Shown piece after piece: positions 1-64,000 of a DNA stretch of 64,000 nucleotides. The stretch is from an uncultured Clostridia bacterium. GTDB lineage: Bacteria; Bacillota; Clostridia; UBA1381. The translations under genes and the position numbers were made by a program. The stretch is from assembly GCA_947631235.1 (NCBI GenBank), contig CANRKO010000002.1, forward strand, positions 62,001 to 126,000, read 5' to 3'. How positions within the stretch are numbered: the stretch's first letter is position 1; each line of letters opens with the position of its first letter. The notes beneath the pieces were generated by a model. It saw only the letters and a list, made by a program, of their open reading frames with translations, was not told where the DNA came from and ran no database searches.

Positions 1-2
1 AC

Positions 3-350
3 GTCAACAAAGAGACGGAAAAATCGCTTTCCAAGGTCGATTGCGAGACGGTATACTACTATCCCGACGACTTCAATACGCTGCCGGTTATAAGCTATTA
101 CCAGCTTACGGAGCGTCCGAACTTTGGTTATGACAATATTGAGGCAATACAGACGGGTACGGTCGTGGTGGATGTGTGGAGCAATAAGCCGAGCGAGGTG
201 GGCGCAATCAGCTTACAGGTCAACGACGTTATGGTCGCTGACGGCTGGGGGCGTGAATTTTCAAGGGATGTAAATCCCGACGGAAAGCCCGGTGAGGATT
301 ACGTATACCATAAAACGATGAGATTTTCAAAAAATTTTAACGTAGATTAG
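3..350 (+). CDS. Phage tail completion / head-tail joining protein (5' end cut by window)
   Basis: The reading frame is open from base 3 to a stop at 350, so 115 C-terminal residues are visible and the start lies before the window. No motif identifies it. The call rests on position: it ends 12 bases before the major tail protein gene, where siphoviruses of Bacillota usually carry the small tail completion or neck protein. The visible part is rich in aromatic and acidic residues, with no membrane segment, which fits a small structural protein. It could equally be another neck component. It belongs to the same late operon as the tail genes that follow. Confidence 0.6.
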   Translation, partial: VNKETEKSLSKVDCETVYYYPDDFNTLPVISYYQLTERPNFGYDNIEAIQTGTVVVDVWSNKPSEVGAISLQVNDVMVADGWGREFSRDVNPDGKPGEDYVYHKTMRFSKNFNVD

Positions 351-362
351 GAGGAATAATAA

Positions 363-977
363 ATGGCAGTAAAAACGAACAGAAAACCCTTGCCCACAAT
401 AGGCGTGGACAAGTATACATTTTTCCCGCTTACGTCGGATACGGCGGAGGGCGCGGAATACGGCGAGGCGTACAGTCTGCGCGGTACGGTAGAAATCGCG
501 CCGTCGGATAGCGGCGGCAGCGACGTATTTGACGCGGATAACGGCGCTTACGTTGCTGATACCTACATTGAAAACATCGGACACGACATCACAAACGCGG
601 ACATACCGCCCCAGGTAGACGCGATGTGGCGCGGTCTGGAAATGAAAAACGGTCTGGTTACCGTCGGAACAAATATGCCGACAAAATACTTCGGCGTGGC
701 ATGGCGCGCCTTGAAATCGGACGGCACATACCGCTATGTGCGTTATTTCAAGGGCTCGTATTCGTTCGCGTCAAACGTCGGCGGCAAAACAAAGCCGTCA
801 ACGGGCGCGTCGGAAAAGCAAACGGCAAAGGCGACGTTTACAGCGGTTGCACGTGACTACGACAACAATTATTATGAGTACATCGACGAGACGGATTTGC
901 CGGAGTCGGTAACGAGAGAAACGTTTGAAACGGAATGGTTCACCGACATGAACTGGAAACCGGAGGCAGAAGAATAA
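363..977 (+). CDS. Phage major tail (tube) protein, phi13 family
   Basis: This 204-residue protein should polymerise into the tail tube of the siphovirus. Its N-terminus, MAVKTNRKPLPTIGVDKYTF, and the spacing of the tube-fold strands resemble the phi13-type major tail proteins of Bacillota phages, which are about 190-210 residues long. Its place between a tail completion gene and the tail chaperones also fits. AGGAGG lies 8-9 bases before the ATG. The end is acidic (PEAEE), as is common in this family. The gene is followed directly by a perfect hairpin repeat that separates it from the chaperone gene. Tube protein is needed in many more copies than chaperone, so the hairpin may trim downstream transcription. 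That last point is inference. Confidence 0.85.
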   Translation: MAVKTNRKPLPTIGVDKYTFFPLTSDTAEGAEYGEAYSLRGTVEIAPSDSGGSDVFDADNGAYVADTYIENIGHDITNADIPPQVDAMWRGLEMKNGLVTVGTNMPTKYFGVAWRALKSDGTYRYVRYFKGSYSFASNVGGKTKPSTGASEKQTAKATFTAVARDYDNNYYEYIDETDLPESVTRETFETEWFTDMNWKPEAEE

Positions 978-985
978 AGCAGAAG

Positions 986-1011
986 GGGGACACTAAAGTT
1001 TTAGTGTCCCC
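986..1011. repeat. GGGGACACTAAA palindrome (REPIN-like), copy inside the prophage
   Basis: A 12-base arm (GGGGACACTAAA) and its exact reverse complement are separated by GT. The same arm occurs three times at 38315-38374. Only a weak T-rich tract follows, so it may be a partial terminator between the tail tube and chaperone genes. Confidence 0.85.
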
Positions 1012-1046
1012 TGTAATTTTAATTTATATCAAAGGAGAGATTTACT

Positions 1047-1358
1047 ATGCAAAGAGTATTGACATTCACATACAACAAAAAGAAGTATACATCAAAGCCC
1101 TGGGATTTTGAGGCGATGTGCCGCGTGCAGGAGGCACAGGTTGGCGGCGCGAAAGGTATAGGTATGGTGGGCGGCAACGCGGTTGATTACCTGTTTGAGG
1201 GTACGGACGCGACGCAAGACATTTTGAACGACGCCAGACTTGAAAAAATGGGTATGTGCCGCACCGTCGTTGATTGGTATTACGCCGACATGGAGGAATT
1301 GCAGAAAAAGACGGCAAAAAACGCGGAAACGCCGACGGAGGACGCGGCGGCGAACTAA
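1047..1358 (+). CDS. Phage tail assembly chaperone, short form (gpG-like)
   Basis: This 103-residue protein sits between the major tail protein and the tape measure gene, the standard place for the gpG-type chaperone that coats the tape measure while the tube assembles. The start has AAGGAGAG nine bases upstream. The protein is mostly helical with a Lys/Ala/Glu-rich end. Sequence similarity to known chaperones is low, which is normal for this family. The stronger evidence is that the gene contains a canonical slippery heptamer near its end and is overlapped by a -1 frame ORF that ends just before the tape measure gene. This is the classic G/GT arrangement. Confidence 0.8.
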   Translation: MQRVLTFTYNKKKYTSKPWDFEAMCRVQEAQVGGAKGIGMVGGNAVDYLFEGTDATQDILNDARLEKMGMCRTVVDWYYADMEELQKKTAKNAETPTEDAAAN

Positions 1359-1522
1359 AAGACATATATACTATCATGTTTAGGTATTACAGAAAATTAC
1401 CGAACGAGGTAGGACGGCAGAACCCGATACGGCTGTTTGATATGCTGTACGGCGGCGAGAACGACGAACCGCAGGAATATACGGGAGATGATCCTCACCT
1501 GCGTATGTTCTACGGACTGTAA
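1047..1522 (+). CDS. Tail assembly chaperone long form (gpGT-like) made by -1 frameshifting
   Basis: Reading 1047-1322 and then 1322-1522 in the -1 frame gives a 158-residue fusion. It has 92 residues of the short chaperone and 66 new ones ending in HLRMFYGL. In lambda-like tails the extension binds the tape measure or tube protein and is made at a few percent of the short form. The extension frame is open from before the slip site to 1522, ends 17 bases before the tape measure ATG, and has no good ribosome site of its own. The independent ORF that could start at 1274 is therefore unlikely to be a separate gene. The slip itself is inferred from the heptamer and the layout. Confidence 0.75.
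1316..1322 (+). promoter_or_regulatory. -1 ribosomal frameshift site A AAA AAC
   Basis: The heptamer is in the zero-frame phase X XXY YYZ. The codons AAA (1317-1319) and AAC (1320-1322) re-pair as AAA AAA after a one-base backward slip. It lies 36 bases before the zero-frame stop, followed by a GC-rich stretch that could act as a stimulator. Confidence 0.75.
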
Positions 1523-1539
1523 GGGGGGGTGGCGGCAGT

Positions 1540-4500
1540 ATGGCAGATGAAATAGCGAGTTTAAAAGTCGTAATTGAAGCAGAGGATAAGGTTTCCCCCG
1601 TAGTTGATGGTATTGGTGAAAAATTAGGCGGTTTAGGGGGCAAGCGTTCTCCGGCTACACGTGTGCCGGACGAAATTGCACAAAAATGGCAGGCAACGGG
1701 TAAAGCGTTAAAAAACGTCGGCGAGGGTATCGACAGCGTTACCAAGCCTATACAGGTCGCAGCGGTCGCACTCGCGGCAGGCGGCACTGCTGCGGCGAAG
1801 TTTGCGATTGATTTTGAGGATAATTTCGCGGCGGTAAAGAAAACCGTTGACGGCACGCCGGAACAACTTGCAGAGATACGGCAGGGCATTATAGACCTGA
1901 CGACCACCGGCATAAACGGTAACAGCGCGATACCCATGACCACAAAAGAATTGACGGCACTTGCGTCGGCCGGTGGACAGCTTGGTATTCAGACCGAAAA
2001 CATTGTTGAATTTACCGAAACAATGGCGCAGCTCGGTACGGCGACAAACCTTGTCGGCGAAGAGGGCGCGCAGACGCTTGCGCGGTTTATGAACGTTACA
2101 GGTACGTCGCAGGGCGACATTGACAGGCTCGGCTCGGCAATAGTTGATTTGGGTAACAATTACGCCACGACCGAGGCGGAAATTGCGCAAATGGCGTTAA
2201 GGCTCGGCGCGACCGCGTCCGTTGTGGGATTTTCGACGCAGGATATACTCGCATACTCGACGGCATTGTCGAGCATGGGCGTTGAGGCTGAGGCAGGCGG
2301 CAGCGCGGTATCGCGTATTATAATGGACATACAGAGCGCGGTATCAAGCGGCGGACAAGACCTGCAGAATTTTGCAAAGACAAGCGGCAAGACGGCGGAG
2401 GAATTTGCCGAGCAATGGCAAACCGACGCGTCGGGCGCGTTTGAGGAATTTATAAAAGGTCTGTCGCAGAGTGAAGATATAATCGGCACTCTCGCGGATT
2501 TGGGCTTTAACAACATACGCGACATACAGGCATTACAGCGGTTTGCGTCAGCAAGCGGTATCGAGTTACTGACGTCCGCGCTCGAACGGTCAAATACAGC
2601 ATGGCAAGAAAATACCGCTTTGCAGACGGAATTTGACGCTAAAGCGGACACGACCGCGTCTAAGATACAGATTGTAAAAAATAATCTTGTAGAGGCGGGG
2701 CGCAGTTTGGGCGAGGTAATGCTCCCGACGATTGCGGACGCAACAAGCGGAATTGCGAACTTTGCACAGTGGCTCGCCAAAATGGGCGATGGCGGCAAGA
2801 AAACGGCTGTTGGTATCGGGGCAACGGTTGTTGGCGTAGGCGCTTTGTCAAAGGTTACGGCAGGCGGTCTAAAAACTGTCGGTAATTTTGTTGAAGGTAT
2901 CGGTAAAGTCCGTGCCGCGTTTTCTGCCGGCGGCGTGTTTGCAAAAGCCGCGCCTGCACTTACAGCACTCGGCAGCGCAGCACTGCCGGTGGCTGTCGGT
3001 ATTGCTGCTGTCGGTACGGCGGCGATAGTTGCGAAGAAAGCATACGATAATTGGTATGATTCACAGTACCGTTACACAAAGGGCTTGTCCGAGGGCAACG
3101 AGAAAATCAAAGAAAGTCTTGACGGATATAAAAAGATCTCGGCTATACAAGGCGAAATCAAAGAATTAAAGCTCATTATCGAAAACCCCGAAAGCAGTAA
3201 GGAACAGGTCAACAATGCAAAAGAACGGCTGGAAGAAATAAAGCAGCTTTTGTCAGAGGAATACAACCTTGTTATAAAAAGTGATAACTCAAACCTCGAA
3301 AAAGCTGTTAATACCGTAAGGGAAATAAACGAAAACGAACTTCAGGGTCGGATAAATTCGCAGTTGTCGCGATTGTCAACATTACAAGAGAAATACACGC
3401 AATATCAGCAAGAGAGAAATCAGCTTGAAAATGATTATGCCGACGCGCTGGAACGTCAAAAGAAGTATAGCGACATAGAGTTACAGCGCAGCAAAGCAGA
3501 GTCGGATTGGAAGAGTGGACTAACATCATACGCAGAATACAAGAAGAGGCTGGCGGATATTTTGCGTGATAATGGTATTAACAAGCCCAATATAGACGGA
3601 GATCCGTTTACGGCATGGACGGGCGTTTCACTGGACACAAATAAAGCCAATGACGATGTTAAAAAATTATCACAAAGAATAAATGACCTGAAAACTGCAC
3701 GTGATGAATACAAAGCGATTGCGACCGAGATAGCGAACTGGGAAACAGAAATCATCGACGCCGCTGTAAAGAGCGGCGATTCCGAGCAGGTACAGCAAGC
3801 CTTATCTGATATGGGCGAGGTTATTCGCGACGCTAATCTTGATATGCAGGGTTACGCGCAGGCGGCGGCGCAGGCGATGAACGGCATAAGCATAGACGAC
3901 GCATGGGCGCAGGGCGGCGAAAGTCTTGTGAATTTCGTCAACGACTATGTACGCGCTATGCAGGAATTCGGCGCGTCGGCACAGGAGACGGCGACGGGTG
4001 CGGCGCTTATTCAAAACGGTTTCCGCACTATCGACGAGGCGGTCGAAAAGGGCGCACTTCCGGCGGTCGTGAACGATTATATATCGCAGGCGCAAAAGAT
4101 GAACGTACCCGCCGAGCAGATAGCTATGCAGGCGAGCCTTATAAAACAAGGCTTTACCGACATTTCACAGGCGGCGGACGCGGGCGCGATGGACGTTGTG
4201 AACGAGCAGGCGAACGAGCTGGCGCATAGTCTGCTTGATATACCTGACGACAAACGCATTGAAATATCTGCCGAGGGTGATATATCGGTAATCGATACGG
4301 CAAGCGGAAAAATACAGGAACTGCAAAAGTCCGACGGAACTGTTATCCGCGTAACATCCGAGGGCGACGTGGAAATGCTCGATAAAGCGGGCAATACCGT
4401 GGCGTATCTGGAAGGTATCGGCGCTGTAGAGTTAAAGGTCAATACCGAAACGGGAAATTTAGAGGCTCTCGATAGTGTCGGCAATGTCGTAGCGAACCTA

Positions 4501-6459
4501 AGCGAGCAGGGCGACCCAAACGTAAACATAAATGTTACGGCAACGACAGACGCGGCAAAGGCTACGATAACAGACTTAAACAATCAGCCGGTAGAAGTTA
4601 AGGTGGGCGCAGATGCCGAGGGCGCAAAGCAGACCATACAGGCGCTTGGCGACATACCGATAACAGTTACGGTAACAGCCGATGTCGTTGGTATGCCGCA
4701 GGCAACCGGTACGGACAATTTCCCCGGCGGTCTGGCTATGGTAAACGACCAAACGGGCATAGCAGACCCGCGAGAGCTGATTGTAGACCGCGGGCAGGCG
4801 TTTATACCGCAAGGACGCAACGTCATTTTGCCGTTATCAAAGGGCGCGAAGGTGTATACGGCATCGCAGACAAAGGCTATTATGGCGGGCATGGGAATAC
4901 CGCACTACGCCACAGGCAAGGACAACAATGACAACTCCGATGCGTTTAAAAAGGCAAGCGATAACTGGTCGCACTACACGCGCACACACGCTGTCACGAC
5001 GACACAGGAGCTTGAAAAGTGGGTCGAGTTATCAAAGCAGTTTACATCCAACGAAAAGGATATTGCCGACATAACAGAGCAGATTTACTCACTCACGCGG
5101 AAACAAACCGACGAGCTGAACGACCAATCGTCCGCATACCTGGAGCTGCACAATGCTCTCAACGACTGGGCGGACATAGGCGACACGCCGATTGACGCGT
5201 TTAACCGTATACGCGAGCGCAACAAGGCGGAGGTCGAAGCGGGACGGCAGACGTGGGACGAATACACCGATACCATATCAAAAATGGGTTCGGATATGCT
5301 TAATGACCGCCTCAGTCAGTCGCGCGACTGGCTCGAACGCGAGAAAGATTACCACGGTATGAGCCTTGAGGACTATATCGCGGGGCTTGAGCGTATGGAA
5401 GCGTACACGCGCGAATACTACGACAACGGCGTTATATCCTACCGCGAATACGCCGAGACTATCGCGGAAATCACCGACGACAAAATCGACACATACCGCG
5501 ATTTGCTCAGCGCGCAAATGGACGAGTCGCTTGCATGGATAGACGACAGGACCTATTTTAACGACTGGCAGAACTACGGCGACGACCCGATTACGGCGTA
5601 CAACCGCATAAAAGACCGCGAATACACGGCCATGAATGAAGGACAGCAATCGTGGGATGAATACGTTGAACACATGGCTGAAGCGGGCAGCGCGCTGTAT
5701 CAGGGTCAAAAGACACAGTCGGAAACATGGCTAAAGGAGCAGCGCGACTACTTCGGCATGGAGGCAGAGGACTACGCCGCCGGATTAGAGCGCATGAAAA
5801 AGACCGCCGACGAATATCTTGCTGCCGGTATAATAGACGTGCGCGAATGGCACGAAGCGGTTACCGACATCAATCATCAGATGTGGGATGAGGTGGCGGA
5901 TGCTTACGACGACACGCTTCAAAAGCAGTCTGAATATATAAGCGACTTGCGTGAGAAATTCTCCGAAGAGGAACAGGCTCTTCGGGACAGCTGGGACGTT
6001 GCCGACCGCGATGAGGATATGGACGACATACGCCGTCAACTGGAGATTTACGCCGGCGCGGTAACGGATCGGGGACAGCAGAAATACAAAGACCTGCAGG
6101 AGCAATTAAAACAGCTTGAACGCGACGAGGAATTGTACCAATTACAGGTCGATAACAACGCGGTGCTTGAACGCCTTGAAGCTGACTATGATAAGGCGGA
6201 GAACGCAAAAGCCGATTTTCTGAAAAGTATAGCGGTAAATACCGATATTGACGTTTCGGGCATTGTCGGCGGACTGACAGAACGGCTGACGACGACGGGC
6301 GGCAATATCGAAAATTTACTTACGCGGCTGATTGATGCGGTAAACAACAGCTCCGCGCCGTCAAGCACGGTTTACGGCCCGACGTACAACGATAACAGGA
6401 CAATATCGCTGACGCAAACATCGGGACTGACGCCGTTATATGTAGGAGAAATGCGATGA
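1540..6459 (+). CDS. Phage tail tape measure protein
   Basis: At 1639 residues this is the longest phage gene here, and its length sets tail length. Residues about 70-410 match the tape-measure core, with a conserved Gln/Ala/Gly-rich helical region. Residues about 420-505 are strongly hydrophobic and Gly/Ala-rich, as expected for the part that enters the host membrane during DNA ejection. Residues about 540-760 are coiled coil. Beta-rich repeats follow around 900-1010. A conserved tape-measure segment near 1060-1120 includes PRELIVDRGQAFIP. Two related helical repeats of about 130 residues run from 1207 to 1470, and a coiled coil precedes the end. The start has a G-rich ribosome site 10 bases upstream. 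The last bases overlap the next ATG by four. Confidence 0.93.
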   Translation: MADEIASLKVVIEAEDKVSPVVDGIGEKLGGLGGKRSPATRVPDEIAQKWQATGKALKNVGEGIDSVTKPIQVAAVALAAGGTAAAKFAIDFEDNFAAVKKTVDGTPEQLAEIRQGIIDLTTTGINGNSAIPMTTKELTALASAGGQLGIQTENIVEFTETMAQLGTATNLVGEEGAQTLARFMNVTGTSQGDIDRLGSAIVDLGNNYATTEAEIAQMALRLGATASVVGFSTQDILAYSTALSSMGVEAEAGGSAVSRIIMDIQSAVSSGGQDLQNFAKTSGKTAEEFAEQWQTDASGAFEEFIKGLSQSEDIIGTLADLGFNNIRDIQALQRFASASGIELLTSALERSNTAWQENTALQTEFDAKADTTASKIQIVKNNLVEAGRSLGEVMLPTIADATSGIANFAQWLAKMGDGGKKTAVGIGATVVGVGALSKVTAGGLKTVGNFVEGIGKVRAAFSAGGVFAKAAPALTALGSAALPVAVGIAAVGTAAIVAKKAYDNWYDSQYRYTKGLSEGNEKIKESLDGYKKISAIQGEIKELKLIIENPESSKEQVNNAKERLEEIKQLLSEEYNLVIKSDNSNLEKAVNTVREINENELQGRINSQLSRLSTLQEKYTQYQQERNQLENDYADALERQKKYSDIELQRSKAESDWKSGLTSYAEYKKRLADILRDNGINKPNIDGDPFTAWTGVSLDTNKANDDVKKLSQRINDLKTARDEYKAIATEIANWETEIIDAAVKSGDSEQVQQALSDMGEVIRDANLDMQGYAQAAAQAMNGISIDDAWAQGGESLVNFVNDYVRAMQEFGASAQETATGAALIQNGFRTIDEAVEKGALPAVVNDYISQAQKMNVPAEQIAMQASLIKQGFTDISQAADAGAMDVVNEQANELAHSLLDIPDDKRIEISAEGDISVIDTASGKIQELQKSDGTVIRVTSEGDVEMLDKAGNTVAYLEGIGAVELKVNTETGNLEALDSVGNVVANLSEQGDPNVNINVTATTDAAKATITDLNNQPVEVKVGADAEGAKQTIQALGDIPITVTVTADVVGMPQATGTDNFPGGLAMVNDQTGIADPRELIVDRGQAFIPQGRNVILPLSKGAKVYTASQTKAIMAGMGIPHYATGKDNNDNSDAFKKASDNWSHYTRTHAVTTTQELEKWVELSKQFTSNEKDIADITEQIYSLTRKQTDELNDQSSAYLELHNALNDWADIGDTPIDAFNRIRERNKAEVEAGRQTWDEYTDTISKMGSDMLNDRLSQSRDWLEREKDYHGMSLEDYIAGLERMEAYTREYYDNGVISYREYAETIAEITDDKIDTYRDLLSAQMDESLAWIDDRTYFNDWQNYGDDPITAYNRIKDREYTAMNEGQQSWDEYVEHMAEAGSALYQGQKTQSETWLKEQRDYFGMEAEDYAAGLERMKKTADEYLAAGIIDVREWHEAVTDINHQMWDEVADAYDDTLQKQSEYISDLREKFSEEEQALRDSWDVADRDEDMDDIRRQLEIYAGAVTDRGQQKYKDLQEQLKQLERDEELYQLQVDNNAVLERLEADYDKAENAKADFLKSIAVNTDIDVSGIVGGLTERLTTTGGNIENLLTRLIDAVNNSSAPSSTVYGPTYNDNRTISLTQTSGLTPLYVGEMR

Positions 6460-7295
6460 GAAACGGATTTACATTTAAGGGGAAACATACGAGCGAATTT
6501 GACGTGACTGTACGAACGCAGTCACGTCCCGTTCGCCCCGACGCGAAAGACCAGACATACGAGGCGGCGCTCATGGACGGCAAATACGACTTCACGGGCG
6601 CGAATGTATACGGACGCGCTTTTTACGACGAGCGCGTGTTTAAGTACGATATACAGGTCACAGCGGACGACCTGCGCCTATTGCAAAGAAAGCTCGGTCG
6701 GCTTGCCGTATGGCTTGACGGCGCGGGCGAATTGACGTTTGACGACACGCCGAATGTAAAATGGTACGCGCGGGTGATAGATGCGGTGGAATACAAGCCC
6801 GAACACGGCGACACGGCGGTGCTGTCGGTGACGTTTGACGTTAAACCGTTCGCCGCGTCGCTGTTTGACGTTATCGACGGCCCGATAATCGACAGTGATA
6901 TATTCTTGGACGATATGATACCGCTTGATTTGTCGGAGTATTTTATTTTCGACGCCGTCAAAGACGTACCGCAGACGGTATACAACATAGGCGACAGGCA
7001 CGTCCGCCCGAAAATCACGTTAGAAAACGTATCGGGCAAGGTGACTATCGAATGTAACGGTAACGCTCTTACCGTACCGTCCGCGTGCGTGATCGACTGC
7101 GAAAAGCAGACGGTGACGGACAGCGGCGGCAACAGCCTTATGACAAAAGTCAAGGGCATATTTTTCGAGCTTGCGCCGGGCGCGAATACGTTTGTGCTTT
7201 CGGCGGCGGCAAAGGTCACGGTGTCCTACTATCCGAAATTTATGTATGACGACAATTTTGATAATATTTATCTGGGAGACGATGAAGATGAATAG
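6456..7295 (+). CDS. Phage distal tail protein (Dit / siphovirus tail component)
   Basis: This 279-residue protein fits the Dit family, which forms the hexameric hub joining the tail tube to the baseplate or fibres. The N-terminus carries the usual start of these proteins (F-K-G-K-H-T-S-E-F) and a region around residues 100-115 typical of the family (SVTFDVKPFA). The C-terminal half is beta-rich and would form the galectin-like domain. It starts on an ATG overlapping the tape measure stop (ATGA), so the two are translationally coupled. The stop at 7295 lies just after the start of the next gene, continuing the tight late operon. Confidence 0.85.
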   Translation: MRNGFTFKGKHTSEFDVTVRTQSRPVRPDAKDQTYEAALMDGKYDFTGANVYGRAFYDERVFKYDIQVTADDLRLLQRKLGRLAVWLDGAGELTFDDTPNVKWYARVIDAVEYKPEHGDTAVLSVTFDVKPFAASLFDVIDGPIIDSDIFLDDMIPLDLSEYFIFDAVKDVPQTVYNIGDRHVRPKITLENVSGKVTIECNGNALTVPSACVIDCEKQTVTDSGGNSLMTKVKGIFFELAPGANTFVLSAAAKVTVSYYPKFMYDDNFDNIYLGDDEDE

Positions 7296-8898
7296 TTTAA
7301 TACGTATGCACAACAGCGAAACGGAAGATCCCGAAACGGGCGAGGTGTTAAACAACGCCGTGAACGTATCGGAACAGCGCATTATAAACGACACGGCTGC
7401 GCTGATTTTTGACTATCCGATGGACGAAAAGGGCAGGATGATAACACAGGGTAAAATATGCACCTGTAACGGCCGCAATTATGAGGTGGTACGCACGGTA
7501 CGCAACATGACAAAAACGGACGTTGTTACCGTGACGTGCCGCGACCTCTTTTCGCGTCGGGCAAAGGCGCGGTTTATCCCCACCATACCCGACAAAATGG
7601 GCGTAAGGATAAAGGAAATACTCGCGTATGTAATAGATACCTACGCGGGCGAATTTACGCTTTTTTCGGACGCCGAGCTTGCTCAAAAGGGTATGGAATG
7701 GGTGTCCGATGAATTTAAGATAGACGTATTTGTCATTGACAAGACAAACCTGTGGGAATTTACGAAAACAGTCATTGAAAACCTCGGTCGCGGCGAGATT
7801 TACGCCGAGGGGTATAAATTCGCGATTGTCGAGCGTATAGGGCGCGACAGGGGCGTTAGGCTGACGCTCCACAAGAATATGCAGAATATAAGCATAGAAC
7901 GCTCGACAGAGAACATTGTGACGCGTTTATATCCGTTCGGCGCGGACGATATGCCGATTACGTCCGTAAACGGCGACGTGGCATACATAGACAGCCCTAA
8001 CAAGGCGATTTACGGCATAAAAGAGGGTTACCGCGATTATTCGGACTACACAGACCCCGACAAGCTGCTGACGTTCGCGAAATGGGAGTTTGACCCGCGC
8101 AACGAGGACAGGATAGACATACCGCGCCTGACAATAAGCGGGCGTGTGATAGACCTGTCGAAACTAAAGGAATACGGCGACATTGAGAAAATCGAGCTGG
8201 GCGACACGGTACACGTTATAGACAACGACGGCACGGAGTACACGCAGCGTGTCGTCGAGGGTACGTGGTATCCGTATGAGTCAAAGGAAACGTCGCTGTC
8301 AATAGGGCATATACAGCGGTCGATCAGTCTTTCATTGTATCAGCTGCTCAAAAAAATGGATCAGGTTGACACGGTGCAAACCACGTCAAAGGGCATAGCG
8401 ACGCGTAAGCTCGGCGGCACGGTGAATACGGACAGGAATAATGTTTTGTCGGATAATAAGCTGTTTAAGATTATCTCCGACCTGTTGGAAATCAATGACA
8501 CAAAGCGCGTCCGTATACGGCTCGGCAATTATCGCGGCGAATTTGTGTTTATTATCTATGACAAAGACGGAAACGAGGCTATATTTCTTGACGAAAACGG
8601 CGAGGCGGTATTTGCCGGAAGTATTGACACGGCAAAAGACGCGCATATCGGAAATTCGCTTTTTGTAAAAGCAACACAGTTTTCTGGAGCAGACGGCGGC
8701 ATAGTTTTCTTGGATAAAAACAATAAAATTATTGCCGACATCATGGTTGCACAAGACGGTAGTATATATTTTCTACCTCTGCCTGACGGCAGTAATGTAT
8801 ACATAGGCGCTCAGAGAGTTGCTGTTGAAAATGACATAGCGGATTTACAAAAACAGATTGACAACTTGCAGAAAGAAATAGAAGGATTAAAGGGATAG
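7288..8898 (+). CDS. Phage tail endopeptidase / tail-associated lysin (Tal-like)
   Basis: This 536-residue protein is the tail-tip protein that follows Dit in Bacillota siphoviruses. Residues about 1-400 match the prophage-tail (gp27-like hub) region, with a run like ERSTENIVTRLYPFGADD that is typical of this family. Residues about 430-500 hold short beta repeats, and about 505-534 form a leucine-rich coiled coil likely to trimerise. I see no separate cell-wall hydrolase domain. The start at 7288 is chosen because GGGAG lies 9 bases upstream; an ATG at 7282 is the alternative, and an open frame extends back to 7171 inside the previous gene. The stop codon lies in the loop of a terminator. Confidence 0.85.
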   Translation: MNSLIRMHNSETEDPETGEVLNNAVNVSEQRIINDTAALIFDYPMDEKGRMITQGKICTCNGRNYEVVRTVRNMTKTDVVTVTCRDLFSRRAKARFIPTIPDKMGVRIKEILAYVIDTYAGEFTLFSDAELAQKGMEWVSDEFKIDVFVIDKTNLWEFTKTVIENLGRGEIYAEGYKFAIVERIGRDRGVRLTLHKNMQNISIERSTENIVTRLYPFGADDMPITSVNGDVAYIDSPNKAIYGIKEGYRDYSDYTDPDKLLTFAKWEFDPRNEDRIDIPRLTISGRVIDLSKLKEYGDIEKIELGDTVHVIDNDGTEYTQRVVEGTWYPYESKETSLSIGHIQRSISLSLYQLLKKMDQVDTVQTTSKGIATRKLGGTVNTDRNNVLSDNKLFKIISDLLEINDTKRVRIRLGNYRGEFVFIIYDKDGNEAIFLDENGEAVFAGSIDTAKDAHIGNSLFVKATQFSGADGGIVFLDKNNKIIADIMVAQDGSIYFLPLPDGSNVYIGAQRVAVENDIADLQKQIDNLQKEIEGLKG

Positions 8899-8915
8899 TC
8901 CCTTTAATCCTTTTT
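8884..8915 (+). terminator. Intrinsic terminator after tail endopeptidase gene
   Basis: A perfect 12-base stem (GGATTAAAGGGA) with the stop codon TAG in its loop is followed by five T. The stop codon of the convergent reverse-strand gene also lies inside the right arm, so both genes may end here. Confidence 0.85.
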
Positions 8916-9449
8916 AAAAGCCGTTGCGTTAGGTAGTACAACGTTTTGATAGTAGTCCAAAGATAGGAAAGATATATAATTGTTATAATCGAGTATATAA
9001 TTATCATCAAACTTATGCCAATCAAAGTCGGACATCAAATTCACTATCATTACATAGTATTTGCCGTCAAAGTTGTATACAGATAAACCGTCGTCGGTGG
9101 TATATTCTATCAAATCTTCAAGCACGTACTCTTTATTCGGGTCAAGTGTGGGTTTGACAGCGGACGGCGCGGGTGTCGGCGTTTCTGACGGTTCAGACGG
9201 CTCGATTTGCGGTGTGTCGATAGTGATTGTATTATCGGCAAAACCGACCGTAAAACCGCCCACAGCGTCGGCTACGTCGCGCAATTTAAAGTAGGTGTTG
9301 TCGTTGATGTTATATCCCTCGATGGGCGTTTCAACACCGTTGACTTTTACGGGGAACGGATTAGCCGTAACGGCGTACTCGACCGCGAAGCCGGTCAGGG
9401 CGGAACAGATAACGCCGCCTATGATAAAGCCTAAAACAAATCTTTTCAT
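8904..9449 (-). CDS. Secreted stalk-domain protein inside the prophage tail operon (probable moron)
   Basis: This 181-residue protein runs against the phage late genes. It starts with KR and a hydrophobic signal segment (residues about 3-22). A region of about 40 residues follows that resembles the copper-amine-oxidase N-terminal (stalk) domain found on many clostridial exported proteins; VKVNGVETPIEGY and LRDVADAVGG are visible. A Pro/Ser/Thr linker (about 75-95) leads to an aromatic and Asp-rich domain I do not recognise. The ATG at 9449 is chosen for GGAGGA six bases upstream; an open frame extends to 9479. The gene has its own consensus promoter and shares a terminator, the hallmarks of a moron expressed from the lysogen. 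A role at the host surface is inference. Confidence 0.8.
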   Translation of the reverse strand: MKRFVLGFIIGGVICSALTGFAVEYAVTANPFPVKVNGVETPIEGYNINDNTYFKLRDVADAVGGFTVGFADNTITIDTPQIEPSEPSETPTPAPSAVKPTLDPNKEYVLEDLIEYTTDDGLSVYNFDGKYYVMIVNLMSDFDWHKFDDNYILDYNNYISFLSLDYYQNVVLPNATAFKKD

Positions 9450-9470
9450 AAAAATTCCTCCTTTTGGTGT

Positions 9471-9499
9471 ATTATACACCGAAACGGCGGAAAAATCAA
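9471..9499 (-). promoter_or_regulatory. Sigma-A promoter of the moron gene
   Basis: Reverse strand TTGATT (9494-9499) and a perfect TATAAT (9471-9476) are separated by 17 bases. The predicted leader is only about 15 bases and includes GGAGGA. Confidence 0.75.
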
Positions 9500-9510
9500 G
9501 GAGGCGGAAA

Positions 9511-9534
9511 ATGTATAAGGGAATACCACCGTAG
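9511..9534 (+). pseudogene. Seven-codon stub MYKGIPP with a strong ribosome site
   Basis: AAGGAGG lies 7 bases before an ATG that opens only seven codons. Phage tail proteins of Bacillota often begin MYKG followed by a longer structural domain, so this may be the start of a lost tail gene, cut where the reverse-strand gene entered. It could also be a chance leader peptide. Confidence 0.3.
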
Positions 9535-9557
9535 CACGTTCAAACGGACGTGCTTTT
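9533..9557 (+). terminator. Weak hairpin terminator between moron promoter and fibre gene
   Basis: The stem AGCACGT/ACGTGCT has an 8-base loop and is followed by TTT. Confidence 0.5.
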
Positions 9558-9565
9558 ATAATACA

Positions 9566-9589
9566 AAAATCCCAATCAAATGGGATTTT
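9566..9589 (+). terminator. Hairpin upstream of the first fibre gene
   Basis: The stem AAAATCCCA/TGGGATTTT has a 6-base loop and ends 6 bases before the ribosome site of the next gene. It could stop late transcription or shield the fibre mRNA 5' end. Confidence 0.5.
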
Positions 9590-9608
9590 GGAAAGGAGCG
9601 AATACGAT

Positions 9609-10388
9609 GTGAAATTAAATCTGGATTTTTCCTTGTATAAGGGAACGACGCGGCTGCGCGTTTGGTGGAAGGCGGTCAAGGCAAATTTTGAGGCGGTGCA
9701 AAACGCGCACAACGACCTTGAGGACAAGCACGCGGCGGACATGGAAACGCTGAAAAAAGCCGACGCCGACCTTAAACAGCGTATTAACGATGAGGGTGAG
9801 ACGCGTGCGGCAGAGGACAATGCGCTCGGCGACCGTATAACGACCGAGACGACTGCACGGCAAAATGCCGATAGCACGCTCGGCGGGCATATTAACGATG
9901 AGGCTGCCGCCCGTGAGAGTGCGGACACGGGGCTCGGCGAACGTATTAGCAACGAGGTTGCGGCGCGAGCCGACGGCGATACCGAACTCGGGAAAAGGAT
10001 TGACGACGAGGCGGCGGCAAGGGAAGAACTTGACGAGCGATTTAAGCCGGTCGAGGAAAAAGCGCACGTACACGAAAACAAGGACATACTCGACGCTATC
10101 GACGCTGACCGCGTCCGTAAGTGGGACGACGGCTCGGAAGGGCAAATCACGCTCGGCGAATACCTTGAACATCTCGCGGAGTCGGAGCGTCAGTTTGGTA
10201 TGCTTTGGGATTTGCTCGGCATGACGGTCTATGACGGCGGCTGGTTCGGCATGGCGCAGATTGACGCACCGCTCGACGGCGGCAGCTTTGACGACACCGC
10301 GCTTACACCGCTTGACTGCGGGGATTTCGGTAAATTCGTACCCTCGGGCGGCGGAGTCGGTGATGTAGTGGACGGCGGAACATATTAA
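9609..10388 (+). CDS. Phage tail fibre / baseplate coiled-coil protein
   Basis: This 259-residue protein has a short N-terminal region (LNLDFSLYKGTTRLRVWWK), then four and a half tandem 18-residue repeats of the form R-I-x-x-E-x-x-A-R-x-x-A-D-x-x-L-G, then a Gly/Asp-rich C-terminus (G-G-W-F-G, G-G-S-F-D, C-G-D-F-G, G-G-T-Y) like the short repeats of baseplate proteins. The repeat region should form a long trimeric coiled coil. The start is GTG at 9609, with AAGGAG ten bases upstream; the nearby ATG at 9607 meets a stop at once, and TTG at 9588 has no ribosome site. It lies between the tail tip and receptor-binding fibres, so a connector or lower-baseplate role is likely. Confidence 0.75.
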   Translation: MKLNLDFSLYKGTTRLRVWWKAVKANFEAVQNAHNDLEDKHAADMETLKKADADLKQRINDEGETRAAEDNALGDRITTETTARQNADSTLGGHINDEAAARESADTGLGERISNEVAARADGDTELGKRIDDEAAAREELDERFKPVEEKAHVHENKDILDAIDADRVRKWDDGSEGQITLGEYLEHLAESERQFGMLWDLLGMTVYDGGWFGMAQIDAPLDGGSFDDTALTPLDCGDFGKFVPSGGGVGDVVDGGTY

Positions 10389-10399
10389 GCGCGTCAAAC

Positions 10400-10424
10400 G
10401 GGCGACCGCGAGGGTCGCCCCTAC
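10400..10424. repeat. GGGCGACC-type palindromic dispersed repeat, copy in prophage
   Basis: GGGCGACC and GGTCGCCC arms are separated by five bases and followed by CCTAC. The same unit recurs near 45353-45382 and 63841-63911, so a host-type repeat lies between two prophage fibre genes. Confidence 0.75.
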
Positions 10425-10469
10425 GGTTTAACTGTTAATGTAATAATTTATTAAGGAGGTAAAAAACAA

Positions 10470-11039
10470 ATGGCAACAATATTACTTAAAAGAGGACAGG
10501 CGACGGATTTAGGAAATCTCACGCTCGCGGAAGGCGAGGTCGCAATCGCGTACAACGAGGACAAAAGCACGGCGCAGCTTTACGTAGGCGGCGCGGGCGG
10601 TACAAAGATACTCGTTACGGCTGATGTTGCGGCGGCGGTAAAGACCGCGCTCGAACAGGCAAAGACGTACACGGATACCACGGTTACGGAAAAGATAGAC
10701 GCGCTCGTAAACGGTGCGCCGGGAACGCTTGACACGCTCAAGGAGATTGCGGACGCTATCGAGGAAAATCAGGACGTGGTGGACGCGATAAAATCGTCAA
10801 TTGCAAACAAGGTCGACAAAGAGGACGGCAAGGGTCTCTCCGAGGCGAATTTTACGAACGCCGAAAAGACAAAGCTTTCGGGCATTGCGAATAACGCGAA
10901 CAACTACACTCATCCCGCAAAGCACGACGCGTCAATCATAACCGAGGACACGTCGCACCGTTTTGTGACCGACGCGGAAAAAACAACGTGGAACGGTAAG
11001 CTTGACGCGAACAGCACAATCGACTGCGGAACGTTTTAA
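10470..11039 (+). CDS. Phage tail fibre protein with Mtd-like N-terminal domain
   Basis: This 189-residue protein begins with a domain like the N-terminus of the major tropism determinant (L-K-R-G-x-x-x-x-L-x-x-L-x-x-G-E), used to attach fibres to the phage tip. A helical coiled-coil region follows (about 50-110). Residues about 115-185 hold repeats with the tail-fibre signature of alternating L-S-G-I-A and N-N-Y-T-H-P motifs. The C-terminus ends STIDCGTF, close to the C-x-G-x-F endings of the preceding protein. AAGGAGG lies 10 bases before the ATG. It is part of the fibre set with the next gene, which shares its N-terminal domain. Confidence 0.8.
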   Translation: MATILLKRGQATDLGNLTLAEGEVAIAYNEDKSTAQLYVGGAGGTKILVTADVAAAVKTALEQAKTYTDTTVTEKIDALVNGAPGTLDTLKEIADAIEENQDVVDAIKSSIANKVDKEDGKGLSEANFTNAEKTKLSGIANNANNYTHPAKHDASIITEDTSHRFVTDAEKTTWNGKLDANSTIDCGTF

Positions 11040-11051
11040 AGGAGGATAAAA

Positions 11052-12521
11052 ATGGCAAACAGATTACAGTTAAGGCGCGGTATTAAGTCAAAACTGCCGT
11101 CTACGCTTGCGGTAGGCGAACCCGCGTACACGACCGACACGCACGAGCTGTTTATCGGCACGGGCAGCGGCAACGTGAACATGGGCGGCGGTCACTGGTA
11201 CACGGGTACGGATATGTCGGGTACGGGCAGCGGCAACAGCTACAGCGGCTGTCCTCTCGTGAAGGTCGGCGATATGTACCTCAACACGTCGAACGGCTAT
11301 GTGTACGAGTGTGCCACGGCAGGCAGCGGAACGACCGCGAAATGGACGTACAAAGGCTGCATAAAGGGCGCTACGGGCGCACAAGGCGCGACAGGTGCAA
11401 AAGGCGCGGACGGCGCAACAGGACCGGCAGGACCGGCGGGCGCACAAGGTCCGACCGGACCGAGGGGCGAAACGGGCGCAGCGGGTACAAACGGCAAAGA
11501 CGGTAAGGACGGCAAGGACGCGGCGGATTATGTTGTTACAAGCCAGTCGGAGCTTAATACGGCTTTAAACGCAATCCAAAACACCGGCGGTCGGATTATA
11601 CTACGGGCAGGGCAGTATAATATAAACCTTGAATCTAATTGGGGCGCACAGACTACGGCTGCGTCAAAATTCGTTTTTGAGGGTATGGGCGCAAAAACTG
11701 AGGTCTCATTTTATTACGAGGTGACCGAAGCTGCGGCAAACAAAAAGCTGCCGCATTTTACGTTCAGAGACATGGATGTACAGCTACATAACCAAACGCA
11801 AGATAACCTCATAATCGGATTTGAATATTTCCCGTCGTATCTGTTTGAAAATTGCGACATATCCGGTGACGGCTCAACCGAGTTGCTGGAAAATTTTAAT
11901 CATTGTCTGATAATCGGCGGCTCGGTTAATATCTACAACCCCTCCGCACAAGAGAAGAGTGGTTGCTACTCAGGTTTCTTTTTTGGCAACACCTTGCGCT
12001 TTGCCGGATGTAACATTGTACTGGACAGCGGCAGCGATACGTATAAATCGGGATATGACCTGAATTTATCGTATGGTATTCAGGGCAGTATGTTTATGGA
12101 TGATTGTTATGTTACGACCAAAGGTAACCAAAAGATAAATATCACGAACGGTCAAAATAGTATAATTGCAAATAGCCGCATTATACTCCACAGCGACAAG
12201 GCGTCGATATGCCATTACGACACATTCACATCGCCCGAAGGTACGTTTACGGGTAACTACGTCGAATACTACGCGACATATATGCAGTTTGGCACAATAT
12301 CCGGCAACCGGTTCGAACATAAAGCGGAGGGGTCGGCATCGGGGAATAAGATTATATTGCAGTGTCCGACGTGTATGACCGGCAATCATTTTACGGGCGG
12401 CGCGGCATATATAGACGGCATGAACAAGAAACACATCATTGACCGCAATCTGCACGACGACGGTCTGACTGTCGCGAATGCGGCGTCGGGCAGCATCAAC
12501 ACAACCAACCTGCAGTATTAA
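11052..12521 (+). CDS. Phage receptor-binding fibre: Mtd-like, collagen-like and beta-helix domains
   Basis: This 489-residue protein combines three modules. Residues 1-40 resemble the Mtd N-terminal attachment domain (L-Q-L-R-R-G, then A-V-G-E-P-A-Y). Residues 106-156 are 17 uninterrupted Gly-X-Y triplets, a collagen-like triple helix. Residues about 165-480 look like a right-handed beta helix with Asn/Gly-rich turns (I-I-L-R-A-G-Q-Y-N-I-N and later ladders), the fold used by phage depolymerases and pectate-lyase-like spikes. It is probably the host-recognition spike, and may cleave a surface glycan. I cannot assign a catalytic residue. AAGGAGG lies 7 bases before the ATG, only 12 bases after the previous gene. 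Confidence 0.8.
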   Translation: MANRLQLRRGIKSKLPSTLAVGEPAYTTDTHELFIGTGSGNVNMGGGHWYTGTDMSGTGSGNSYSGCPLVKVGDMYLNTSNGYVYECATAGSGTTAKWTYKGCIKGATGAQGATGAKGADGATGPAGPAGAQGPTGPRGETGAAGTNGKDGKDGKDAADYVVTSQSELNTALNAIQNTGGRIILRAGQYNINLESNWGAQTTAASKFVFEGMGAKTEVSFYYEVTEAAANKKLPHFTFRDMDVQLHNQTQDNLIIGFEYFPSYLFENCDISGDGSTELLENFNHCLIIGGSVNIYNPSAQEKSGCYSGFFFGNTLRFAGCNIVLDSGSDTYKSGYDLNLSYGIQGSMFMDDCYVTTKGNQKINITNGQNSIIANSRIILHSDKASICHYDTFTSPEGTFTGNYVEYYATYMQFGTISGNRFEHKAEGSASGNKIILQCPTCMTGNHFTGGAAYIDGMNKKHIIDRNLHDDGLTVANAASGSINTTNLQY

Positions 12522-12533
12522 GGAGGACGTGAC

Positions 12534-12923
12534 ATGGATATTTTAAATAATTTTTATGTTGACGGTGATAACCGCATACGGCTGAACACGCGTGTTATCG
12601 TGGTGCGCGACTACAAGACCACGGAAAAAACCGATTACGATGATACCACGTACTACGTCAATGACGAGAGCTACAAGGAGTGGACGGAGCAGCTTATTCC
12701 GAAACATCAGCTGAATGAATTGATTTCGGACGAGCTGCTTGACACGTCTGAGAACGCTTGGATGGACGGTATACAGTTACGGACGGACAACCATGCGAAA
12801 GAGATTGCGCAGATTGCCGCATACGGCAGCATGGACGCGTATAATGCGTCGCTCGATGAGACGAGAGATGAGTATCTTTTAGACCTCGACTGCCGCATTT
12901 CGGCGGTCGAATTGGGAATTTAA
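12534..12923 (+). CDS. Small prophage tail-end protein, function unknown
   Basis: This 129-residue, acidic, mostly helical protein lies between the receptor-binding fibre and the lysis genes. It has no signal peptide or membrane segment. The N-terminus is beta-rich (FYVDGDNRIRLNTRVIV), and the rest has repeated D/E-x-x-L helices. Proteins of this size and place in Bacillota prophages are often fibre-associated or XkdX-neighbour proteins, but I do not recognise the family. AAGGAGG sits seven bases before the ATG, so expression is probably strong. Confidence 0.75.
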   Translation: MDILNNFYVDGDNRIRLNTRVIVVRDYKTTEKTDYDDTTYYVNDESYKEWTEQLIPKHQLNELISDELLDTSENAWMDGIQLRTDNHAKEIAQIAAYGSMDAYNASLDETRDEYLLDLDCRISAVELGI

Positions 12924-12940
12924 GAAGGAGGCAAAACACA

Positions 12941-13108
12941 ATGGAACAGACACACGGAAGGTCATACGGACTGATTAAAAAGATTATCGCGGCGGGTAAG
13001 ATGGACAAAAACACGCTGCTCGAAAAAATCGACGTTATATTCGCCGCGGGCGGATTGACAGCGGAAGATTACGCAGAGGTAACGGCTGAAATCGGTAGGG
13101 AGGAGTAA
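12941..13108 (+). CDS. XkdX-like small prophage protein (55 aa)
   Basis: This short ORF encodes 55 residues starting MEQTHGRSYGLIKKIIAAGK. It has AAGGAGG eight bases upstream and ends three bases before the holin start. The content is basic at the N-terminus and Ala/Gly/Glu-rich at the end (LTAEDYAEVTAEIG), resembling the short XkdX-type proteins that sit between fibre and holin genes in many prophages of Bacillota. The resemblance is in size, place and general pattern only. It is tightly coupled to the holin gene. Confidence 0.7.
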   Translation: MEQTHGRSYGLIKKIIAAGKMDKNTLLEKIDVIFAAGGLTAEDYAEVTAEIGREE

Positions 13109-13111
13109 GCT

Positions 13112-13576
13112 ATGGAAAAGATATTAAGCAAAATAAATTTATTATGGGCGGCGGTGGTTACGCTGCTGTCGGGACTTCTCGGCGCGTTTTGGTGGGCGTT
13201 TGTCGGGTTTGCCGTCCTTAACATCGTCGATTACGTAACGGGGCTCATGAAAGCTAAATATTACAACAAGGAGAACAGTATGGCAGGCGTGAAAGGCGTT
13301 TTGAAAAAGCTGGGGTATTGGATAACAATATTTATCGCGTTCTACATATCCTACGCGTTCGCTAAATTAGGCACTATGCTCGGCGTTGATTTCGGGTTTG
13401 GTGTATTTATAGGGTGGTTCGTACTGATTACGTTTATGATAAATGAGATCCGCTCTATACTCGAAAATCTTGTCGAATGTGATGTCAAACTCCCCGAATG
13501 GCTGATAAAGGGGCTTGAAGTTGCCGGCGATAAAATAAATCATATTGCCGGCGGCGACGACGCAAAGGGGGAATAG
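13112..13576 (+). CDS. Phage holin (toxin-secretion / phage-lysis holin family)
   Basis: This 154-residue membrane protein precedes the amidase. It has hydrophobic segments at about residues 9-27, 28-45, 66-88 and 92-113, a basic loop between (MKAKYYNKENSMAGVKGVLKK) and a charged C-terminal tail. This is the layout of the holin_4 / toxin-secretion holin family. It should oligomerise in the cytoplasmic membrane to release the endolysin at lysis. GGGAGG lies about nine bases before the ATG. Its stop is three bases before the amidase start, forming a standard lysis cassette. Confidence 0.92.
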   Translation: MEKILSKINLLWAAVVTLLSGLLGAFWWAFVGFAVLNIVDYVTGLMKAKYYNKENSMAGVKGVLKKLGYWITIFIAFYISYAFAKLGTMLGVDFGFGVFIGWFVLITFMINEIRSILENLVECDVKLPEWLIKGLEVAGDKINHIAGGDDAKGE

Positions 13577-13579
13577 GCT

Positions 13580-14293
13580 ATGAGCGCGATAACGCAGTTT
13601 AAGCAAATCGCATATAACCGTTCGCGTCGAACGTCGGCGATAAAGTACATAGTCGTGCATGACACGGGCAACCCCGACAAGGGCGCGGACGCGGAGCGGC
13701 ATTATCAGTATTTTAACGGCGGCGACCGCGACAGCAGCGCGGACGTGTTTGTCGACGACCGTCAGGCGATAAAGGTCAACGACTGGGACACGTATTATAC
13801 ATGGCATTGCGGCGACGGTCACGGAAAGTACGGTATCACGAACGCGAACAGCGTCGGTGTGGAGATGTGCATTAACTCGGACGGCAATTATGACCGCGCT
13901 TTTGAGCGTACGGTTGCGGTTGTAAAGGAACTGATGCAGACGCTCGGTATTGACGCAAACCATGTTGTACGGCACTACGACGCAAGCCGTAAGGACTGCC
14001 CGATGAGCATGAGCGGCAGTAATTGGGCGCGGTGGTACGAATTTAAGAAAAGGATAACGGAAACGGAGGGATTGACAGTGACACAGTACGAGGAACTGAA
14101 AGGCGAAATCAACGGTTTGAAGCCGATGATTTACGACTACATGGACGACAATATGCCGGAATGGGCGAAACCGACCATTCAAAAGCTCATGGACAAGGGC
14201 GTGCTTGTCGGCGACGATAAAGGTCGGCTTGGGCTGACAATGGATATGCTGCGCATATTCGCCGCAAATGATAGAGCGGGATTGTATGATTGA
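13580..14293 (+). CDS. Endolysin, N-acetylmuramoyl-L-alanine amidase (Amidase_2 family)
   Basis: This 237-residue endolysin cuts the amide bond between muramic acid and the stem peptide. Residues about 18-160 form the Amidase_2 domain. Likely zinc ligands are H27 (in VVHDTGN), H132 (in VVRHYDAS) and C140, with K138 in the usual catalytic place. Residues about 165-237 hold a helical C-terminal part including MPEWAKPTIQKLMDKGVLVG, a motif common at the end of clostridial endolysins and probably wall-binding. There is no signal peptide, as expected for a holin-dependent enzyme. A strong terminator follows, closing the late operon. Confidence 0.93.
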   Translation: MSAITQFKQIAYNRSRRTSAIKYIVVHDTGNPDKGADAERHYQYFNGGDRDSSADVFVDDRQAIKVNDWDTYYTWHCGDGHGKYGITNANSVGVEMCINSDGNYDRAFERTVAVVKELMQTLGIDANHVVRHYDASRKDCPMSMSGSNWARWYEFKKRITETEGLTVTQYEELKGEINGLKPMIYDYMDDNMPEWAKPTIQKLMDKGVLVGDDKGRLGLTMDMLRIFAANDRAGLYD

Positions 14294-14296
14294 TAT

Positions 14297-14323
14297 AAAA
14301 GGGCGGATGAACCGCCCTTTTTT
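14297..14323 (+). terminator. Terminator of the prophage late operon
   Basis: A perfect 10-base stem AAAAGGGCGG/CCGCCCTTTT with a 5-base loop ends in a T run, four bases after the endolysin stop. Confidence 0.92.
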
Positions 14324-14325
14324 CG

Positions 14326-14399
14326 TACACGTTTTTTACACGTTTGAGTAAAATTTGCACAAAAAACAGGTAAATCATAAAACAGCCTGAAAACGTGTA
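14326..14399. repeat. Three copies of TACACGTTT after the lysis genes
   Basis: TACACGTTT occurs at 14326-14334 and 14337-14345, 11 bases apart on the same strand, and inverted at 14391-14399. Helical phasing and the location at the edge of the late module suggest protein-binding sites, perhaps for a phage recombinase or regulator. Confidence 0.5.
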
Positions 14400-14426
14400 A
14401 ATGGCGTATTTGTGCGGTTTGTGGGG

Positions 14427-14435
14427 TGTTATAAT
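14427..14435 (+). promoter_or_regulatory. Extended -10 promoter
   Basis: TGTTATAAT gives an extended -10 (TGn plus perfect TATAAT). I see no good -35 at 16-18 bases. The only thing downstream before a strong terminator is about 100 bases of non-coding DNA. Confidence 0.45.
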
Positions 14436-14441
14436 ATCTGA

Positions 14442-14542
14442 ATATGTTTGGAAAAACCTTCAAAATAATTCCATTCTCTCCCACCATGTCGCAATACGCG
14501 GCAGTTTTAAGAAGTCTTTGCTTTGCAAAGACTTCTTTTTTT
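14442..14542 (+). ncRNA. Candidate small RNA, about 100 nt
   Basis: The stretch between an extended -10 promoter and a strong intrinsic terminator has no convincing ORF. It could be an independent short transcript made near the prophage edge. This rests only on the paired signals; there is no family match. Confidence 0.35.
14509..14542 (+). terminator. Strong orphan terminator
   Basis: A perfect 13-base stem (AAGAAGTCTTTGC) with a 3-base loop is followed by a run of T. The nearest upstream gene already has its own terminator. Confidence 0.8.
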
Positions 14543-14550
14543 AGTCGCAC

Positions 14551-14619
14551 AAGACCTCCTCTCTGAGGAGGTCGAAATCCGTCCCGTCGTAAGACCTCCT
14601 CTCTGAGGAGGTCGAAATC
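14551..14619. repeat. Two direct 29-base repeats, each a GACCTCCTC palindrome
   Basis: The 29-base unit at 14551-14579 is repeated exactly at 14591-14619 with an 11-base spacer. Each copy contains GACCTCCTC, TCT and GAGGAGGTC. Confidence 0.85.
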
Positions 14620-14649
14620 TTTGATTTCGGGTGGTGCATAACACCCCCC

Positions 14650-14690
14650 AAAACTCATAAATGAGTTTTGACCCCCTCGGCGAGGGGGTC
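14650..14690. repeat. Double palindrome AAAACTCAT / GACCCCCTC
   Basis: AAAACTCAT-AA-ATGAGTTTT (14650-14669) is followed directly by GACCCCCTC-GGC-GAGGGGGTC (14670-14690). A reverse-ordered copy of both parts closes the window at 63967-63995, so this is a dispersed element. Confidence 0.8.
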
Positions 14691-14768
14691 ATGTATGCGC
14701 GAACTGTTTTCGCTGTTTTACACAAAAAAGAGGTCGGTTTTTTGTTGAACCAAACCCACAAAAACCAC

Positions 14769-14797
14769 TGTACAAATCGAGCGATTTATAGTATAAT
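14769..14797 (+). promoter_or_regulatory. Promoter of the large secreted esterase gene
   Basis: TGTACA (14769-14774) and TATAAT (14792-14797) have 17-base spacing; the ATG is 47 bases downstream of the -10. Confidence 0.6.
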
Positions 14798-14843
14798 TTA
14801 TACAACTGATTTAATAAAATCAAAAAAGAGAGGAGAAAACAAT

Positions 14844-17800
14844 ATGAAAGGAAAATTAAAAAAGCTAATCGCGGGCGCGGCAGTGCTTGCGATGGCGGCG
14901 CAGTTCGCGTTTGTACTGCCGGCAAGCGCGGCTACCATATACACGCAGGATTTCACCGGCGTGGCAGATGCAACGACAGTAGTACAAGGCGCTGAAAATG
15001 GTGCTTTAAGTATTAAATCAGATGCTGATCATGACAACTATCTGTCATATGATTTATCTGTTGATCCATTCAAGACGACAAATTCACGATCAATGTTTAT
15101 AGGCTTTACCGCAGATACTGCCGGAAAGAATAAATATGTGGTCGAGTTTGACGCGGCTCTGACGGCGGGAAACGGACAGTCCACAGAGCTTGCGCTGACA
15201 ACGAGCAATAAGGCGTGGTACAGTAACACTCAAAATAACGGTATTGAGTCCGGCTACCTTTTAAAAATGTCAACCACAAACAGTGAGACATGGAGTGTTG
15301 CCGGTTCGGACAAGACAGCGACGCTTACAAAAGGAAAATGGTACAATTATCAGGTTATAGTTGATACCGACCTCGGTTTTGCGTCCGTAACAATTAAAGA
15401 CGACAGTACGACGGTGCTTGACAAGGCTGTTATAGGCGTTAACGGCGCGGCAAAAGATATAACAGGTCTTTATGTACGTGCGGGACGCTACTATTCAATT
15501 ACGAATATAGATAACATAGTTGTACGCGATGCGGAAGATACCGATGAATTTGGTGAAGTCCCTGCTGAAGTTATAAACACGTTCCAGTTTGCGGGTACGG
15601 CTGCCGACGGAACGGTTCTTCCCGCGCAGGTTACTCCTCCCGCAGAACCTGATGCGACTGAGAGTTATTACCTTGATTTAAGCGCAGTAGGTACTCTCGG
15701 ACACAATTTGTTTACCGAATACCCCGATGCTTATACAGTTGATTGGAAGGTTACAGGTCTTGCCCAAGAGGACGGATATATCAATATTTATCCGGGCGGA
15801 GACGAAAATACAAATCTTACCACATCAGATGGTGACACAATAACGGGAAGTAAAGCGACAAAACTTAAAATAGACGTAAGACAGGGCGTTTCGAACTGGT
15901 TTGCTCAAATTCAGGCGACGCTGCACTTTACCGATGAGGACGGTGAAGAACACGAGGCTACAACAACAAGGAAATTTGCGGTGCTTGCGGCAAGCGCGAG
16001 TTCGACTCAGTTTTTCCCGGCGCCGGGTTATCCCGCAGCGGCAAATGACTACAAAGACGACCTTGTAGGCTATAAGTCCGGCATGACCGGTATAGACGCA
16101 AGAGACACGCTTATGGGCTGGTCTATATACGGCGGTAACGGAGAAGGTTACATTGAACTTGCGAAGGAAGAAGGCGGCGATAAGTATTTTGACTTCACAA
16201 CCGGAACGGGAACGGGTTCAACCGTTGCCGAGGTAAATATAGGCAATATTACAAATGAATTTGTAATAGACACGGTTATGAAGTTCAGCGGAAATACAAA
16301 CTGGGGTTATTATAATACTACTCCGAATAACGGCAATCTTGAATCTGCATTTACATTCGATTATGCGGGCGGCAAGATAACGTCCGGCGACGGAGAAATA
16401 ACCGAACTTGCAAACGACACATGGTATAATATCATAATAGACTGCAACAGAAGCGCGGGCGTATACTCCATTACCGTTAAGGATGAAACCGGAGATACAA
16501 AGGGTACAATAGAAGGAACGACAGGAGCTGCTACAGCGACATTAAAGTATTTTGCTTCAAGCTTGGATAGGGCTGCAAATACTCACAGGTACATAAAGAG
16601 CTGCCGGATGTATTATCCGACGGCGGGAACCGTTCAAATCAATTCAACGGGCGGTACAACGGTAGCCGTTCCGGCTCTTACGGAAGAGCAGCTTGTGCCG
16701 GAAACGTTCGGCGATAATGACGAGTTTACATATAACAGAAAAAATCATACTCTTGACGTATCATTGGCTGACGCAACGACAGCAAAGCTTTATGTTGCCG
16801 AGTATAACGGAACTAAATTATCAAATGTCAGCGCTGCGGATTTGACGTTTGCAAACGGCAAAGCGACAGCCCCCATAAGACTTCCCAAGACAAGCACAAT
16901 TTATGTATGGGGCGGCGATGACAACATGAAACCTCTCACTGACGCAACAGAATTTACCGATGATAAGGCGGCGGAAGATGCTACTCTTGATCTTACCGCG
17001 GCTGTAACAAGTATTGACGGTATAGCAATGACAAGCGGCGTTGAATGGTCAATCAATCCGTCCGACGATGATGCGATAAGCATAGAATCAACAGGCGCGC
17101 AGAGCGCAACGCTGACCGTTAAGGAAGGCGCTCCGGGAGGTCCCGTAGAGGTTACTGCAAAATGCGGTACGGTATCCGTAACAACAACAATTACACTCAC
17201 AACAACAGGCAACTCGATTTCAGTAACACAGCAGACGCCGAGCATCACAATTCCGTTTACGGGTGAGCCTGATGTTACGGCGGTATATGCGGCTAAGACG
17301 GTTGATAAGGACGGTCACGACGCTGACTTCGCGCTTGACGCTGACGGCAACAAGACAACCACTCCGGCTGCGATAACATACACGGTTCTTGACTCGAAGA
17401 ACATTGATATTACAAACAATATGCCGACAGGCGTAACGTTTGATGCAACGACCGGCACGCTGACCGTAACAAGCGCGGCTAAGCCGATGAAGATAAGCAT
17501 AGTTGCTACGAATAACGACGCAATGCCGCTGTCGAGAGCTATTCCGGTTAATATCCACGGCTTAAGCTTCGCATTCGGTTCGGGCGCTCCGGCGGACGAG
17601 ACGTTAACATTGGTAGGACTTGACGCATATAACGACAGAACAGGTTACGGCTTTGTTGACACATCGGCTCTGACGCTTGAAAGCGCGGATGTTAAGGGTA
17701 CGGGTGAGTACACGTTCAAGGTTAAGGTTCCGAACGGCAACTACAAGGTACAGCTTACAACATCGAGCGCGTCAATCAAGTCTGAAAAGGTTGAAGGTAT

Positions 17801-18641
17801 CGCGGCTGACGCATATATAACGCAGACTGCGAAAGAGTTTAACGTAGCGGTTGTGGACGATGTTCTTGACCTCACATTCGAATCGGGTTCAACGCTGTCA
17901 CAGCTTGTTGTTACACAGCTTACTATCGGCGACAATACCGACAAGCCTGAATTGTACGCGATAGGCGACTCGACAACAAACAGCACAAATCCGGGCTTCT
18001 CATGGGGTAACTATGCAACAAGTGCGGATATGACTTTACCGGACAATATCAAGGCATTCTATAATCACGGTAAAGCCGGTGATGATTCCGTAGTATATTA
18101 TAACGCGGGCAGAGTTCAGAACGTACTCCTCTCAATCAAGAAGGGCGACTATGTAACGGTTAATATGGGTATCAACTCCAAGACAGCGGGTGAACCTGCA
18201 TCGTACTACACATTACTTGACAAGTATTATGTAGAAGGTATTATCCAGAGAGGTGCAATTCCGGTAATCGTAACCGCCACACCGCAGGGACCGGTTAACG
18301 GTCACGAGGGCAACTACACAGGTACTACGTTTAATTGTAACCGTGGAACGGCTGCTCATAACGGCGACCTCAGAAAGATAGCGCAGACTCATGACCTTAA
18401 CATAATAGAGCTTGGCTATTGGGGCGACCAGTACTTCAACAGCTTAACAGTGGAAGATGCTCAGGCGGCAGGCAAGACAACGGTTCTTGAACTTGTTCAG
18501 AGCTGGTATCCTGACCATAACCACTACAAGCAGGAACTTGGTAAGAAAATTGCCGAATACATTACAGACTGCGTAAGCAAGATAATAGGCGGAAGCACAG
18601 AATTCAATCAAGGTAGTGATCCGCACATCGGCGATCAGTAA
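14844..18641 (+). CDS. Large secreted multidomain protein with C-terminal SGNH-type carbohydrate esterase
   Basis: This 1265-residue exported protein has a signal peptide (residues 1-33, basic start, hydrophobic core, ending PASAA). Two jelly-roll-like domains follow near 35-230 and 380-600, then Ig-like or cadherin-like beta domains to about 900 and a carbohydrate-binding-like region near 905-1030. The C-terminal domain (about 1035-1260) starts with the SGNH block I motif IGDST and holds a D-x-x-H near 1224-1227 (YPDHNHY) as the Asp/His pair. This is the pattern of rhamnogalacturonan acetylesterases. Block III reads MGIN rather than GHND, so the fit is partial. There is no anchor motif, so it is probably released. 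The ATG at 14844 is chosen for GAGAGGAG about 10 bases upstream; the frame opens further back through a repeat. Confidence 0.8.
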   Translation: MKGKLKKLIAGAAVLAMAAQFAFVLPASAATIYTQDFTGVADATTVVQGAENGALSIKSDADHDNYLSYDLSVDPFKTTNSRSMFIGFTADTAGKNKYVVEFDAALTAGNGQSTELALTTSNKAWYSNTQNNGIESGYLLKMSTTNSETWSVAGSDKTATLTKGKWYNYQVIVDTDLGFASVTIKDDSTTVLDKAVIGVNGAAKDITGLYVRAGRYYSITNIDNIVVRDAEDTDEFGEVPAEVINTFQFAGTAADGTVLPAQVTPPAEPDATESYYLDLSAVGTLGHNLFTEYPDAYTVDWKVTGLAQEDGYINIYPGGDENTNLTTSDGDTITGSKATKLKIDVRQGVSNWFAQIQATLHFTDEDGEEHEATTTRKFAVLAASASSTQFFPAPGYPAAANDYKDDLVGYKSGMTGIDARDTLMGWSIYGGNGEGYIELAKEEGGDKYFDFTTGTGTGSTVAEVNIGNITNEFVIDTVMKFSGNTNWGYYNTTPNNGNLESAFTFDYAGGKITSGDGEITELANDTWYNIIIDCNRSAGVYSITVKDETGDTKGTIEGTTGAATATLKYFASSLDRAANTHRYIKSCRMYYPTAGTVQINSTGGTTVAVPALTEEQLVPETFGDNDEFTYNRKNHTLDVSLADATTAKLYVAEYNGTKLSNVSAADLTFANGKATAPIRLPKTSTIYVWGGDDNMKPLTDATEFTDDKAAEDATLDLTAAVTSIDGIAMTSGVEWSINPSDDDAISIESTGAQSATLTVKEGAPGGPVEVTAKCGTVSVTTTITLTTTGNSISVTQQTPSITIPFTGEPDVTAVYAAKTVDKDGHDADFALDADGNKTTTPAAITYTVLDSKNIDITNNMPTGVTFDATTGTLTVTSAAKPMKISIVATNNDAMPLSRAIPVNIHGLSFAFGSGAPADETLTLVGLDAYNDRTGYGFVDTSALTLESADVKGTGEYTFKVKVPNGNYKVQLTTSSASIKSEKVEGIAADAYITQTAKEFNVAVVDDVLDLTFESGSTLSQLVVTQLTIGDNTDKPELYAIGDSTTNSTNPGFSWGNYATSADMTLPDNIKAFYNHGKAGDDSVVYYNAGRVQNVLLSIKKGDYVTVNMGINSKTAGEPASYYTLLDKYYVEGIIQRGAIPVIVTATPQGPVNGHEGNYTGTTFNCNRGTAAHNGDLRKIAQTHDLNIIELGYWGDQYFNSLTVEDAQAAGKTTVLELVQSWYPDHNHYKQELGKKIAEYITDCVSKIIGGSTEFNQGSDPHIGDQ

Positions 18642-18651
18642 TTCACAATCA

Positions 18652-18679
18652 AAAAAGCAGGGCGCAAGCCCTGCTTTTT
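18652..18679 (+). terminator. Terminator of the secreted esterase gene
   Basis: The stem AAAAGCAGGGC/GCCCTGCTTTT has a GCAA tetraloop and a T tract. Confidence 0.92.
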
Positions 18680-18709
18680 CTTTATCTTAATCCGTGCGCG
18701 AACATTAAA

Positions 18710-18735
18710 AAAACCGCCGCAGTTGCGGCGGTTTT
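18710..18735. terminator. Bidirectional terminator between convergent genes
   Basis: The perfect 11-base stem AAAACCGCCGC/GCGGCGGTTTT has an AGTT loop. A-runs on one side and T-runs on the other let it serve the reverse-strand dehydrogenase gene as well. Confidence 0.85.
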
Positions 18736-18751
18736 GTATGTCGGTTTTAAA

Positions 18752-19552
18752 TTACGGCTGCTTGCCGATGTAGGCAAGAATACCGCCGTCTACGTAAAGC
18801 ACGTGACCGTTTACGGCGTTCGACGCGTCCGACGCGAGGAATACCGCGGGGCCCGTAAGCTCCTCCGCCTGCAGCCATCTGCCGGCAGGTGTGCGTCCGC
18901 AGATGAACTGGTCGAACGGATGTCTCGAACCGTCCGGCTGCTTTTCGCGCAGCGGCGCGGTCTGCGGTGTCGCGATGTAACCGGGTCCTATGCCGTTGCA
19001 CTGGATGTTGTACGCGCCGTACTCCGCGCAGATGTTTCTCGTGAGCATTTTAAGACCGCCCTTTGCGGCAGCGTATGCCGAAACAGTCTCGCGTCCGAGC
19101 TCTGACATCATCGAGCAGATGTTTATAATCTTGCCGTGACCCTTCTTGATCATCGACGGAATAACCGCCTTCGATACGATGAACGGAGCGTTCAGGTCAA
19201 CGTCGATAACCTGCCGAAACTCCTCCGGCGTCATGTCGCACATCGGTATTCTCTTAATGATACCCGCGTTGTTGACAAGAATGTCGATAACGCCGACCTC
19301 GGACTCGATTTTCTTAACCATGTCCTGTACCATTTCCTCGTTGGTAACGTCGCAAACGTAACCCTTCGCGTCGATACCGTCCGCCTTGTAGGACGCAAGT
19401 CCCTTGTCAACGAAATCCTGCTTGATGTCGCAGAAAACGATTTTCGCGCCCGACTTTGCGTACGCGGATGCGATAGCGTAGCCGATGCCGTAGCTTGCGC
19501 CTGTTACGAGCGCAACCTTGCCGTCAAGGCTGAAGTTTAAGTAATCACTCAT
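18752..19552 (-). CDS. Gluconate 5-dehydrogenase-like SDR oxidoreductase
   Basis: This 266-residue short-chain dehydrogenase probably interconverts gluconate and 5-keto-gluconate, or a related sugar acid. The cofactor motif V-T-G-A-S-Y-G-I-G is at residues 16-24, N-N-A-G near 95, the catalytic Ser near 147 and Y-x-x-x-K (YAAAK) near 160. The C-terminal stretch GRTPAGRW with V-F-L-A-S-D-A-S and V-D-G-G is typical of the Ga5DH subgroup. Asp after the second strand (FCDIK) suggests NAD preference. GGAGGA lies 8 bases before the ATG. It may share transcription with the VOC gene upstream, although a structured 160-base gap separates them. The substrate is not certain from sequence alone. Confidence 0.85.
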   Translation of the reverse strand: MSDYLNFSLDGKVALVTGASYGIGYAIASAYAKSGAKIVFCDIKQDFVDKGLASYKADGIDAKGYVCDVTNEEMVQDMVKKIESEVGVIDILVNNAGIIKRIPMCDMTPEEFRQVIDVDLNAPFIVSKAVIPSMIKKGHGKIINICSMMSELGRETVSAYAAAKGGLKMLTRNICAEYGAYNIQCNGIGPGYIATPQTAPLREKQPDGSRHPFDQFICGRTPAGRWLQAEELTGPAVFLASDASNAVNGHVLYVDGGILAYIGKQP

Positions 19553-19617
19553 CTTTAATTTTTCCTCCTTGTTTTGTTTGTATTTTAATATAAAATATTA
19601 ACGTTTCTAAAGCATTT

Positions 19618-19700
19618 TCAGAAAACCGCCAAGACAAGGCAGCCGACGCGCCGACGTATGCTTATACTTCAAGCGTCGGATAACGCAGTATTGGCGGGAT
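19618..19700. repeat. Long imperfect inverted repeat in intergenic DNA
   Basis: CCGCCAA...CCGACGC on the left and GCGTCGG...TTGGCGG on the right can pair across about 75 bases, with an inner CCGACG/CGTCGG pair. It sits between two reverse-strand genes and looks like a small mobile palindrome or a stable RNA structure. Confidence 0.5.
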
Positions 19701-19712
19701 TTATGGAAATGC

Positions 19713-20102
19713 TTATAAAAGCGGGTCGGGGCGATATATCAGGTGTGAGAAATTGCCCTCAATATCCTTGTACCAGTACGTTTTGAGTCCCTTCGCGTTC
19801 TCGCTTACGTCGTGTACCTCCTCGACGCGGCTGTCCGCCTTCAGTCTTGCGACGATTTCGTCGAAGTTTTTCGGTGAAACGGAAAACGCGAGGTGTCTTA
19901 TACCCGGCGACTTCTCCGATTCGCCCGACCTGCCCGTCTGCGCCACCACGAATTCAATCATGCTGCCGTCGGGGAACTGCAGGAAGTACGTGCCTTTGCC
20001 GTTGTCGTACACAACTCTTCCGCCGTACATGTCCATGTACCAGTCTTTCAGCACAGCCGTGTCCTTGGCGACAATGGCTATATGCTCTATGCCGTTTACC
20101 AT
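19713..20102 (-). CDS. VOC-superfamily protein (glyoxalase / dioxygenase fold)
   Basis: This 129-residue protein has the two beta-alpha-beta-beta-beta halves of the vicinal oxygen chelate fold. The N-terminal H-I-A-I (residues 7-10), E near 50 (MIEFV), H near 71 (R-H-L-A-F) and a C-terminal acidic position are candidate metal ligands. A lyase, epimerase or dioxygenase role is possible; the substrate is unknown. The start at 20102 is chosen over GTG at 20111 because GGAG is ten bases upstream of the ATG but touches the GTG. It has its own promoter and lies upstream of the gluconate dehydrogenase gene, so both may act in sugar-acid metabolism. Confidence 0.8.
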   Translation of the reverse strand: MVNGIEHIAIVAKDTAVLKDWYMDMYGGRVVYDNGKGTYFLQFPDGSMIEFVVAQTGRSGESEKSPGIRHLAFSVSPKNFDEIVARLKADSRVEEVHDVSENAKGLKTYWYKDIEGNFSHLIYRPDPLL

Positions 20103-20141
20103 GTTAATCACTCTCCTTTAATTATTGTTATTCTTATCAAC

Positions 20142-20170
20142 ATTATAGCACATCTTTTATTGGATTTCAA
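20142..20170 (-). promoter_or_regulatory. Promoter of the VOC gene
   Basis: Reverse strand TTGAAA (20165-20170), 17-base spacer, TATAAT (20142-20147). Confidence 0.75.
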
Positions 20171-20220
20171 TAGTAATCACGGCAAAATTATCCGAAAAAT
20201 TATGAAGTATGCCGACTTTT

Positions 20221-20874
20221 TTACAGCGGCTTGCTGCCGCCGCACGTCATGCTTGCGCGGTGTACGTTCATAAATCCCGCACGGAAGCCCAAAAGGTACT
20301 TTTCCATAGCGTCGATCACGCTTTGCGGCTTTAAATTGTACGCGCTGCCGACCGCGACGCACATTGTAAGTGTGAGTGTTTTGCCGTCGTCGCCCGTCTT
20401 TTCGAGAGCGTAGATGTACGGGCGTATGTCGGAGTCCTTAACGCCGCTTTTCGTCTTTTTCGGCACGATTAACTCGTCGTGCGCCATAAGCGCGTCAACG
20501 TCCGCACCGCCCTCGTATTCGAGCTCGACGTTGTATACCGCGCGGTCAAGCTTTGTGAGGTCGATTTCCTTACCCTGAACCTTTTTTGCCGCGAGTATTT
20601 TGTACCCGGGCGGGAACGCGGCGTTTATCGTACTCATTATCTCGTCCGCGTCAAGGTCGCCGTCGAACGATACGCGCATATATTCGCAGTCCGACGTCAC
20701 GCCGACCGATAACGGCTGCGCGACGGTCATTATGGGGTGGGGGTTAAAGCCTTGGCTGAACACAAAATTAAGACCCGTGCGCCGTATCGTCCTGTGGAAC
20801 AGGCGCATGAAGTCGAGGTGTGAAATGTATTTGACGCGCTCATCGCGCGCGTATTTTAAAATATAATCACTCAT
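20221..20874 (-). CDS. TIGR03936-family radical-SAM-linked protein (DUF2344)
   Basis: This 217-residue protein belongs to the DUF2344 / radical-SAM-linked family. The N-terminal K-Y-x-S-H-L-D-F-M-R is the family hallmark, and Q-G-F-N-P-H-P near 41-48 is also conserved. Its role is unproven; in other Bacillota it is always beside or fused to the TIGR03960 radical SAM enzyme and is thought to help it, possibly in RNA or ribosome modification. The first eight bases overlap the end of that gene here, so translation is coupled. The usual next genes (RNase G, then rplU and rpmA) are absent in this window. Confidence 0.88.
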   Translation of the reverse strand: MSDYILKYARDERVKYISHLDFMRLFHRTIRRTGLNFVFSQGFNPHPIMTVAQPLSVGVTSDCEYMRVSFDGDLDADEIMSTINAAFPPGYKILAAKKVQGKEIDLTKLDRAVYNVELEYEGGADVDALMAHDELIVPKKTKSGVKDSDIRPYIYALEKTGDDGKTLTLTMCVAVGSAYNLKPQSVIDAMEKYLLGFRAGFMNVHRASMTCGGSKPL

Positions 20875-22708
20875 GGCACACCCCCGCGCCGAACGACGCC
20901 GCGCCGCAGCCGGCGCATTTTTGACGGCAGTTAGCCGTCGTTTCGGCTCGTTTGGCTTTCTCGTTTTCGCGCATAAGGAAATTTTTCGTAACTCCCACGT
21001 CAATATGATCCCACGGCAGAACCTCGTCGTAGCCGCGTTCGCGCACCGTGTAAAAATCGGGGTCAACGCCCAGTTCCTTAAACGTTTCCATCCACGTGTC
21101 AAATTTGAAATGCTCGCTCCACGCGTCGAACTTGCAGCCCTTTTCCACAGCCCTTATTATGACGGGGCAGAGCCGCCTGTCGCCGCGTGCGAACACGCCT
21201 TCAAGGTAACTCGTCTTGTTGTCGTGCCAGTTGTAGCGTATGCGTTTGGATTTTATGGATTTTTTCAGTTCGTCCTGCTTTTCTATGAGCATTTCGCGCG
21301 TGTCCTGCGCCGCCCACTGGAACGCCGTAAACGGTTTCGGTACAAAGCTTGACGTGCTGACGGTTATGTTTATGTTTTTCGCGCGTTCTTCCTTCGGCAC
21401 GGCGAAATAAACGTTCAGTACCTTCTGCGCAAGCTCCGCTATGCCGCGCACGTCGTCCGTTGTTTCCGACGGCAGACCTATCATAAAATACAGCTTGACC
21501 GTCGTCCAACCGCCGCGGAACAGCATATCGGCGGATTTCAGCACATCGTCTTCGGTTATATTCTTGTTTATCACGCCGCGCAGCCGCTGCGTACCCGCCT
21601 CCGGCGCGAACGTTATACCCGTCTTTCTGACCTTCTGCACCTTCTCCATAAGTTCCAGCGAGAAGTTGTCGATACGCAGAGAGGGGAGAGACAAGCCGAT
21701 TTTCTTTTCTTCGGTTATCTTTAAAAGCCCGTCCGTAAGTTCTTTGAGCGAGCCGTAGTCGCTCGTCGATAGCGAGGACAGCGAAATCTCGTCGTACCCG
21801 CTGCACGTGAGCAGATTTTCCGCGATACCGAGCAGACGCTTGGGATTACGCTCGCGCAGCGGACGGTATATGTACCCCGCCTGACAGAAACGGCAGCCGC
21901 GCAGACAGCCGCGCATTATTTCGAGCATAACGCGGTCGTGAACCACCTCGCCGAACGGCACTATGATAGTCTCGGGCGTGTACGCCGAGGAAAAGTCGTT
22001 CATTATGCGCTTTCTCACTCTTGCTTTCGCGTGGGGATTGTTCGGCGTGACGCTTTTAACCGTGTTGTCGTCGTTGTACTCCACGTCGTAAAACGACGGC
22101 ACGTAGATACCCTCTATCTCCGCGATAGCCTCAAGGTAGTCGCGCTTATTTTTTTTGCCGCTCTTTTTCCACTTCACATACTCGTCCACGACCTCGTGGA
22201 TAATATCCTCGCCCTCGCCCATCATAAAGAAGTCGAAAATATCAGCCACCGGCTCGGCGTTGTACGCGCACGGACCGCCGCCGCATATTATCGGGTACGT
22301 CTCGTCCCTGTCCTTTGCGAGAACGGGTATCTCGGCGAGATTTAGCATATTCACGATCGTGGAGTAGCAAAGCTCGTACTGCATCGTAAAACCGAGCATG
22401 TCAAAATGCGTCACCTCGTCGCCCGATTCGAGCGCGAAAAGACGCATACCGTACTTTTTCATTTCGTCCTCCATGTCCGTCCACGGCGCGAACACGCGCT
22501 CGCAGTACGTGTCGGGACGCTCGTTGAGCGTGTGGTAGAGGATTTTAATGCCGAGGTGCGACATGGCTATCTCGTATATGTCGGCAAAGCAAAAGCCGAA
22601 ACGCACAAACGCGGAGGAGCCGTCCTTTATAACGGAATTAAGCTCACCGCCCGTGTAACGCGTCGGCTTTGTGACAGCCGATAATATTTTATCCCTTGTT
22701 GTTATCAT
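20867..22708 (-). CDS. TIGR03960-family B12-binding-domain radical SAM protein
   Basis: This 613-residue enzyme has an N-terminal cobalamin-binding-like domain (about 20-230) and a radical SAM core. The cluster motif C-x-x-x-C-x-x-C is in RGCLRGCRFCQAGY near residues 260-275. A SPASM-like cysteine group closes the protein (C-R-Q-K-C-A-G-C-G, then C near the end). Its product is unknown. It partners the following DUF2344 protein by an eight-base overlap. Upstream its ATG overlaps the stop of the GerW gene, so DUF2953, GerW, this enzyme and its partner probably form one operon. Length and motifs are complete. Confidence 0.92.
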   Translation of the reverse strand: MITTRDKILSAVTKPTRYTGGELNSVIKDGSSAFVRFGFCFADIYEIAMSHLGIKILYHTLNERPDTYCERVFAPWTDMEDEMKKYGMRLFALESGDEVTHFDMLGFTMQYELCYSTIVNMLNLAEIPVLAKDRDETYPIICGGGPCAYNAEPVADIFDFFMMGEGEDIIHEVVDEYVKWKKSGKKNKRDYLEAIAEIEGIYVPSFYDVEYNDDNTVKSVTPNNPHAKARVRKRIMNDFSSAYTPETIIVPFGEVVHDRVMLEIMRGCLRGCRFCQAGYIYRPLRERNPKRLLGIAENLLTCSGYDEISLSSLSTSDYGSLKELTDGLLKITEEKKIGLSLPSLRIDNFSLELMEKVQKVRKTGITFAPEAGTQRLRGVINKNITEDDVLKSADMLFRGGWTTVKLYFMIGLPSETTDDVRGIAELAQKVLNVYFAVPKEERAKNINITVSTSSFVPKPFTAFQWAAQDTREMLIEKQDELKKSIKSKRIRYNWHDNKTSYLEGVFARGDRRLCPVIIRAVEKGCKFDAWSEHFKFDTWMETFKELGVDPDFYTVRERGYDEVLPWDHIDVGVTKNFLMRENEKAKRAETTANCRQKCAGCGAASFGAGVCHE

Positions 22709-23151
22709 AAAATCTCCTCGGACGCGGCTGTCGTATCAGTCGCCGCGTCGGCTTGCTGCGTTTTTTTAGCGGCTTTCTTATCGCTTATGGAGTTTATAAA
22801 TCCGTTCGCCTTGTCGATGATGCCCGGCACCATGTCGATAACCCTGTCGATCGGTGAGGAAGTGCCGCCCATGGGCATAAGGCGCACATTGTCGTTATTT
22901 ATAATGAGGAACGCCTCAGCCTGCACCGACGCGCCGCCGCCCGCGCCGCCGCCGAACCGCGTACCGGACGAATTTTTCTTTTCAAACTCGTTGCCGCCGC
23001 CGCCGAAACCGAAGGACACCTTTGAGATTGGGATAATGACCGTTCCGTCGCTGACCTTCATCGGTTCGCCGACCACGGAATTGGCGTCGATAAGCCCTTT
23101 GAATTTTTCCGACGCCAGCGTGAATAAATCGCTTACCTTGTTTTCATCCAT
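22705..23151 (-). CDS. gerW: Sporulation protein GerW (YtfJ)
   Basis: This 148-residue protein matches the GerW/YtfJ family, a small spore-associated protein whose loss in Bacillus affects L-alanine germination. The family core is clear: V-G-E-P-M-K-V-S-D-G-T-V-I-I-P-I-S-K-V near residues 27-45, the glycine-rich G-F-G-G-G-G stretch, a second Gly-rich loop, and P-M-G-G-T-S-S-P-I-D. The Ala/Thr-rich tail is variable. It points to an endospore-forming host. The gene overlaps the DUF2953 gene upstream by eight bases and the radical SAM gene downstream by four. The ytfI-ytfJ pairing is conserved in Bacillota. Confidence 0.92.
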   Translation of the reverse strand: MDENKVSDLFTLASEKFKGLIDANSVVGEPMKVSDGTVIIPISKVSFGFGGGGNEFEKKNSSGTRFGGGAGGGASVQAEAFLIINNDNVRLMPMGGTSSPIDRVIDMVPGIIDKANGFINSISDKKAAKKTQQADAATDTTAASEEIL

Positions 23152-23785
23152 TGTTCTTTAACCTCCTGTTAATTTTCAGTATTTTAAGCAGTATTACAGC
23201 CGCCTTAAATCCTATAACCACAACACTCGAAATGCGCGTCCGCACCGTTATATCCGCGCCGCCCTCGATGACGAAACCGTCGTAATCCGCTTTTATGTCA
23301 ACGCTCCAGTCGTAAAGGCGCGTGTGGTTTTCGATAAAGCCGAGCAAGCCGTATATAAACGCGTTTGCCGCGCCGTAGGCGATACCGGTGTACATCGCGT
23401 CGCCCGTGCCTATTTTCGCGCTGACGTAAAATTTCTTTACCGCGAGCGTGCGCGCGAACAGGTCGCGTATGAGTTTTTTTATATCGTCCCACGTCACTTC
23501 GATAACTTCCCGCGCAAGTTCTACCGTCTGTGACAGCGGACGCTTTGATTTTTCAATATCCTTCTTTTCCTTTTCAGCGTCCTTCTCCGCGTCGTCAGCC
23601 GCTTTTTCCGCGTCCTCTTTGACCTTTGCGGGCAGAATGTTCAGCTTTATCGGGAAGTATTTTACCGTAAGGCGCACGTCCGCGTTTTTCTCCGCGTATG
23701 ACACCGAAAAAGCCGCGTCGATAGGTATGAATATTATCAGCGCGATAACGGCTGCTGTAATGAGTACGATATACACTGCCGTCAT
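23144..23785 (-). CDS. DUF2953-domain membrane protein (YtfI-like)
   Basis: This 213-residue protein has one N-terminal membrane segment (about 4-22), a Lys/Glu/Ala-rich coiled stretch (about 55-85) and a DUF2953 C-terminal half with G-T-G-D-A-M-Y-T-G near 130 and a hydrophobic stretch near 185-205. The family pairs with GerW/YtfJ in Bacillota and is presumed sporulation-related; no activity is known. It is the first gene of the run toward the radical SAM pair. The 230-base gap upstream holds only dispersed repeats. Confidence 0.85.
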   Translation of the reverse strand: MTAVYIVLITAAVIALIIFIPIDAAFSVSYAEKNADVRLTVKYFPIKLNILPAKVKEDAEKAADDAEKDAEKEKKDIEKSKRPLSQTVELAREVIEVTWDDIKKLIRDLFARTLAVKKFYVSAKIGTGDAMYTGIAYGAANAFIYGLLGFIENHTRLYDWSVDIKADYDGFVIEGGADITVRTRISSVVVIGFKAAVILLKILKINRRLKNNG

Positions 23786-23820
23786 TGGCTCACTTCCTTT
23801 GTGGATGATATGGTTTGTAC

Positions 23821-23899
23821 ACGGGACGTCGGGGCGCCGTCCCCTACAACCGTAATTCAGAAATTGTGTAGTAGGGGCTGGCGCCCTCGACAGCCCGCT
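23821..23899. repeat. GTAGGGG-type palindromes (two units)
   Basis: Two related stem units are present: GGGACGTCGGGGC...CCCTAC and GTAGGGGCTGGCGCC...CAGCCC. Similar units occur at 45289-45388 and 63841-63963. Confidence 0.65.
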
Positions 23900-23900
23900 A

Positions 23901-24015
23901 GCCTCCCTTGTTAAAGGGAGGGGGACCGCCGTAGGCGGTGGAGGGATTCATTACGAAAAATCAAAAAGGAATCCCCCAGTCAGCTTCGCTGACAGCCCCC
24001 TTTGACAAGGGGGCC
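23901..24015. repeat. Composite multi-stem dispersed repeat (CTCCCTTGT family)
   Basis: CCTCCCTT...AAGGGAGG, a GACCGCC...GGCGGT stem, GAGGGATTC, an AT-rich middle, then GAATCCCCC, CAGC...GCTG, and CCCCCTT...AAGGGGG. The element ends exactly at the scpB stop codon and recurs at 49889 and, inverted, at 56334. Confidence 0.85.
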
Positions 24016-24594
24016 TTACGCGTCCGTCTCCGTACTCTCTCCCTCGATTTCCATTTGTACGCCCTGAGCGCTCTCGGTGTCGAGACTGCTCAAATCGAGC
24101 GGCGGCAAATCGTGCGGGTCTTTAAGCCCGAAACAGCGCAGAAACGTGTCCGTCGTCACGTACAATATCGGTCTGCCGGGCGCGTCAAGCCTGCCCTTTT
24201 CCTCGATAAGACCGCGCTCGTACAGCCTGTTCACACAGCCGTCACTGTTTACACCGCGTATTTCCTCGATCTGCCCCCGCGTCACGGGCTGCTTGTACGC
24301 GATAATCGCGAGAGCCTCCATCGCCGCGTTTGACAGCGGCTGAAGTCTCTGCTCTCCTAATATTTCCTGTATATACGTATAATATTCGGGGCGCGAACAA
24401 ATCTGATATCCCTCCGAAATATCTATTATGCTAAAGCCGCGCTTGTCGCGCTCGTATTCGTCTTTAAGCTCGCCGACGGCGTTTTCCACATCCTCAACGC
24501 CGCAATCGAGAACTGCCGCCAGTTTTGCGGCTTTGACGGGTTCGCCCGCCGCGAACAGTATACCCTCTATGGCGTATTTTATATTTTCCTTCAT
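24016..24594 (-). CDS. scpB: Segregation and condensation protein B
   Basis: ScpB (192 residues) is a kleisin-interacting winged-helix protein of the SMC-ScpAB condensin that compacts and separates chromosomes. Two winged-helix domains span about 1-85 and 90-165. The conserved block A-L-A-I-I-A-Y-K-Q-P-V-T-R-x-x-I-E-x-I-R-G-V-x-S-D near 94-118 is diagnostic. The end is acidic and variable. Its ATG overlaps the scpA stop by four bases. The stop abuts a dispersed repeat that may act as the transcription end. Confidence 0.95.
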   Translation of the reverse strand: MKENIKYAIEGILFAAGEPVKAAKLAAVLDCGVEDVENAVGELKDEYERDKRGFSIIDISEGYQICSRPEYYTYIQEILGEQRLQPLSNAAMEALAIIAYKQPVTRGQIEEIRGVNSDGCVNRLYERGLIEEKGRLDAPGRPILYVTTDTFLRCFGLKDPHDLPPLDLSSLDTESAQGVQMEIEGESTETDA

Positions 24595-25334
24595 TCATTT
24601 CCTCCCCGCGCGCCGCCGCGCCTTGACGTGAGTATAAAATCCTTCTTTTCGCTGTCGTAATCGGCTGACAGTCTGCCGAGTTTTACCATTTCAAGCACCG
24701 CGAGGAACGTCGCGATCATCTCGGGCTTGGAGTCATCCTCGCGAAACAGCGTTTCAAACCTTATCTTACCCGAACGGCGCAGACGCTTGCAGATTTTCTC
24801 GACCATATCGTCCACCGACACCTTTTCGCGTCCGACGATCTGTGAGAACGCGCGTTTTTCGGGCTTTTGCCTTCTCATATGGCGGCGGAAAATGCTCTCA
24901 AACGCGCTTAAAAGCTCGTCCGTACTGTGGCTTACGTCGTACTCCGGCGCGGGGAAGTCGATATTCTCCGCCTCGCGGAACACCATATGCCGCGTCGAGA
25001 ACTCGCTCTTTCTTAGTTCCTGCGACGCTTCCTTGTACTGCTGATATTCAAGAAGTCTGCGCGCAAGATCCTCTCGTGGGTCGTCCTCGTCGTCCTCGTC
25101 GGTTTTCGGCAGCAGCATTTTTGACTTTATATACAAAAGTTGCGACGCCATAACGAGAAATTCGCTCGTGTTGTCGAGGTTCAGCTCCTCTATGCCGTCA
25201 ATCGCCTCAAGGTACTGCTCCGTTATCATCGCTATCGGTATATCGTAAATGCTGACCTTATTTTTGCGTATAAGCGTCAGCAGCAAGTCGAGCGGCCCCT
25301 CAAAATTTTCGAGTTTATACGTTACCTGTTCCAT
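24591..25334 (-). CDS. scpA: Segregation and condensation protein A
   Basis: ScpA (247 residues) is the kleisin bridging the SMC heads. The N-terminal signature F-E-G-P-L-D-L-L-L-x-L-I-R-K is at residues 11-25, followed by the helix I-A-x-I-T-E-Q-Y-L and M-A-S-Q-L-L-Y-I-K-S-K-M-L-L-P near 58-75. The acidic linker (D-E-D-D-E-D-D) is typical, and the C-terminal winged helix (F-L-A-V-L-E-M-V-K-L) binds SMC. The start is ATG at 25334, whose bases overlap the M50 protease stop; a TTG one codon earlier is possible. The operon order protease-scpA-scpB is common in Clostridia. Confidence 0.95.
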   Translation of the reverse strand: MEQVTYKLENFEGPLDLLLTLIRKNKVSIYDIPIAMITEQYLEAIDGIEELNLDNTSEFLVMASQLLYIKSKMLLPKTDEDDEDDPREDLARRLLEYQQYKEASQELRKSEFSTRHMVFREAENIDFPAPEYDVSHSTDELLSAFESIFRRHMRRQKPEKRAFSQIVGREKVSVDDMVEKICKRLRRSGKIRFETLFREDDSKPEMIATFLAVLEMVKLGRLSADYDSEKKDFILTSRRGGARGGNE

Positions 25335-26011
25335 CAAACCATTATCCTTATCAAGCCGTTAAGCAAATTCGTGATACCGTCCATAAAGAAGCTTACGCCC
25401 GTGCCTATCACGGCGTTCAGTGCGCCAGATACGGACAGTACCATAATCAGTATCAACGCGTATCTCTCGTACTGCATGATCGTGTAGTATATCCTGTTCG
25501 GCACGATTATGCCGAGCACCTTCGCGCCGTCCAGCGGCGGAATGGGGATGAAGTTGAACACCATGAAACAGAGATTGCGAAACGCGAAAAACGAAAGTAT
25601 GCTGCCCACGGTGTTTACCGCGCCGTACCATCCGAGATTAAGCTTTATATTCACGACAAGAAACGCCGCGTACAAAAGCATCGCCGCAAACGCCATTATG
25701 AGGTTCGCGAGCGGACCGGCGGCAGCAGTGACAGCCATGCCGGCTTTCGGATTTTTGTAGTAGCGCGGATTTACCTCCACGGGCTTTGCCCAGCCGAAAC
25801 CGGTGAGTATCATAAGCACCGTTCCCACAAGGTCGAGGTGCGCGAACGGGTTGAGCGTGAGCCTGCCCTGACTGCGCGGCGTGGGGTCGCCGAGCTTGTC
25901 CGACACAAGACCGTGCGCGAACTCGTGACCCGCGAGCGCGATAAGCGTGACGGGTATACCGATTAAAATATTCTGCCAGCTACCGAACAGGCGGGTGAAT
26001 ATATTAAACAT
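25334..26011 (-). CDS. Site-2 protease family (M50) membrane metalloprotease
   Basis: This 225-residue integral membrane protein has the zinc motif H-E-F-A-H at residues 29-33 and the second conserved motif (P-I-P-P-L-D-G near 163) that supplies the third ligand. N-P-F-A-H-L-D near 54-60 is typical of the short YwhC/Rv-type rhomboid-like M50 subgroup. Five or six membrane segments are visible. Substrates are unknown. It begins an operon with scpA and scpB, with a promoter 32 bases upstream of the ATG and AAGGAG as ribosome site. Confidence 0.92.
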   Translation of the reverse strand: MFNIFTRLFGSWQNILIGIPVTLIALAGHEFAHGLVSDKLGDPTPRSQGRLTLNPFAHLDLVGTVLMILTGFGWAKPVEVNPRYYKNPKAGMAVTAAAGPLANLIMAFAAMLLYAAFLVVNIKLNLGWYGAVNTVGSILSFFAFRNLCFMVFNFIPIPPLDGAKVLGIIVPNRIYYTIMQYERYALILIMVLSVSGALNAVIGTGVSFFMDGITNLLNGLIRIMV

Positions 26012-26042
26012 ACAAATTCTCCTTAATATTACAGATATTTAT

Positions 26043-26071
26043 ATTATATAAAATTTTTACCGAAAAGTAAA
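26043..26071 (-). promoter_or_regulatory. Promoter of the M50-scpA-scpB operon
   Basis: Reverse strand TTTACT (26066-26071), 17 bases, TATAAT (26043-26048). Confidence 0.6.
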
Positions 26072-26128
26072 GAGAAATTACCGATTAAACACAAAAAAAG
26101 AAAACCCCGCGACGTATGTTCGCAGGTA

Positions 26129-26230
26129 AAACCCCTCCGACGCCTACGGCGCCACCTCCCCTATTAGGGGAGGCATACGGTGAGGCTCCCCTATTAGGGG
26201 AGCTGTCACACGTAGTGTGACTGAGGGGTT
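26129..26230. repeat. Composite dispersed repeat, CTCCCCTATTAGGGGAG subtype
   Basis: Two half-elements are present, each with a CTCCCCTA/TAGGGGAG stem. One carries the GACGCC...GGCGCC stem and the other GTCACAC...GTGTGAC followed by GAGGGGTTT. The second half recurs at 45181-45229. Confidence 0.8.
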
Positions 26231-26238
26231 TATGCGCA

Positions 26239-27282
26239 CTATTTTATAACAACCGTCTTAATAACCTGCTGCTGCACCGGCACATCATCGGCGTTCATCG
26301 TATCGTTATGCTCCGTCGGCGTTTCGGCAATCGCGTCCACGTACTCCATACCGCTCGTCACACGCCCGAACGCCGCGTACTGACCGTCGAGCGAGTCGGT
26401 GTCGGCGTGCATGATAAAGAACTGGCTCGAACCGCTGTTATAATCCTGCGCTCTCGCCATGGAGATAACGCCCCTCGCGTGATGTATGAGGTTGAAATAA
26501 CCGTTTACGAGAAATTCACCCGTAATATTATCCGCTTTCTTATAGCCGTAATCCGTACCGAACCCACCGCCCTGAATCATAAAGCCCTCGATTACGCGGT
26601 GGAATATAAGCCCGTCATAGAAATGACTTTCGGCAAGCTTAACAAAATTCGCGACCGATACCGGCGCGATGTCGGGGTACAGTTCCAACTCTATAACGCC
26701 GCCGTTTTCAAGTTGAATTTCCGCGTTTACGACATTGCCGTTTTTAAGCGCATAACCGAGGTACGCGTCGTACATTCCGGACAAAGCCTGCTCATATGAT
26801 TTAAACTTTTCCGCAATGCCCGTCACATCGTCCGCGGGACGCGTGTACATAATATCGACCGTTCTCGATGCGTCGTCCCAGTTGACCTCCGCGCCGAAAA
26901 GTTCCGATAACGCCCTGAGCGGCACCATTGTGTAGTCGTTCATAATAACGGGCGGAACTTCCATGGATGCGTAACCGCACAGCTTAACCGCGTCCGTCAA
27001 AAACGCGGTATCTTTGCCTATCCACGCGAACGTCAGCTTTGACCCGTCGGTAACGGTTATACCCCGCGTTTCAGCGTCCCAGGCTATATCGCAGCCGAGC
27101 GCGTCGCTTACCGAGCGCAGCGAAACGAGCGTCCTGCCGTTCTCTATCACCGGCGGTACCTGCATTGTTACCGCGCTGCCGTTTACCCTGACGGTAACGT
27201 CGCCGTCAGCCGACGCGGGCAATGCCGTAAATATAGACGCCGCAACGGATAGAGCGGCGATAAAAGCGGTTATCTTTTTCAT
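26239..27282 (-). CDS. Secreted cyclophilin-type peptidyl-prolyl isomerase with two stalk domains
   Basis: This 347-residue exported foldase has a signal peptide (residues 1-25, ending PASA) and two copies of the copper-amine-oxidase N-terminal (stalk) domain at about 28-80 and 90-150 (V-P-P-V-I-E-N-G-R-T-L-V-S-L-R and V-P-P-V-I-M-N-D-Y-T-M-V-P-L-R). A cyclophilin domain spans about 188-345 with F-H-R-V-I-E-G-F-M-I-Q-G-G, S-M-A-R and S-S-Q-F-F-I; the active-site Arg is in FHRV. It should assist folding of exported proteins, with the stalk domains probably docking it in the wall. It has its own promoter. Confidence 0.93.
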   Translation of the reverse strand: MKKITAFIAALSVAASIFTALPASADGDVTVRVNGSAVTMQVPPVIENGRTLVSLRSVSDALGCDIAWDAETRGITVTDGSKLTFAWIGKDTAFLTDAVKLCGYASMEVPPVIMNDYTMVPLRALSELFGAEVNWDDASRTVDIMYTRPADDVTGIAEKFKSYEQALSGMYDAYLGYALKNGNVVNAEIQLENGGVIELELYPDIAPVSVANFVKLAESHFYDGLIFHRVIEGFMIQGGGFGTDYGYKKADNITGEFLVNGYFNLIHHARGVISMARAQDYNSGSSQFFIMHADTDSLDGQYAAFGRVTSGMEYVDAIAETPTEHNDTMNADDVPVQQQVIKTVVIK

Positions 27283-27314
27283 TTTAACAGCTCCTTAAAC
27301 ACAAATATATAAAT

Positions 27315-27343
27315 ATTGTACCACAATACGGCGTTTTTTTCAA
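27315..27343 (-). promoter_or_regulatory. Promoter of the cyclophilin gene
   Basis: Reverse strand TTGAAA (27338-27343), 17-base spacer, TACAAT (27315-27320). Confidence 0.75.
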
Positions 27344-27369
27344 TACGTATTTGCGCGGGAATTTTGTGG

Positions 27370-27398
27370 TTGTGCTTTTACGCATTTTATGATAGAAT
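27370..27398 (+). promoter_or_regulatory. Promoter of the M20 amidohydrolase gene
   Basis: TTGTGC (27370-27375), 17 bases, TAGAAT (27393-27398). It is divergent from the cyclophilin promoter 27 bases away. Confidence 0.6.
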
Positions 27399-27452
27399 GA
27401 ATTTTAAAGATAAATCAATTCGGAAACGACTTCATACAGCGGGAGGAGCAAA

Positions 27453-28670
27453 ATGGACATTAAAGAAATATTAAGCGGCGCGTCGGCGTTTCAAGCCGAA
27501 ATGTGCGAAATACGCCGCACGCTGCACCGTCACCCCGAGACGGGTTTTGATTTGACATTCACGAAGGCGTTTGTAAAGGAAAAGCTTACGGAATACGGAT
27601 ACGCGCCCGCCGAAACGGGAAAGGCTGGACTTGTCGCGCTGTGCGGCGGGAAAAGAAAGGGAAAAACAATTCTGCTCCGCGCCGATATGGACGCGCTGCC
27701 TGTTTGCGAAGAGGCGGACATTGATTTTCGCAGCGAAACGGACGGCAAAATGCACGGCTGCGGACACGATATGCACACGGCTATGCTGCTCGGCGCGGCG
27801 AAAATATTGAAGGCGCACGAGGACGAAATAGACGGCACGGTCAAGCTTGAATTTCAGCCCGCCGAGGAAATTTTCCAAGGCTCGCCCGACATGATTAAAT
27901 CGGGCGTGCTTGAAAATCCTCATGTTGACGCGGCTGTGATGATCCACGTAATGGCAGGTGTGCCGCTGCCTACAGGCATGATTGCGGTCTCGAACGGCGG
28001 AATTTCAACCGCGTCGTGCGAGCAGTACCACATAACGGTGCGCGGTAAGGGCGGTCACGGTTCCGTTCCGCACGAGACTATCGACCCGATAACGGCAGCC
28101 GCGCACATCCATCTCGTGCTCGCGGAAATAAACAGCCGCGAGATAGACGGTCACGATTACGGCGTGTTCACGACCGGACGGTTCGAGGCGGGCGGCGCAT
28201 CGAACGTCATACCCGACAAGGCTGAAATGTGGGGAACGATACGCACGACCGACCCCGAAAACAAGGTAGGGGAACTTATAAAAAAGCGTATGGAGGAAAT
28301 CGTTAAAGGCGTGGGTACGGCTTTGCGTTGCGAAACCGAGGTCGAGTTTTACGATTACTGCCCGTGTATGATGATAGACGACGACCTCGCGGGCGACATG
28401 CTTAAATACATGGAAGAAATGTTCGGCGACGGCGCGATAGACCTCTCCGTAATATCGGGCGGCAAGCCCGGCGGCGGCAGCGAGGACTTCGCGTTTGTGA
28501 GCCATGAAGTGCCGACGGCAAGCATATTTCTTGTCGCGGGCAGTTCAAACGACGGCTATATCTACGGTCAGCACCACCCGAAGGTGCGCTTTGACGACTC
28601 CGTGCTTTATCGCGGCGCGGCTGCCTACGCGTGCGCGGCTGTAAAATGGCTTGAAAATCATTCCTCGTGA
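27453..28670 (+). CDS. M20-family amidohydrolase (N-acyl-amino-acid deacylase type)
   Basis: This 405-residue enzyme belongs to the M20D group, which removes acyl groups from amino acids or peptides (hippurate hydrolase, N-acetyl-diaminopimelate deacetylase, IAA-amino acid hydrolases). Visible signatures are R-R-x-L-H-R-H-P-E near 21-29, L-R-A-D-M-D-A-L-P near 74-82 and G-C-G-H-D-M-H near 101-107, with Cys103 and His105 as likely metal ligands. E-F-Q-P-A-E-E holds the catalytic Glu. A lid domain lies in the middle (H-G-S-V-P-H). No signal peptide is present, so it is cytoplasmic. AGGAGC lies before the ATG. The substrate cannot be told from sequence. Confidence 0.92.
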   Translation: MDIKEILSGASAFQAEMCEIRRTLHRHPETGFDLTFTKAFVKEKLTEYGYAPAETGKAGLVALCGGKRKGKTILLRADMDALPVCEEADIDFRSETDGKMHGCGHDMHTAMLLGAAKILKAHEDEIDGTVKLEFQPAEEIFQGSPDMIKSGVLENPHVDAAVMIHVMAGVPLPTGMIAVSNGGISTASCEQYHITVRGKGGHGSVPHETIDPITAAAHIHLVLAEINSREIDGHDYGVFTTGRFEAGGASNVIPDKAEMWGTIRTTDPENKVGELIKKRMEEIVKGVGTALRCETEVEFYDYCPCMMIDDDLAGDMLKYMEEMFGDGAIDLSVISGGKPGGGSEDFAFVSHEVPTASIFLVAGSSNDGYIYGQHHPKVRFDDSVLYRGAAAYACAAVKWLENHSS

Positions 28671-28689
28671 GTGAAAACGGGAGAGGGAT

Positions 28690-30345
28690 ATGTATATATA
28701 CAAAAGCGGAATTAGCATAAAACGGTTTATGAATATAAAAAACGCGTACACGGAGAATTATCTTTGCGAGCTTTACGCGGAATACGAGCGCATTAAGGAC
28801 GCGCCCGTGCCGCAGCTTACACGTGAGGATTTTGACGGGTACGCGCTTACGGGCAGACGCGTGGGGTATGAACGCAAATATTTTGCGCGCCGCACCATGC
28901 TGCGCGACTTCGCGCTTATGACGCTGCTCGGCTGCGATGAGGCGGTTGAAAAATTAGAGAAAATAATAACGGCGGTGTGCGCGGAAAAAACGTGGACGCT
29001 CCCGGCTCACGCAAGCGGTGACGAAAACGCGGTTGACCTTTTCGCTGCCGAAACGGCGCAGTCGCTCACGGAAATAGTGTCGCTCACACGCGGCGTAATT
29101 AAGCCCGCCGTCGCGGAAAAAGCAATATCCGAGGTCAAACAGCGCGTACTCACGCCGTACCTTACGCGCCGCGAGCCGTACAACTGGGAAAATGCGCGCT
29201 CGAACTGGTGCGCCGTGTGCGGCGGCTGCGTCGGCATGACCGCGCTTTATCTTATAGAGGACGCGGACGAGGCGCGCAGAGCCGTCAGCGGACTTAAAAA
29301 CGTTTTTGAAAGCTACGCCGAAAGCTTTTCCGACGACGGAGCGTGTCTCGAGGGGCTGTACTACTGGGGTTACGGCATGACGTACCTAACCGCGTTTCTG
29401 GAGCTTTACCGTGAACGCACGGGCGCGGACTTTCCCGTGAACACGGAAAAACTCACGAAAATGGCAGCGTTCGCGGGCAAGTGCGCTGTTAAAGACGGCG
29501 TGACCGTCAGCTTTTCCGATGACTTTGAACGCGGCAGAATATACGCCGGACTTTCCTCGCGCCTTACGGAACTCTTCGGAGTGCCGCCGATACCGAGCGA
29601 GTACCTTGCGCCGTTTTCGGGCGACGAGTGCGGCAGGTGGTGCAGGGCGGTGCGCGACATGGCGTGGTACAACGCCGCCGAGGACGGAGAAACGGAAACG
29701 GTATCGGTGATGAACGGCGCTCAGTGGGCGATAATGCGCGGGAAAACGCTGTCGTTCGCCTTTAAGGGCGGCACGAACGGCGAGCCGCACAACCACAACG
29801 ACATAGGCAGCTTTACCGTCGTGAAAAACGGAGAAGTCATTCTCTGCGACCTCGGCGCGGGCGAGTACACGCGCGAGTATTTTTCCGATGACAGGTACGG
29901 CGTTTTCTGCTGTTCGTCCTTCGGTCACAGCGTACCCGTAATAAATGACGCGCCACAGCTTGCGGGCTCGGAGTACGCGGCGAAGGATTTTAAAGTAAAC
30001 GGCACAACTGTCGGCGCGGACATAAGCGGCGCGTACGGCGTAAGCACGCTCAAAAAATGCGCCCGCACACTCACGCTTGCCGAAAACGATATTCGCCTTA
30101 CCGATAAATTTGTAACGAACGAGCCTGTCAAAATAACGGAGCGTTTCATAACGCGCCTTGACGCGCATAAAACGGCTGACGGTATAGCCGTAGGCGGCGC
30201 AATTATTAAAGCGGACGGCGAATACGACGTGAAAATATCGTGCGCAAAGCACGCGGAACACGGCGGCAAAGAGACGGACGTGACGGTCATCGACTTCACG
30301 TTTGAAGTACATGGAGAGGGCGCGTTTACGCTCACAATAGAATAA
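28690..30345 (+). CDS. Heparinase II/III-like protein
   Basis: This 551-residue protein shows the layout of heparinase II/III relatives: a helical (alpha/alpha)-toroid to about residue 330 and a beta-sandwich C-terminal half. The conserved G-G-x-N-G-E-P-H-N-H-N-D-I-G-S-F near 360-376 holds the candidate catalytic or metal His residues. W-G-Y-G near 225 is also typical. It lacks a signal peptide, so it would act on imported oligosaccharides in the cytoplasm, such as uronic-acid-containing ones. It starts 19 bases after the M20 gene, probably co-transcribed. GAGAGGG is the ribosome site, unusually close to the ATG; an internal ATG at 28729 is an alternative without a clear site. Confidence 0.82.
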   Translation: MYIYKSGISIKRFMNIKNAYTENYLCELYAEYERIKDAPVPQLTREDFDGYALTGRRVGYERKYFARRTMLRDFALMTLLGCDEAVEKLEKIITAVCAEKTWTLPAHASGDENAVDLFAAETAQSLTEIVSLTRGVIKPAVAEKAISEVKQRVLTPYLTRREPYNWENARSNWCAVCGGCVGMTALYLIEDADEARRAVSGLKNVFESYAESFSDDGACLEGLYYWGYGMTYLTAFLELYRERTGADFPVNTEKLTKMAAFAGKCAVKDGVTVSFSDDFERGRIYAGLSSRLTELFGVPPIPSEYLAPFSGDECGRWCRAVRDMAWYNAAEDGETETVSVMNGAQWAIMRGKTLSFAFKGGTNGEPHNHNDIGSFTVVKNGEVILCDLGAGEYTREYFSDDRYGVFCCSSFGHSVPVINDAPQLAGSEYAAKDFKVNGTTVGADISGAYGVSTLKKCARTLTLAENDIRLTDKFVTNEPVKITERFITRLDAHKTADGIAVGGAIIKADGEYDVKISCAKHAEHGGKETDVTVIDFTFEVHGEGAFTLTIE

Positions 30346-30350
30346 ACGTA

Positions 30351-30379
30351 TTGACAAACGGCGGATTTGCTGATACAAT
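30351..30379 (+). promoter_or_regulatory. Promoter of the trpEG operon
   Basis: A perfect -35 TTGACA (30351-30356), 17-base spacer and TACAAT (30374-30379). It starts six bases after the previous stop codon. Predicted start near 30386. Confidence 0.88.
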
Positions 30380-30384
30380 ATCGG

Positions 30385-30407
30385 CAGACGAGATTAGATG
30401 AGACGAG
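30385..30407 (+). promoter_or_regulatory. Five-base-phased (G/T/C)AG triplets in the trp leader (TRAP-site-like)
   Basis: CAG, GAG, TAG, GAG and GAG follow one another at exact 5-base spacing from the predicted transcript start. TRAP binds 9-11 such triplets with 2-3 base spacers, so this is a short partial match only. AGACG within the block can pair with CGTCT in the left arm of the attenuator. Confidence 0.35.
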
Positions 30408-30425
30408 CAAAATGAATAGAATTAT

Positions 30426-30457
30426 ACGTCTTTTTCTGATGCGAAAAAGGCGTTTTT
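30426..30457 (+). terminator. Attenuator hairpin in the trpEG leader
   Basis: The stem ACGTCTTTTTC/GAAAAAGGCGT (one G-U pair) has a 6-base loop and is followed by TTTTT, 30 bases before the trpE ATG. It lies between promoter and gene, so it can only act by attenuation. Confidence 0.8.
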
Positions 30458-30487
30458 CATATAACATACGGAAAGGGTAGGATAGAG

Positions 30488-31960
30488 ATGTTCAATCTGA
30501 CACAGGACGAGGTAAAAACGCTCTCGAAGGATTACAACATAATACCGCTCACGACGGAGTGCTATGCCGATATGGACACGCCGATAAGCGTTTTCAAGCG
30601 TATGCGTACCGAAAAGGACTGCTTTTTGCTTGAAAGTATCGGTCAGAACCACGTCACGGCGCGTTATTCGTTTATAGGCAGAAAGCCGTTCCTGACGTTT
30701 AAGAGCCTCGAAAGTGAGATAACCGTCACCGACTGCGACGGCAATACGCGGACGTATACGGGTAAGCCGATGGAGGAGCTTGAAAGGATAGTGTCGGCGT
30801 ACAAAGCCCCCAAGCTTGACGACATACCGTCGTTTAACGGCGGCGCGGTCGGCTTTTTCGCCTACGACATAATACGCCAGTACGAGGAACTTCCAAACAG
30901 CAACCCCGACGAACTCGGCGTTCCCGATATGCAGTTTATGCTGACGGACGAGATAATAGCGTTCGACCACATACGCCAGAAGATAGTCATAATCGTGAAT
31001 ATCCACGCCGACGGCGACATAGAGACGCAGTACAAAAAAGCAGCCGACAGACTGCTCGAAATACGGCGTGAAATGGAGGATCTGTCGCCGCTTGCGGTAA
31101 AGGAGGAACACGTACAAATTTCGACCTCAAAGCCGGTGTCGAATATGACGAAAGAGCAGTTTTGCAAAAACGTCGAGAAGGCGAAGGAGTATATCAAAAA
31201 CGGCGACATATTTCAGGTCGTGCCGTCGCAGCGGTTCACGGTCGAAACGAACGTCAGCCCGTTCAACGTCTACCGTGCGCTGCGGCTCATAAACCCGTCG
31301 CCGTATATGTACTACCTCGATTTCGGGGATTATCAGATAGTCGGCGCGTCGCCGGAAATGCTCGTGAGAGTGGAGGACGGCATTGTACACACAGGACCAA
31401 TAGCGGGAACGCGTCCGCGCGGCAAGACGGTCGAGGAGGACGTGGAGCTTGAAAAGGGCTTATTAAAGGACGAAAAGGAAATAGCGGAACATACGATGCT
31501 CGTAGACCTCGGACGCAACGATATAGGACGCGTCAGCGAGTACGGCTCGGTGAAGGTGACGCGGTTTAAGTACGTCGAACGGTTCTCGCACGTAATGCAC
31601 ATAATATCCGACGTAGAGGGTAAGCTGCGGAAAGACAAAACGTGCTTTGACGCACTCGGCGCGACGCTGCCTGCCGGTACGCTTTCCGGCGCACCGAAAA
31701 TCCGCGCCATGGAAATCATAGACGAGCTTGAAAACACGAAACGCTGCGTATACGGCGGCGCGATAGGCTACATCAGCTTTAACGGCAACTTCGACAGCTG
31801 CATCACGATACGCACGGGCGTGTTCAAGGACGGCAAGGCGCACGTACAGGCGGGCGGCGGCATAGTGTACGACTCCGAACCGGAGTACGAGTACCGCGAG
31901 TCCGTAAACAAAGCGTCGGCTGTGCTTAAAGCCATAGAGGAAGCGGGTGATATAGTATGA
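30488..31960 (+). CDS. trpE: Anthranilate synthase component I
   Basis: TrpE (490 residues) converts chorismate and ammonia from TrpG to anthranilate, the first step of tryptophan synthesis. The N-terminal L-L-E-S motif near 47-50 forms the tryptophan feedback site, so the enzyme should be Trp-inhibited. The chorismate-binding C-terminal half (about 215-485) shows F-Q-V-V-P-S-Q-R, G-A-S-P-E-M-L-V-R, G-T-R-P-R-G and L-P-A-G-T-L-S-G-A-P-K. Length is normal. The stop overlaps the trpG start by four bases. No other trp genes follow, so the rest of the pathway is elsewhere. The leader carries a promoter and an attenuator. Confidence 0.96.
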   Translation: MFNLTQDEVKTLSKDYNIIPLTTECYADMDTPISVFKRMRTEKDCFLLESIGQNHVTARYSFIGRKPFLTFKSLESEITVTDCDGNTRTYTGKPMEELERIVSAYKAPKLDDIPSFNGGAVGFFAYDIIRQYEELPNSNPDELGVPDMQFMLTDEIIAFDHIRQKIVIIVNIHADGDIETQYKKAADRLLEIRREMEDLSPLAVKEEHVQISTSKPVSNMTKEQFCKNVEKAKEYIKNGDIFQVVPSQRFTVETNVSPFNVYRALRLINPSPYMYYLDFGDYQIVGASPEMLVRVEDGIVHTGPIAGTRPRGKTVEEDVELEKGLLKDEKEIAEHTMLVDLGRNDIGRVSEYGSVKVTRFKYVERFSHVMHIISDVEGKLRKDKTCFDALGATLPAGTLSGAPKIRAMEIIDELENTKRCVYGGAIGYISFNGNFDSCITIRTGVFKDGKAHVQAGGGIVYDSEPEYEYRESVNKASAVLKAIEEAGDIV

Positions 31961-32520
31961 TTATAGTTATAGACAATTACGACTCGTTCACGTACAATCT
32001 TTGCCAGTACATCGGCGAGATAAACCCCGACATAGAGGTGTACCGCAACGACAAAATAACGGTCAGCGAGGTAATAAGCAAAAACCCGAGCCGGATTATA
32101 CTGTCGCCCGGACCGGGTTACCCCGCGGACGCGGGAATATGTATAGAACTTATCAAAAACGCCGGCAATATACCAATTCTCGGCGTGTGTCTCGGACACC
32201 AGGCGATAGGCGAAGCGTTCGGCTGCAAAATAACTCACGCGCCGCGCATAATGCACGGCAAGAGCGACATTGTGACGATCGACATGGACTGCCCGATATT
32301 CGAGGGACTGTCCGCGCGTACGGAGGTGGGCAGGTACCACTCGCTCGTGATAGACGAGGACACGCTTCCCGAGTGCCTTAACATAACGGCTCGCAGCGAC
32401 GACGGCTGCATTATGGGCGTAAAGCATACGGAGCGACCCGTTTACGGCATACAGTTCCACCCCGAATCCGTCCTCACTCCCGACGGCAAGAAAATAATAA
32501 AGAACTTTCTGGATATGTAA
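31957..32520 (+). CDS. trpG: Anthranilate synthase component II (glutamine amidotransferase)
   Basis: TrpG (187 residues) supplies ammonia from glutamine to TrpE. The class I amidotransferase triad is present: Cys in G-V-C-L-G-H-Q near 78, and His and Glu in F-H-P-E-S near 168-172. I-D-N-Y-D-S-F-T-Y-N opens the protein and S-P-G-P-G near 50 is conserved. It is not fused to TrpD and could in principle also serve PabB. The ATG lies in the trpE stop (ATGA), so the subunits are made in equal amounts. A 16-base perfect hairpin follows the stop. Confidence 0.96.
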   Translation: MIIVIDNYDSFTYNLCQYIGEINPDIEVYRNDKITVSEVISKNPSRIILSPGPGYPADAGICIELIKNAGNIPILGVCLGHQAIGEAFGCKITHAPRIMHGKSDIVTIDMDCPIFEGLSARTEVGRYHSLVIDEDTLPECLNITARSDDGCIMGVKHTERPVYGIQFHPESVLTPDGKKIIKNFLDM

Positions 32521-32556
32521 AAAAAGGCTTGAAACCATGGGGTTTCAAGCCTTTTT
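32521..32556. terminator. Bidirectional terminator after trpG
   Basis: A perfect 16-base stem AAAAAGGCTTGAAACC with an ATGG loop and a T run. It also serves the reverse-strand channel operon ending at 32561. Confidence 0.95.
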
Positions 32557-32560
32557 AATT

Positions 32561-33166
32561 TTATTTTTTATACTCTTTGAACGGAGATTTCCATGTGAGT
32601 TTTTCCTTGTGATACTCATTTTTAAATCTTGCGGGCGTAACCTTGTACAAAATCGGCAGCAGTACGCACAGCACGGCTGTGTCTATGACTTTAAGCACTC
32701 CCGCGCCGAACGCCGCCGAGAAGAACACGGGAACGCTGCGCGACCTTGCCGCACTGAAAAATACAAGCTCCCAGCCGCTGTTGGGCGCGCCCGTGCGCCA
32801 CATCGAAATAGCCGCCGACAAAAACGACGCCGCGACCACGTAAATAACGGCTGCAAGCGGCAGCTTTTTCCATGAGACCCTGCCGTCCTTGCGCAGCATA
32901 AGTCCGAACAAAAGCGAGCATAGAGCCGCTACCGCGTAATAAACTATGGCGTTGCTCGCGTAGACTGCGCTCGACTCCAAAAGGTTTGTGAGGTAGGCTA
33001 TAATAAGCCCCGCCGCCGGTTCGAGCGTTACGGCTGCGTACACCGTTCCTATGGTGTCGAACCACGCGGGGATATGCAAAATATGCGCGAGCCAGTAAAG
33101 ACCGAGATTGAGGACTATTCCGGCGAGCATGATAACGAGATACTTTTGCAGCGTCTTATTTTTCAT
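32561..33166 (-). CDS. Membrane protein resembling an ECF-transporter S component (distal copy)
   Basis: This 201-residue protein has about five or six membrane segments and a basic C-terminal tail. Near residue 33 the sequence I-P-A-W-F-D-T-I-G-T-V-Y-A-A resembles the W-L-D-x-x-G motif of ECF-transporter S components, and the last helix (V-I-D-T-A-V-L-C-V-L-L-P-I-L-Y-K) matches their usual final segment. It is clearly related to the product at 33911-34639 by these same two motifs. No ATPase or T component lies nearby. It is the last gene of the four-gene channel operon and overlaps the K+ channel gene by 11 bases. Its role is unknown; a solute-binding or channel-accessory function is inference. 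Confidence 0.8.
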   Translation of the reverse strand: MKNKTLQKYLVIMLAGIVLNLGLYWLAHILHIPAWFDTIGTVYAAVTLEPAAGLIIAYLTNLLESSAVYASNAIVYYAVAALCSLLFGLMLRKDGRVSWKKLPLAAVIYVVAASFLSAAISMWRTGAPNSGWELVFFSAARSRSVPVFFSAAFGAGVLKVIDTAVLCVLLPILYKVTPARFKNEYHKEKLTWKSPFKEYKK

Positions 33167-33914
33167 CGGAAACGTCCTCCTTTTCCCCGTTCTCTTTGTT
33201 TTCCTTGTCCTTCTCCTTTTCGGCCAAGTCCTTGTTAAGCTCCTCCATAAAGCCCGCCGTAACGATACCCGCGGGCATCGCGATTACGGCTATTCCGAGA
33301 AGTGATGAAACCATGCTTATGAACCGCCCTATCTGCGTCGCGGGGTAAATATCGCCGTAGCCGACGGTCGTGAGGGCCGTCGTCGCCCAGTAGAGCGCGT
33401 CAAAGAACGTCGGGAAATTATCCGCCGGCTCATGCACGAACATCACAAGAGCCGATATGAATATGTACGCTATCGCGATTATAAGCACCGAGCAAAGCGT
33501 TTTTGCCTGACTGCGGAACACGTTCATAACGCGTCTGCAGCTTTGCGAGTACTGCGCAAGCTTTACAAGGCGCAGCACCCTCAAAATCATAAAGGTCGGC
33601 GGCAGAAGTCCCAGCGTCGGGAGTATACCCGCAATATCCATAATCGCCAGCGGCGTGAACGGATAGATGAAAAACGCCCATATAGAGTGGTTTTTCATTC
33701 TGAAATCGTGTGTTATCCACCTCAAAATATAGTCGAAAAACAGTATGTAAACCGTGATTGATTCAAGTATTTGCATCCACGTCGAAAGCGCGCCGCGGAA
33801 CATCATCGGCACAACGCTCGCGATTGCCACAACCATTATGAACCAGTCGTAGTACACGGTCGAGCGCCCCTTTGTTTTCTGCCCGTAAATGACGTTACTT
33901 ATCTGTTCTCTCAT
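33156..33914 (-). CDS. Six-helix voltage-gated-type potassium channel
   Basis: This 252-residue channel has S1-S6 helices and the selectivity filter T-T-V-G-Y-G-D at residues 182-188, diagnostic of K+ channels. The S4 segment (about 106-128) carries R112, R115 and K118, with R127 and R128 after it, so voltage sensing is plausible. S6 holds a Gly/Pro hinge (I-A-M-P-A-G). The last 30 residues are a highly charged Lys/Glu tail, perhaps a tetramerising coiled coil; there is no RCK/TrkA domain. The ATG overlaps the upstream gene by four bases. The channel is embedded between two ECF-S-like proteins and downstream of a ligand-gated-channel-like protein, a combination I do not know from described systems. 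Confidence 0.92.
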   Translation of the reverse strand: MREQISNVIYGQKTKGRSTVYYDWFIMVVAIASVVPMMFRGALSTWMQILESITVYILFFDYILRWITHDFRMKNHSIWAFFIYPFTPLAIMDIAGILPTLGLLPPTFMILRVLRLVKLAQYSQSCRRVMNVFRSQAKTLCSVLIIAIAYIFISALVMFVHEPADNFPTFFDALYWATTALTTVGYGDIYPATQIGRFISMVSSLLGIAVIAMPAGIVTAGFMEELNKDLAEKEKDKENKENGEKEDVSDEK

Positions 33915-34639
33915 TTTACCGCCTCCGCGCTTTTCTTCTGCTCGATTTTTTCCTGAGCATTCTGCATGAGCTTGTCTTTTTCGTCCTGAAATTCCCCGTC
34001 CTCTTTAGTTTTCACGAACACGGCGACGGGGATTTTCTTGTTTATGGCGAAGAAATCGGCAATTTTCTGCGGCATGACCTTAAATATCAGGAATATAACC
34101 GCGATAATGATTGCCTTGTCCACAATGCTCGCGGCCATATACGACACCGTTCCGGCTATAAGTCCGTGTACGCCGAGCGATGTCATAAGACCGTGAATGA
34201 GCGTGGTTATAATATTTGTAAACGTCGATTCTCCGTAAAGCGCCATACTTGTCGCGACCGCCGTTAAAGTATCGACCAAAATCAGCACCGCGAACGCGAA
34301 CGGAACGGTTTTCTTGTTCCCGAAAAATCCCAGACGGAACATCGCCCCGAATATCGCAGCCATTATCGCGAACATCAGTATCAGCAAAAACGAGTGAACG
34401 GAAAAGCCGTTCACGGCAATGCTTAATATAAGCCACAGCGCCGACACTGCCGCGCCGAAAACGGGACCGTCCACAGCCGCCGCGAAAAACGGCCCGAAAC
34501 CGTCGAGCCACAGCGGCAGATACGGATTTGCCGATATGTATTTCTGTATAAGCAGGCTCAGCACGGCGAGAATAACGAGCAAAACTATTCTTCCGCGGCT
34601 CCATTTTACCGCGACAAGACCGATAGCATAATCTTTCAT
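33911..34639 (-). CDS. Membrane protein resembling an ECF-transporter S component (proximal copy)
   Basis: This 242-residue protein has about six membrane segments, an N-terminal W-S-R-G-R stretch and a charged Lys/Glu/Gln C-terminal tail (about 200-242). The motif L-P-L-W-L-D-G-F-G-P-F-F-A-A near residues 42-55 and the closing helix V-D-K-A-I-I-I-A-V-I-F-L-I-F-K-V-M-P link it to ECF S components and to the paralogue at 32561. The ATG at 34639 is preceded by GGAAAGGAG and GGAG. An in-frame ATG at 34666, overlapping the preceding stop, would add nine residues and is an alternative. Function is unknown; the operon context suggests a role with the two channels. Confidence 0.8.
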   Translation of the reverse strand: MKDYAIGLVAVKWSRGRIVLLVILAVLSLLIQKYISANPYLPLWLDGFGPFFAAAVDGPVFGAAVSALWLILSIAVNGFSVHSFLLILMFAIMAAIFGAMFRLGFFGNKKTVPFAFAVLILVDTLTAVATSMALYGESTFTNIITTLIHGLMTSLGVHGLIAGTVSYMAASIVDKAIIIAVIFLIFKVMPQKIADFFAINKKIPVAVFVKTKEDGEFQDEKDKLMQNAQEKIEQKKSAEAVK

Positions 34640-34662
34640 AACTCCAATTCTCCTTTCCGAAA

Positions 34663-35748
34663 TCATACCGTCGCCATATACGCCGACAGCGGCATGAGTA
34701 TATGACCGAGTATAACTATAAACATCAGCGTAAAGCTCATTACGCGTCCGAACAGCGCGGCGAACTGATTATCGCCGTGCTTGTTCCGTATTCGGTTTAT
34801 GTTGATTATGGTAAGCGCGCCGGCTATTATGGTAAATATACCCCACGCGTTGACATATTCGAGCAAGCCTATTTCGAGCGCGTCGGGAAGAAGGTTCGCG
34901 CCGACCATGATGTTCGAAACCGTACCGAAAAGAGCCGCCGGTATCATGCTCAGCGGGTCTACGCGGTGGTAAGTGCAGAGGAACATCGTGATAAATACCC
35001 ACAGCGACGTTCCGAACAGCGCGATAAAGCACTTCGCGTACAGACCCAGACCACTCCTGTTGATTTCAAACTGCGTCATAAACTCCGATGTAATCTCGTC
35101 GTCGCTGTTTTTACCGTACGACGTATCGTATACCTGCGTAAATTCAGCCGTGTCGTGGCGCACGATATAAAAGCCCGGTATGCCTATATTCGGATTGTAC
35201 GAGCTGTTGTCGCCGTCCTTTTCGAGAATGACCCTTTTCGCGGGCATATTCGGCTCTATGTAGAAACGCATCTGATGCGACTCAAGCGGGAAACGCACCG
35301 TCCAGAAATCGTTGTTCACCGTCACGTCGAGACGGCAGCGCTGGTAGTGCCAGCCGTTTATCATCGTGTCCTCCATGACCTCAAGCTTGTTCGTTGTGCC
35401 GTTGTAGATATGGAAGTTGTTCACCATGTCAAGGTCGTCGTCGCCCTTCCAGCGGAACCATATGCTGCACACGACGCGGTAATAGCTGCTGCGCAGAGCG
35501 ACCTCCTTGACGCTTTCGAGATACGTACCCGTGAACACACGCGTCGTCTCCGCGCCTACCTGCTGCGCGCCTATAGCCTCCGCCTCGCGATCAAGCATAT
35601 TTTTCTGCCAGTAATACTCCTCGGCTGACTTGTCCCGGTAGAGCGTGTACGTGGTGTAGCATATGTAACCGCCGCCTATGATTACGAAACCGAGGAACCA
35701 CGCGAGCAGCTTTTTTATCTGCCACTTTTCAAAAACTATACGTTTCAT
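34663..35748 (-). CDS. Pentameric ligand-gated ion channel-like membrane protein
   Basis: This 361-residue protein opens with a membrane anchor (residues 14-34). An extracellular beta-rich domain (about 75-232) carries F-P-L-E-S-H-Q near 153-159, placed like the F-P-F-D-x-Q block of pentameric ligand-gated channels, and ends with F-E-I-N-R just before the first pore-domain helix, as in that family. Four helices follow at about 237-258, 265-286, 297-320 and 335-357. The second ends in L-L-P and is followed by Y-x-N-A-W, again like M2-M3 of these channels. Cys94 and Cys138 may form a disulfide. The extra N-terminal anchor is unusual; bacterial members normally have a signal peptide. The similarity is distant and needs a profile or structure test. 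It leads a four-gene operon. Confidence 0.65.
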   Translation of the reverse strand: MKRIVFEKWQIKKLLAWFLGFVIIGGGYICYTTYTLYRDKSAEEYYWQKNMLDREAEAIGAQQVGAETTRVFTGTYLESVKEVALRSSYYRVVCSIWFRWKGDDDLDMVNNFHIYNGTTNKLEVMEDTMINGWHYQRCRLDVTVNNDFWTVRFPLESHQMRFYIEPNMPAKRVILEKDGDNSSYNPNIGIPGFYIVRHDTAEFTQVYDTSYGKNSDDEITSEFMTQFEINRSGLGLYAKCFIALFGTSLWVFITMFLCTYHRVDPLSMIPAALFGTVSNIMVGANLLPDALEIGLLEYVNAWGIFTIIAGALTIININRIRNKHGDNQFAALFGRVMSFTLMFIVILGHILMPLSAYMATV

Positions 35749-35810
35749 ATATCCGCGCTATTTTTGCGCTTTCCCCCCTTAATAAAAATATAAAACAGCT
35801 TATTAAACGT

Positions 35811-35839
35811 ATTATAACAAATTTTTACATATTTTGCAA
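35811..35839 (-). promoter_or_regulatory. Promoter of the channel operon
   Basis: Reverse strand TTGCAA (35834-35839), 17 bases, TATAAT (35811-35816). The leader is about 55 bases. A GGGGGG ribosome-like tract lies about 22 bases from the ATG, with a GCGC hairpin between that could bring it closer. Confidence 0.7.
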
Positions 35840-35860
35840 CGGAAAAGTCACATTTTTATG

Positions 35861-35889
35861 TTTACATTTACGGGTAAAAGCATTATAAT
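35861..35889 (+). promoter_or_regulatory. Promoter of the GH2 gene
   Basis: TTTACA (35861-35866), 17 bases, TATAAT (35884-35889). It is divergent from the channel-operon promoter; the two -35 boxes are 21 bases apart. Confidence 0.75.
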
Positions 35890-35923
35890 AACGGTGAACA
35901 CAGCGCGGACGGAGGACGAAAAT

Positions 35924-38311
35924 ATGCGTAAAAAAATCAATATAAACACGGACTGGAAATTTTACGAGGGCGACCTTGCCCCCAAAAAACCGACCGACGG
36001 CTGGGGCGGCGCGAAGGCGAGGGCGCACTTTAAGGGGGCGGCTGCGCTTGATTTTGACGACTCCGCGTGGCGAAATGTGGATTTGCCGCATGATTTCCTG
36101 CCCGAAAAGGATTATTGTTTCAAAACCTCCCAAAACTCCGATATGCGCGATATTCCCGAAATGGAGAGCATCGGGAGCCGCCTGTTCGCGGGCGGATGTC
36201 TGGAGGGCGGAGTCGCGTGGTACAGAAAGAAAATTACGATTGCTGACGACCTTGACGAAAACCGCGTATACATTCACTTCGACGGCGTTTACCGCGACAG
36301 CGCTCTTTACGTGAACGAGTATTACGTCGGAACGCACGCAAGCGGTTACGGCGGATTTTACTATGATATTACCGACTTTTTGAACGCGGGCGAGAACATG
36401 ATAGCCGTGCGCGTTGACGCGTCCGAGCGCGAGGGCTGGTGGTACGAGGGCGGCGGCATATACCGTCCGGTGCGCCTTGAAATCGCCCATAACATACATA
36501 TCGAGCCGTGGGGCGTCGCGGTTACCGCGTCGCCCGATTTAACGAACGGCACGGCGCGTGTAAAAATAAACGCCGATATTCTGAACAGAAATTTAGAAGA
36601 AAAATCCGTACGCGCCGAGACGGAAATAAAGGACGGCAGCGGAAATACGATCGCCAAAACGGACGGAACAGTGTCCGTGGACGCGTGGGAGCGTGCGCGG
36701 TATTCGGGCGAGGTGACGCTCGACAGCGTGACGCTGTGGGATTTGGACGACCCGTACCTATACAGTGCGACAGTGCGCCTTTACGTAGGTGAAACGGTCT
36801 GCGACGAATACGAGGTGACTCTCGGCATAAGGGATATGCGTTTCGACTGTGACGGCGGCTTTTACCTGAACGGCAGACACGTCCGCATACAAGGCTTGTG
36901 CTGTCACTATGACCACGCGGGCGTGGGAATTGCAGTGCCCGACAGCGTGAACGAGTACCGCGTAAAGCAGATGAAAAGCATGGGCGCGAACGCGGTAAGG
37001 AGCTCGCACTACCCCGCGCCGCCGGAACTTCTCGATATATGCGACAGGCTCGGTATGCTCGTGTTCGAGGAAACGCGGCGCATGTCTGCCGCGCCCGAGG
37101 ACATCGAAAGCCTTACGTCAATGGTAAAACGCGACAGGAACCACCCGTCAATCTTTTTGTGGGGCATAGGCAACGAGGAAATATTCGCGCAGCACCGCCC
37201 CGAAACGGCAAGGGCGACGCGTACCATGACAGCGGAAATCAAAAAGCTCGACCCGACACGCCTCGTCACGTCGGCTGTCGTGTGCTGGGACGGAGAACGG
37301 CGTTACGACAACGCAGAACCGTATATCGGCGTGACGAAGTACCTTGACGTCATGGGCTTTAACTATAACCGATTTGCGTGGGACGACTACCATGAACGAG
37401 TGCCGAACCAGCCCGTTATCATCACCGAGGCGTCGTCGAACAGCGGCACGCGCGGCTGCTACAGTACCGACGAGAGCAGGGGCAGGTATTACGTGCTTGA
37501 CGCGGACAACGAAAAGAAGGTAAAAAGCGGCATTAAGGCGGTAAAGAAGGACATAGCCGAGAACGAGTGGAAATATTTCGCGGAGCGTCCGTACCTTTCG
37601 GGAATTTTCCTCTGGACGGGCTTTGACTACCGCGGCGAGCCGACGCCGCTCGGTTATCCGGCGGTGTATTCGCAGTTCGGCATTTTCGACTACTGCGGCT
37701 TTAAGAAGGACAATTACTACTATTATAAATCATGGTGGACGGACGAACCGACGCTGCACGTCTTTCCCCGCAGCGGCTTTGCAACGGGCGAAACAGTGAA
37801 TTTTTACTGCTACTCCAATCTCGACGAGGTAGAGTTTTTCGTAAACAGCAAAAGCTATGGCAAAAAGCCTATGGAAAGGAATTGGTACCTTTCGTGGGAA
37901 AACGTGACATACGAAACGGGCGAAATAAAGGCTGTCGGGTACAAAAACGGACAAAAGGTTGCCGAGGATATTATAAAGCCGACGGGCGAGCCGTGCGCGG
38001 TAAAATTAAGCGCGTACAAAAACGAAATCGCCGTCGGCGACACGGCGATAATAAATGTGGATATAGTAGATAAAAACGGCGATACCGTTCCGACCGCCGA
38101 CAATGAAATACGCTTTGAAATAAGCGGCGGCAAGCTGCTCGGCACGGGCAACGGCAACCCCGCCGACCACGACAGCGAAAAAACAAACATGCGCCGCGCG
38201 TTTAACGGCAAATGCCAACTGCTCATAAGAGCCGACGCGGCGGGGCGGATAAAAGTCACCGCAAAGTCTGACGGACTTAATGCGGGCGAGTGCGTTGTCA
38301 AGGTCATATGA
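35924..38311 (+). CDS. Glycoside hydrolase family 2 protein (beta-galactosidase-type)
   Basis: This 795-residue GH2 enzyme has a sugar-binding jelly roll (about 1-200), an Ig-like domain (about 210-300), a TIM barrel (about 305-600), a DUF4982-type domain and a final Ig-like domain. The acid/base Glu is E418 in G-I-G-N-E-E, and the nucleophile is E502 in I-I-T-E-A-S-S. No signal peptide is present, so it would cleave imported beta-galactosides or beta-glucuronides in the cytoplasm. The ATG at 35924 is chosen because GGAGGA lies seven bases upstream and lies just after the mapped promoter; the frame is open back to 35834. Exact substrate is uncertain. Confidence 0.93.
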   Translation: MRKKININTDWKFYEGDLAPKKPTDGWGGAKARAHFKGAAALDFDDSAWRNVDLPHDFLPEKDYCFKTSQNSDMRDIPEMESIGSRLFAGGCLEGGVAWYRKKITIADDLDENRVYIHFDGVYRDSALYVNEYYVGTHASGYGGFYYDITDFLNAGENMIAVRVDASEREGWWYEGGGIYRPVRLEIAHNIHIEPWGVAVTASPDLTNGTARVKINADILNRNLEEKSVRAETEIKDGSGNTIAKTDGTVSVDAWERARYSGEVTLDSVTLWDLDDPYLYSATVRLYVGETVCDEYEVTLGIRDMRFDCDGGFYLNGRHVRIQGLCCHYDHAGVGIAVPDSVNEYRVKQMKSMGANAVRSSHYPAPPELLDICDRLGMLVFEETRRMSAAPEDIESLTSMVKRDRNHPSIFLWGIGNEEIFAQHRPETARATRTMTAEIKKLDPTRLVTSAVVCWDGERRYDNAEPYIGVTKYLDVMGFNYNRFAWDDYHERVPNQPVIITEASSNSGTRGCYSTDESRGRYYVLDADNEKKVKSGIKAVKKDIAENEWKYFAERPYLSGIFLWTGFDYRGEPTPLGYPAVYSQFGIFDYCGFKKDNYYYYKSWWTDEPTLHVFPRSGFATGETVNFYCYSNLDEVEFFVNSKSYGKKPMERNWYLSWENVTYETGEIKAVGYKNGQKVAEDIIKPTGEPCAVKLSAYKNEIAVGDTAIINVDIVDKNGDTVPTADNEIRFEISGGKLLGTGNGNPADHDSEKTNMRRAFNGKCQLLIRADAAGRIKVTAKSDGLNAGECVVKVI

Positions 38312-38314
38312 TAC

Positions 38315-38378
38315 GGGGACACTAAAGTTTGGGGACACTAAAATAAACGGGGACACTAAAATTTTAGTGTCCCCGTTT
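38315..38378. repeat. GGGGACACTAAA repeat cluster (REPIN-like) and terminator
   Basis: GGGGACACTAAA occurs at 38315-38326, 38331-38342 and 38349-38360. The last copy belongs to a gapless palindrome with 17-base arms (38345-38378), followed by a T run. It lies between the convergent GH2 and hydrolase genes. Confidence 0.9.
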
Positions 38379-38382
38379 TTTT
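38345..38382. terminator. Terminator formed by the repeat palindrome
   Basis: Arms of 17 bases starting AAACGGGGACAC, then a T run. It can stop both convergent genes. Confidence 0.7.
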
Positions 38383-38383
38383 G

Positions 38384-39262
38384 TTACGCGTTTATAAATT
38401 TACATATGCGTTTAAGCGCGCGCCGCCCTTCGGGTATGGACGATACGATCGCCCAGTCGTGGCACATACCCTTGCCGGCGTACACCTTTATATGCGCGCC
38501 GCTCTTTTTTATGTTCGCGATAAGCTTGTCCATATGAGGCGCGAACATTTCATCCGTGCCGTAAAAAAGCAGCGTCGGCGGGTAATCGGTAAAATCAACG
38601 TACTCGGCGTTCATGCGCCCGTCCGACATCGGTATATTTTTCCCCCAGTGCTTTGCCGACATACCGACTATAAACTCCGACAAAAGCACGTCGTTTTGCT
38701 TTGCCTTTATGTACTCCTCGTCGTCGTTATCCGTACCCGTAACGGGCGATATAAGCGCTGCGCCGTGCGGTTTGTGCGCGGTATGACCGACAAGACGCGC
38801 TGCCAAAAGCGCGCCCGCGCTGTCGCCTATAACGGTAATCTTATCAGCCGCATACTCCTTTAAAATCTCATCATACGCCTTAAACACCCACTCCGCCGAC
38901 TCATCGACCGTCGCCTCGGGCGCAAGCGGATAAAACGGGAAAAACACCTCGGCGCGTGAATTCTGCGCCATCTTCAGCGCGAACTTGTAATGAAACGCCG
39001 TCGGCGGGAACATACCCCCGCCGCCGTGCAGGAACAGCACGGCTCTGCCGTTCGAGCCGCCAATGCGCGTCAGACGGAACATCGGTCTTTGCTCAAACTC
39101 CGTCCTTTTAACGCAAAGTTCCTTATACATATATTTCGGCAGATCCGTCGGACGCTCCTTCGTTTTCAGGAAATTTAAAAACTCGTCCTCCGGCATATCA
39201 AAGCGGTGTTTTAAGCCTTTTTTGCGTATTATGCGGTCAACCAGTTTGTATGTTAAACTCAT
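38384..39262 (-). CDS. Alpha/beta-hydrolase esterase (hormone-sensitive lipase family)
   Basis: This 292-residue enzyme has the HSL-family oxyanion motif H-G-G-G-G near residue 82, the nucleophile Ser in G-D-S-A-G near 148-152, Asp in G-T-D-E-M-F near 240 and His in C-H-D-W near 269. It would hydrolyse short acyl esters, possibly acetylated sugars. No signal peptide. The ATG at 39262 (MSLTYKLVDR) is chosen because GGGAG is about ten bases upstream and the frame further back has no site. It has its own promoter and ends at the repeat terminator. Confidence 0.9.
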   Translation of the reverse strand: MSLTYKLVDRIIRKKGLKHRFDMPEDEFLNFLKTKERPTDLPKYMYKELCVKRTEFEQRPMFRLTRIGGSNGRAVLFLHGGGGMFPPTAFHYKFALKMAQNSRAEVFFPFYPLAPEATVDESAEWVFKAYDEILKEYAADKITVIGDSAGALLAARLVGHTAHKPHGAALISPVTGTDNDDEEYIKAKQNDVLLSEFIVGMSAKHWGKNIPMSDGRMNAEYVDFTDYPPTLLFYGTDEMFAPHMDKLIANIKKSGAHIKVYAGKGMCHDWAIVSSIPEGRRALKRICKFINA

Positions 39263-39292
39263 TTCGTCATGTCTCCCATCGTGTTTTTGTGT

Positions 39293-39321
39293 ATTATAAC
39301 AGCAATTTTCCGCGCCGTCAA
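39293..39321 (-). promoter_or_regulatory. Promoter of the esterase gene
   Basis: Reverse strand TTGACG (39316-39321), 17 bases, TATAAT (39293-39298). Confidence 0.8.
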
Positions 39322-39379
39322 CCGCAAACGAACCCGCGTTTGGTATAAATTTCCGCAAAACTGTCAAAAATTGTGATAA

Positions 39380-39396
39380 TGTAATGAAAATGTAAT
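39380..39396 (+). promoter_or_regulatory. WalR-type box TGTAAT-N5-TGTAAT
   Basis: Two exact TGTAAT hexamers at 39380 and 39391 with a five-base gap match the WalR (YycF) consensus TGTWAH-N5-TGTWAH. The box lies 22 bases upstream of the -35 of a cell-wall gene, a fitting place for an activator. Confidence 0.7.
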
Positions 39397-39418
39397 GAAT
39401 AATGACACCGTATATATG

Positions 39419-39447
39419 TTGACGAAAAAAAATTTAGATGTTATACT
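39419..39447 (+). promoter_or_regulatory. Promoter of the LCP gene
   Basis: TTGACG (39419-39424), 17 bases, TATACT (39442-39447). Confidence 0.8.
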
Positions 39448-39505
39448 AAATACTGTGATACAAAAATCTTGATGCTGTACTTACGGTACATTGGAGGTAA
39501 ACTCT

Positions 39506-40771
39506 GTGAAATTTAACGTAAAAAGATATTTTCAGGTTCTCGGCGTATCGCTGGCGGTAATCGTTGCCGCGGTGGCTGTGTGTATGGGATTTGAATTCGG
39601 CACGACGGGCGACGAGACCGAAATGGTTGATAATACGTCCACGGTACGCGCCGAGGGCGGAAAGCTTAACGTACTACTGATGGGTACGGACGTGGAAGGA
39701 CTGCGCACGGACGCAATAATGCTCGCGTGCATAGACACCGACAAGCGCGAGATAAATATGCTCTCCGTTCCGCGTGACACCGAGATGTACGTCGGTAACC
39801 GCTACCAGAAGATAAACGCGGCTCACGCGTATATCGGCAGTGACGGACAGATAGGCGGCCCGACCGCGACGTGCGAGGCGGTGACGCGCATTACGGGAAT
39901 ACCGATTAACTATTACGTGGACTTTTCGTTCGACGCGGTCGCGCACGTTATAAACGAGCTCGGACCGATTGACTTCGAGATACCCGACCTTTACGGCGAC
40001 GGCGTGGGCATGGTTTACGACGACCCTGTGCAGAGCCTGCATATATACCTGCCGCCCGGACATTACGGCGACGGCGGCGACTACCCGGGACTTACGGGTC
40101 AGCAGGCGGTATGGCTCATGCGTTACCGTCACGGTAATGTCAATCCAAATACCGGCACGTTTAAGGGCTACACGAACGGCGACACCGACAGAGTGGAAAT
40201 GCAGCAGAAATTCTTAAAAGCCGTCGTTGACCAGAAGGTAAATCCGAGCCTCGTAATGAAGATCCCCGCGATATTCAAGGCGGTAAGCGGTGAGATAAAG
40301 ACGAATTTCACCGTGAGCGACATAATCACGTATTCAAAATTCATTACCGACTTTACGAGCGCGAGCATACATTCCTATCAGCTCCCGGGCGAGTACGGAC
40401 ACGACGGCAACGGCGACGTGTGGATACCCGACATGGACGCTACGAGAGAAATGATTGAAACGGTGTTCGGCTACGACGCGTCGGGAATAACGACCGGCAA
40501 TCCCAACGATCCGGATAGCAGCGAGGCGGGCAAGACGACAAGAACAGCCGGTCAGGCGGCTGCGTCCGGCTCGTCCGACGAATCGGACGATACGTACTAC
40601 GAAAGTCCGTCCGAGTCGTACTCGGTATCATCGGACGATGACGACGATGATTACGACTACACGGACAGCAGCTACGACGAGGATTACAGCTACGACGAAG
40701 AAACCGATACATACGATGACAGCGACGACTACGATTCGAGCGATTATGATACATACGATGATGAAGAATAA
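39506..40771 (+). CDS. LytR-CpsA-Psr (LCP) family wall-polymer ligase with acidic tail
   Basis: This 421-residue protein has a membrane anchor (about 13-33) and an extracellular LCP domain (about 55-250) with L-L-M-G-T-D near 60, R-T-D-A-I-M-L near 69, S-V-P-R-D-T near 89 and R-x-R-H near 213. LCP enzymes attach teichoic acid or capsule chains to peptidoglycan from undecaprenyl-phosphate carriers. From about residue 356 to the end the protein is almost only Asp, Ser, Tyr, Glu and Thr, an unusual acidic tail. The GTG start is chosen because GGAGG lies nine bases upstream. A WalR-type box precedes the promoter. The TagO-like gene at 62684 could make its lipid-linked substrate. Confidence 0.93.
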   Translation: MKFNVKRYFQVLGVSLAVIVAAVAVCMGFEFGTTGDETEMVDNTSTVRAEGGKLNVLLMGTDVEGLRTDAIMLACIDTDKREINMLSVPRDTEMYVGNRYQKINAAHAYIGSDGQIGGPTATCEAVTRITGIPINYYVDFSFDAVAHVINELGPIDFEIPDLYGDGVGMVYDDPVQSLHIYLPPGHYGDGGDYPGLTGQQAVWLMRYRHGNVNPNTGTFKGYTNGDTDRVEMQQKFLKAVVDQKVNPSLVMKIPAIFKAVSGEIKTNFTVSDIITYSKFITDFTSASIHSYQLPGEYGHDGNGDVWIPDMDATREMIETVFGYDASGITTGNPNDPDSSEAGKTTRTAGQAAASGSSDESDDTYYESPSESYSVSSDDDDDDYDYTDSSYDEDYSYDEETDTYDDSDDYDSSDYDTYDDEE

Positions 40772-40786
40772 AATGCCGAAAAATAC

Positions 40787-40815
40787 TTGACATTTTGCAC
40801 ATTGTATGCTATAAT
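40787..40815 (+). promoter_or_regulatory. Perfect consensus promoter of the rimP-nusA operon
   Basis: TTGACA (40787-40792), 17 bases, TATAAT (40810-40815), both perfect matches. Confidence 0.95.
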
Positions 40816-40844
40816 AAATACTACCTATGAATATACTATATTCA

Positions 40845-40871
40845 GAAAGAGTGGGCAAGTCCCACTCTTTC
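40845..40871 (+). promoter_or_regulatory. Leader hairpin upstream of rimP
   Basis: Perfect 11-base stem GAAAGAGTGGG/CCCACTCTTTC with a five-base loop, about 22 bases after the predicted start site. Only TTTA follows, so it is a weak terminator at most. Hairpins with GTGGG/CCCAC stems are common in front of rimP in Bacillota and may mediate NusA feedback. Confidence 0.7.
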
Positions 40872-40911
40872 ATTTATAATTTTCGAAAAAGTCGTGAAAC
40901 AGGGAGGAAAT

Positions 40912-41370
40912 ATGGCGAATATAACGGAAACAAAGGCTCTCGCCGCGGGCGAGGGAGTCGCCGCAAAGCAGGGCGTTTACATCGTTGACGTGACGTATAA
41001 GAAGGAGCAGGACGGTTACTCGCTCTGCTACTACATCGACCGCGACGGCGGTGTGGGCATAGACGAATGCGAAACGTTTTCAAAGGCGGTCGAGGAGGTT
41101 CTCGACAGGGAGAATTTCATAGACGGCGCGTACACGCTCGAAGTATCGTCGCCCGGCGCGGACAGGAAACTCACTAAAGAGAGAGAATTTCTGTACTACA
41201 TCGGACGCGAGGTTGACGTGAAACTGTACGCAGCCGAGGACGGACAAAAGGAGTTTTCGGGCGTTCTTAAAGATTACACGGACGGCGACGCGTATGTGGA
41301 ATATTGCGGAGAGACAAAGAAAATACCCGTTAAAAGCGCGGTTTATATAAGATTAGGCTTTAAATTTTAA
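40912..41370 (+). CDS. rimP: Ribosome maturation factor RimP
   Basis: RimP (152 residues) helps 30S subunit assembly. The N-terminal domain contains V-Y-I-V-D-V-T-Y-K-K-E and Y-I-D-R-D-G-G-V-G-I-D-E-C; the motif L-E-V-S-S-P-G-A-D-R-K-L near 81-93 is the RimP signature; an Sm-like domain follows to the end (A-V-Y-I-R-L-G-F-K-F). GGGAGG lies seven bases before the ATG. It is the first gene of the nusA operon, behind a strong promoter and a leader hairpin. Confidence 0.94.
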   Translation: MANITETKALAAGEGVAAKQGVYIVDVTYKKEQDGYSLCYYIDRDGGVGIDECETFSKAVEEVLDRENFIDGAYTLEVSSPGADRKLTKEREFLYYIGREVDVKLYAAEDGQKEFSGVLKDYTDGDAYVEYCGETKKIPVKSAVYIRLGFKF

Positions 41371-41383
41371 AAGAGAGGAAGAT

Positions 41384-42415
41384 TTGAGAAAAATGGAAAA
41401 GGGATTATTCGACGTTCTTATGGAAATATGCGACGAGAAGGGCATAAGCCCCGACGTACTTACAGAGGCTTTGGAGGCTGCACTTGTGGCTGCGTACAGA
41501 AAGAACTTCAACTCATCTCAAAATGTCAAGGTTGAAATGGATAAGGAAAAGGGTACGGTCAAGGTATACGCGCAGAAAACCGTTGCCGAAACCGTTGAGG
41601 ATGAGCGCGAACAGATTTCTCTCGAAGACGCGAGAAAGATAGACGGCGCTTACGATGTGGGCGATATAGTGAACATAGAGGTAACGCCCAAAAACTTCGG
41701 CAGAATAAGCGCCATGACGGCAAAGCAGGTCGTCACACAGAGAATAAGAGAGGCGGAGCGCGGTATCATATACAGCGAATACACCGAAAAGACGAACGAC
41801 ATAATATCGGGACGCGTCGAAAGAGTTGAGCGCGGCGCGGTGTTTATCGACATCGGCAAGATAGAGGCGATACTCCCCGAAAAGGAGCAGCCGCCGGGTG
41901 AAACATATATGGTGGGCGAAATGATACGCTGCTACGTAAGCGACGTGAGAACGGGCGCGAGAGGAACGCAGATAATCGTTTCGAGAACGCACCCGGGTCT
42001 TGTGAGAAAGCTGTTTGAATACGAGGTGCCGGAAATAGGCGCGGGAATAGTAGAGATAAAGAGTATCGCGCGTGAGGCGGGCAGCAGAACGAAAATCGCC
42101 GTTTACTCGAACGACCCCGACGTTGACGCGCAGGGCTCTTGCATAGGGCCGAGAGGTATAAGAGTACAGAACATAGGCGAGGAACTGCGCGACGAGAAGA
42201 TTGACATAGTAAAGTGGAGCGAGGATCCCGCGGAGTATATCGCGGCGAGTCTCAGCCCGTCGAAGGTGATACGCACGGAAATAGACGAGGAAGAAAAGAG
42301 AGCGACCGTCACCGTTCCCGAGCATCAGCTTTCACTCGCGATAGGCAAGTCGGGACAGAATGTACGTCTTGCGGCGCGGCTTACAGGCTGGAAGATAGAT
42401 ATAAACGCGGAGTAA
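41384..42415 (+). CDS. nusA: Transcription termination/antitermination factor NusA
   Basis: NusA (343 residues) binds RNA polymerase and modulates pausing and termination. An N-terminal polymerase-binding domain (about 1-125), an S1 domain (about 130-200; G-R-V-E-R-V-E-R-G-A) and two KH domains (about 210-343) with D-P-D-V-D-A-Q-G-S-C-I-G-P-R-G and the final A-I-G-K-S-G-Q-N-V-R-L-A-A are present; C-terminal acidic repeats are absent, as usual in Bacillota. The TTG at 41384 has AGAGG five bases upstream; ATG at 41393 is an almost equal alternative, three codons shorter. Confidence 0.95.
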   Translation: MRKMEKGLFDVLMEICDEKGISPDVLTEALEAALVAAYRKNFNSSQNVKVEMDKEKGTVKVYAQKTVAETVEDEREQISLEDARKIDGAYDVGDIVNIEVTPKNFGRISAMTAKQVVTQRIREAERGIIYSEYTEKTNDIISGRVERVERGAVFIDIGKIEAILPEKEQPPGETYMVGEMIRCYVSDVRTGARGTQIIVSRTHPGLVRKLFEYEVPEIGAGIVEIKSIAREAGSRTKIAVYSNDPDVDAQGSCIGPRGIRVQNIGEELRDEKIDIVKWSEDPAEYIAASLSPSKVIRTEIDEEEKRATVTVPEHQLSLAIGKSGQNVRLAARLTGWKIDINAE

Positions 42416-42419
42416 GTTT

Positions 42420-42686
42420 ATGACGGAAAAACATATACCACTCAGAATGTGCATTTCGTGCAGACAGATGAAACCGCAGAGCGAACTTATACGCGTCGTG
42501 CGTGAAAACGGCACGGGCGCGGTACTGACGGACAATGAAAAAAAGCTGTTCGGCAGGGGCGCGTACGTGTGCAGGGAAACGGAATGTATAAACAAGGCGA
42601 AAAAAAGGAACGGCTTTGCAAGGCATCTGGGGTGCGCCGTTCCGTCGGAGATATATGAATCCTTACAGGAAGAAAAGAAAGGATGA
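42420..42686 (+). CDS. rnpM: RnpM (YlxR) RNA-binding protein
   Basis: This 88-residue protein has the YlxR fold: R-M-C-I-S-C-R near 9-15, a Gly-R-G-A-Y-V-C motif near 46-52 and basic K-K-R-N-G-F-A-R near 62-70. In Bacillus YlxR (RnpM) binds RNase P RNA and modulates its activity. The gene lies between nusA and infB, its universal place. The usual next gene, a L7Ae-type ribosomal protein (ylxQ), is missing: infB starts directly at the rnpM stop. Confidence 0.93.
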
Positions 42687-42691
42687 TGAAT

Positions 42692-45172
<2,481 letters not shown>

Positions 45173-45180
45173 CTCAATAT

Positions 45181-45284
45181 GGCTCCCCTAATAGGGGAGC
45201 TGTCACACGCAGTGTGACTGAGGGGTTTATATCGAACAAAACCCTTCCACCGCCTTCGGCGGTCCCCCTCCCCTAGTAGGGGAG
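45181..45284. repeat. Composite multi-stem dispersed repeat between infB and rbfA
   Basis: CTCCCCTA/TAGGGGAG stem, GTCACAC...GTGTGAC stem, GAGGGGTTT, an AT-rich middle, then the ACCGCC...GGCGGT stem and a second CTCCCCTA/TAGGGGAG stem. It is built like the elements at 26129 and 56334. Confidence 0.85.
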
Positions 45285-45288
45285 GCTT

Positions 45289-45388
45289 ACCGTAGGGGAC
45301 GGCGCCCACGACGTCCCGCCGTAGGGGCGGTCATCGGCCGCCCGTACCCCACACCGTAGGGGCGACCCTTGCGGTCGCCCGCAAATAA
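45289..45388. repeat. Three GTAGGGGC-type palindrome units
   Basis: GTAGGGGACGGCGCC..., GTAGGGGCGGTCATCGGCCGCCC and GTAGGGGCGACC...GGTCGCCC in tandem. The second and third units recur at 63881-63963. Confidence 0.8.
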
Positions 45389-45409
45389 AATTATAGCAGG
45401 TACACAAAA

Positions 45410-45745
45410 ATGGCAAGAATAGACAAAATCAACGGCGAGGTAATGCGCGAACTGGCGAACATCATACGCAGCCTGAAAGACTCGCGCATACCGCTTATGA
45501 CGAGCGTGGTAAAGGTCAGTGTCACGAGCGACCTGCGCTATGCGAAAGCCTACATCTCCGTAATGGGAGACGAGGAAACGAAAAAAAAGGCTATGGAAGG
45601 CTTAAAGAGCGCGTCGGGCTATATACGGCGCGAGATAGGCAAGCGTATAGATCTGCGCTACACGCCCGAATTTATTTTTGAGCTTGACAACTCAATCGAG
45701 CACGGCGCGAGAATAGAGGAGCTTTTAAAACGTTATGGAAAATAA
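45410..45745 (+). CDS. rbfA: Ribosome-binding factor A
   Basis: RbfA (111 residues) acts in 16S rRNA 5'-end processing and late 30S assembly. The KH-like fold is visible with R-E-L-A-N-I-I near 12-18, V-T-S-D-L-R-Y-A-K-A-Y-I-S near 38-50, and R-x-x-I-G-K-R-I-D-L-R-Y-T-P-E at 75-90, including the R-x-x-P-E block. The ribosome site upstream is weak (AGCAGG). Overlap with the next gene by 11 bases indicates coupling. A repeat cluster of about 230 bases divides it from infB, but no terminator or promoter is evident. Confidence 0.94.
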   Translation: MARIDKINGEVMRELANIIRSLKDSRIPLMTSVVKVSVTSDLRYAKAYISVMGDEETKKKAMEGLKSASGYIRREIGKRIDLRYTPEFIFELDNSIEHGARIEELLKRYGK

Positions 45746-46706
45746 TATGAAGGCGGTTGCCGACAAAATAACAGCCGCGGAAACGGTTGCAATTCTGACC
45801 CACGTAAACGAGGATCCCGACACCTTGGGATCCTGCTTTGCGTTTAAAAAAATGATGACAAAACTCGGCAAAAAAGCCGAAATATACGTAAGCGGCAAGG
45901 TGGAGGAACGCCTTTCGTTCATGGGCAGCGATTACATAATATACGACGAAAGCATGAAAAAGCGTTACGACCTGTGCGCGTGCATCGACTGCGGCGACGC
46001 GCAGCGCATAGGCTCGCGCAAATCGTTGTTCAACGCGGCGGACGCTACGATAAACATCGACCACCACTACACGAACACGAATTTCGCCGACGCGAATCTT
46101 GTAAACGGCGGAGCGTCCTCGGCTGCGGAGATACTCACTGAACTTTTCGCGTACATGAAACTCGATTTGGACGACGCGATAGCAGCCGATTTGTACACCG
46201 CGATATGCTCCGACACGGGCTGCTTTAAATTCAGCAGCGTCACGCCGAAAACAATGCGTATGGCTGCTGATTTGCTTGAATATAATTTTGACCACGCCGA
46301 AATCGCGAGACTTCTTTTCGACACCGAGTCGCTCGCGGCGGCAAGGCTCAAAGCCGAGATAACGGGCGGCATAAAGAGTTACGCGGACGGTAAGATAACG
46401 CTCGTGACAGCCGACGAGAAGGACGGCGAAAAGTACGGCATAGCCCCCGAGGACATACCGAACCTCGTGGAGATACCGCGCCGCATAGAAGGCGCGGAGA
46501 TAGCCGTGTGCGTAAAGAAAACATCGTCGGGCTACCGCGTAAATCTGCGCTCGAACGGAGACGCGGACGTTTCCGGCGCGGCTGCCGCGATAGGCGGGGG
46601 CGGTCACAAAAAAGCCGCCGGCGGCACAATTCATGCCGCAAGCATGGAGGATGCCGAGAAAATAATCATAGACGAATGTTTAAAGGCGTTAGAGGAAATG
46701 AAATGA
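45735..46706 (+). CDS. nrnA: DHH-family oligoribonuclease / pAp phosphatase
   Basis: NrnA (323 residues) degrades 2-5 nt RNA oligomers and dephosphorylates pAp. H-V-N-E-D-P-D-T-L-G-S near 22-32, the D-H-H motif near 108-110 and the DHHA1 motif G-G-G-G-H-K-K-A-A-G-G near 287-297 are present. The usual N-P-D-G-D is here N-E-D-P-D, a mild variant. It overlaps rbfA by 11 bases and truB by four, the standard order rbfA-nrnA-truB. An in-frame ATG at 45747 is an alternative start. Confidence 0.95.
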   Translation: MENNMKAVADKITAAETVAILTHVNEDPDTLGSCFAFKKMMTKLGKKAEIYVSGKVEERLSFMGSDYIIYDESMKKRYDLCACIDCGDAQRIGSRKSLFNAADATINIDHHYTNTNFADANLVNGGASSAAEILTELFAYMKLDLDDAIAADLYTAICSDTGCFKFSSVTPKTMRMAADLLEYNFDHAEIARLLFDTESLAAARLKAEITGGIKSYADGKITLVTADEKDGEKYGIAPEDIPNLVEIPRRIEGAEIAVCVKKTSSGYRVNLRSNGDADVSGAAAAIGGGGHKKAAGGTIHAASMEDAEKIIIDECLKALEEMK

Positions 46707-47572
46707 ACGGTATAATAATCGTTGATAAGCCGAAGGGCAAAACGTCGCACGACGTGGTGTACGCGGTGCGCCGCCTTACGGGCGTGAAAAAGGTCGGTCA
46801 CACCGGCACGCTCGACCCCATGGCGACGGGCGTTCTGCCCGTGTGCGTGGGCAGCGCGACAAAGGCTGCCGATATGCTCACGCTGTCCGACAAAATTTAC
46901 CGCGCCGAGTTTATACTCGGCAAAACGACCGACACGCAGGACGCGGAGGGTACGGTTTTAACGGAGCATGAAGTCACCTGCGGCGAGGACGAAATCAGAA
47001 ACGCAGTAATGAGTTTTGTCGGCGAAATCGAACAGGTACCGCCGATGTACTCGGCGGTAAAGCGTAACGGCAAAAAGCTGTACGAGCTTGCGAGACAGGG
47101 AATAGAGGTCGAGCGCGAGCCGCGACGCGTCACAATACACTCGATAGACATTATCGGCATAAACGGCAAAAGCGTCACAATGGACGTACACTGCTCGAAG
47201 GGCGTTTACATACGTACGCTTTGCGCCGACATAGGCGAAAAGCTCGGCACGGGCGCGTACATGAACGCGCTGCGCCGCACTAAAACTGGCGCGTTCACAG
47301 CCGAGGAAAGCCGCACGCTTGACGAACTCACGGCTATGGCTGAAAACGGCGAGATAGAGAGAGCGCTTATACCCGTGGACAGACTGTTTGACGACCTGCC
47401 GCGCATAACGCTCAACGAAAAACAGAAAAAAAGCGTAACGAACGGCGTACGCATGACATACAAGGGCGCGGAGAACGAGCGTTACCGCGTCTACGACGAA
47501 AACGGGGCGTTCCTGTGCGTGTCAAAAATCACGGACGGACGGCTCACGCTCGAAAAATCATTTTGGAGTTAA
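46703..47572 (+). CDS. truB: tRNA pseudouridine-55 synthase TruB
   Basis: TruB (289 residues) makes pseudouridine 55 in the T-loop of tRNA. The N-terminal G-I-I-I-V-D-K-P-K-G-K-T-S-H-D-V, the catalytic-Asp motif G-H-T-G-T-L-D-P-M-A-T-G-V-L at about 32-46, and the R-x-V-x-I-H region are diagnostic. A C-terminal PUA-like region follows. The ATG overlaps the nrnA stop (ATGA); an open frame extends back to 46508 inside nrnA, but has no ribosome site. Confidence 0.96.
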   Translation: MNGIIIVDKPKGKTSHDVVYAVRRLTGVKKVGHTGTLDPMATGVLPVCVGSATKAADMLTLSDKIYRAEFILGKTTDTQDAEGTVLTEHEVTCGEDEIRNAVMSFVGEIEQVPPMYSAVKRNGKKLYELARQGIEVEREPRRVTIHSIDIIGINGKSVTMDVHCSKGVYIRTLCADIGEKLGTGAYMNALRRTKTGAFTAEESRTLDELTAMAENGEIERALIPVDRLFDDLPRITLNEKQKKSVTNGVRMTYKGAENERYRVYDENGAFLCVSKITDGRLTLEKSFWS

Positions 47573-47593
47573 GACAAAAGAGGAGGGGTGACA

Positions 47594-48496
47594 ATGGAGA
47601 TACTGCGCGATACCGTGCCATACGACGGCACCGTTGCCGCGCTCGGCAATTTTGACGGACTTCACGTCGCCCACATGACCATAATACGAAACGGCATAAA
47701 ATACGCCGAGGAACACGGTTTAAAAAGCGGCGTGCTGCTGTTCGACGTGAATACGAAGGACTTGACGCAGGGCGGCGTAGAGCTCATAACGCCGATAGAG
47801 GCGAAAATAGAACTTTTGGGACGCGAAAAGCCCGACTTTGTGTTTATGCGCAGGTTTGACCAGGAATTTATGCAGCTTTCACCCGACGAGTTCGCGCAGT
47901 ACCTCGTGAACACGCTCCATGTAAAGGCGGTCTGCTGCGGCTACGATTACAGTTTCGGCTACAAAGCGTCGGGCGACGCGGAACTTTTGCGCAGGCTCGG
48001 CGAAAAATACGGCTTTGAGGTGCTTGTGACGGACGTTATAAAGCTTGACGGCACGGTGGTGTCAAGCACTTACATACGCTCCCTTATCCGCGAGGGCGAC
48101 ATGGAGAGGGCTGAAATGTTTCTCGGGCGCAGGTTCTGCGTCGAGGGCATAGTCGTAAAAGGCTTGCAGAACGGCACAAAAATGGGCTTTCCGACCGCGA
48201 ACGTCGCTTACGACAAGCACATGGCGCTGCCGAAGGAGGGCGTGTACGCCGGTATCACATACGTACACGGCAAACGCTTAAAATGCGTTATAAACGTCGG
48301 CAAAAACCCGACCTTCGGCGCGCGCAGGGTCACGATAGAGAGCCACATACTCGACTTTGACGAAAACATCTACGGCGAATACATACGCGTGAGTTTCGCC
48401 AAGCGGCTGCGCGGCGATATTAAATTCAGCGGCGCGGACGAGCTTGTAAAGCAGATACAAAAGGACACGGAAATAGTAAGGAACATGGTACTGTAA
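47594..48496 (+). CDS. ribF: Bifunctional riboflavin kinase / FAD synthetase
   Basis: RibF (300 residues) phosphorylates riboflavin and adenylates FMN. The FAD synthetase half has G-N-F-D-G-L-H near 20-26 and G-Y-D-Y-S-F-G near 114, S-S-T-Y-I-R near 155. The kinase half (about 180-300) has G-F-P-T-A-N near 200 and F-G-x-R near 240. The second His of the usual G-N-F-D-G-V-H-x-G-H is preserved (H-V-A-H). Start ATG 47594 has AGGAGGGG six bases upstream; GTG at 47588 is inside that site and unlikely. It follows truB as in most Bacillota. Confidence 0.95.
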   Translation: MEILRDTVPYDGTVAALGNFDGLHVAHMTIIRNGIKYAEEHGLKSGVLLFDVNTKDLTQGGVELITPIEAKIELLGREKPDFVFMRRFDQEFMQLSPDEFAQYLVNTLHVKAVCCGYDYSFGYKASGDAELLRRLGEKYGFEVLVTDVIKLDGTVVSSTYIRSLIREGDMERAEMFLGRRFCVEGIVVKGLQNGTKMGFPTANVAYDKHMALPKEGVYAGITYVHGKRLKCVINVGKNPTFGARRVTIESHILDFDENIYGEYIRVSFAKRLRGDIKFSGADELVKQIQKDTEIVRNMVL

Positions 48497-48507
48497 GGAG
48501 GATAAAC

Positions 48508-49872
48508 ATGAGCTTTTCAACACTGATTCTGGCGGCGGGCATGGGTACGAGAATGAAATCGAGCCGCCCGAAGGTAATACACACGGTATGCGGCAAGCCG
48601 CTCACGATGTGGGTCATTGACGCGTCAAAGGCGGCGGGCGCGGACAAGGTGTGCGCCGTTGTCGGACACTGCGCGGATATGGTAAAGGAAACGCTCGGCG
48701 GCGCGTGCGAATACGCGTTGCAGGCGGAGCAGAAAGGCACGGGTCACGCCGTAATGCAGGCGATGAATTTTATAAAAAGCGCGGACGGTGAGATAGTGAT
48801 TTTAAACGGCGACACTCCGCTTGTGACAGCCGGCGCGATAAAGGACGCGGTGGAGTACCACAGAACAAGCGGCAACAAGGCAACCGTCATAACAGCCATA
48901 CTCCCCGACGCGACAGGTTACGGCAGAATAGTGCGCGGCGCGGAAGGCGGCGTTAAAAAAATCGTCGAGCAGAAGAACGCGACCGATGAGGAAAAGAAGA
49001 TAAACGAGGTAAACTCCGGTATGTACGTGTTTGACGCGCAGTCGCTCGCGTACGCGCTCACAAAGCTCACGCCGAACAACGCGCAGGGTGAGTATTACCT
49101 CACCGATACGCTCGAGATCCTCCTCGCGGCGGGCGAGAATGTCGGCGGGTACGCCATAGCCGACAACGACGAGATACGCGGCATAAACGACAGAGTGCAG
49201 CTTTACGAGGCTGAAAAAATAATGCGCCGCCGCATAAACGAAAAGCATATGCGCGAGGGCGTGACGATACGCGACATTGACAGCGTTTGTATCGAGGACG
49301 GCGTAACGATAGGCGCGGACACCGAGATAGACGGCTGTGTTACGATAAAAAGCGGCACAGTGATAGGCGAGGGCTGCTACATAGGCGGCACGACGACCGT
49401 GGATAATTCCGAGATATGCGACGGAGCGCATATTTTAAGCTCCGTGATTTTGAACTCAAAAATAGGCAAAAACACGAACGTAGGCCCGTTCGCATACGTG
49501 CGTCCGAACTGCGTCGTCGGCGACAACGTGAAGGTCGGCGATTTTGTCGAGGTCAAGAATTCTACCATAGGCGACGGCACGAAAATATCGCACCTCACCT
49601 ACATCGGCGACAGCGACGTGGGCGAGCGCGTAAACTTCGGCTGCGGCACTGTTACCTGTAACTACGACGGCAAAAAGAAATTCCGCACGACGATAGGCGA
49701 CGACTGCTTTATCGGCTGCAATACCAACCTCGTTTCGCCCGTCAGCGTCGGTGACGGCGCGTATATCGCGGCGGGTTCGACGATTACCGACGATATTCCC
49801 GATAACGCCCTCGCAATAGCAAGAGAACGCCAGGTGAATAAAAACACATGGAAAGATAAACGCGGAGAGTAA
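48508..49872 (+). CDS. glmU: Bifunctional GlmU (N-acetyltransferase / uridylyltransferase)
   Basis: GlmU (454 residues) makes UDP-GlcNAc for wall synthesis. The uridylyltransferase domain opens with L-I-L-A-A-G-M-G-T-R-M-K-S near 6-18 and P-K-V-I-H. The left-handed beta-helix acetyltransferase domain spans about 250-454 with hexapeptide repeats (I-G-x-G-x-x-I). C-N-Y-D-G-K-K-K near 386 is conserved. GGAGGA precedes the ATG. It stands directly after ribF, which joins the nusA and glmU-pth-mfd modules into one run in this genome. Confidence 0.96.
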   Translation: MSFSTLILAAGMGTRMKSSRPKVIHTVCGKPLTMWVIDASKAAGADKVCAVVGHCADMVKETLGGACEYALQAEQKGTGHAVMQAMNFIKSADGEIVILNGDTPLVTAGAIKDAVEYHRTSGNKATVITAILPDATGYGRIVRGAEGGVKKIVEQKNATDEEKKINEVNSGMYVFDAQSLAYALTKLTPNNAQGEYYLTDTLEILLAAGENVGGYAIADNDEIRGINDRVQLYEAEKIMRRRINEKHMREGVTIRDIDSVCIEDGVTIGADTEIDGCVTIKSGTVIGEGCYIGGTTTVDNSEICDGAHILSSVILNSKIGKNTNVGPFAYVRPNCVVGDNVKVGDFVEVKNSTIGDGTKISHLTYIGDSDVGERVNFGCGTVTCNYDGKKKFRTTIGDDCFIGCNTNLVSPVSVGDGAYIAAGSTITDDIPDNALAIARERQVNKNTWKDKRGE

Positions 49873-49888
49873 GAAGCCACCCGCCGTT

Positions 49889-50003
49889 AGCCTCCCTTGT
49901 CAAAGGGAGGGGGACCGCCGAAGGCGGTGGAGGGATTCAATTATAAAATTGAAAAGGAATCCCCCAGTCAGCTACGCTGACAGCCCCCTTTAACAAGGGG
50001 GCC
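49889..50003. repeat. Composite multi-stem dispersed repeat between glmU and pth
   Basis: Nearly the same sequence and orientation as 23901-24015, differing by a few bases in the loops and the AT-rich middle. Confidence 0.88.
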
Positions 50004-50049
50004 TCAATATGTCAATCCAATACAACCCCACAAGGAGGAAACATCGCGA

Positions 50050-50616
50050 ATGTATATCATAGTCGGTCTCGGCAATCCGGGCGTGCAGTACGACATGACG
50101 CGCCACAACATCGGCTTTCACACGATAGACTACATCGCCGACAAACACAACATAAAAATTAAAAAGCTGAAATTCAAATCCGTGTACGGCGAGGGCGTCA
50201 TCGCGGGCGAGAAGGTATACCTCGTAAAGCCGCAGACGTACATGAATTTAAGCGGCGAGAGCGTCGCGGAACTGGCGCGGTTTTACAAAGTACCGCCGGA
50301 GCGTATAATAGTGATAAACGACGATATTTCTCTCGAAACGGGCAGAATAAGAGTGCGCGCAAAGGGCAGCGCGGGCGGTCACAACGGACTCAAATCCATA
50401 ATCTACCTGCTCGGCAGCGACGAGTTCCCGCGCGTCAAAATGGGCGTGGGTGCGCCGAAACGCGAGGGCGGCGACCTTGCCGACTACGTACTGGGACGCT
50501 TTGCGAAGGACGAGATACCCGTAATGGAGGACGCTATAATAAGGGCGTGCGGCGCGGTTGAGGAAATCATCAAAAACGGCGCGGAAAGCGCGATGAACAA
50601 ATTTAACGGTAAATAA
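50050..50616 (+). CDS. pth: Peptidyl-tRNA hydrolase
   Basis: Pth (188 residues) recycles peptidyl-tRNA dropped from the ribosome. I-V-G-L-G-N-P-G opens the protein; T-R-H-N-I-G-F near 17-23 carries the catalytic His; K-P-Q-T-Y-M-N-L-S-G near 60-69 and G-S-A-G-G-H-N-G-L-K-S near 107-117 are the other signatures. AGGAGG lies about 11 bases before the ATG. It is followed after one base by mfd, a common pairing. Confidence 0.96.
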   Translation: MYIIVGLGNPGVQYDMTRHNIGFHTIDYIADKHNIKIKKLKFKSVYGEGVIAGEKVYLVKPQTYMNLSGESVAELARFYKVPPERIIVINDDISLETGRIRVRAKGSAGGHNGLKSIIYLLGSDEFPRVKMGVGAPKREGGDLADYVLGRFAKDEIPVMEDAIIRACGAVEEIIKNGAESAMNKFNGK

Positions 50617-50617
50617 T

Positions 50618-53600
50618 ATGAAATTTTCCGACATTTTATCAGACTACAAGCCCTACACGGGTCTAAAAGAGAATATCGACGAAGGCGCGGTATCGGTCGC
50701 GGGCATAACGGAGTCGGCGCAGGGACAGCTAATCTGCTCCCTCGCGGGCGACTTGGGCGTTTCCGCGCTCGTGATATGCTACACCGACGCCGAGGCGCGG
50801 AAAATGTATTCCGACCTTCAGCTTTACACCGACAGCGCGCTGTACTTCCCGTCGAAGGAATACGTATTCTACAACATAGAAACGTCCGGCAGACAAAACG
50901 AACACGCACGTATAAGCGTGCTGCGCAGACTTATTTCAGGCAAGGGCTGTGTCGTTGTGACGAGCCTTGACGCTGTATTGCAGTTTACGGCTGACAAAGA
51001 GGAATTTAAAGACCTTTGCGTGACGTTCGAAGTGGGAAAGCGATTTGATTTGGACGCTCTTTCGGAGCGTCTTGTTATAATGGGCTACACGCGTGAGGAC
51101 GCGGTCGAGGGCGTGGGTCAGTTCGCGGTGCGCGGCGGTATACTTGACGTGTTCCCGCCCGGCTGCGACAACCCGTACCGCGTGGAGTTTTTTGACGACG
51201 AAACCGACTCCGTCAGGGAGTTTGACGTGTACACGCAGCGTTCGCTCGACAAGGTAGACAGCGCGGCGGTCTCGCCGGTGGGCGAGATAACGCTGACCGA
51301 CGAAAAACGCGCCGCGCTTATCACGGAGCTTGAAAAACGCGTAGGGAGCGCGAAACGCAAAAAGAGCGACGAGACCGTTTTTATCGAAACAACGAATGCC
51401 GACGTCGAGAGCCTTAACGAAACGCGCTACTTCCCGTCGCTCGACAAGTACGTGTCGCTAGTGTACGACAAAATACCGTCCGTTGCGGACTACTTTACAC
51501 CCGACGACCTCGTGTTTATAATCGACCCTAAGCGCATATGCGAGCGCGGCGTAAGCTTTGAGCGCGACATGGCTGAGCGCGTAACAGACCTTAAAGACAA
51601 GAACATTTTGTCCTCGGCAAAGGACGCGTTCTGCCGCCCGTACAGTGATATTGTGACGGAATTATCGGAAAAGCGGCTCGTCGCGCTCGACGCGCTGTCG
51701 CACTCAACGTGCGACTTTAAGTACAAGCGTCTCGAAACGTTCGTGACGAAAACGACCGTCTCGTTCCACGGCAAAATAGAATACCTCTACGACGACCTCA
51801 AAAAGTGGCAGGAGCGGAACTACACCGTCGTGATCCTCGCGGCGTCGCGCGGACGCGGCGAGAACCTCGCGGGCGTTTTGAAGGACAGGGGCATACGCGC
51901 CAAATTCGCGTATGAAAAAAGTTCCGACGTGAAATTTTACCGCGGCGACACCGTTATAATGCGCGGCGACATGAGCAAGGGCTTTGAGTACCCCGAGCTT
52001 AAATTCGTGCTTGTAAGCGACCGCGAAATTTTCGAGACGAAAAAGAGCCGCACGCGCCGCAAGGCTGACAACACCAACCGCATAAAGAACTACACCGACA
52101 TCAGCGCGGGCGACTACGTTGTACACCGCACCCACGGCATAGGCAAGTACGTCGGCACGCAGAGGATAACGGTAGGCGGTGTAACGAAGGACTACCTTAA
52201 AATACAGTACAAGGGTACGGACATTTTATATATACCGATAGACCAGCTTAATATGCTCTACAAGTACGTCGGCAGCGAGGGCAAGCACCTCACTTTGAGC
52301 CGTCTCGGCGGCAGCGACTGGAACAGGACGAAACAGCGCGTAAAGCAATCGACGGCGGAGCTTGCGAAAAAGCTTGTCGCGCTCTACGCGGAGCGTGAAA
52401 GGGCGAGAGGGTTCGCGTTCAGCGCGGACACACCGTGGCAGCGCGACTTTGAGGACACCTTCGAGTACACCGAGACGGAGGATCAGTTACGCTCGATTGA
52501 AGAAGTAAAAGCCGACATGGAAAGCACAAAGCCGATGGACAGACTTCTGTGCGGCGACGTGGGTTTCGGCAAGACCGAGGTCGCGCTGCGAGCCGCGTTT
52601 AAAGCCGTCAGCGACTCGAAACAGGCGGCGTACCTTTGCCCGACGACGATACTTGCCATGCAGCACTACGAAACGTTTTTAAAGCGCATGGAAAACTTTC
52701 CGATAAAAGTCGAGATGCTTTCGCGTTTCCGCACACAGGCGGAGCAAAAACGCATATTAAAGCAACTCAAAACGGGCGAGATAGACATTATAATAGGCAC
52801 TCACCGCATACTGTCGAAGGATTTGGAATTTAAGGATTTGGGACTTTTAATAATAGACGAGGAACAGCGTTTCGGCGTCGAGCATAAGGAGCGATTAAAG
52901 GAACTTAAAAAGAATATCGACGTTCTCACCATGACAGCCACGCCGATACCGCGCACGCTCCACATGGCGATGACGGGCGTGCGCGACATGAGCGTACTCA
53001 CCGAACCGCCCGAGAACCGTTACCCCGTCCAGACATACGTCCTCGAAGACAACCCCGCCGTAATAACGGACGCGATACGCAACGAGCTTTCACGCGGCGG
53101 ACAGGTATTTTACCTCTACAACCGCGTGCAGGGCATACACCGCCGCGCCGAGTGGATACAGGAGCAGTTCCCCGACATAAAGGTAGCCGTCGCGCACGGC
53201 AAGATGAAGGAGGACAGTCTCGAAGATATAATGTACGACATGGTAAACGGCAAAACGGACGTGCTTGTCTGCACGACGATTATAGAGACGGGTCTCGACA
53301 TACCGAACGCGAACACGATAATAATAGAAAACGCCGACAAAATGGGTCTCGCCCAGCTTTATCAGCTGCGCGGACGCGTCGGACGCTCGAACCGCGCGGC
53401 GTACGCGTACCTCACGTACCGCCGCGACATGATACTGTCCGAGGTCGCGTCAAAGCGGCTGCGCGCCGTGAAGGAGTTTACGGAGTTCGGCTCGGGCTTT
53501 AAGATAGCGATGCGTGACCTTGAAATACGCGGCGCGGGCAACATTTTGGGCGCGGAGCAGCACGGTCACATGGACGCGGTCGGCTACGATATGTACTGCC

Positions 53601-54109
53601 GTATTTTAAAGGAGAGCGTCGACGAGGCACGCGGCGTAAAGACCGAGGAAAAGCGCGAGGTGTCGGTCGACGTGAGCGTAAGCGCGTACCTCCCCGAGGA
53701 ATATATAACAAACCATAACCAACGAATAGAAATGTACAAGAAAATCGCCGCGATAGAGAGCGAGGACGACCGCTACGAGATCGAGGACGAGCTTGTAGAC
53801 CGTTTCGGCGACATACCCGCTCCGGTGATGAACATTATCGCGGTCGCGTCGCTCAAAATACCGGCGAAGGAGTGCGGCGTGTACGAGATAAACCAGACCG
53901 CCGACTCCGTAATGCTGAAATTCGCGCCGGAGTACGTGGACGCGCGGCTTGTAATGGGACTTGACGGCATGTTTAAAGGACGCATAAAGCTATACTCAGG
54001 CGACAGCCCCGTGATAGGTTACGCGCTCAAAGGCGAGCATAAGCAGATTTTGAATATTGTAAACAAATTATTAACTGCGATAAAAGAATTGCAAAATGTG
54101 GAAAAGTAG
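50618..54109 (+). CDS. mfd: Transcription-repair coupling factor Mfd
   Basis: Mfd (1163 residues) removes stalled RNA polymerase from lesions and recruits UvrABC. N-terminal UvrB-like domains span about 1-340, a CarD-type polymerase-interaction domain about 485-560 (D-Y-V-V-H-R-T-H-G-I-G), and the RecG-like helicase about 600-950 with Walker A G-D-V-G-F-G-K-T near 645 and D-E-E-Q near 746. A TRCF C-terminal domain ends the protein. It starts one base after the pth stop with no ribosome site of its own, so coupling is likely. The promoter of the next gene lies in its 3' end. Confidence 0.96.
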   Translation: MKFSDILSDYKPYTGLKENIDEGAVSVAGITESAQGQLICSLAGDLGVSALVICYTDAEARKMYSDLQLYTDSALYFPSKEYVFYNIETSGRQNEHARISVLRRLISGKGCVVVTSLDAVLQFTADKEEFKDLCVTFEVGKRFDLDALSERLVIMGYTREDAVEGVGQFAVRGGILDVFPPGCDNPYRVEFFDDETDSVREFDVYTQRSLDKVDSAAVSPVGEITLTDEKRAALITELEKRVGSAKRKKSDETVFIETTNADVESLNETRYFPSLDKYVSLVYDKIPSVADYFTPDDLVFIIDPKRICERGVSFERDMAERVTDLKDKNILSSAKDAFCRPYSDIVTELSEKRLVALDALSHSTCDFKYKRLETFVTKTTVSFHGKIEYLYDDLKKWQERNYTVVILAASRGRGENLAGVLKDRGIRAKFAYEKSSDVKFYRGDTVIMRGDMSKGFEYPELKFVLVSDREIFETKKSRTRRKADNTNRIKNYTDISAGDYVVHRTHGIGKYVGTQRITVGGVTKDYLKIQYKGTDILYIPIDQLNMLYKYVGSEGKHLTLSRLGGSDWNRTKQRVKQSTAELAKKLVALYAERERARGFAFSADTPWQRDFEDTFEYTETEDQLRSIEEVKADMESTKPMDRLLCGDVGFGKTEVALRAAFKAVSDSKQAAYLCPTTILAMQHYETFLKRMENFPIKVEMLSRFRTQAEQKRILKQLKTGEIDIIIGTHRILSKDLEFKDLGLLIIDEEQRFGVEHKERLKELKKNIDVLTMTATPIPRTLHMAMTGVRDMSVLTEPPENRYPVQTYVLEDNPAVITDAIRNELSRGGQVFYLYNRVQGIHRRAEWIQEQFPDIKVAVAHGKMKEDSLEDIMYDMVNGKTDVLVCTTIIETGLDIPNANTIIIENADKMGLAQLYQLRGRVGRSNRAAYAYLTYRRDMILSEVASKRLRAVKEFTEFGSGFKIAMRDLEIRGAGNILGAEQHGHMDAVGYDMYCRILKESVDEARGVKTEEKREVSVDVSVSAYLPEEYITNHNQRIEMYKKIAAIESEDDRYEIEDELVDRFGDIPAPVMNIIAVASLKIPAKECGVYEINQTADSVMLKFAPEYVDARLVMGLDGMFKGRIKLYSGDSPVIGYALKGEHKQILNIVNKLLTAIKELQNVEK

Positions 54110-54117
54110 TGTATAAT
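54089..54117 (+). promoter_or_regulatory. Promoter of the foldase gene, inside the mfd end
   Basis: TTGCAA (54089-54094), 17 bases, TATAAT (54112-54117). Confidence 0.8.
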
Positions 54118-54151
54118 ACCCATATAAAAATAAAGATAAGGAGAAATGGAA

Positions 54152-55144
54152 ATGAAATTTACGAAAACGGCTGCGGCTGTGATTGCGGGAGCGCTTATTT
54201 TAACGGGCTGCGGAGCAAATAACGGCGGCAGTGAGCAAAAAGCGGAGCAGACAATACCCGCCGATAACGTTGTAATGACGGTCGGCACGGAGAGCGTGAG
54301 CGGCGGCATATTCACGCTGTTCTTCAACTCGTACAACGGTCAGCTTAACGACCCCGCAAGAGCGAAGGACATGGCTCTCGAAGAGGCGGAAATGGGCTTT
54401 AAGCGTATCGCGGTCGCAAAGGCTATGGGAATAAAGCTTGACGACGAGGCGCAGAAGAACATGGAGGACGACAAAAATCAGGTAAAGGAAAGCTACGGCG
54501 ACAATTACGAGCCGTTCCTTGAAAAGAACGGTCTTACCGAGGACGATATAGACACGATCGTCGGCATGGGCTACTACACCGACGCGTTAAAGGCTAAGCT
54601 CGACACGAACGAGCTTACCGACGACGAAAAGCGCGACTATTTCAAGAACCACTACCTGCGCGCTAAGCACGTGCTCATATCCATTGACGACGATACCGAC
54701 GACGCGGCGGCAAAGGCTAAAGCCGAGGAGGTACTCGCAAAGGCGCAGGCGGGCGAGAATTTTGACGAACTCGTCAAGGAGTACGGCGAGGATCCCGGTA
54801 TGGAGGGAAATCCCGACGGCTACGTGTTCACCGACGGCACAATGGTGCAGGAGTTTGAGGACGGCACAAAGTCGATTCAGCCGGGCGAGTTCACGCTCGT
54901 ACAGACAAGCTACGGCTACCACGTAATACAGCGTCTCGACCTTGAAGAGTCGCCGGAGTATTTCGAAGAGGCGTACGCGAGCGTCGAGGACACGATCGAC
55001 CAAGCTGCCGAGAACGGACTGTTCGAGGAGCAGCTTGAAAAGTGGGTTGCGGAGTACAACGTCACCGTCACGGAAAACGACGACGTGATTGAAAAGCTCG
55101 TGGACGCTGCGGTTGCCGCGGCGACCCCCGCACCGACCGAATAA
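54152..55144 (+). CDS. PrsA-like lipoprotein foldase (parvulin-type prolyl isomerase)
   Basis: This 330-residue lipoprotein has a signal peptide ending in the lipobox L-T-G-C with Cys20 as anchor. A SurA-like helical region (about 45-160) is followed by a parvulin domain (about 165-265) with R-A-K-H-V-L-I and Y-G-Y-H-V-I, the usual substrate-site motifs. It should fold exported proteins at the membrane-wall interface. The ATG at 54152 has AAGGAG eight bases upstream; ATG at 54146 is too close to it. The C-terminus is Ala/Pro-rich. It has its own promoter in the mfd end. Confidence 0.93.
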   Translation: MKFTKTAAAVIAGALILTGCGANNGGSEQKAEQTIPADNVVMTVGTESVSGGIFTLFFNSYNGQLNDPARAKDMALEEAEMGFKRIAVAKAMGIKLDDEAQKNMEDDKNQVKESYGDNYEPFLEKNGLTEDDIDTIVGMGYYTDALKAKLDTNELTDDEKRDYFKNHYLRAKHVLISIDDDTDDAAAKAKAEEVLAKAQAGENFDELVKEYGEDPGMEGNPDGYVFTDGTMVQEFEDGTKSIQPGEFTLVQTSYGYHVIQRLDLEESPEYFEEAYASVEDTIDQAAENGLFEEQLEKWVAEYNVTVTENDDVIEKLVDAAVAAATPAPTE

Positions 55145-55159
55145 TAAAAAAGCACACAC

Positions 55160-55190
55160 GCCGCTCCTGCAAACGGGGCGGCTGTTTGTA
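55160..55190 (+). terminator. Terminator after the foldase gene
   Basis: GCCGCTCC/GGGGCGGC stem (one G-U pair), 7-base loop, weak T tract TGTTTG. Confidence 0.65.
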
Positions 55191-55202
55191 TATAAAAAAC
55201 TA

Positions 55203-55231
55203 TTGACCTTTTATTTAATGTTTATTATAAT
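55203..55231 (+). promoter_or_regulatory. Promoter of the cysE gene
   Basis: TTGACC (55203-55208), 17 bases, TATAAT (55226-55231). Confidence 0.85.
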
Positions 55232-55277
55232 AATAGCATAGTATGTAACGCATATGATTTGTAAGGAAGTGAGCGCG

Positions 55278-56198
55278 ATGAACGAAAAAACGGAAAAGCT
55301 TGTGGACGACATAGTAGCAAGCTATTCGAGCGACGGTACGACAAACCGCATAGACGCGGAAAATATGCTTGCCAAGGACACGCTTATCGAGGTCGTGGAG
55401 GAAATACGCAAGCTGCTTTTCCCCGGCTTTTTTGACGAGAACAGGGCGCGGAGCGAGTACATAAAATTCCTCGTCGGCGAGCGTCTGGAGTTTATACAGT
55501 ATAATTTAAAAAAGCAGGTCGCAAAGGCTCTCGGTAATATCGAGATGTGCAGCGAATGCAAAAAATCCACGATAAATATGGAAGCGGATGAGATCGTGCA
55601 TAAATTCCTCGAACGTCTCACGAAAATCCGCGAGTACCTGCAAACCGACGTGCGCGCCGCGTACGACGGCGACCCCGCCGCATACAGCACGGACGAGATT
55701 ATTTTCTCGTACCCCGGACTTTTCGCGATAACGGTTTACCGCATAGCGCACGAATTATGGGAGCTTAAAGTTCCGATGATACCGCGCATAATGACCGAGT
55801 ACGCGCACAGCCGGACGGGTATCGACATTCATCCGGGCGCGAAGATAGGCAAATATTTCTTCATCGACCACGGCACAGGCATAGTAATAGGCGAGACGAC
55901 CGAGATAGGCGATAACGTGAAGATTTACCAGGGCGTAACGCTCGGTGCGCTCTCGACGCGTAAGGGTCAGCAGCTAAAGGGCGTAAAGCGCCATCCGACG
56001 ATTGGTGACAACGTGACGATTTATTCAGGCACGACAATCCTCGGCGGCGAAACGGTTATCGGCAGCGGCGCGACGATCGGCGGCAACGCGTTTATCGTGA
56101 ATTCCGTCAGCGAGGGTATGCGCGTCAGCGTCCGCAGCCCCCAGCTTGAATTTACAAACGGCAACCCCACCGACGGCACATGGGATTGGGTTATATAG
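55278..56198 (+). CDS. cysE: Serine O-acetyltransferase (CysE / EpsC type)
   Basis: This 306-residue enzyme acetylates serine for cysteine synthesis. An N-terminal helical domain (about 1-165) has a C-x-x-C pair near 92-95 (M-C-S-E-C). The left-handed beta helix (about 180-285) contains the SAT signature with D-I-H-P-G-A, I-D-H-G-T-G-I-V-I-G-E, Y-Q-G-V-T-L-G and K-R-H-P-T-I. The EpsC subgroup has this long N-terminal domain. The C-terminal end is extended beyond the helix. The ATG at 55278 follows AAGGAAGTGAG; an open frame begins at 55254. Confidence 0.93.
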   Translation: MNEKTEKLVDDIVASYSSDGTTNRIDAENMLAKDTLIEVVEEIRKLLFPGFFDENRARSEYIKFLVGERLEFIQYNLKKQVAKALGNIEMCSECKKSTINMEADEIVHKFLERLTKIREYLQTDVRAAYDGDPAAYSTDEIIFSYPGLFAITVYRIAHELWELKVPMIPRIMTEYAHSRTGIDIHPGAKIGKYFFIDHGTGIVIGETTEIGDNVKIYQGVTLGALSTRKGQQLKGVKRHPTIGDNVTIYSGTTILGGETVIGSGATIGGNAFIVNSVSEGMRVSVRSPQLEFTNGNPTDGTWDWVI

Positions 56199-56256
56199 GA
56201 AATTACTTTTTGCGTAAGTGTCAGCAAAAATACAATAGTTAAAATTAAAATTCTTA

Positions 56257-56284
56257 TCAAGAGCAACAGCCTTGTTGCTCTTGA
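56257..56284 (+). terminator. Hairpin after cysE, probable terminator
   Basis: Perfect 12-base stem TCAAGAGCAACA with a 4-base loop, then TTGTGATGTTTATTTTT. The T tract is displaced, so efficiency is uncertain. It lies about 60 bases after the cysE stop. Confidence 0.55.
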
Positions 56285-56333
56285 TTGTGATGTTTATTTT
56301 TATCTGTTAAGTAAATTATGATTTAGCGCAGTG

Positions 56334-56449
56334 AGGCCCCCTTGTCAAAGGGGGCTGTCAGCGGAGCTGACTGGGGGATTCCTTTTTAATTTATACAATG
56401 AATCCCTCCACCGCCTACGGCGGTCCCCCTCCCTTTGACAAGGGAGGCT
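56334..56449. repeat. Composite multi-stem dispersed repeat, inverted copy
   Basis: The reverse complement of the 23901 and 49889 elements, with the CCCCCTT, CAGC, GAATCCC, ACCGCC and CTCCCTT stems in reverse order. Confidence 0.88.
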
Positions 56450-56468
56450 TACGCCACCAATTCCCAAT

Positions 56469-56849
56469 TCATTCCACCGTATAGCCCGCGTCCGCTAGCG
56501 CGTTCATGGCTTTGTCAAAATTACCCGCTTTTACAAAAATATAATCCGTATTAAAGCTGGACACCGCAAACACGGCAATTCCGTTTTCCGCGAGAATGTT
56601 TGATATTTTCGACAATATCCCGATAAGAGAAAAGTCAAGAACCCCCTGAATACGAAATCCTTTCCAACCGTCGTCACGGGCGGTCGTATTTGCGGGAGTG
56701 TCAGCCGTTTTGCAGGCGAGAGACAACTCTTCGTCAGTTTTGGCGGCAAATGAGAACTCCTTGTTCAAATCAATATCCTCCGCACTCGCTGCCTGACATA
56801 CCGTGAAATCATACGGCAATTTTTTTAATTTCATTTCATTCTCCTTCAT
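56469..56849 (-). CDS. ACT-domain protein
   Basis: This 126-residue protein has two tandem ACT-like halves: about 8-65 (K-L-P-Y-D-F-T-V-C) and about 70-126 (G-F-R-I-Q-G-V-L-D-F-S-L-I-G-I-L-S-K-I-S, then A-V-S-S-F-N-T-D-Y-I-F-V). The second matches ACT_7-type domains known from aspartate-kinase-like proteins and is probably amino-acid binding. No enzymatic domain is attached. The frame stays open to 57863 across gltX, but real coding stops at 56849, where AAAGGAG precedes the ATG; ATG at 56834 is an alternative. It has its own promoter. Confidence 0.85.
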   Translation of the reverse strand: MKENEMKLKKLPYDFTVCQAASAEDIDLNKEFSFAAKTDEELSLACKTADTPANTTARDDGWKGFRIQGVLDFSLIGILSKISNILAENGIAVFAVSSFNTDYIFVKAGNFDKAMNALADAGYTVE

Positions 56850-56873
56850 AAATGCTCCTTTGATTACGGAAAG

Positions 56874-56902
56874 ATTATACCATACCCGATACAAAAAATC
56901 AA
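56874..56902 (-). promoter_or_regulatory. Promoter of the ACT-domain gene
   Basis: Reverse strand TTGATT (56897-56902), 17 bases, TATAAT (56874-56879). Confidence 0.8.
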
Positions 56903-56950
56903 TCAAATGTAGGGATTCCCCACATTCCCGAAAAAAACATGAAAAGGGTA

Positions 56951-56979
56951 TTGATATTACAGGGAAAATTAGGTATAAT
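56951..56979 (+). promoter_or_regulatory. Promoter of gltX
   Basis: TTGATA (56951-56956), 17 bases, TATAAT (56974-56979); divergent from the ACT-gene promoter. Confidence 0.8.
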
Positions 56980-57023
56980 ATAATGGAGTATGTATAGATT
57001 ACGAAAATGAAAGGAAAAGATAC

Positions 57024-58682
57024 ATGGACAGTTTTAAACAGATGGCTGAGCTGCTTTTTGCGCATATCGACAAAACGCCCGCCGACTACGAGACGCTCTA
57101 CCCGCCGCGCAGCCTTGAAGAAGGCGCGGTCGTGACGCGTTTCGCGCCCAGTCCCACGGGCTTTCTGCACTTCGGCGGCTTGTTCGCGGCGTTCACGGAA
57201 AAGACAGCCGCAAAAACGACAAACGGCATTTTCTACCTGCGCATCGAGGACACCGACAAAAAGCGCGAGGTCGAGAACGGTGTGAGCCTTATCGTAAAGG
57301 GACTTAACGATTTCGGCATAGAGATAGACGAGGGCATGATGTCGGAGACCGAGGAAAAGGGCGCGTACGGCCCGTACATGCAGTCGAGGCGCACGCCGAT
57401 ATACCAGGCGTACGTAAAATCGCTTGTCGAACAGGGACTCGCGTACCCGTGCTTTATGTCCGAGAACGAACTGAGCGAAATACGCGCCGAGCAGGAGAGC
57501 AAGAAGGTTCTCCCCGGAGTTTACGGAGAATACGCGAAGTACCGCGACATAACGGTCGAGGAAGCGAAAAAGCGTATAGACGCGGGCGAGGAATACGTCG
57601 TGCGTCTCAAATCCCCCGGTAAGGAAGGCGGACGCGTAAAATTCAAGGACGTAATAAAGGGCGAAATAGAGATGCCGGAAAATATTCTCGACGTGGTACT
57701 GCTCAAAAAGGACGGAACGCCTACATACCACTTCGCGCACGCCGTAGACGATCACCTTATGCGCACGACGCACGTAATACGCGGCGACGAATGGATCTCG
57801 TCCGTGCCGATACATCTGCAGCTTTTCCATCTGCTCGGCTTTAAACCGCCGAAGTACGCGCACATTTCCCCGATTATGAAGGAGGAAAACGGCGGCAAGA
57901 GAAAGCTGTCAAAGCGCAAAGACCCTGAGGCGGCGGTAAGCTATTACAGCAAGGCGGGCTACCCCAAGGGCGCGATATGGGAGTACCTTATGACGCTCGC
58001 CAACTCCACCTACGAGGACTGGCGGCTCGCGAACAAGGACGCGGATATAGACGACTTCAAATTCTCGCTTTCGAAGATGAGCAAGGCGGGCGCGCTGTTC
58101 GACCTTGTAAAGCTTACCGACGTGAGCAGGAATTATATAAGCACATTAAACGCCGAGGAGGTCTACGAACTCGTGACCGAATGGGCGCAGGATAACAACG
58201 AAAAACTCTATAACCTGCTTTCGGACGACGAGGAGTACGCGAAAGCGATTTTCGCGATAGAGCGCGGCAACGCGAAACCGCGTAAGGACATAGGCGCGTG
58301 GTCGGACGTGGAGGACTACATTTCCTATTTCTACGACGAGCTTTGGACGCGCGGGCGCGACTTTGCCGACAACCTCTCAAAAGAGGACATGATAGAGATA
58401 ATCGAAACGTACAAGGACGTTTACGACGAAAACGCGCCCGCGGAGGAATGGTTCCCCGCATTGCGCGAAATGGCGGTCAATTTGGGCTACGCGAAAGCGC
58501 CGAAGGAGTACAAGAAAAACCCCGACGCGTACAAGGGACACGTCGGCGACGTTGCGGGCGTAATACGCGCCGCCGTGACGGGCAGACGCAACACGCCCGA
58601 CCTGTACGAGATAATGCAGGTACTCGGCGCGGAGGAAGTAAACAAACGCTTTGACGAGGCGGCGGACATATTAAGGCAATAG
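57024..58682 (+). CDS. gltX: Glutamyl-tRNA synthetase
   Basis: GltX (552 residues) charges tRNA-Glu. The class I signature [14 protein letters not shown] is at residues 39-52 (H-F-G-G replaces H-I-G-G), and the KMSKS counterpart is K-L-S-K-R near 294. The C-terminal anticodon-binding helices follow to the end. The protein has about 38 residues before the signature, longer than the usual few, and exceeds the common 470-490 length. Since glnS lies directly downstream, this enzyme may be discriminating for tRNA-Glu. The promoter is divergent from the ACT gene. Confidence 0.93.
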
Positions 58683-58705
58683 CCGTCGGAAAGGAGCTTA
58701 CAATT

Positions 58706-60373
<1,668 letters not shown>

Positions 60374-60387
60374 GGAGAGAACCCACA

Positions 60388-61581
60388 ATGGAATACAAAA
60401 CATATATGGCAGACCGCGTAAAAACGATGAAAGGCAGCGCGATCCGCGAAATGTTCAAACGCATGGCAGACCCCGAAATAATCTCGCTCGCGGGCGGCAA
60501 CCCCGCGTCGGAGCTTTTCCCGGGCGACGAGCTTTCAAAAATCGCGGGCAAAATACTGATGACTAACCCGACGCTCGCGCTGCAGTACGGCACGACCGAC
60601 GGCTACCCGAAAATGCGCGACTGCGCGCGTCAAAGAGCCGAGAAGGTCAACTCCGTCGGCGAGAACGACGCGATCCTCATAATGACCGGCGCGAACCAGG
60701 GCATAGACCTCACCGCCAAAGCGCTTTTAAACAAGGGCGACAAGGTAATCGTCGAAAGCCCGAGCTTTATCGGCAGCCTTAACGCGTTCCGCACATACGA
60801 GTGCGAACTCGTCGGCGTAACGGTCGAGGACGACGGCATGAGCATGGAGGGCTTGGAGGACGCGCTCAAAAATAACGACGGCGTGAAGTTTATCTACACG
60901 ATCCCGACGTTCCAGAACCCGACCGGCGCAACGATGTCGATCGAAAAGAGAAAGAAAATGCTCGAACTCGCGTCAAAGTACGATGTTCTTATTTTGGAGG
61001 ACAACCCCTACGGCGACCTGCGTTTCTCCGGCGAGGACGTGCCGACGATAAAGTCGATGGATACCGAGGGCAGAGTTGTTTACGCCGGCTCGTTCTCGAA
61101 GATTTTGTCGCCGGGTATGCGACTGGGCTACATAGTCGCCCCGTCGGAGCTTGCCGAGAAAATCGAGATGCTCAAACAGGTCAACGACGTTCACACGCCG
61201 ATGCTCACACAGCTTATGTGCGTGGAGTTTATGAAGAAGTACGACATTGACAGCTACATCGCGAAGAACCGCGAGCTTTACGGCAAGAAGTGCGCGGCAA
61301 TGGTAAGCGCGATGGAAAAATATTTCCCGAAGGGCAAGGTAAAGTGGGTAACGCCCGAGGGCGGTATATTCCTTTGGTGCGAATGTCCGACAATCACCGA
61401 CATCACGCCCGTGGTTGACCGCTGCCTTGAAAAGAAGGTCGCGATTGTTCCCGGCTCAAACTTCGCAACCGATATATTCGCGCCGTCAAATATGTTCAGA
61501 CTGAACTATTCGTCCGCGACGATTGAAAATATCGAGGAGGGTATCCGCCGTCTCGGCGAGGTCTTGACGGAATTGCTGTAA
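60388..61581 (+). CDS. PLP-dependent aminotransferase (2-aminoadipate / aromatic type)
   Basis: This 397-residue fold-type I aminotransferase resembles the 2-aminoadipate or multi-substrate class (LysN/ARO8 group). The Schiff-base Lys is in G-S-F-S-K near 234-238, N-P-T-G near 172-175 and Y-G-D-L near 210 contact PLP, and R-L-N-Y near 371-374 holds the carboxylate-binding Arg. No DNA-binding MocR domain is fused. Substrate assignment needs more than sequence. It starts 14 bases after glnS, with AAGGAGAG upstream. Confidence 0.9.
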   Translation: MEYKTYMADRVKTMKGSAIREMFKRMADPEIISLAGGNPASELFPGDELSKIAGKILMTNPTLALQYGTTDGYPKMRDCARQRAEKVNSVGENDAILIMTGANQGIDLTAKALLNKGDKVIVESPSFIGSLNAFRTYECELVGVTVEDDGMSMEGLEDALKNNDGVKFIYTIPTFQNPTGATMSIEKRKKMLELASKYDVLILEDNPYGDLRFSGEDVPTIKSMDTEGRVVYAGSFSKILSPGMRLGYIVAPSELAEKIEMLKQVNDVHTPMLTQLMCVEFMKKYDIDSYIAKNRELYGKKCAAMVSAMEKYFPKGKVKWVTPEGGIFLWCECPTITDITPVVDRCLEKKVAIVPGSNFATDIFAPSNMFRLNYSSATIENIEEGIRRLGEVLTELL

Positions 61582-61587
61582 AGAGTA

Positions 61588-61608
61588 AAATATCTTTTTA
61601 AGATATTT
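61588..61608 (+). terminator. AT-rich hairpin, weak terminator
   Basis: AAATATCTT/AAGATATTT with a TTT loop, just before the trpS promoter. Confidence 0.4.
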
Positions 61609-61611
61609 ATG

Positions 61612-61640
61612 TTGACAAATTTACAATTTTGTGGTATAAT
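61612..61640 (+). promoter_or_regulatory. Perfect consensus promoter of trpS
   Basis: TTGACA (61612-61617), 17 bases, TATAAT (61635-61640). The leader is only about 20 bases, so no T-box fits between the promoter and the gene. Confidence 0.92.
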
Positions 61641-61665
61641 ATAGATACAAAAAGGAAGAAAGAAC

Positions 61666-62670
61666 ATGGATGAAAAGAAAACGATATTTTCCGGCATACA
61701 GCCGTCGGGAAATTTAACGCTCGGCAACTACCTCGGCGCGATACGCAACTGGGTAAGCCTGCAAAACGACTACAACTGCATCTACGCGATGATGGACATG
61801 CACACGATAACGGTACGCCAGACTCCCGCGGAACTTCGGCGCAGAACGCTCGAAGTCCTCGCGCTTTACATCGCGTGCGGCATAGATCCCGAAAAGGACG
61901 TGCTGTTTATCCAGTCGCACAATCCGGCGCACGCGGAGCTTGCGTGGGTACTGAATTGCTACACGTACATGGGCGAGCTGCAGCGCATGACGCAGTTTAA
62001 GGACAAATCCGCCCGTCACGCGGAGAACATAAACGCCGGACTGTTCACGTACCCCGTGCTTATGGCTTCGGACATTCTCCTTTACCAAGCGGACTACGTT
62101 CCGGTCGGCAAGGACCAGATGCAGCACATAGAACTTTGCCGCGACGTTGCGCAGCGTTTCAACGCCATTTACGGCGACGTGTTCACCATTCCCGAGGGGC
62201 TTTTGCCGAAGGTGGGCGCTAACATAATGAGTTTGCAGAATCCGACGAAGAAAATGTCAAAATCCGACCCGAACCCGAAGGCGTACATTTCGATGATGGA
62301 CGATATGAATGTAATCGCGAAGAAAATAAAAAGCGCGGTCACGGACAGCGAGGGCGTTATCGAGTACCGTGAGGGCGACGAGACAAAGGCGGGCGTGAAC
62401 AACCTTCTTTCAATCATGTCGGCTGTGACGGGACGCAAAATTGACGATATAGTAAAGGACTACAGCGGCAAGGGCTACGGCGATTTCAAGAGCGATGTTG
62501 CCGACGCTGTTGTGGAGTGCATAAAACCGATACGCGCGGAGTACGACAGAATAATAGCGGACAAGAAATATCTTACGGACATATGCGAAAAGGGCGCGGA
62601 AACGGCTTACAAAATCGCGCGCAGGACACTTAGCAAGGTATACAAAAAAGTAGGCTTTGTGATGAGATAA
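61666..62670 (+). CDS. trpS: Tryptophanyl-tRNA synthetase
   Basis: TrpRS (334 residues) charges tRNA-Trp. S-G-I-Q-P-S-G-N-L-T-L-G-N-Y near 6-19 is the class I first motif in its Trp form, and K-K-M-S-K-S-D-P-N near 196-204 is KMSKS. G-K-D-Q-M-Q-H-I-E-L-C-R-D near 147-159 is also diagnostic. Length is normal. AAAAGGAAG lies upstream of the ATG. The promoter is consensus and unregulated as far as the leader shows, unlike the trpEG operon. Confidence 0.97.
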   Translation: MDEKKTIFSGIQPSGNLTLGNYLGAIRNWVSLQNDYNCIYAMMDMHTITVRQTPAELRRRTLEVLALYIACGIDPEKDVLFIQSHNPAHAELAWVLNCYTYMGELQRMTQFKDKSARHAENINAGLFTYPVLMASDILLYQADYVPVGKDQMQHIELCRDVAQRFNAIYGDVFTIPEGLLPKVGANIMSLQNPTKKMSKSDPNPKAYISMMDDMNVIAKKIKSAVTDSEGVIEYREGDETKAGVNNLLSIMSAVTGRKIDDIVKDYSGKGYGDFKSDVADAVVECIKPIRAEYDRIIADKKYLTDICEKGAETAYKIARRTLSKVYKKVGFVMR

Positions 62671-62683
62671 GCGGAGGTATAAT

Positions 62684-63832
62684 ATGTACACGGAAAGCTT
62701 TGTAATACTGATGATATACGTGTTCGCGGCGGCGTTCATATTTACGTTCGTCGCAACGCCGAACGTGCGCCGTCTCGCGTTCAAAATAGGCGAGGGCGCG
62801 GTGGACAAGCCGCGTGACGCGCGCAGAATGCACAAAAAGCCCACGCCGAGAATAGGCGGACTCGCGATGATTTTCGGCTTTATCGTGCCTATCATAACGA
62901 TACTGCTGTTTTCGAAAATAAGCGGCGACTCGTCGTTTTGGGGCAGCTATTCGATAGCGAGCCGTCAGACGGTCGGAATGTTTATCGCGCTCGCGATAAT
63001 AGTCGTCATGGGCTTTATAGACGACTGCAAGGATCTGCCCGCGAAACTGAAATTCCTCGTGCAGATCGGCGCGGCGCTTATCGTTATATTCGTCGGCGAC
63101 ATAAAGATTGACGTGTTCACAAACCCGAATTTTCTGAGCGACAACCCGTACCTCGTGCTGCCGGAATGGATCTCGGTAATAGTGACGGTGATATGGATAG
63201 TGTTCATAACGAACGCCGTAAACTTCATAGACGGTCTCGACGGTCTCGCGGCGGGCGTAAGCGCGATAATGTCGGTGTCGCTCGTGTTTATATCCATACG
63301 CGTCGGCGAGTATCCGATAGCGATTATGGGTATCGCGCTCATGGGTTCGTGTTTCGGTTTTCTGCCGTTTAACTTTAACCCCGCGAAAATATTTATGGGA
63401 GACACGGGCTCGACGTTTCTGGGGTTCATGCTCGCGACGCTGTCAATTCAGGGCGTGTTTAAGTCCTACGCGGTAATATCGTTCGCCGTGCCGCTTTTGA
63501 TACTCGGACTGCCGCTGTTTGACGCGCTGTTCGCGATGATACGCAGAATACTGCGCGGCGAAAGCCCGATGAAGGCGGACAGAGGACACCTCCACCACCG
63601 ACTTGTGGATATGGGCTTTTCGCAGAAACAGACCGTGTTTATACTGTACGCGATAAGCGGCGTTTTGGGAATAACGGCTGTGCTGCTCGCCGAAAGCGGC
63701 GTGCTCAGGGCGATACTCGTCGTAATAGCGATGATAATGCTGCTCCTTATCGGCGGTATGCTCGGTAAGGGCAGCCATAACCACCATCCAGATACCAGGG
63801 ATAAAACAGACGATACCGAGGAAAATGAGTAG
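62684..63832 (+). CDS. Undecaprenyl-phosphate GlcNAc-1-phosphate transferase (TagO/WecA-type)
   Basis: This 382-residue membrane enzyme starts wall-polymer or O-glycan synthesis by moving GlcNAc-1-P to undecaprenyl phosphate. About ten or eleven membrane segments are visible. F-I-D-D-C-K-D near 111-117, N-F-I-D-G-L-D-G-L-A-A-G near 180-191, G-D-T-G-S near 237-241 and H-L-H-H-R-L near 303-308 are the family's metal and substrate motifs. The C-terminal tail is charged and His-rich. GGAGG lies 7 bases before the ATG, 14 bases after trpS. It may feed the LCP ligase at 39506. Confidence 0.94.
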   Translation: MYTESFVILMIYVFAAAFIFTFVATPNVRRLAFKIGEGAVDKPRDARRMHKKPTPRIGGLAMIFGFIVPIITILLFSKISGDSSFWGSYSIASRQTVGMFIALAIIVVMGFIDDCKDLPAKLKFLVQIGAALIVIFVGDIKIDVFTNPNFLSDNPYLVLPEWISVIVTVIWIVFITNAVNFIDGLDGLAAGVSAIMSVSLVFISIRVGEYPIAIMGIALMGSCFGFLPFNFNPAKIFMGDTGSTFLGFMLATLSIQGVFKSYAVISFAVPLLILGLPLFDALFAMIRRILRGESPMKADRGHLHHRLVDMGFSQKQTVFILYAISGVLGITAVLLAESGVLRAILVVIAMIMLLLIGGMLGKGSHNHHPDTRDKTDDTEENE

Positions 63833-63840
63833 ATAGGAAT

Positions 63841-63963
63841 GGGGCGGGCGACCGCAAGGGTCGCCCCTACATGAAATTGTGCGCCGTAGGGGCGACCTTT
63901 ACGGTCGCCCGTCCACGACAACCCGACGGCAACGAAACCGTAGGGGCGGTCATCGGCCGCCCG
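63841..63963. repeat. Three GTAGGGGC-type palindrome units
   Basis: GGGCGACC...GGTCGCCCCTAC (63845-63871), GTAGGGGCGACC...GGTCGCCC (near 63884-63911) and GTAGGGGCGGTCATCGGCCGCCC (near 63941-63963) follow the transferase gene. Confidence 0.8.
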
Positions 63964-63966
63964 CAA

Positions 63967-63995
63967 GACCCCCTCTCCGAGGGGGTCAAAACTCA
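63967..63995. repeat. GACCCCCTC palindrome with AAAACTCA flank
   Basis: GACCCCCTC-TCC-GAGGGGGTC then AAAACTCA, the reverse-ordered counterpart of the element at 14650-14690. Confidence 0.8.
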
Positions 63996-64000
63996 CTTGT

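Follow-up and report, generated by a model that had tools for sequence, protein, structure and literature searches.

Four reverse-strand genes for membrane proteins lie end to end in an uncultured Clostridia bacterium, raising the question of whether they form a functional unit and, if so, what that unit would do. We analysed them within the window, the whole 64,000-nucleotide stretch of DNA considered here. In order of transcription, gene A (34663..35748, 361 aa) is predicted to encode a divergent pentameric ligand-gated ion channel (pLGIC) subunit, gene B (33911..34639 with the chosen start, 242 aa) an accessory ECF-S-like membrane protein with a charged tail, gene C (33156..33914, 252 aa) a Kv-type K+ channel with a short charged C-terminal tail, and gene D (32561..33166, 201 aa) another ECF-S-like membrane protein, which belongs to a clade of its own (PxWxDxxGT...LEPxAGL). 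The full open reading frame of B is longer (33911-34666), and GGAG-type sites lie immediately 5' of the start at 34639. With this start the A-B gap is 23 bases, and B-C and C-D overlap by 4 and 11 bases. An earlier sequence-only reading had described this layout and proposed the same identities (pLGIC-like, Kv-type K+ channel, two ECF-S-like paralogues), and both were confirmed.

That reading also assigned one promoter and one terminator to the four genes. Candidates for both were located on the minus strand: a promoter-like site at 35811..35839 (TTGCAA-17-TATAAT with a TG ahead of the -10, about 62 bases 5' of A, a consensus match only) and a terminator-like hairpin at 32521..32556 (16-pair stem and T-runs), between D and a convergent trpG-like gene. 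The scan gave 8 promoter-like sites versus 4.7 expected and 12 terminator-like sites versus 5.8 expected, and on its own merit only the long hairpin therefore stands out.

Another 28 loci repeat the order of these genes; they come from families f1, f19, f53, f54, f57 and f77 and from one unplaced genome. At 29 of the 33 loci with a readable A, A is followed directly by C and D in the order A-(B)-C-D, and the scattering of homologues that would have refuted the sequence-only reading was not found. B is present in 11 of these 29 operon loci, always between A and C, and missing in the other 18. The conserved core is A-C-D, with B accessory, and the A-(B)-C-D set is a conserved unit beyond chance; the interpretation first proposed is partly supported, standing for A, C and D, whereas an essential role of B is not supported. 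The count excludes a locus whose contig ends within A (L042), a scar (L024), a C-terminal remnant (L063/L083), L025/L031/L011 and L035 (weak short matches in G049), and duplicate fetches of the same places; L062 was kept despite only 96 residues of A being left.

The operon occurs unevenly within Clostridia. Several relatives are losing it, and it is therefore dispensable there. Because four of the 33 loci hold A without adjoining C and D (two of the four being second copies), A can exist without them, which is a point against the unit.

The C-D junction was measured at 24 unfused loci (of the 29 operon loci, 26 were entered), and at every one the two genes share 4-14 bases. At two loci from draft assemblies (L047, L101) they are fused into one ORF, of 444 aa in genome G095 and 437 aa in G1286. 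A branch supported at 100/99 separates the two genomes, and the fusions probably arose independently. Pairwise distances were correlated among the three core proteins over 23 loci (A-C 0.89, A-D 0.86, C-D 0.95), with 0 of 2000 permutations as high, and this co-divergence may merely reflect vertical descent.

The predicted structure of A has the pLGIC fold, an extracellular beta-sandwich and four transmembrane helices, as the sequence-only reading had expected (pLDDT 81.4 from 28 sequences; 43.6 from four close sequences), and the other outcome that would have refuted that reading, a different fold, did not arise. The model comprises an N-terminal helix (8-52), the extracellular domain (about 65-231), M1 (235-260), M2 (269-286), M3 (295-323) and M4 (327-357). 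The profile of A found a GLIC-GLRA1 chimera at 9.2e-6, a GLIC mutant at 3.8e-5 and unmutated GLIC entries at about 4e-4. An Azospirillum protein provides a bridge: it matches A at 2e-16, exceeds the Neur_chan_LBD cut-off (30.8 versus 26 bits) and matches solved pLGICs at 1e-9 to 1e-5. By fold, profile and this transitive link, A is assigned to the pLGIC family. A itself is below the Neur_chan_LBD gathering cut-off in Pfam; among 12 A proteins the best E value, 0.06, came from a single one. According to passages of a 2016 inventory, the Pro-loop proline is an absolutely conserved pLGIC mark (PMC4795631). The FPxD aspartate is the best marker, although not invariant, and defines the canonical Y/FPxD subset. 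All 27 A proteins have the proline (F153-P154), and the aspartate two residues past it is found in 1 of 27, the others having E, G, S or N (Glu156 in the window). The loss of FPxD in most members may explain why curated models miss the family. By eye, A7 has no conserved pair of cysteines on either side of the Pro loop, the mark of the eukaryotic Cys-loop subset. The pre-M1 Arg and an Asn aligned to GLIC N239 are present in 27/27, and W47 of the extra N-terminal helix is retained in 25 of 26. Other Pfam matches were taken as chance: FixH (0.1) and, with 12 A proteins scanned, HigB_toxin (0.0035, one protein), Lig_chan (0.015, one) and DUF6773 (0.053, three). DUF4436, an idea from the layout, was absent in the Pfam scans of A proteins.

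C is predicted to be a Kv-type K+ channel, with a Pfam Ion_trans match at 1.7e-23 and profile matches to Kv2.1/KCNQ at 1e-24 to 1e-23. The filter TTVGYGD and the S4 residues R112/R115/K118, both noted in the sequence-only reading, are invariant in 10/10 aligned homologues. Within the family, operon C matches scored 403-460 bits (seven matches; the truncated one of G024, 248). Lower-scoring channels (146-273 bits) were found in six A-less genomes (L110-L114, L116) and as a second channel of the A-bearing G008 (L115); no A or S match lay near these seven, L110 being at a contig edge. C alone was rejected as an operon marker.

D is hydrophobic, with five to six segments. It matches NCBIfam ECF_S_CD3073 (NF045596) at 2.4e-14, but with 53.4 of the 180 bits required, below the curated cut-off; for comparison, the L132 member passes with 258 bits and an ECF-linked relative in L131 is below with 108. 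A CD3073-type relative in G462 is encoded next to a nucleoside hydrolase gene. B matches Pfam ECF_trnsprt (0.0033) and ECF_S_CD3073 (0.0039), both below cut-off, and is a paralogue of D. Where ECF-linked relatives have GGPxxGA, D has LEPxAGL. AxxxA is a motif of ECF S components for docking on EcfT; it occurs in 2 of 27 D proteins, and the EcfT-adjacent relatives L124 and L125 also lack it in the first helix (by eye). Among 67 genomes of one order, seven operon-type D matches (256-283 bits) were all in A-bearing genomes, the next best match scoring 89 bits. The closest non-operon kin of D in the tree are N-terminal parts of HD-domain signalling proteins (support 95/92), a grouping with only two signalling sequences and long branches.

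What, then, would the unit do? We give about an even chance to the operon being a membrane unit that converts small-molecule signals to ion flux, with D as a dedicated ligand-sensing regulator of C. D is favoured as the ligand-sensing partner because it groups with the HD-domain signalling N-termini, and the C-D fusions together with this kinship would move it toward a sensor or regulator of C. A would assemble into a pentameric channel and detect a ligand or ion outside the cell through its extracellular domain, and C would form a tetrameric K+ channel in which the voltage sensor is reduced. D would be an ECF-S-derived membrane receptor that binds a small molecule and sets the opening of C, acting as a regulatory subunit of C and not as a transporter substrate subunit; B may be a second sensor of D-like origin in some lineages. 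Opening of A would change the membrane potential and so act on C, with signalling or ion homeostasis as the likely output. A more specific version, which we hold tentatively and at rather less than even chances, is a chemo-electrical module in which an ECF-S-derived receptor serves as the dedicated gating subunit of a Kv channel and is linked through the operon to a channel of the neurotransmitter-receptor type; the membrane potential would then be set by two chemical inputs.

Alternatively, D (and B) might function as the substrate-binding subunits of ECF transport, taking up a micronutrient via a shared EcfAA'T, with the channels balancing charge or sensing the same nutrient. ECF_S_CD3073 matches all 15 D/B proteins (E <= 1, best 6.7e-21) and Pfam ECF_trnsprt 6 of the 15 (E <= 0.01), some D-family relatives adjoin EcfT and an ABC ATPase (L131), and EcfT is located elsewhere in 6/6 operon genomes tested. 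RibU was found at 0.0012 with a D+B profile but only at 0.095 with a D-only profile. We consider import unlikely, since D falls far short of the required bits, the operon holds no EcfA or EcfT, fusion to a K+ channel is a poor fit for an S subunit that needs EcfT docking, and the tree places D with signalling input domains and not with ECF-linked proteins. The EcfT genes elsewhere are a point against a sensor role, since D may still work with a shared ECF module.

Paired K+ and anion pathways allow simple salt movement without a large voltage change, an established physiology. If A were anion-selective, A and C could release K+ and an anion electroneutrally for turgor or volume control, with D sensing the cue. 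In the alignment to GLIC, the -2' position of A is R, K or H in 24/27, in favour of such release, but the 0' position is Asp in 26/27, which makes the selectivity reading ambiguous. The M2 stretch that aligns with -2' through 0' is mostly basic-V-acidic and does not decide between cation and anion, and the depolarising action at first proposed for A is not supported. No clade-wide flanking gene hints at osmotic control, and we regard salt release as improbable. That A-D are merely co-transcribed, with no physical or functional coupling, fits the standalone A loci and the erosion in relatives, but is very unlikely given that six families and one unplaced genome keep the order and the tight overlaps, and given the two C-D fusions.

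The proposed signal-converting unit resembles known systems in part. Structurally, GLIC and ELIC serve as models of human synaptic receptors. Like these two, sTeLIC and DeCLIC, A combines a beta-sandwich domain and four transmembrane helices with the Pro-loop proline, the pre-M1 Arg and the Asn at GLIC N239; it differs in the rarity of the FPxD Asp, in its K+ channel and S-like partners, and in the extra N-terminal helix, which lies outside the aligned range of those structures (starting at model residue 63-65). C shares the Ion_trans domain, TTVGYGD and an S4 charge every third residue with Kv/KCNQ channels, but has three S4 charges only, a tail that leaves no room for a large regulatory domain, and an ECF-S-like partner. 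D resembles CD3073 family S components in hydrophobicity, segment number and its PxWxDxxGT-like motif, and departs from them in score, LEPxAGL, an operon without an ECF module and K+ channel fusion in two genomes. KATP is a stable partnership of the Kir6 K+ channel with SUR, a protein derived from ABC-type transporters. As an analogy only, C-D likewise pairs a K+ channel with a transporter-derived partner, although the channel class is another, nucleotide-binding domains are absent and the regulatory role of D is a proposal. If the chemo-electrical module is true, D/C might in its logic be a bacterial counterpart of SUR-Kir6, a parallel we offer with some doubt.

In the passages considered of Tasneem et al. 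2004 (PMC549065), bacterial pLGIC operons have PBP-II, Cache and Na+/H+ symporter partners. As in the A operon, a pLGIC gene there lies beside a conserved gene whose product may be a small-molecule binder, but the partners named in those passages include no K+ channel and no ECF-S-like protein. Among the matches listed, the open-licence literature gave no description of a pLGIC/K+ channel/ECF-S operon, in agreement with the sequence-only reading, and no report of a K+ channel that incorporates a transporter-derived receptor, which the C-D fusions predict. The word stem 'clostrid' was absent from the main text of the two pLGIC surveys searched. According to the 2016 inventory, in the part considered, the pLGICs of unicellular organisms are all without a known biological function (PMC4795631). 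For one such family, in Clostridia, the conserved partnership offers a physiological hypothesis that can be put to the test. A is a relative of the neurotransmitter receptors of nerve cells, and the cluster hints at a bacterial electrical-signalling unit. If the chemo-electrical module is true, it would be the first natural prokaryotic pLGIC partner set to include another ion channel, per the open-licence literature searched.

A role in anti-phage defence was rejected, as PADLOC gave no match for the four proteins at E <= 0.01. A mobile origin was likewise rejected, with A relatives absent from phages and from viral_contigs (two peptide patterns, reaching close relatives only). Plasmid matches were seven Azospirillum records for the window A, and eight Azospirillum and one Streptomyces for the A of L059; the Azospirillum locus has the A match with no C or S match. 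In the flanks of 25 loci, with 291 ORFs in all, no gene is common to all clades. Six clusters join at least two clade labels (by eye, ABC ATPases, PurD-like, integrase-like, FGGY-kinase-like, SDR-like and decarboxylase-like) and none spans the whole set. The flanks are not entirely random, and an FGGY-kinase-like ORF lies 85-299 bases past D in L057, L100, L061 and L078. Within A, a 12-base direct repeat (minus strand, 35011..35022 and 34747..34758) has its first copy at a deletion junction common to the relatives G023 and G024.

The sequence-only reading had described a set of overlapping or near-touching reverse-strand genes, and this was borne out, with four genes spanning 35748 to 32561 (-). 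Gene A (34663-35748, pentameric ligand-gated ion channel subunit, pLGIC) is followed after 23 bases by B (33911-34639, taking its start at 34639), which overlaps the K+ channel gene C (33156-33914) by 4 bases, and C overlaps D (32561-33166) by 11 bases. A strong hairpin with T-runs lies between D and a convergent trpG-like gene. The host genome is 2.09 Mb (16 contigs, 86% complete, window in contig C2). Five of the six named loci in genome_contigs belong to uncultured Clostridia bins labelled 'Lapin', the sixth to 'Clostridia bacterium INTA.CYC.029'.

To profile the occurrence of A, we searched at E <= 0.001 and detected it in 10/70 genomes of the family and 10/391 of the class (both counts including fragments), in 10/95 of the order (the same ten as in the family), in 1/398 of the phylum (the window's own genome only), and in 10/67, 7/246 and 3/248 genomes of three other orders. 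Co-occurrence of all four genes, as first supposed, held in part: C and D directly follow A in 29 of 33 readable loci (A of at least 96 residues plus readable downstream DNA), namely the window, L017-L023, L047, L056-L062, L075-L079, L091-L096, L100 and L101, but B is not constant; 11 of these 29 carry it, always inserted ahead of C. Seven of the 29 have a broken or partly deleted gene (L020-L023, L058, L061, L062), and A is cut by the contig in L047. The four standalone A genes (L046, L080-L082) include second copies in G095 and G886, genomes that also have the operon. A 571-aa Na+/phosphate cotransporter-like protein, recognized by eye, is encoded no more than a few kb from two of them (L046:2482-4197, L082:4435-6150), which may be chance. 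In the 67-genome order, operon-type D was found only alongside A (7/7, at least 256 bits; next best 89 bits) and was not found in the other three A-positive genomes, G853, G894 and G429.

No flanking ORF was common to the whole operon set among 291 ORFs from 25 loci. The closest was an FGGY-kinase-like ORF 85-299 bases past D in two clades (L057:10487, L100:10965, L061:7871, L078:10126), which is convergent with the operon in f53 but shares its strand in f57g186. Judged by eye, the ORFs flanking the G462 operon resemble a sensor kinase paired with a response regulator, plus another kinase-like ORF (L056:5752-7820, 10810-12153). Elsewhere, Azospirillum megaplasmids carry a pLGIC gene, as on A. 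brasilense Sp 7 plasmid ABSP7_p1 (L134:7647-8876, +), where the incomplete PLSDB table has no annotated feature under it.

The K+ channel identity proposed for C was confirmed (Ion_trans, 1.7e-23; Kv2.1 and KCNQ matched by profile), as was its filter and S4 R/R/K, invariant in 10/10 homologues; C has three S4 charges and lacks a large cytoplasmic domain. Of the 29 operon loci, 26 were entered for measurement; all unfused loci measured (24/24) show a 4-14-base overlap of C and D, which form one ORF in L047 and L101. In the C+D tree these fusions, both long branches, are separated by a branch supported at 100/99, suggesting two separate events. The operon has co-diverged, the A, C and D distances correlating at 0.86-0.95 (23 loci); vertical descent alone could be the source. 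A frame change breaks C in two in G347 (L061:8738-9453), through either a sequencing error or a fresh mutation; L078, the close sister of L061, is intact.

The ECF-S-like nature of D and B also stood, as 15/15 match ECF_S_CD3073, although D scores 53 bits against the 180 required; RibU matched at 0.0012 with the D+B profile and 0.095 with D alone. Nutrient uptake by D as an ECF transport component is a main rival: EcfT is present elsewhere in 6/6 genomes tested. EcfT and an ABC ATPase adjoin a non-operon D relative in L131, and another stands alone in L132. In L130 (4358-5941), an inosine-uridine nucleoside hydrolase gene directly precedes a CD3073-type S gene, which suggests nucleosides as ligands of that family. 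In the 731-aa protein at L129:3218-5413 (-), a D-like ECF-S membrane part at the N terminus is fused to a signalling domain of the HD (HD-GYP-like) type (HD_5, 4e-36), and the protein also matches, below cut-off, a model for response-regulator phosphodiesterases. Its S-like fold probably serves as a sensory input domain. D clusters with such signalling-protein relatives (support 95/92); this grouping and the C-D fusions favour a role for D as a putative sensor on C over uptake.

In the proposed mechanism, an outside ligand would open A and change membrane potential or anion content, C would respond to voltage and to D's ligand, and in some lineages B may bring a further input. The other main rival is that A and C together release K+/anion salt. 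Bacterial pLGIC genes are reported to adjoin PBP-II, Cache and Na+/H+ symporter genes, and chemoreceptor roles have been proposed (Tasneem 2004, PMC549065). Y/FPxD is the best pLGIC marker, sequences lacking it may escape detection, and no biological role was known for those of unicellular organisms (Jaiteh 2016, PMC4795631). A decarboxylase gene lies next to ELIC (PMC3119659), and a future search for pLGICs sharing an operon with glutamate-gated channels has been proposed (PMC11084639). None of the passages cited here from these four papers describes the A-(B)-C-D set.

Relatives are losing the operon by deletion (L020, L022, L023, L024, L062), and it is eroded in G005, G022, G023, G024 and G240. 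Measured as BLAST overlaps, 6/9 deletion junctions share 6-13 bases (L020, L022, L023, L024) and the remaining three 0-4. One deletion, in frame and located at a 12-base repeat (copies in the window's A at 35011-35022 and 34747-34758), is shared by G023 and G024; it removes M2-M3 of A entirely and M1 for the most part, a loss of pore helices. A scar of about 143 bases is left in G022, and A of G025 has one stop and one frame break. Single cases could be errors because the assemblies are drafts; the loss pattern suggests a costly or conditional operon function.
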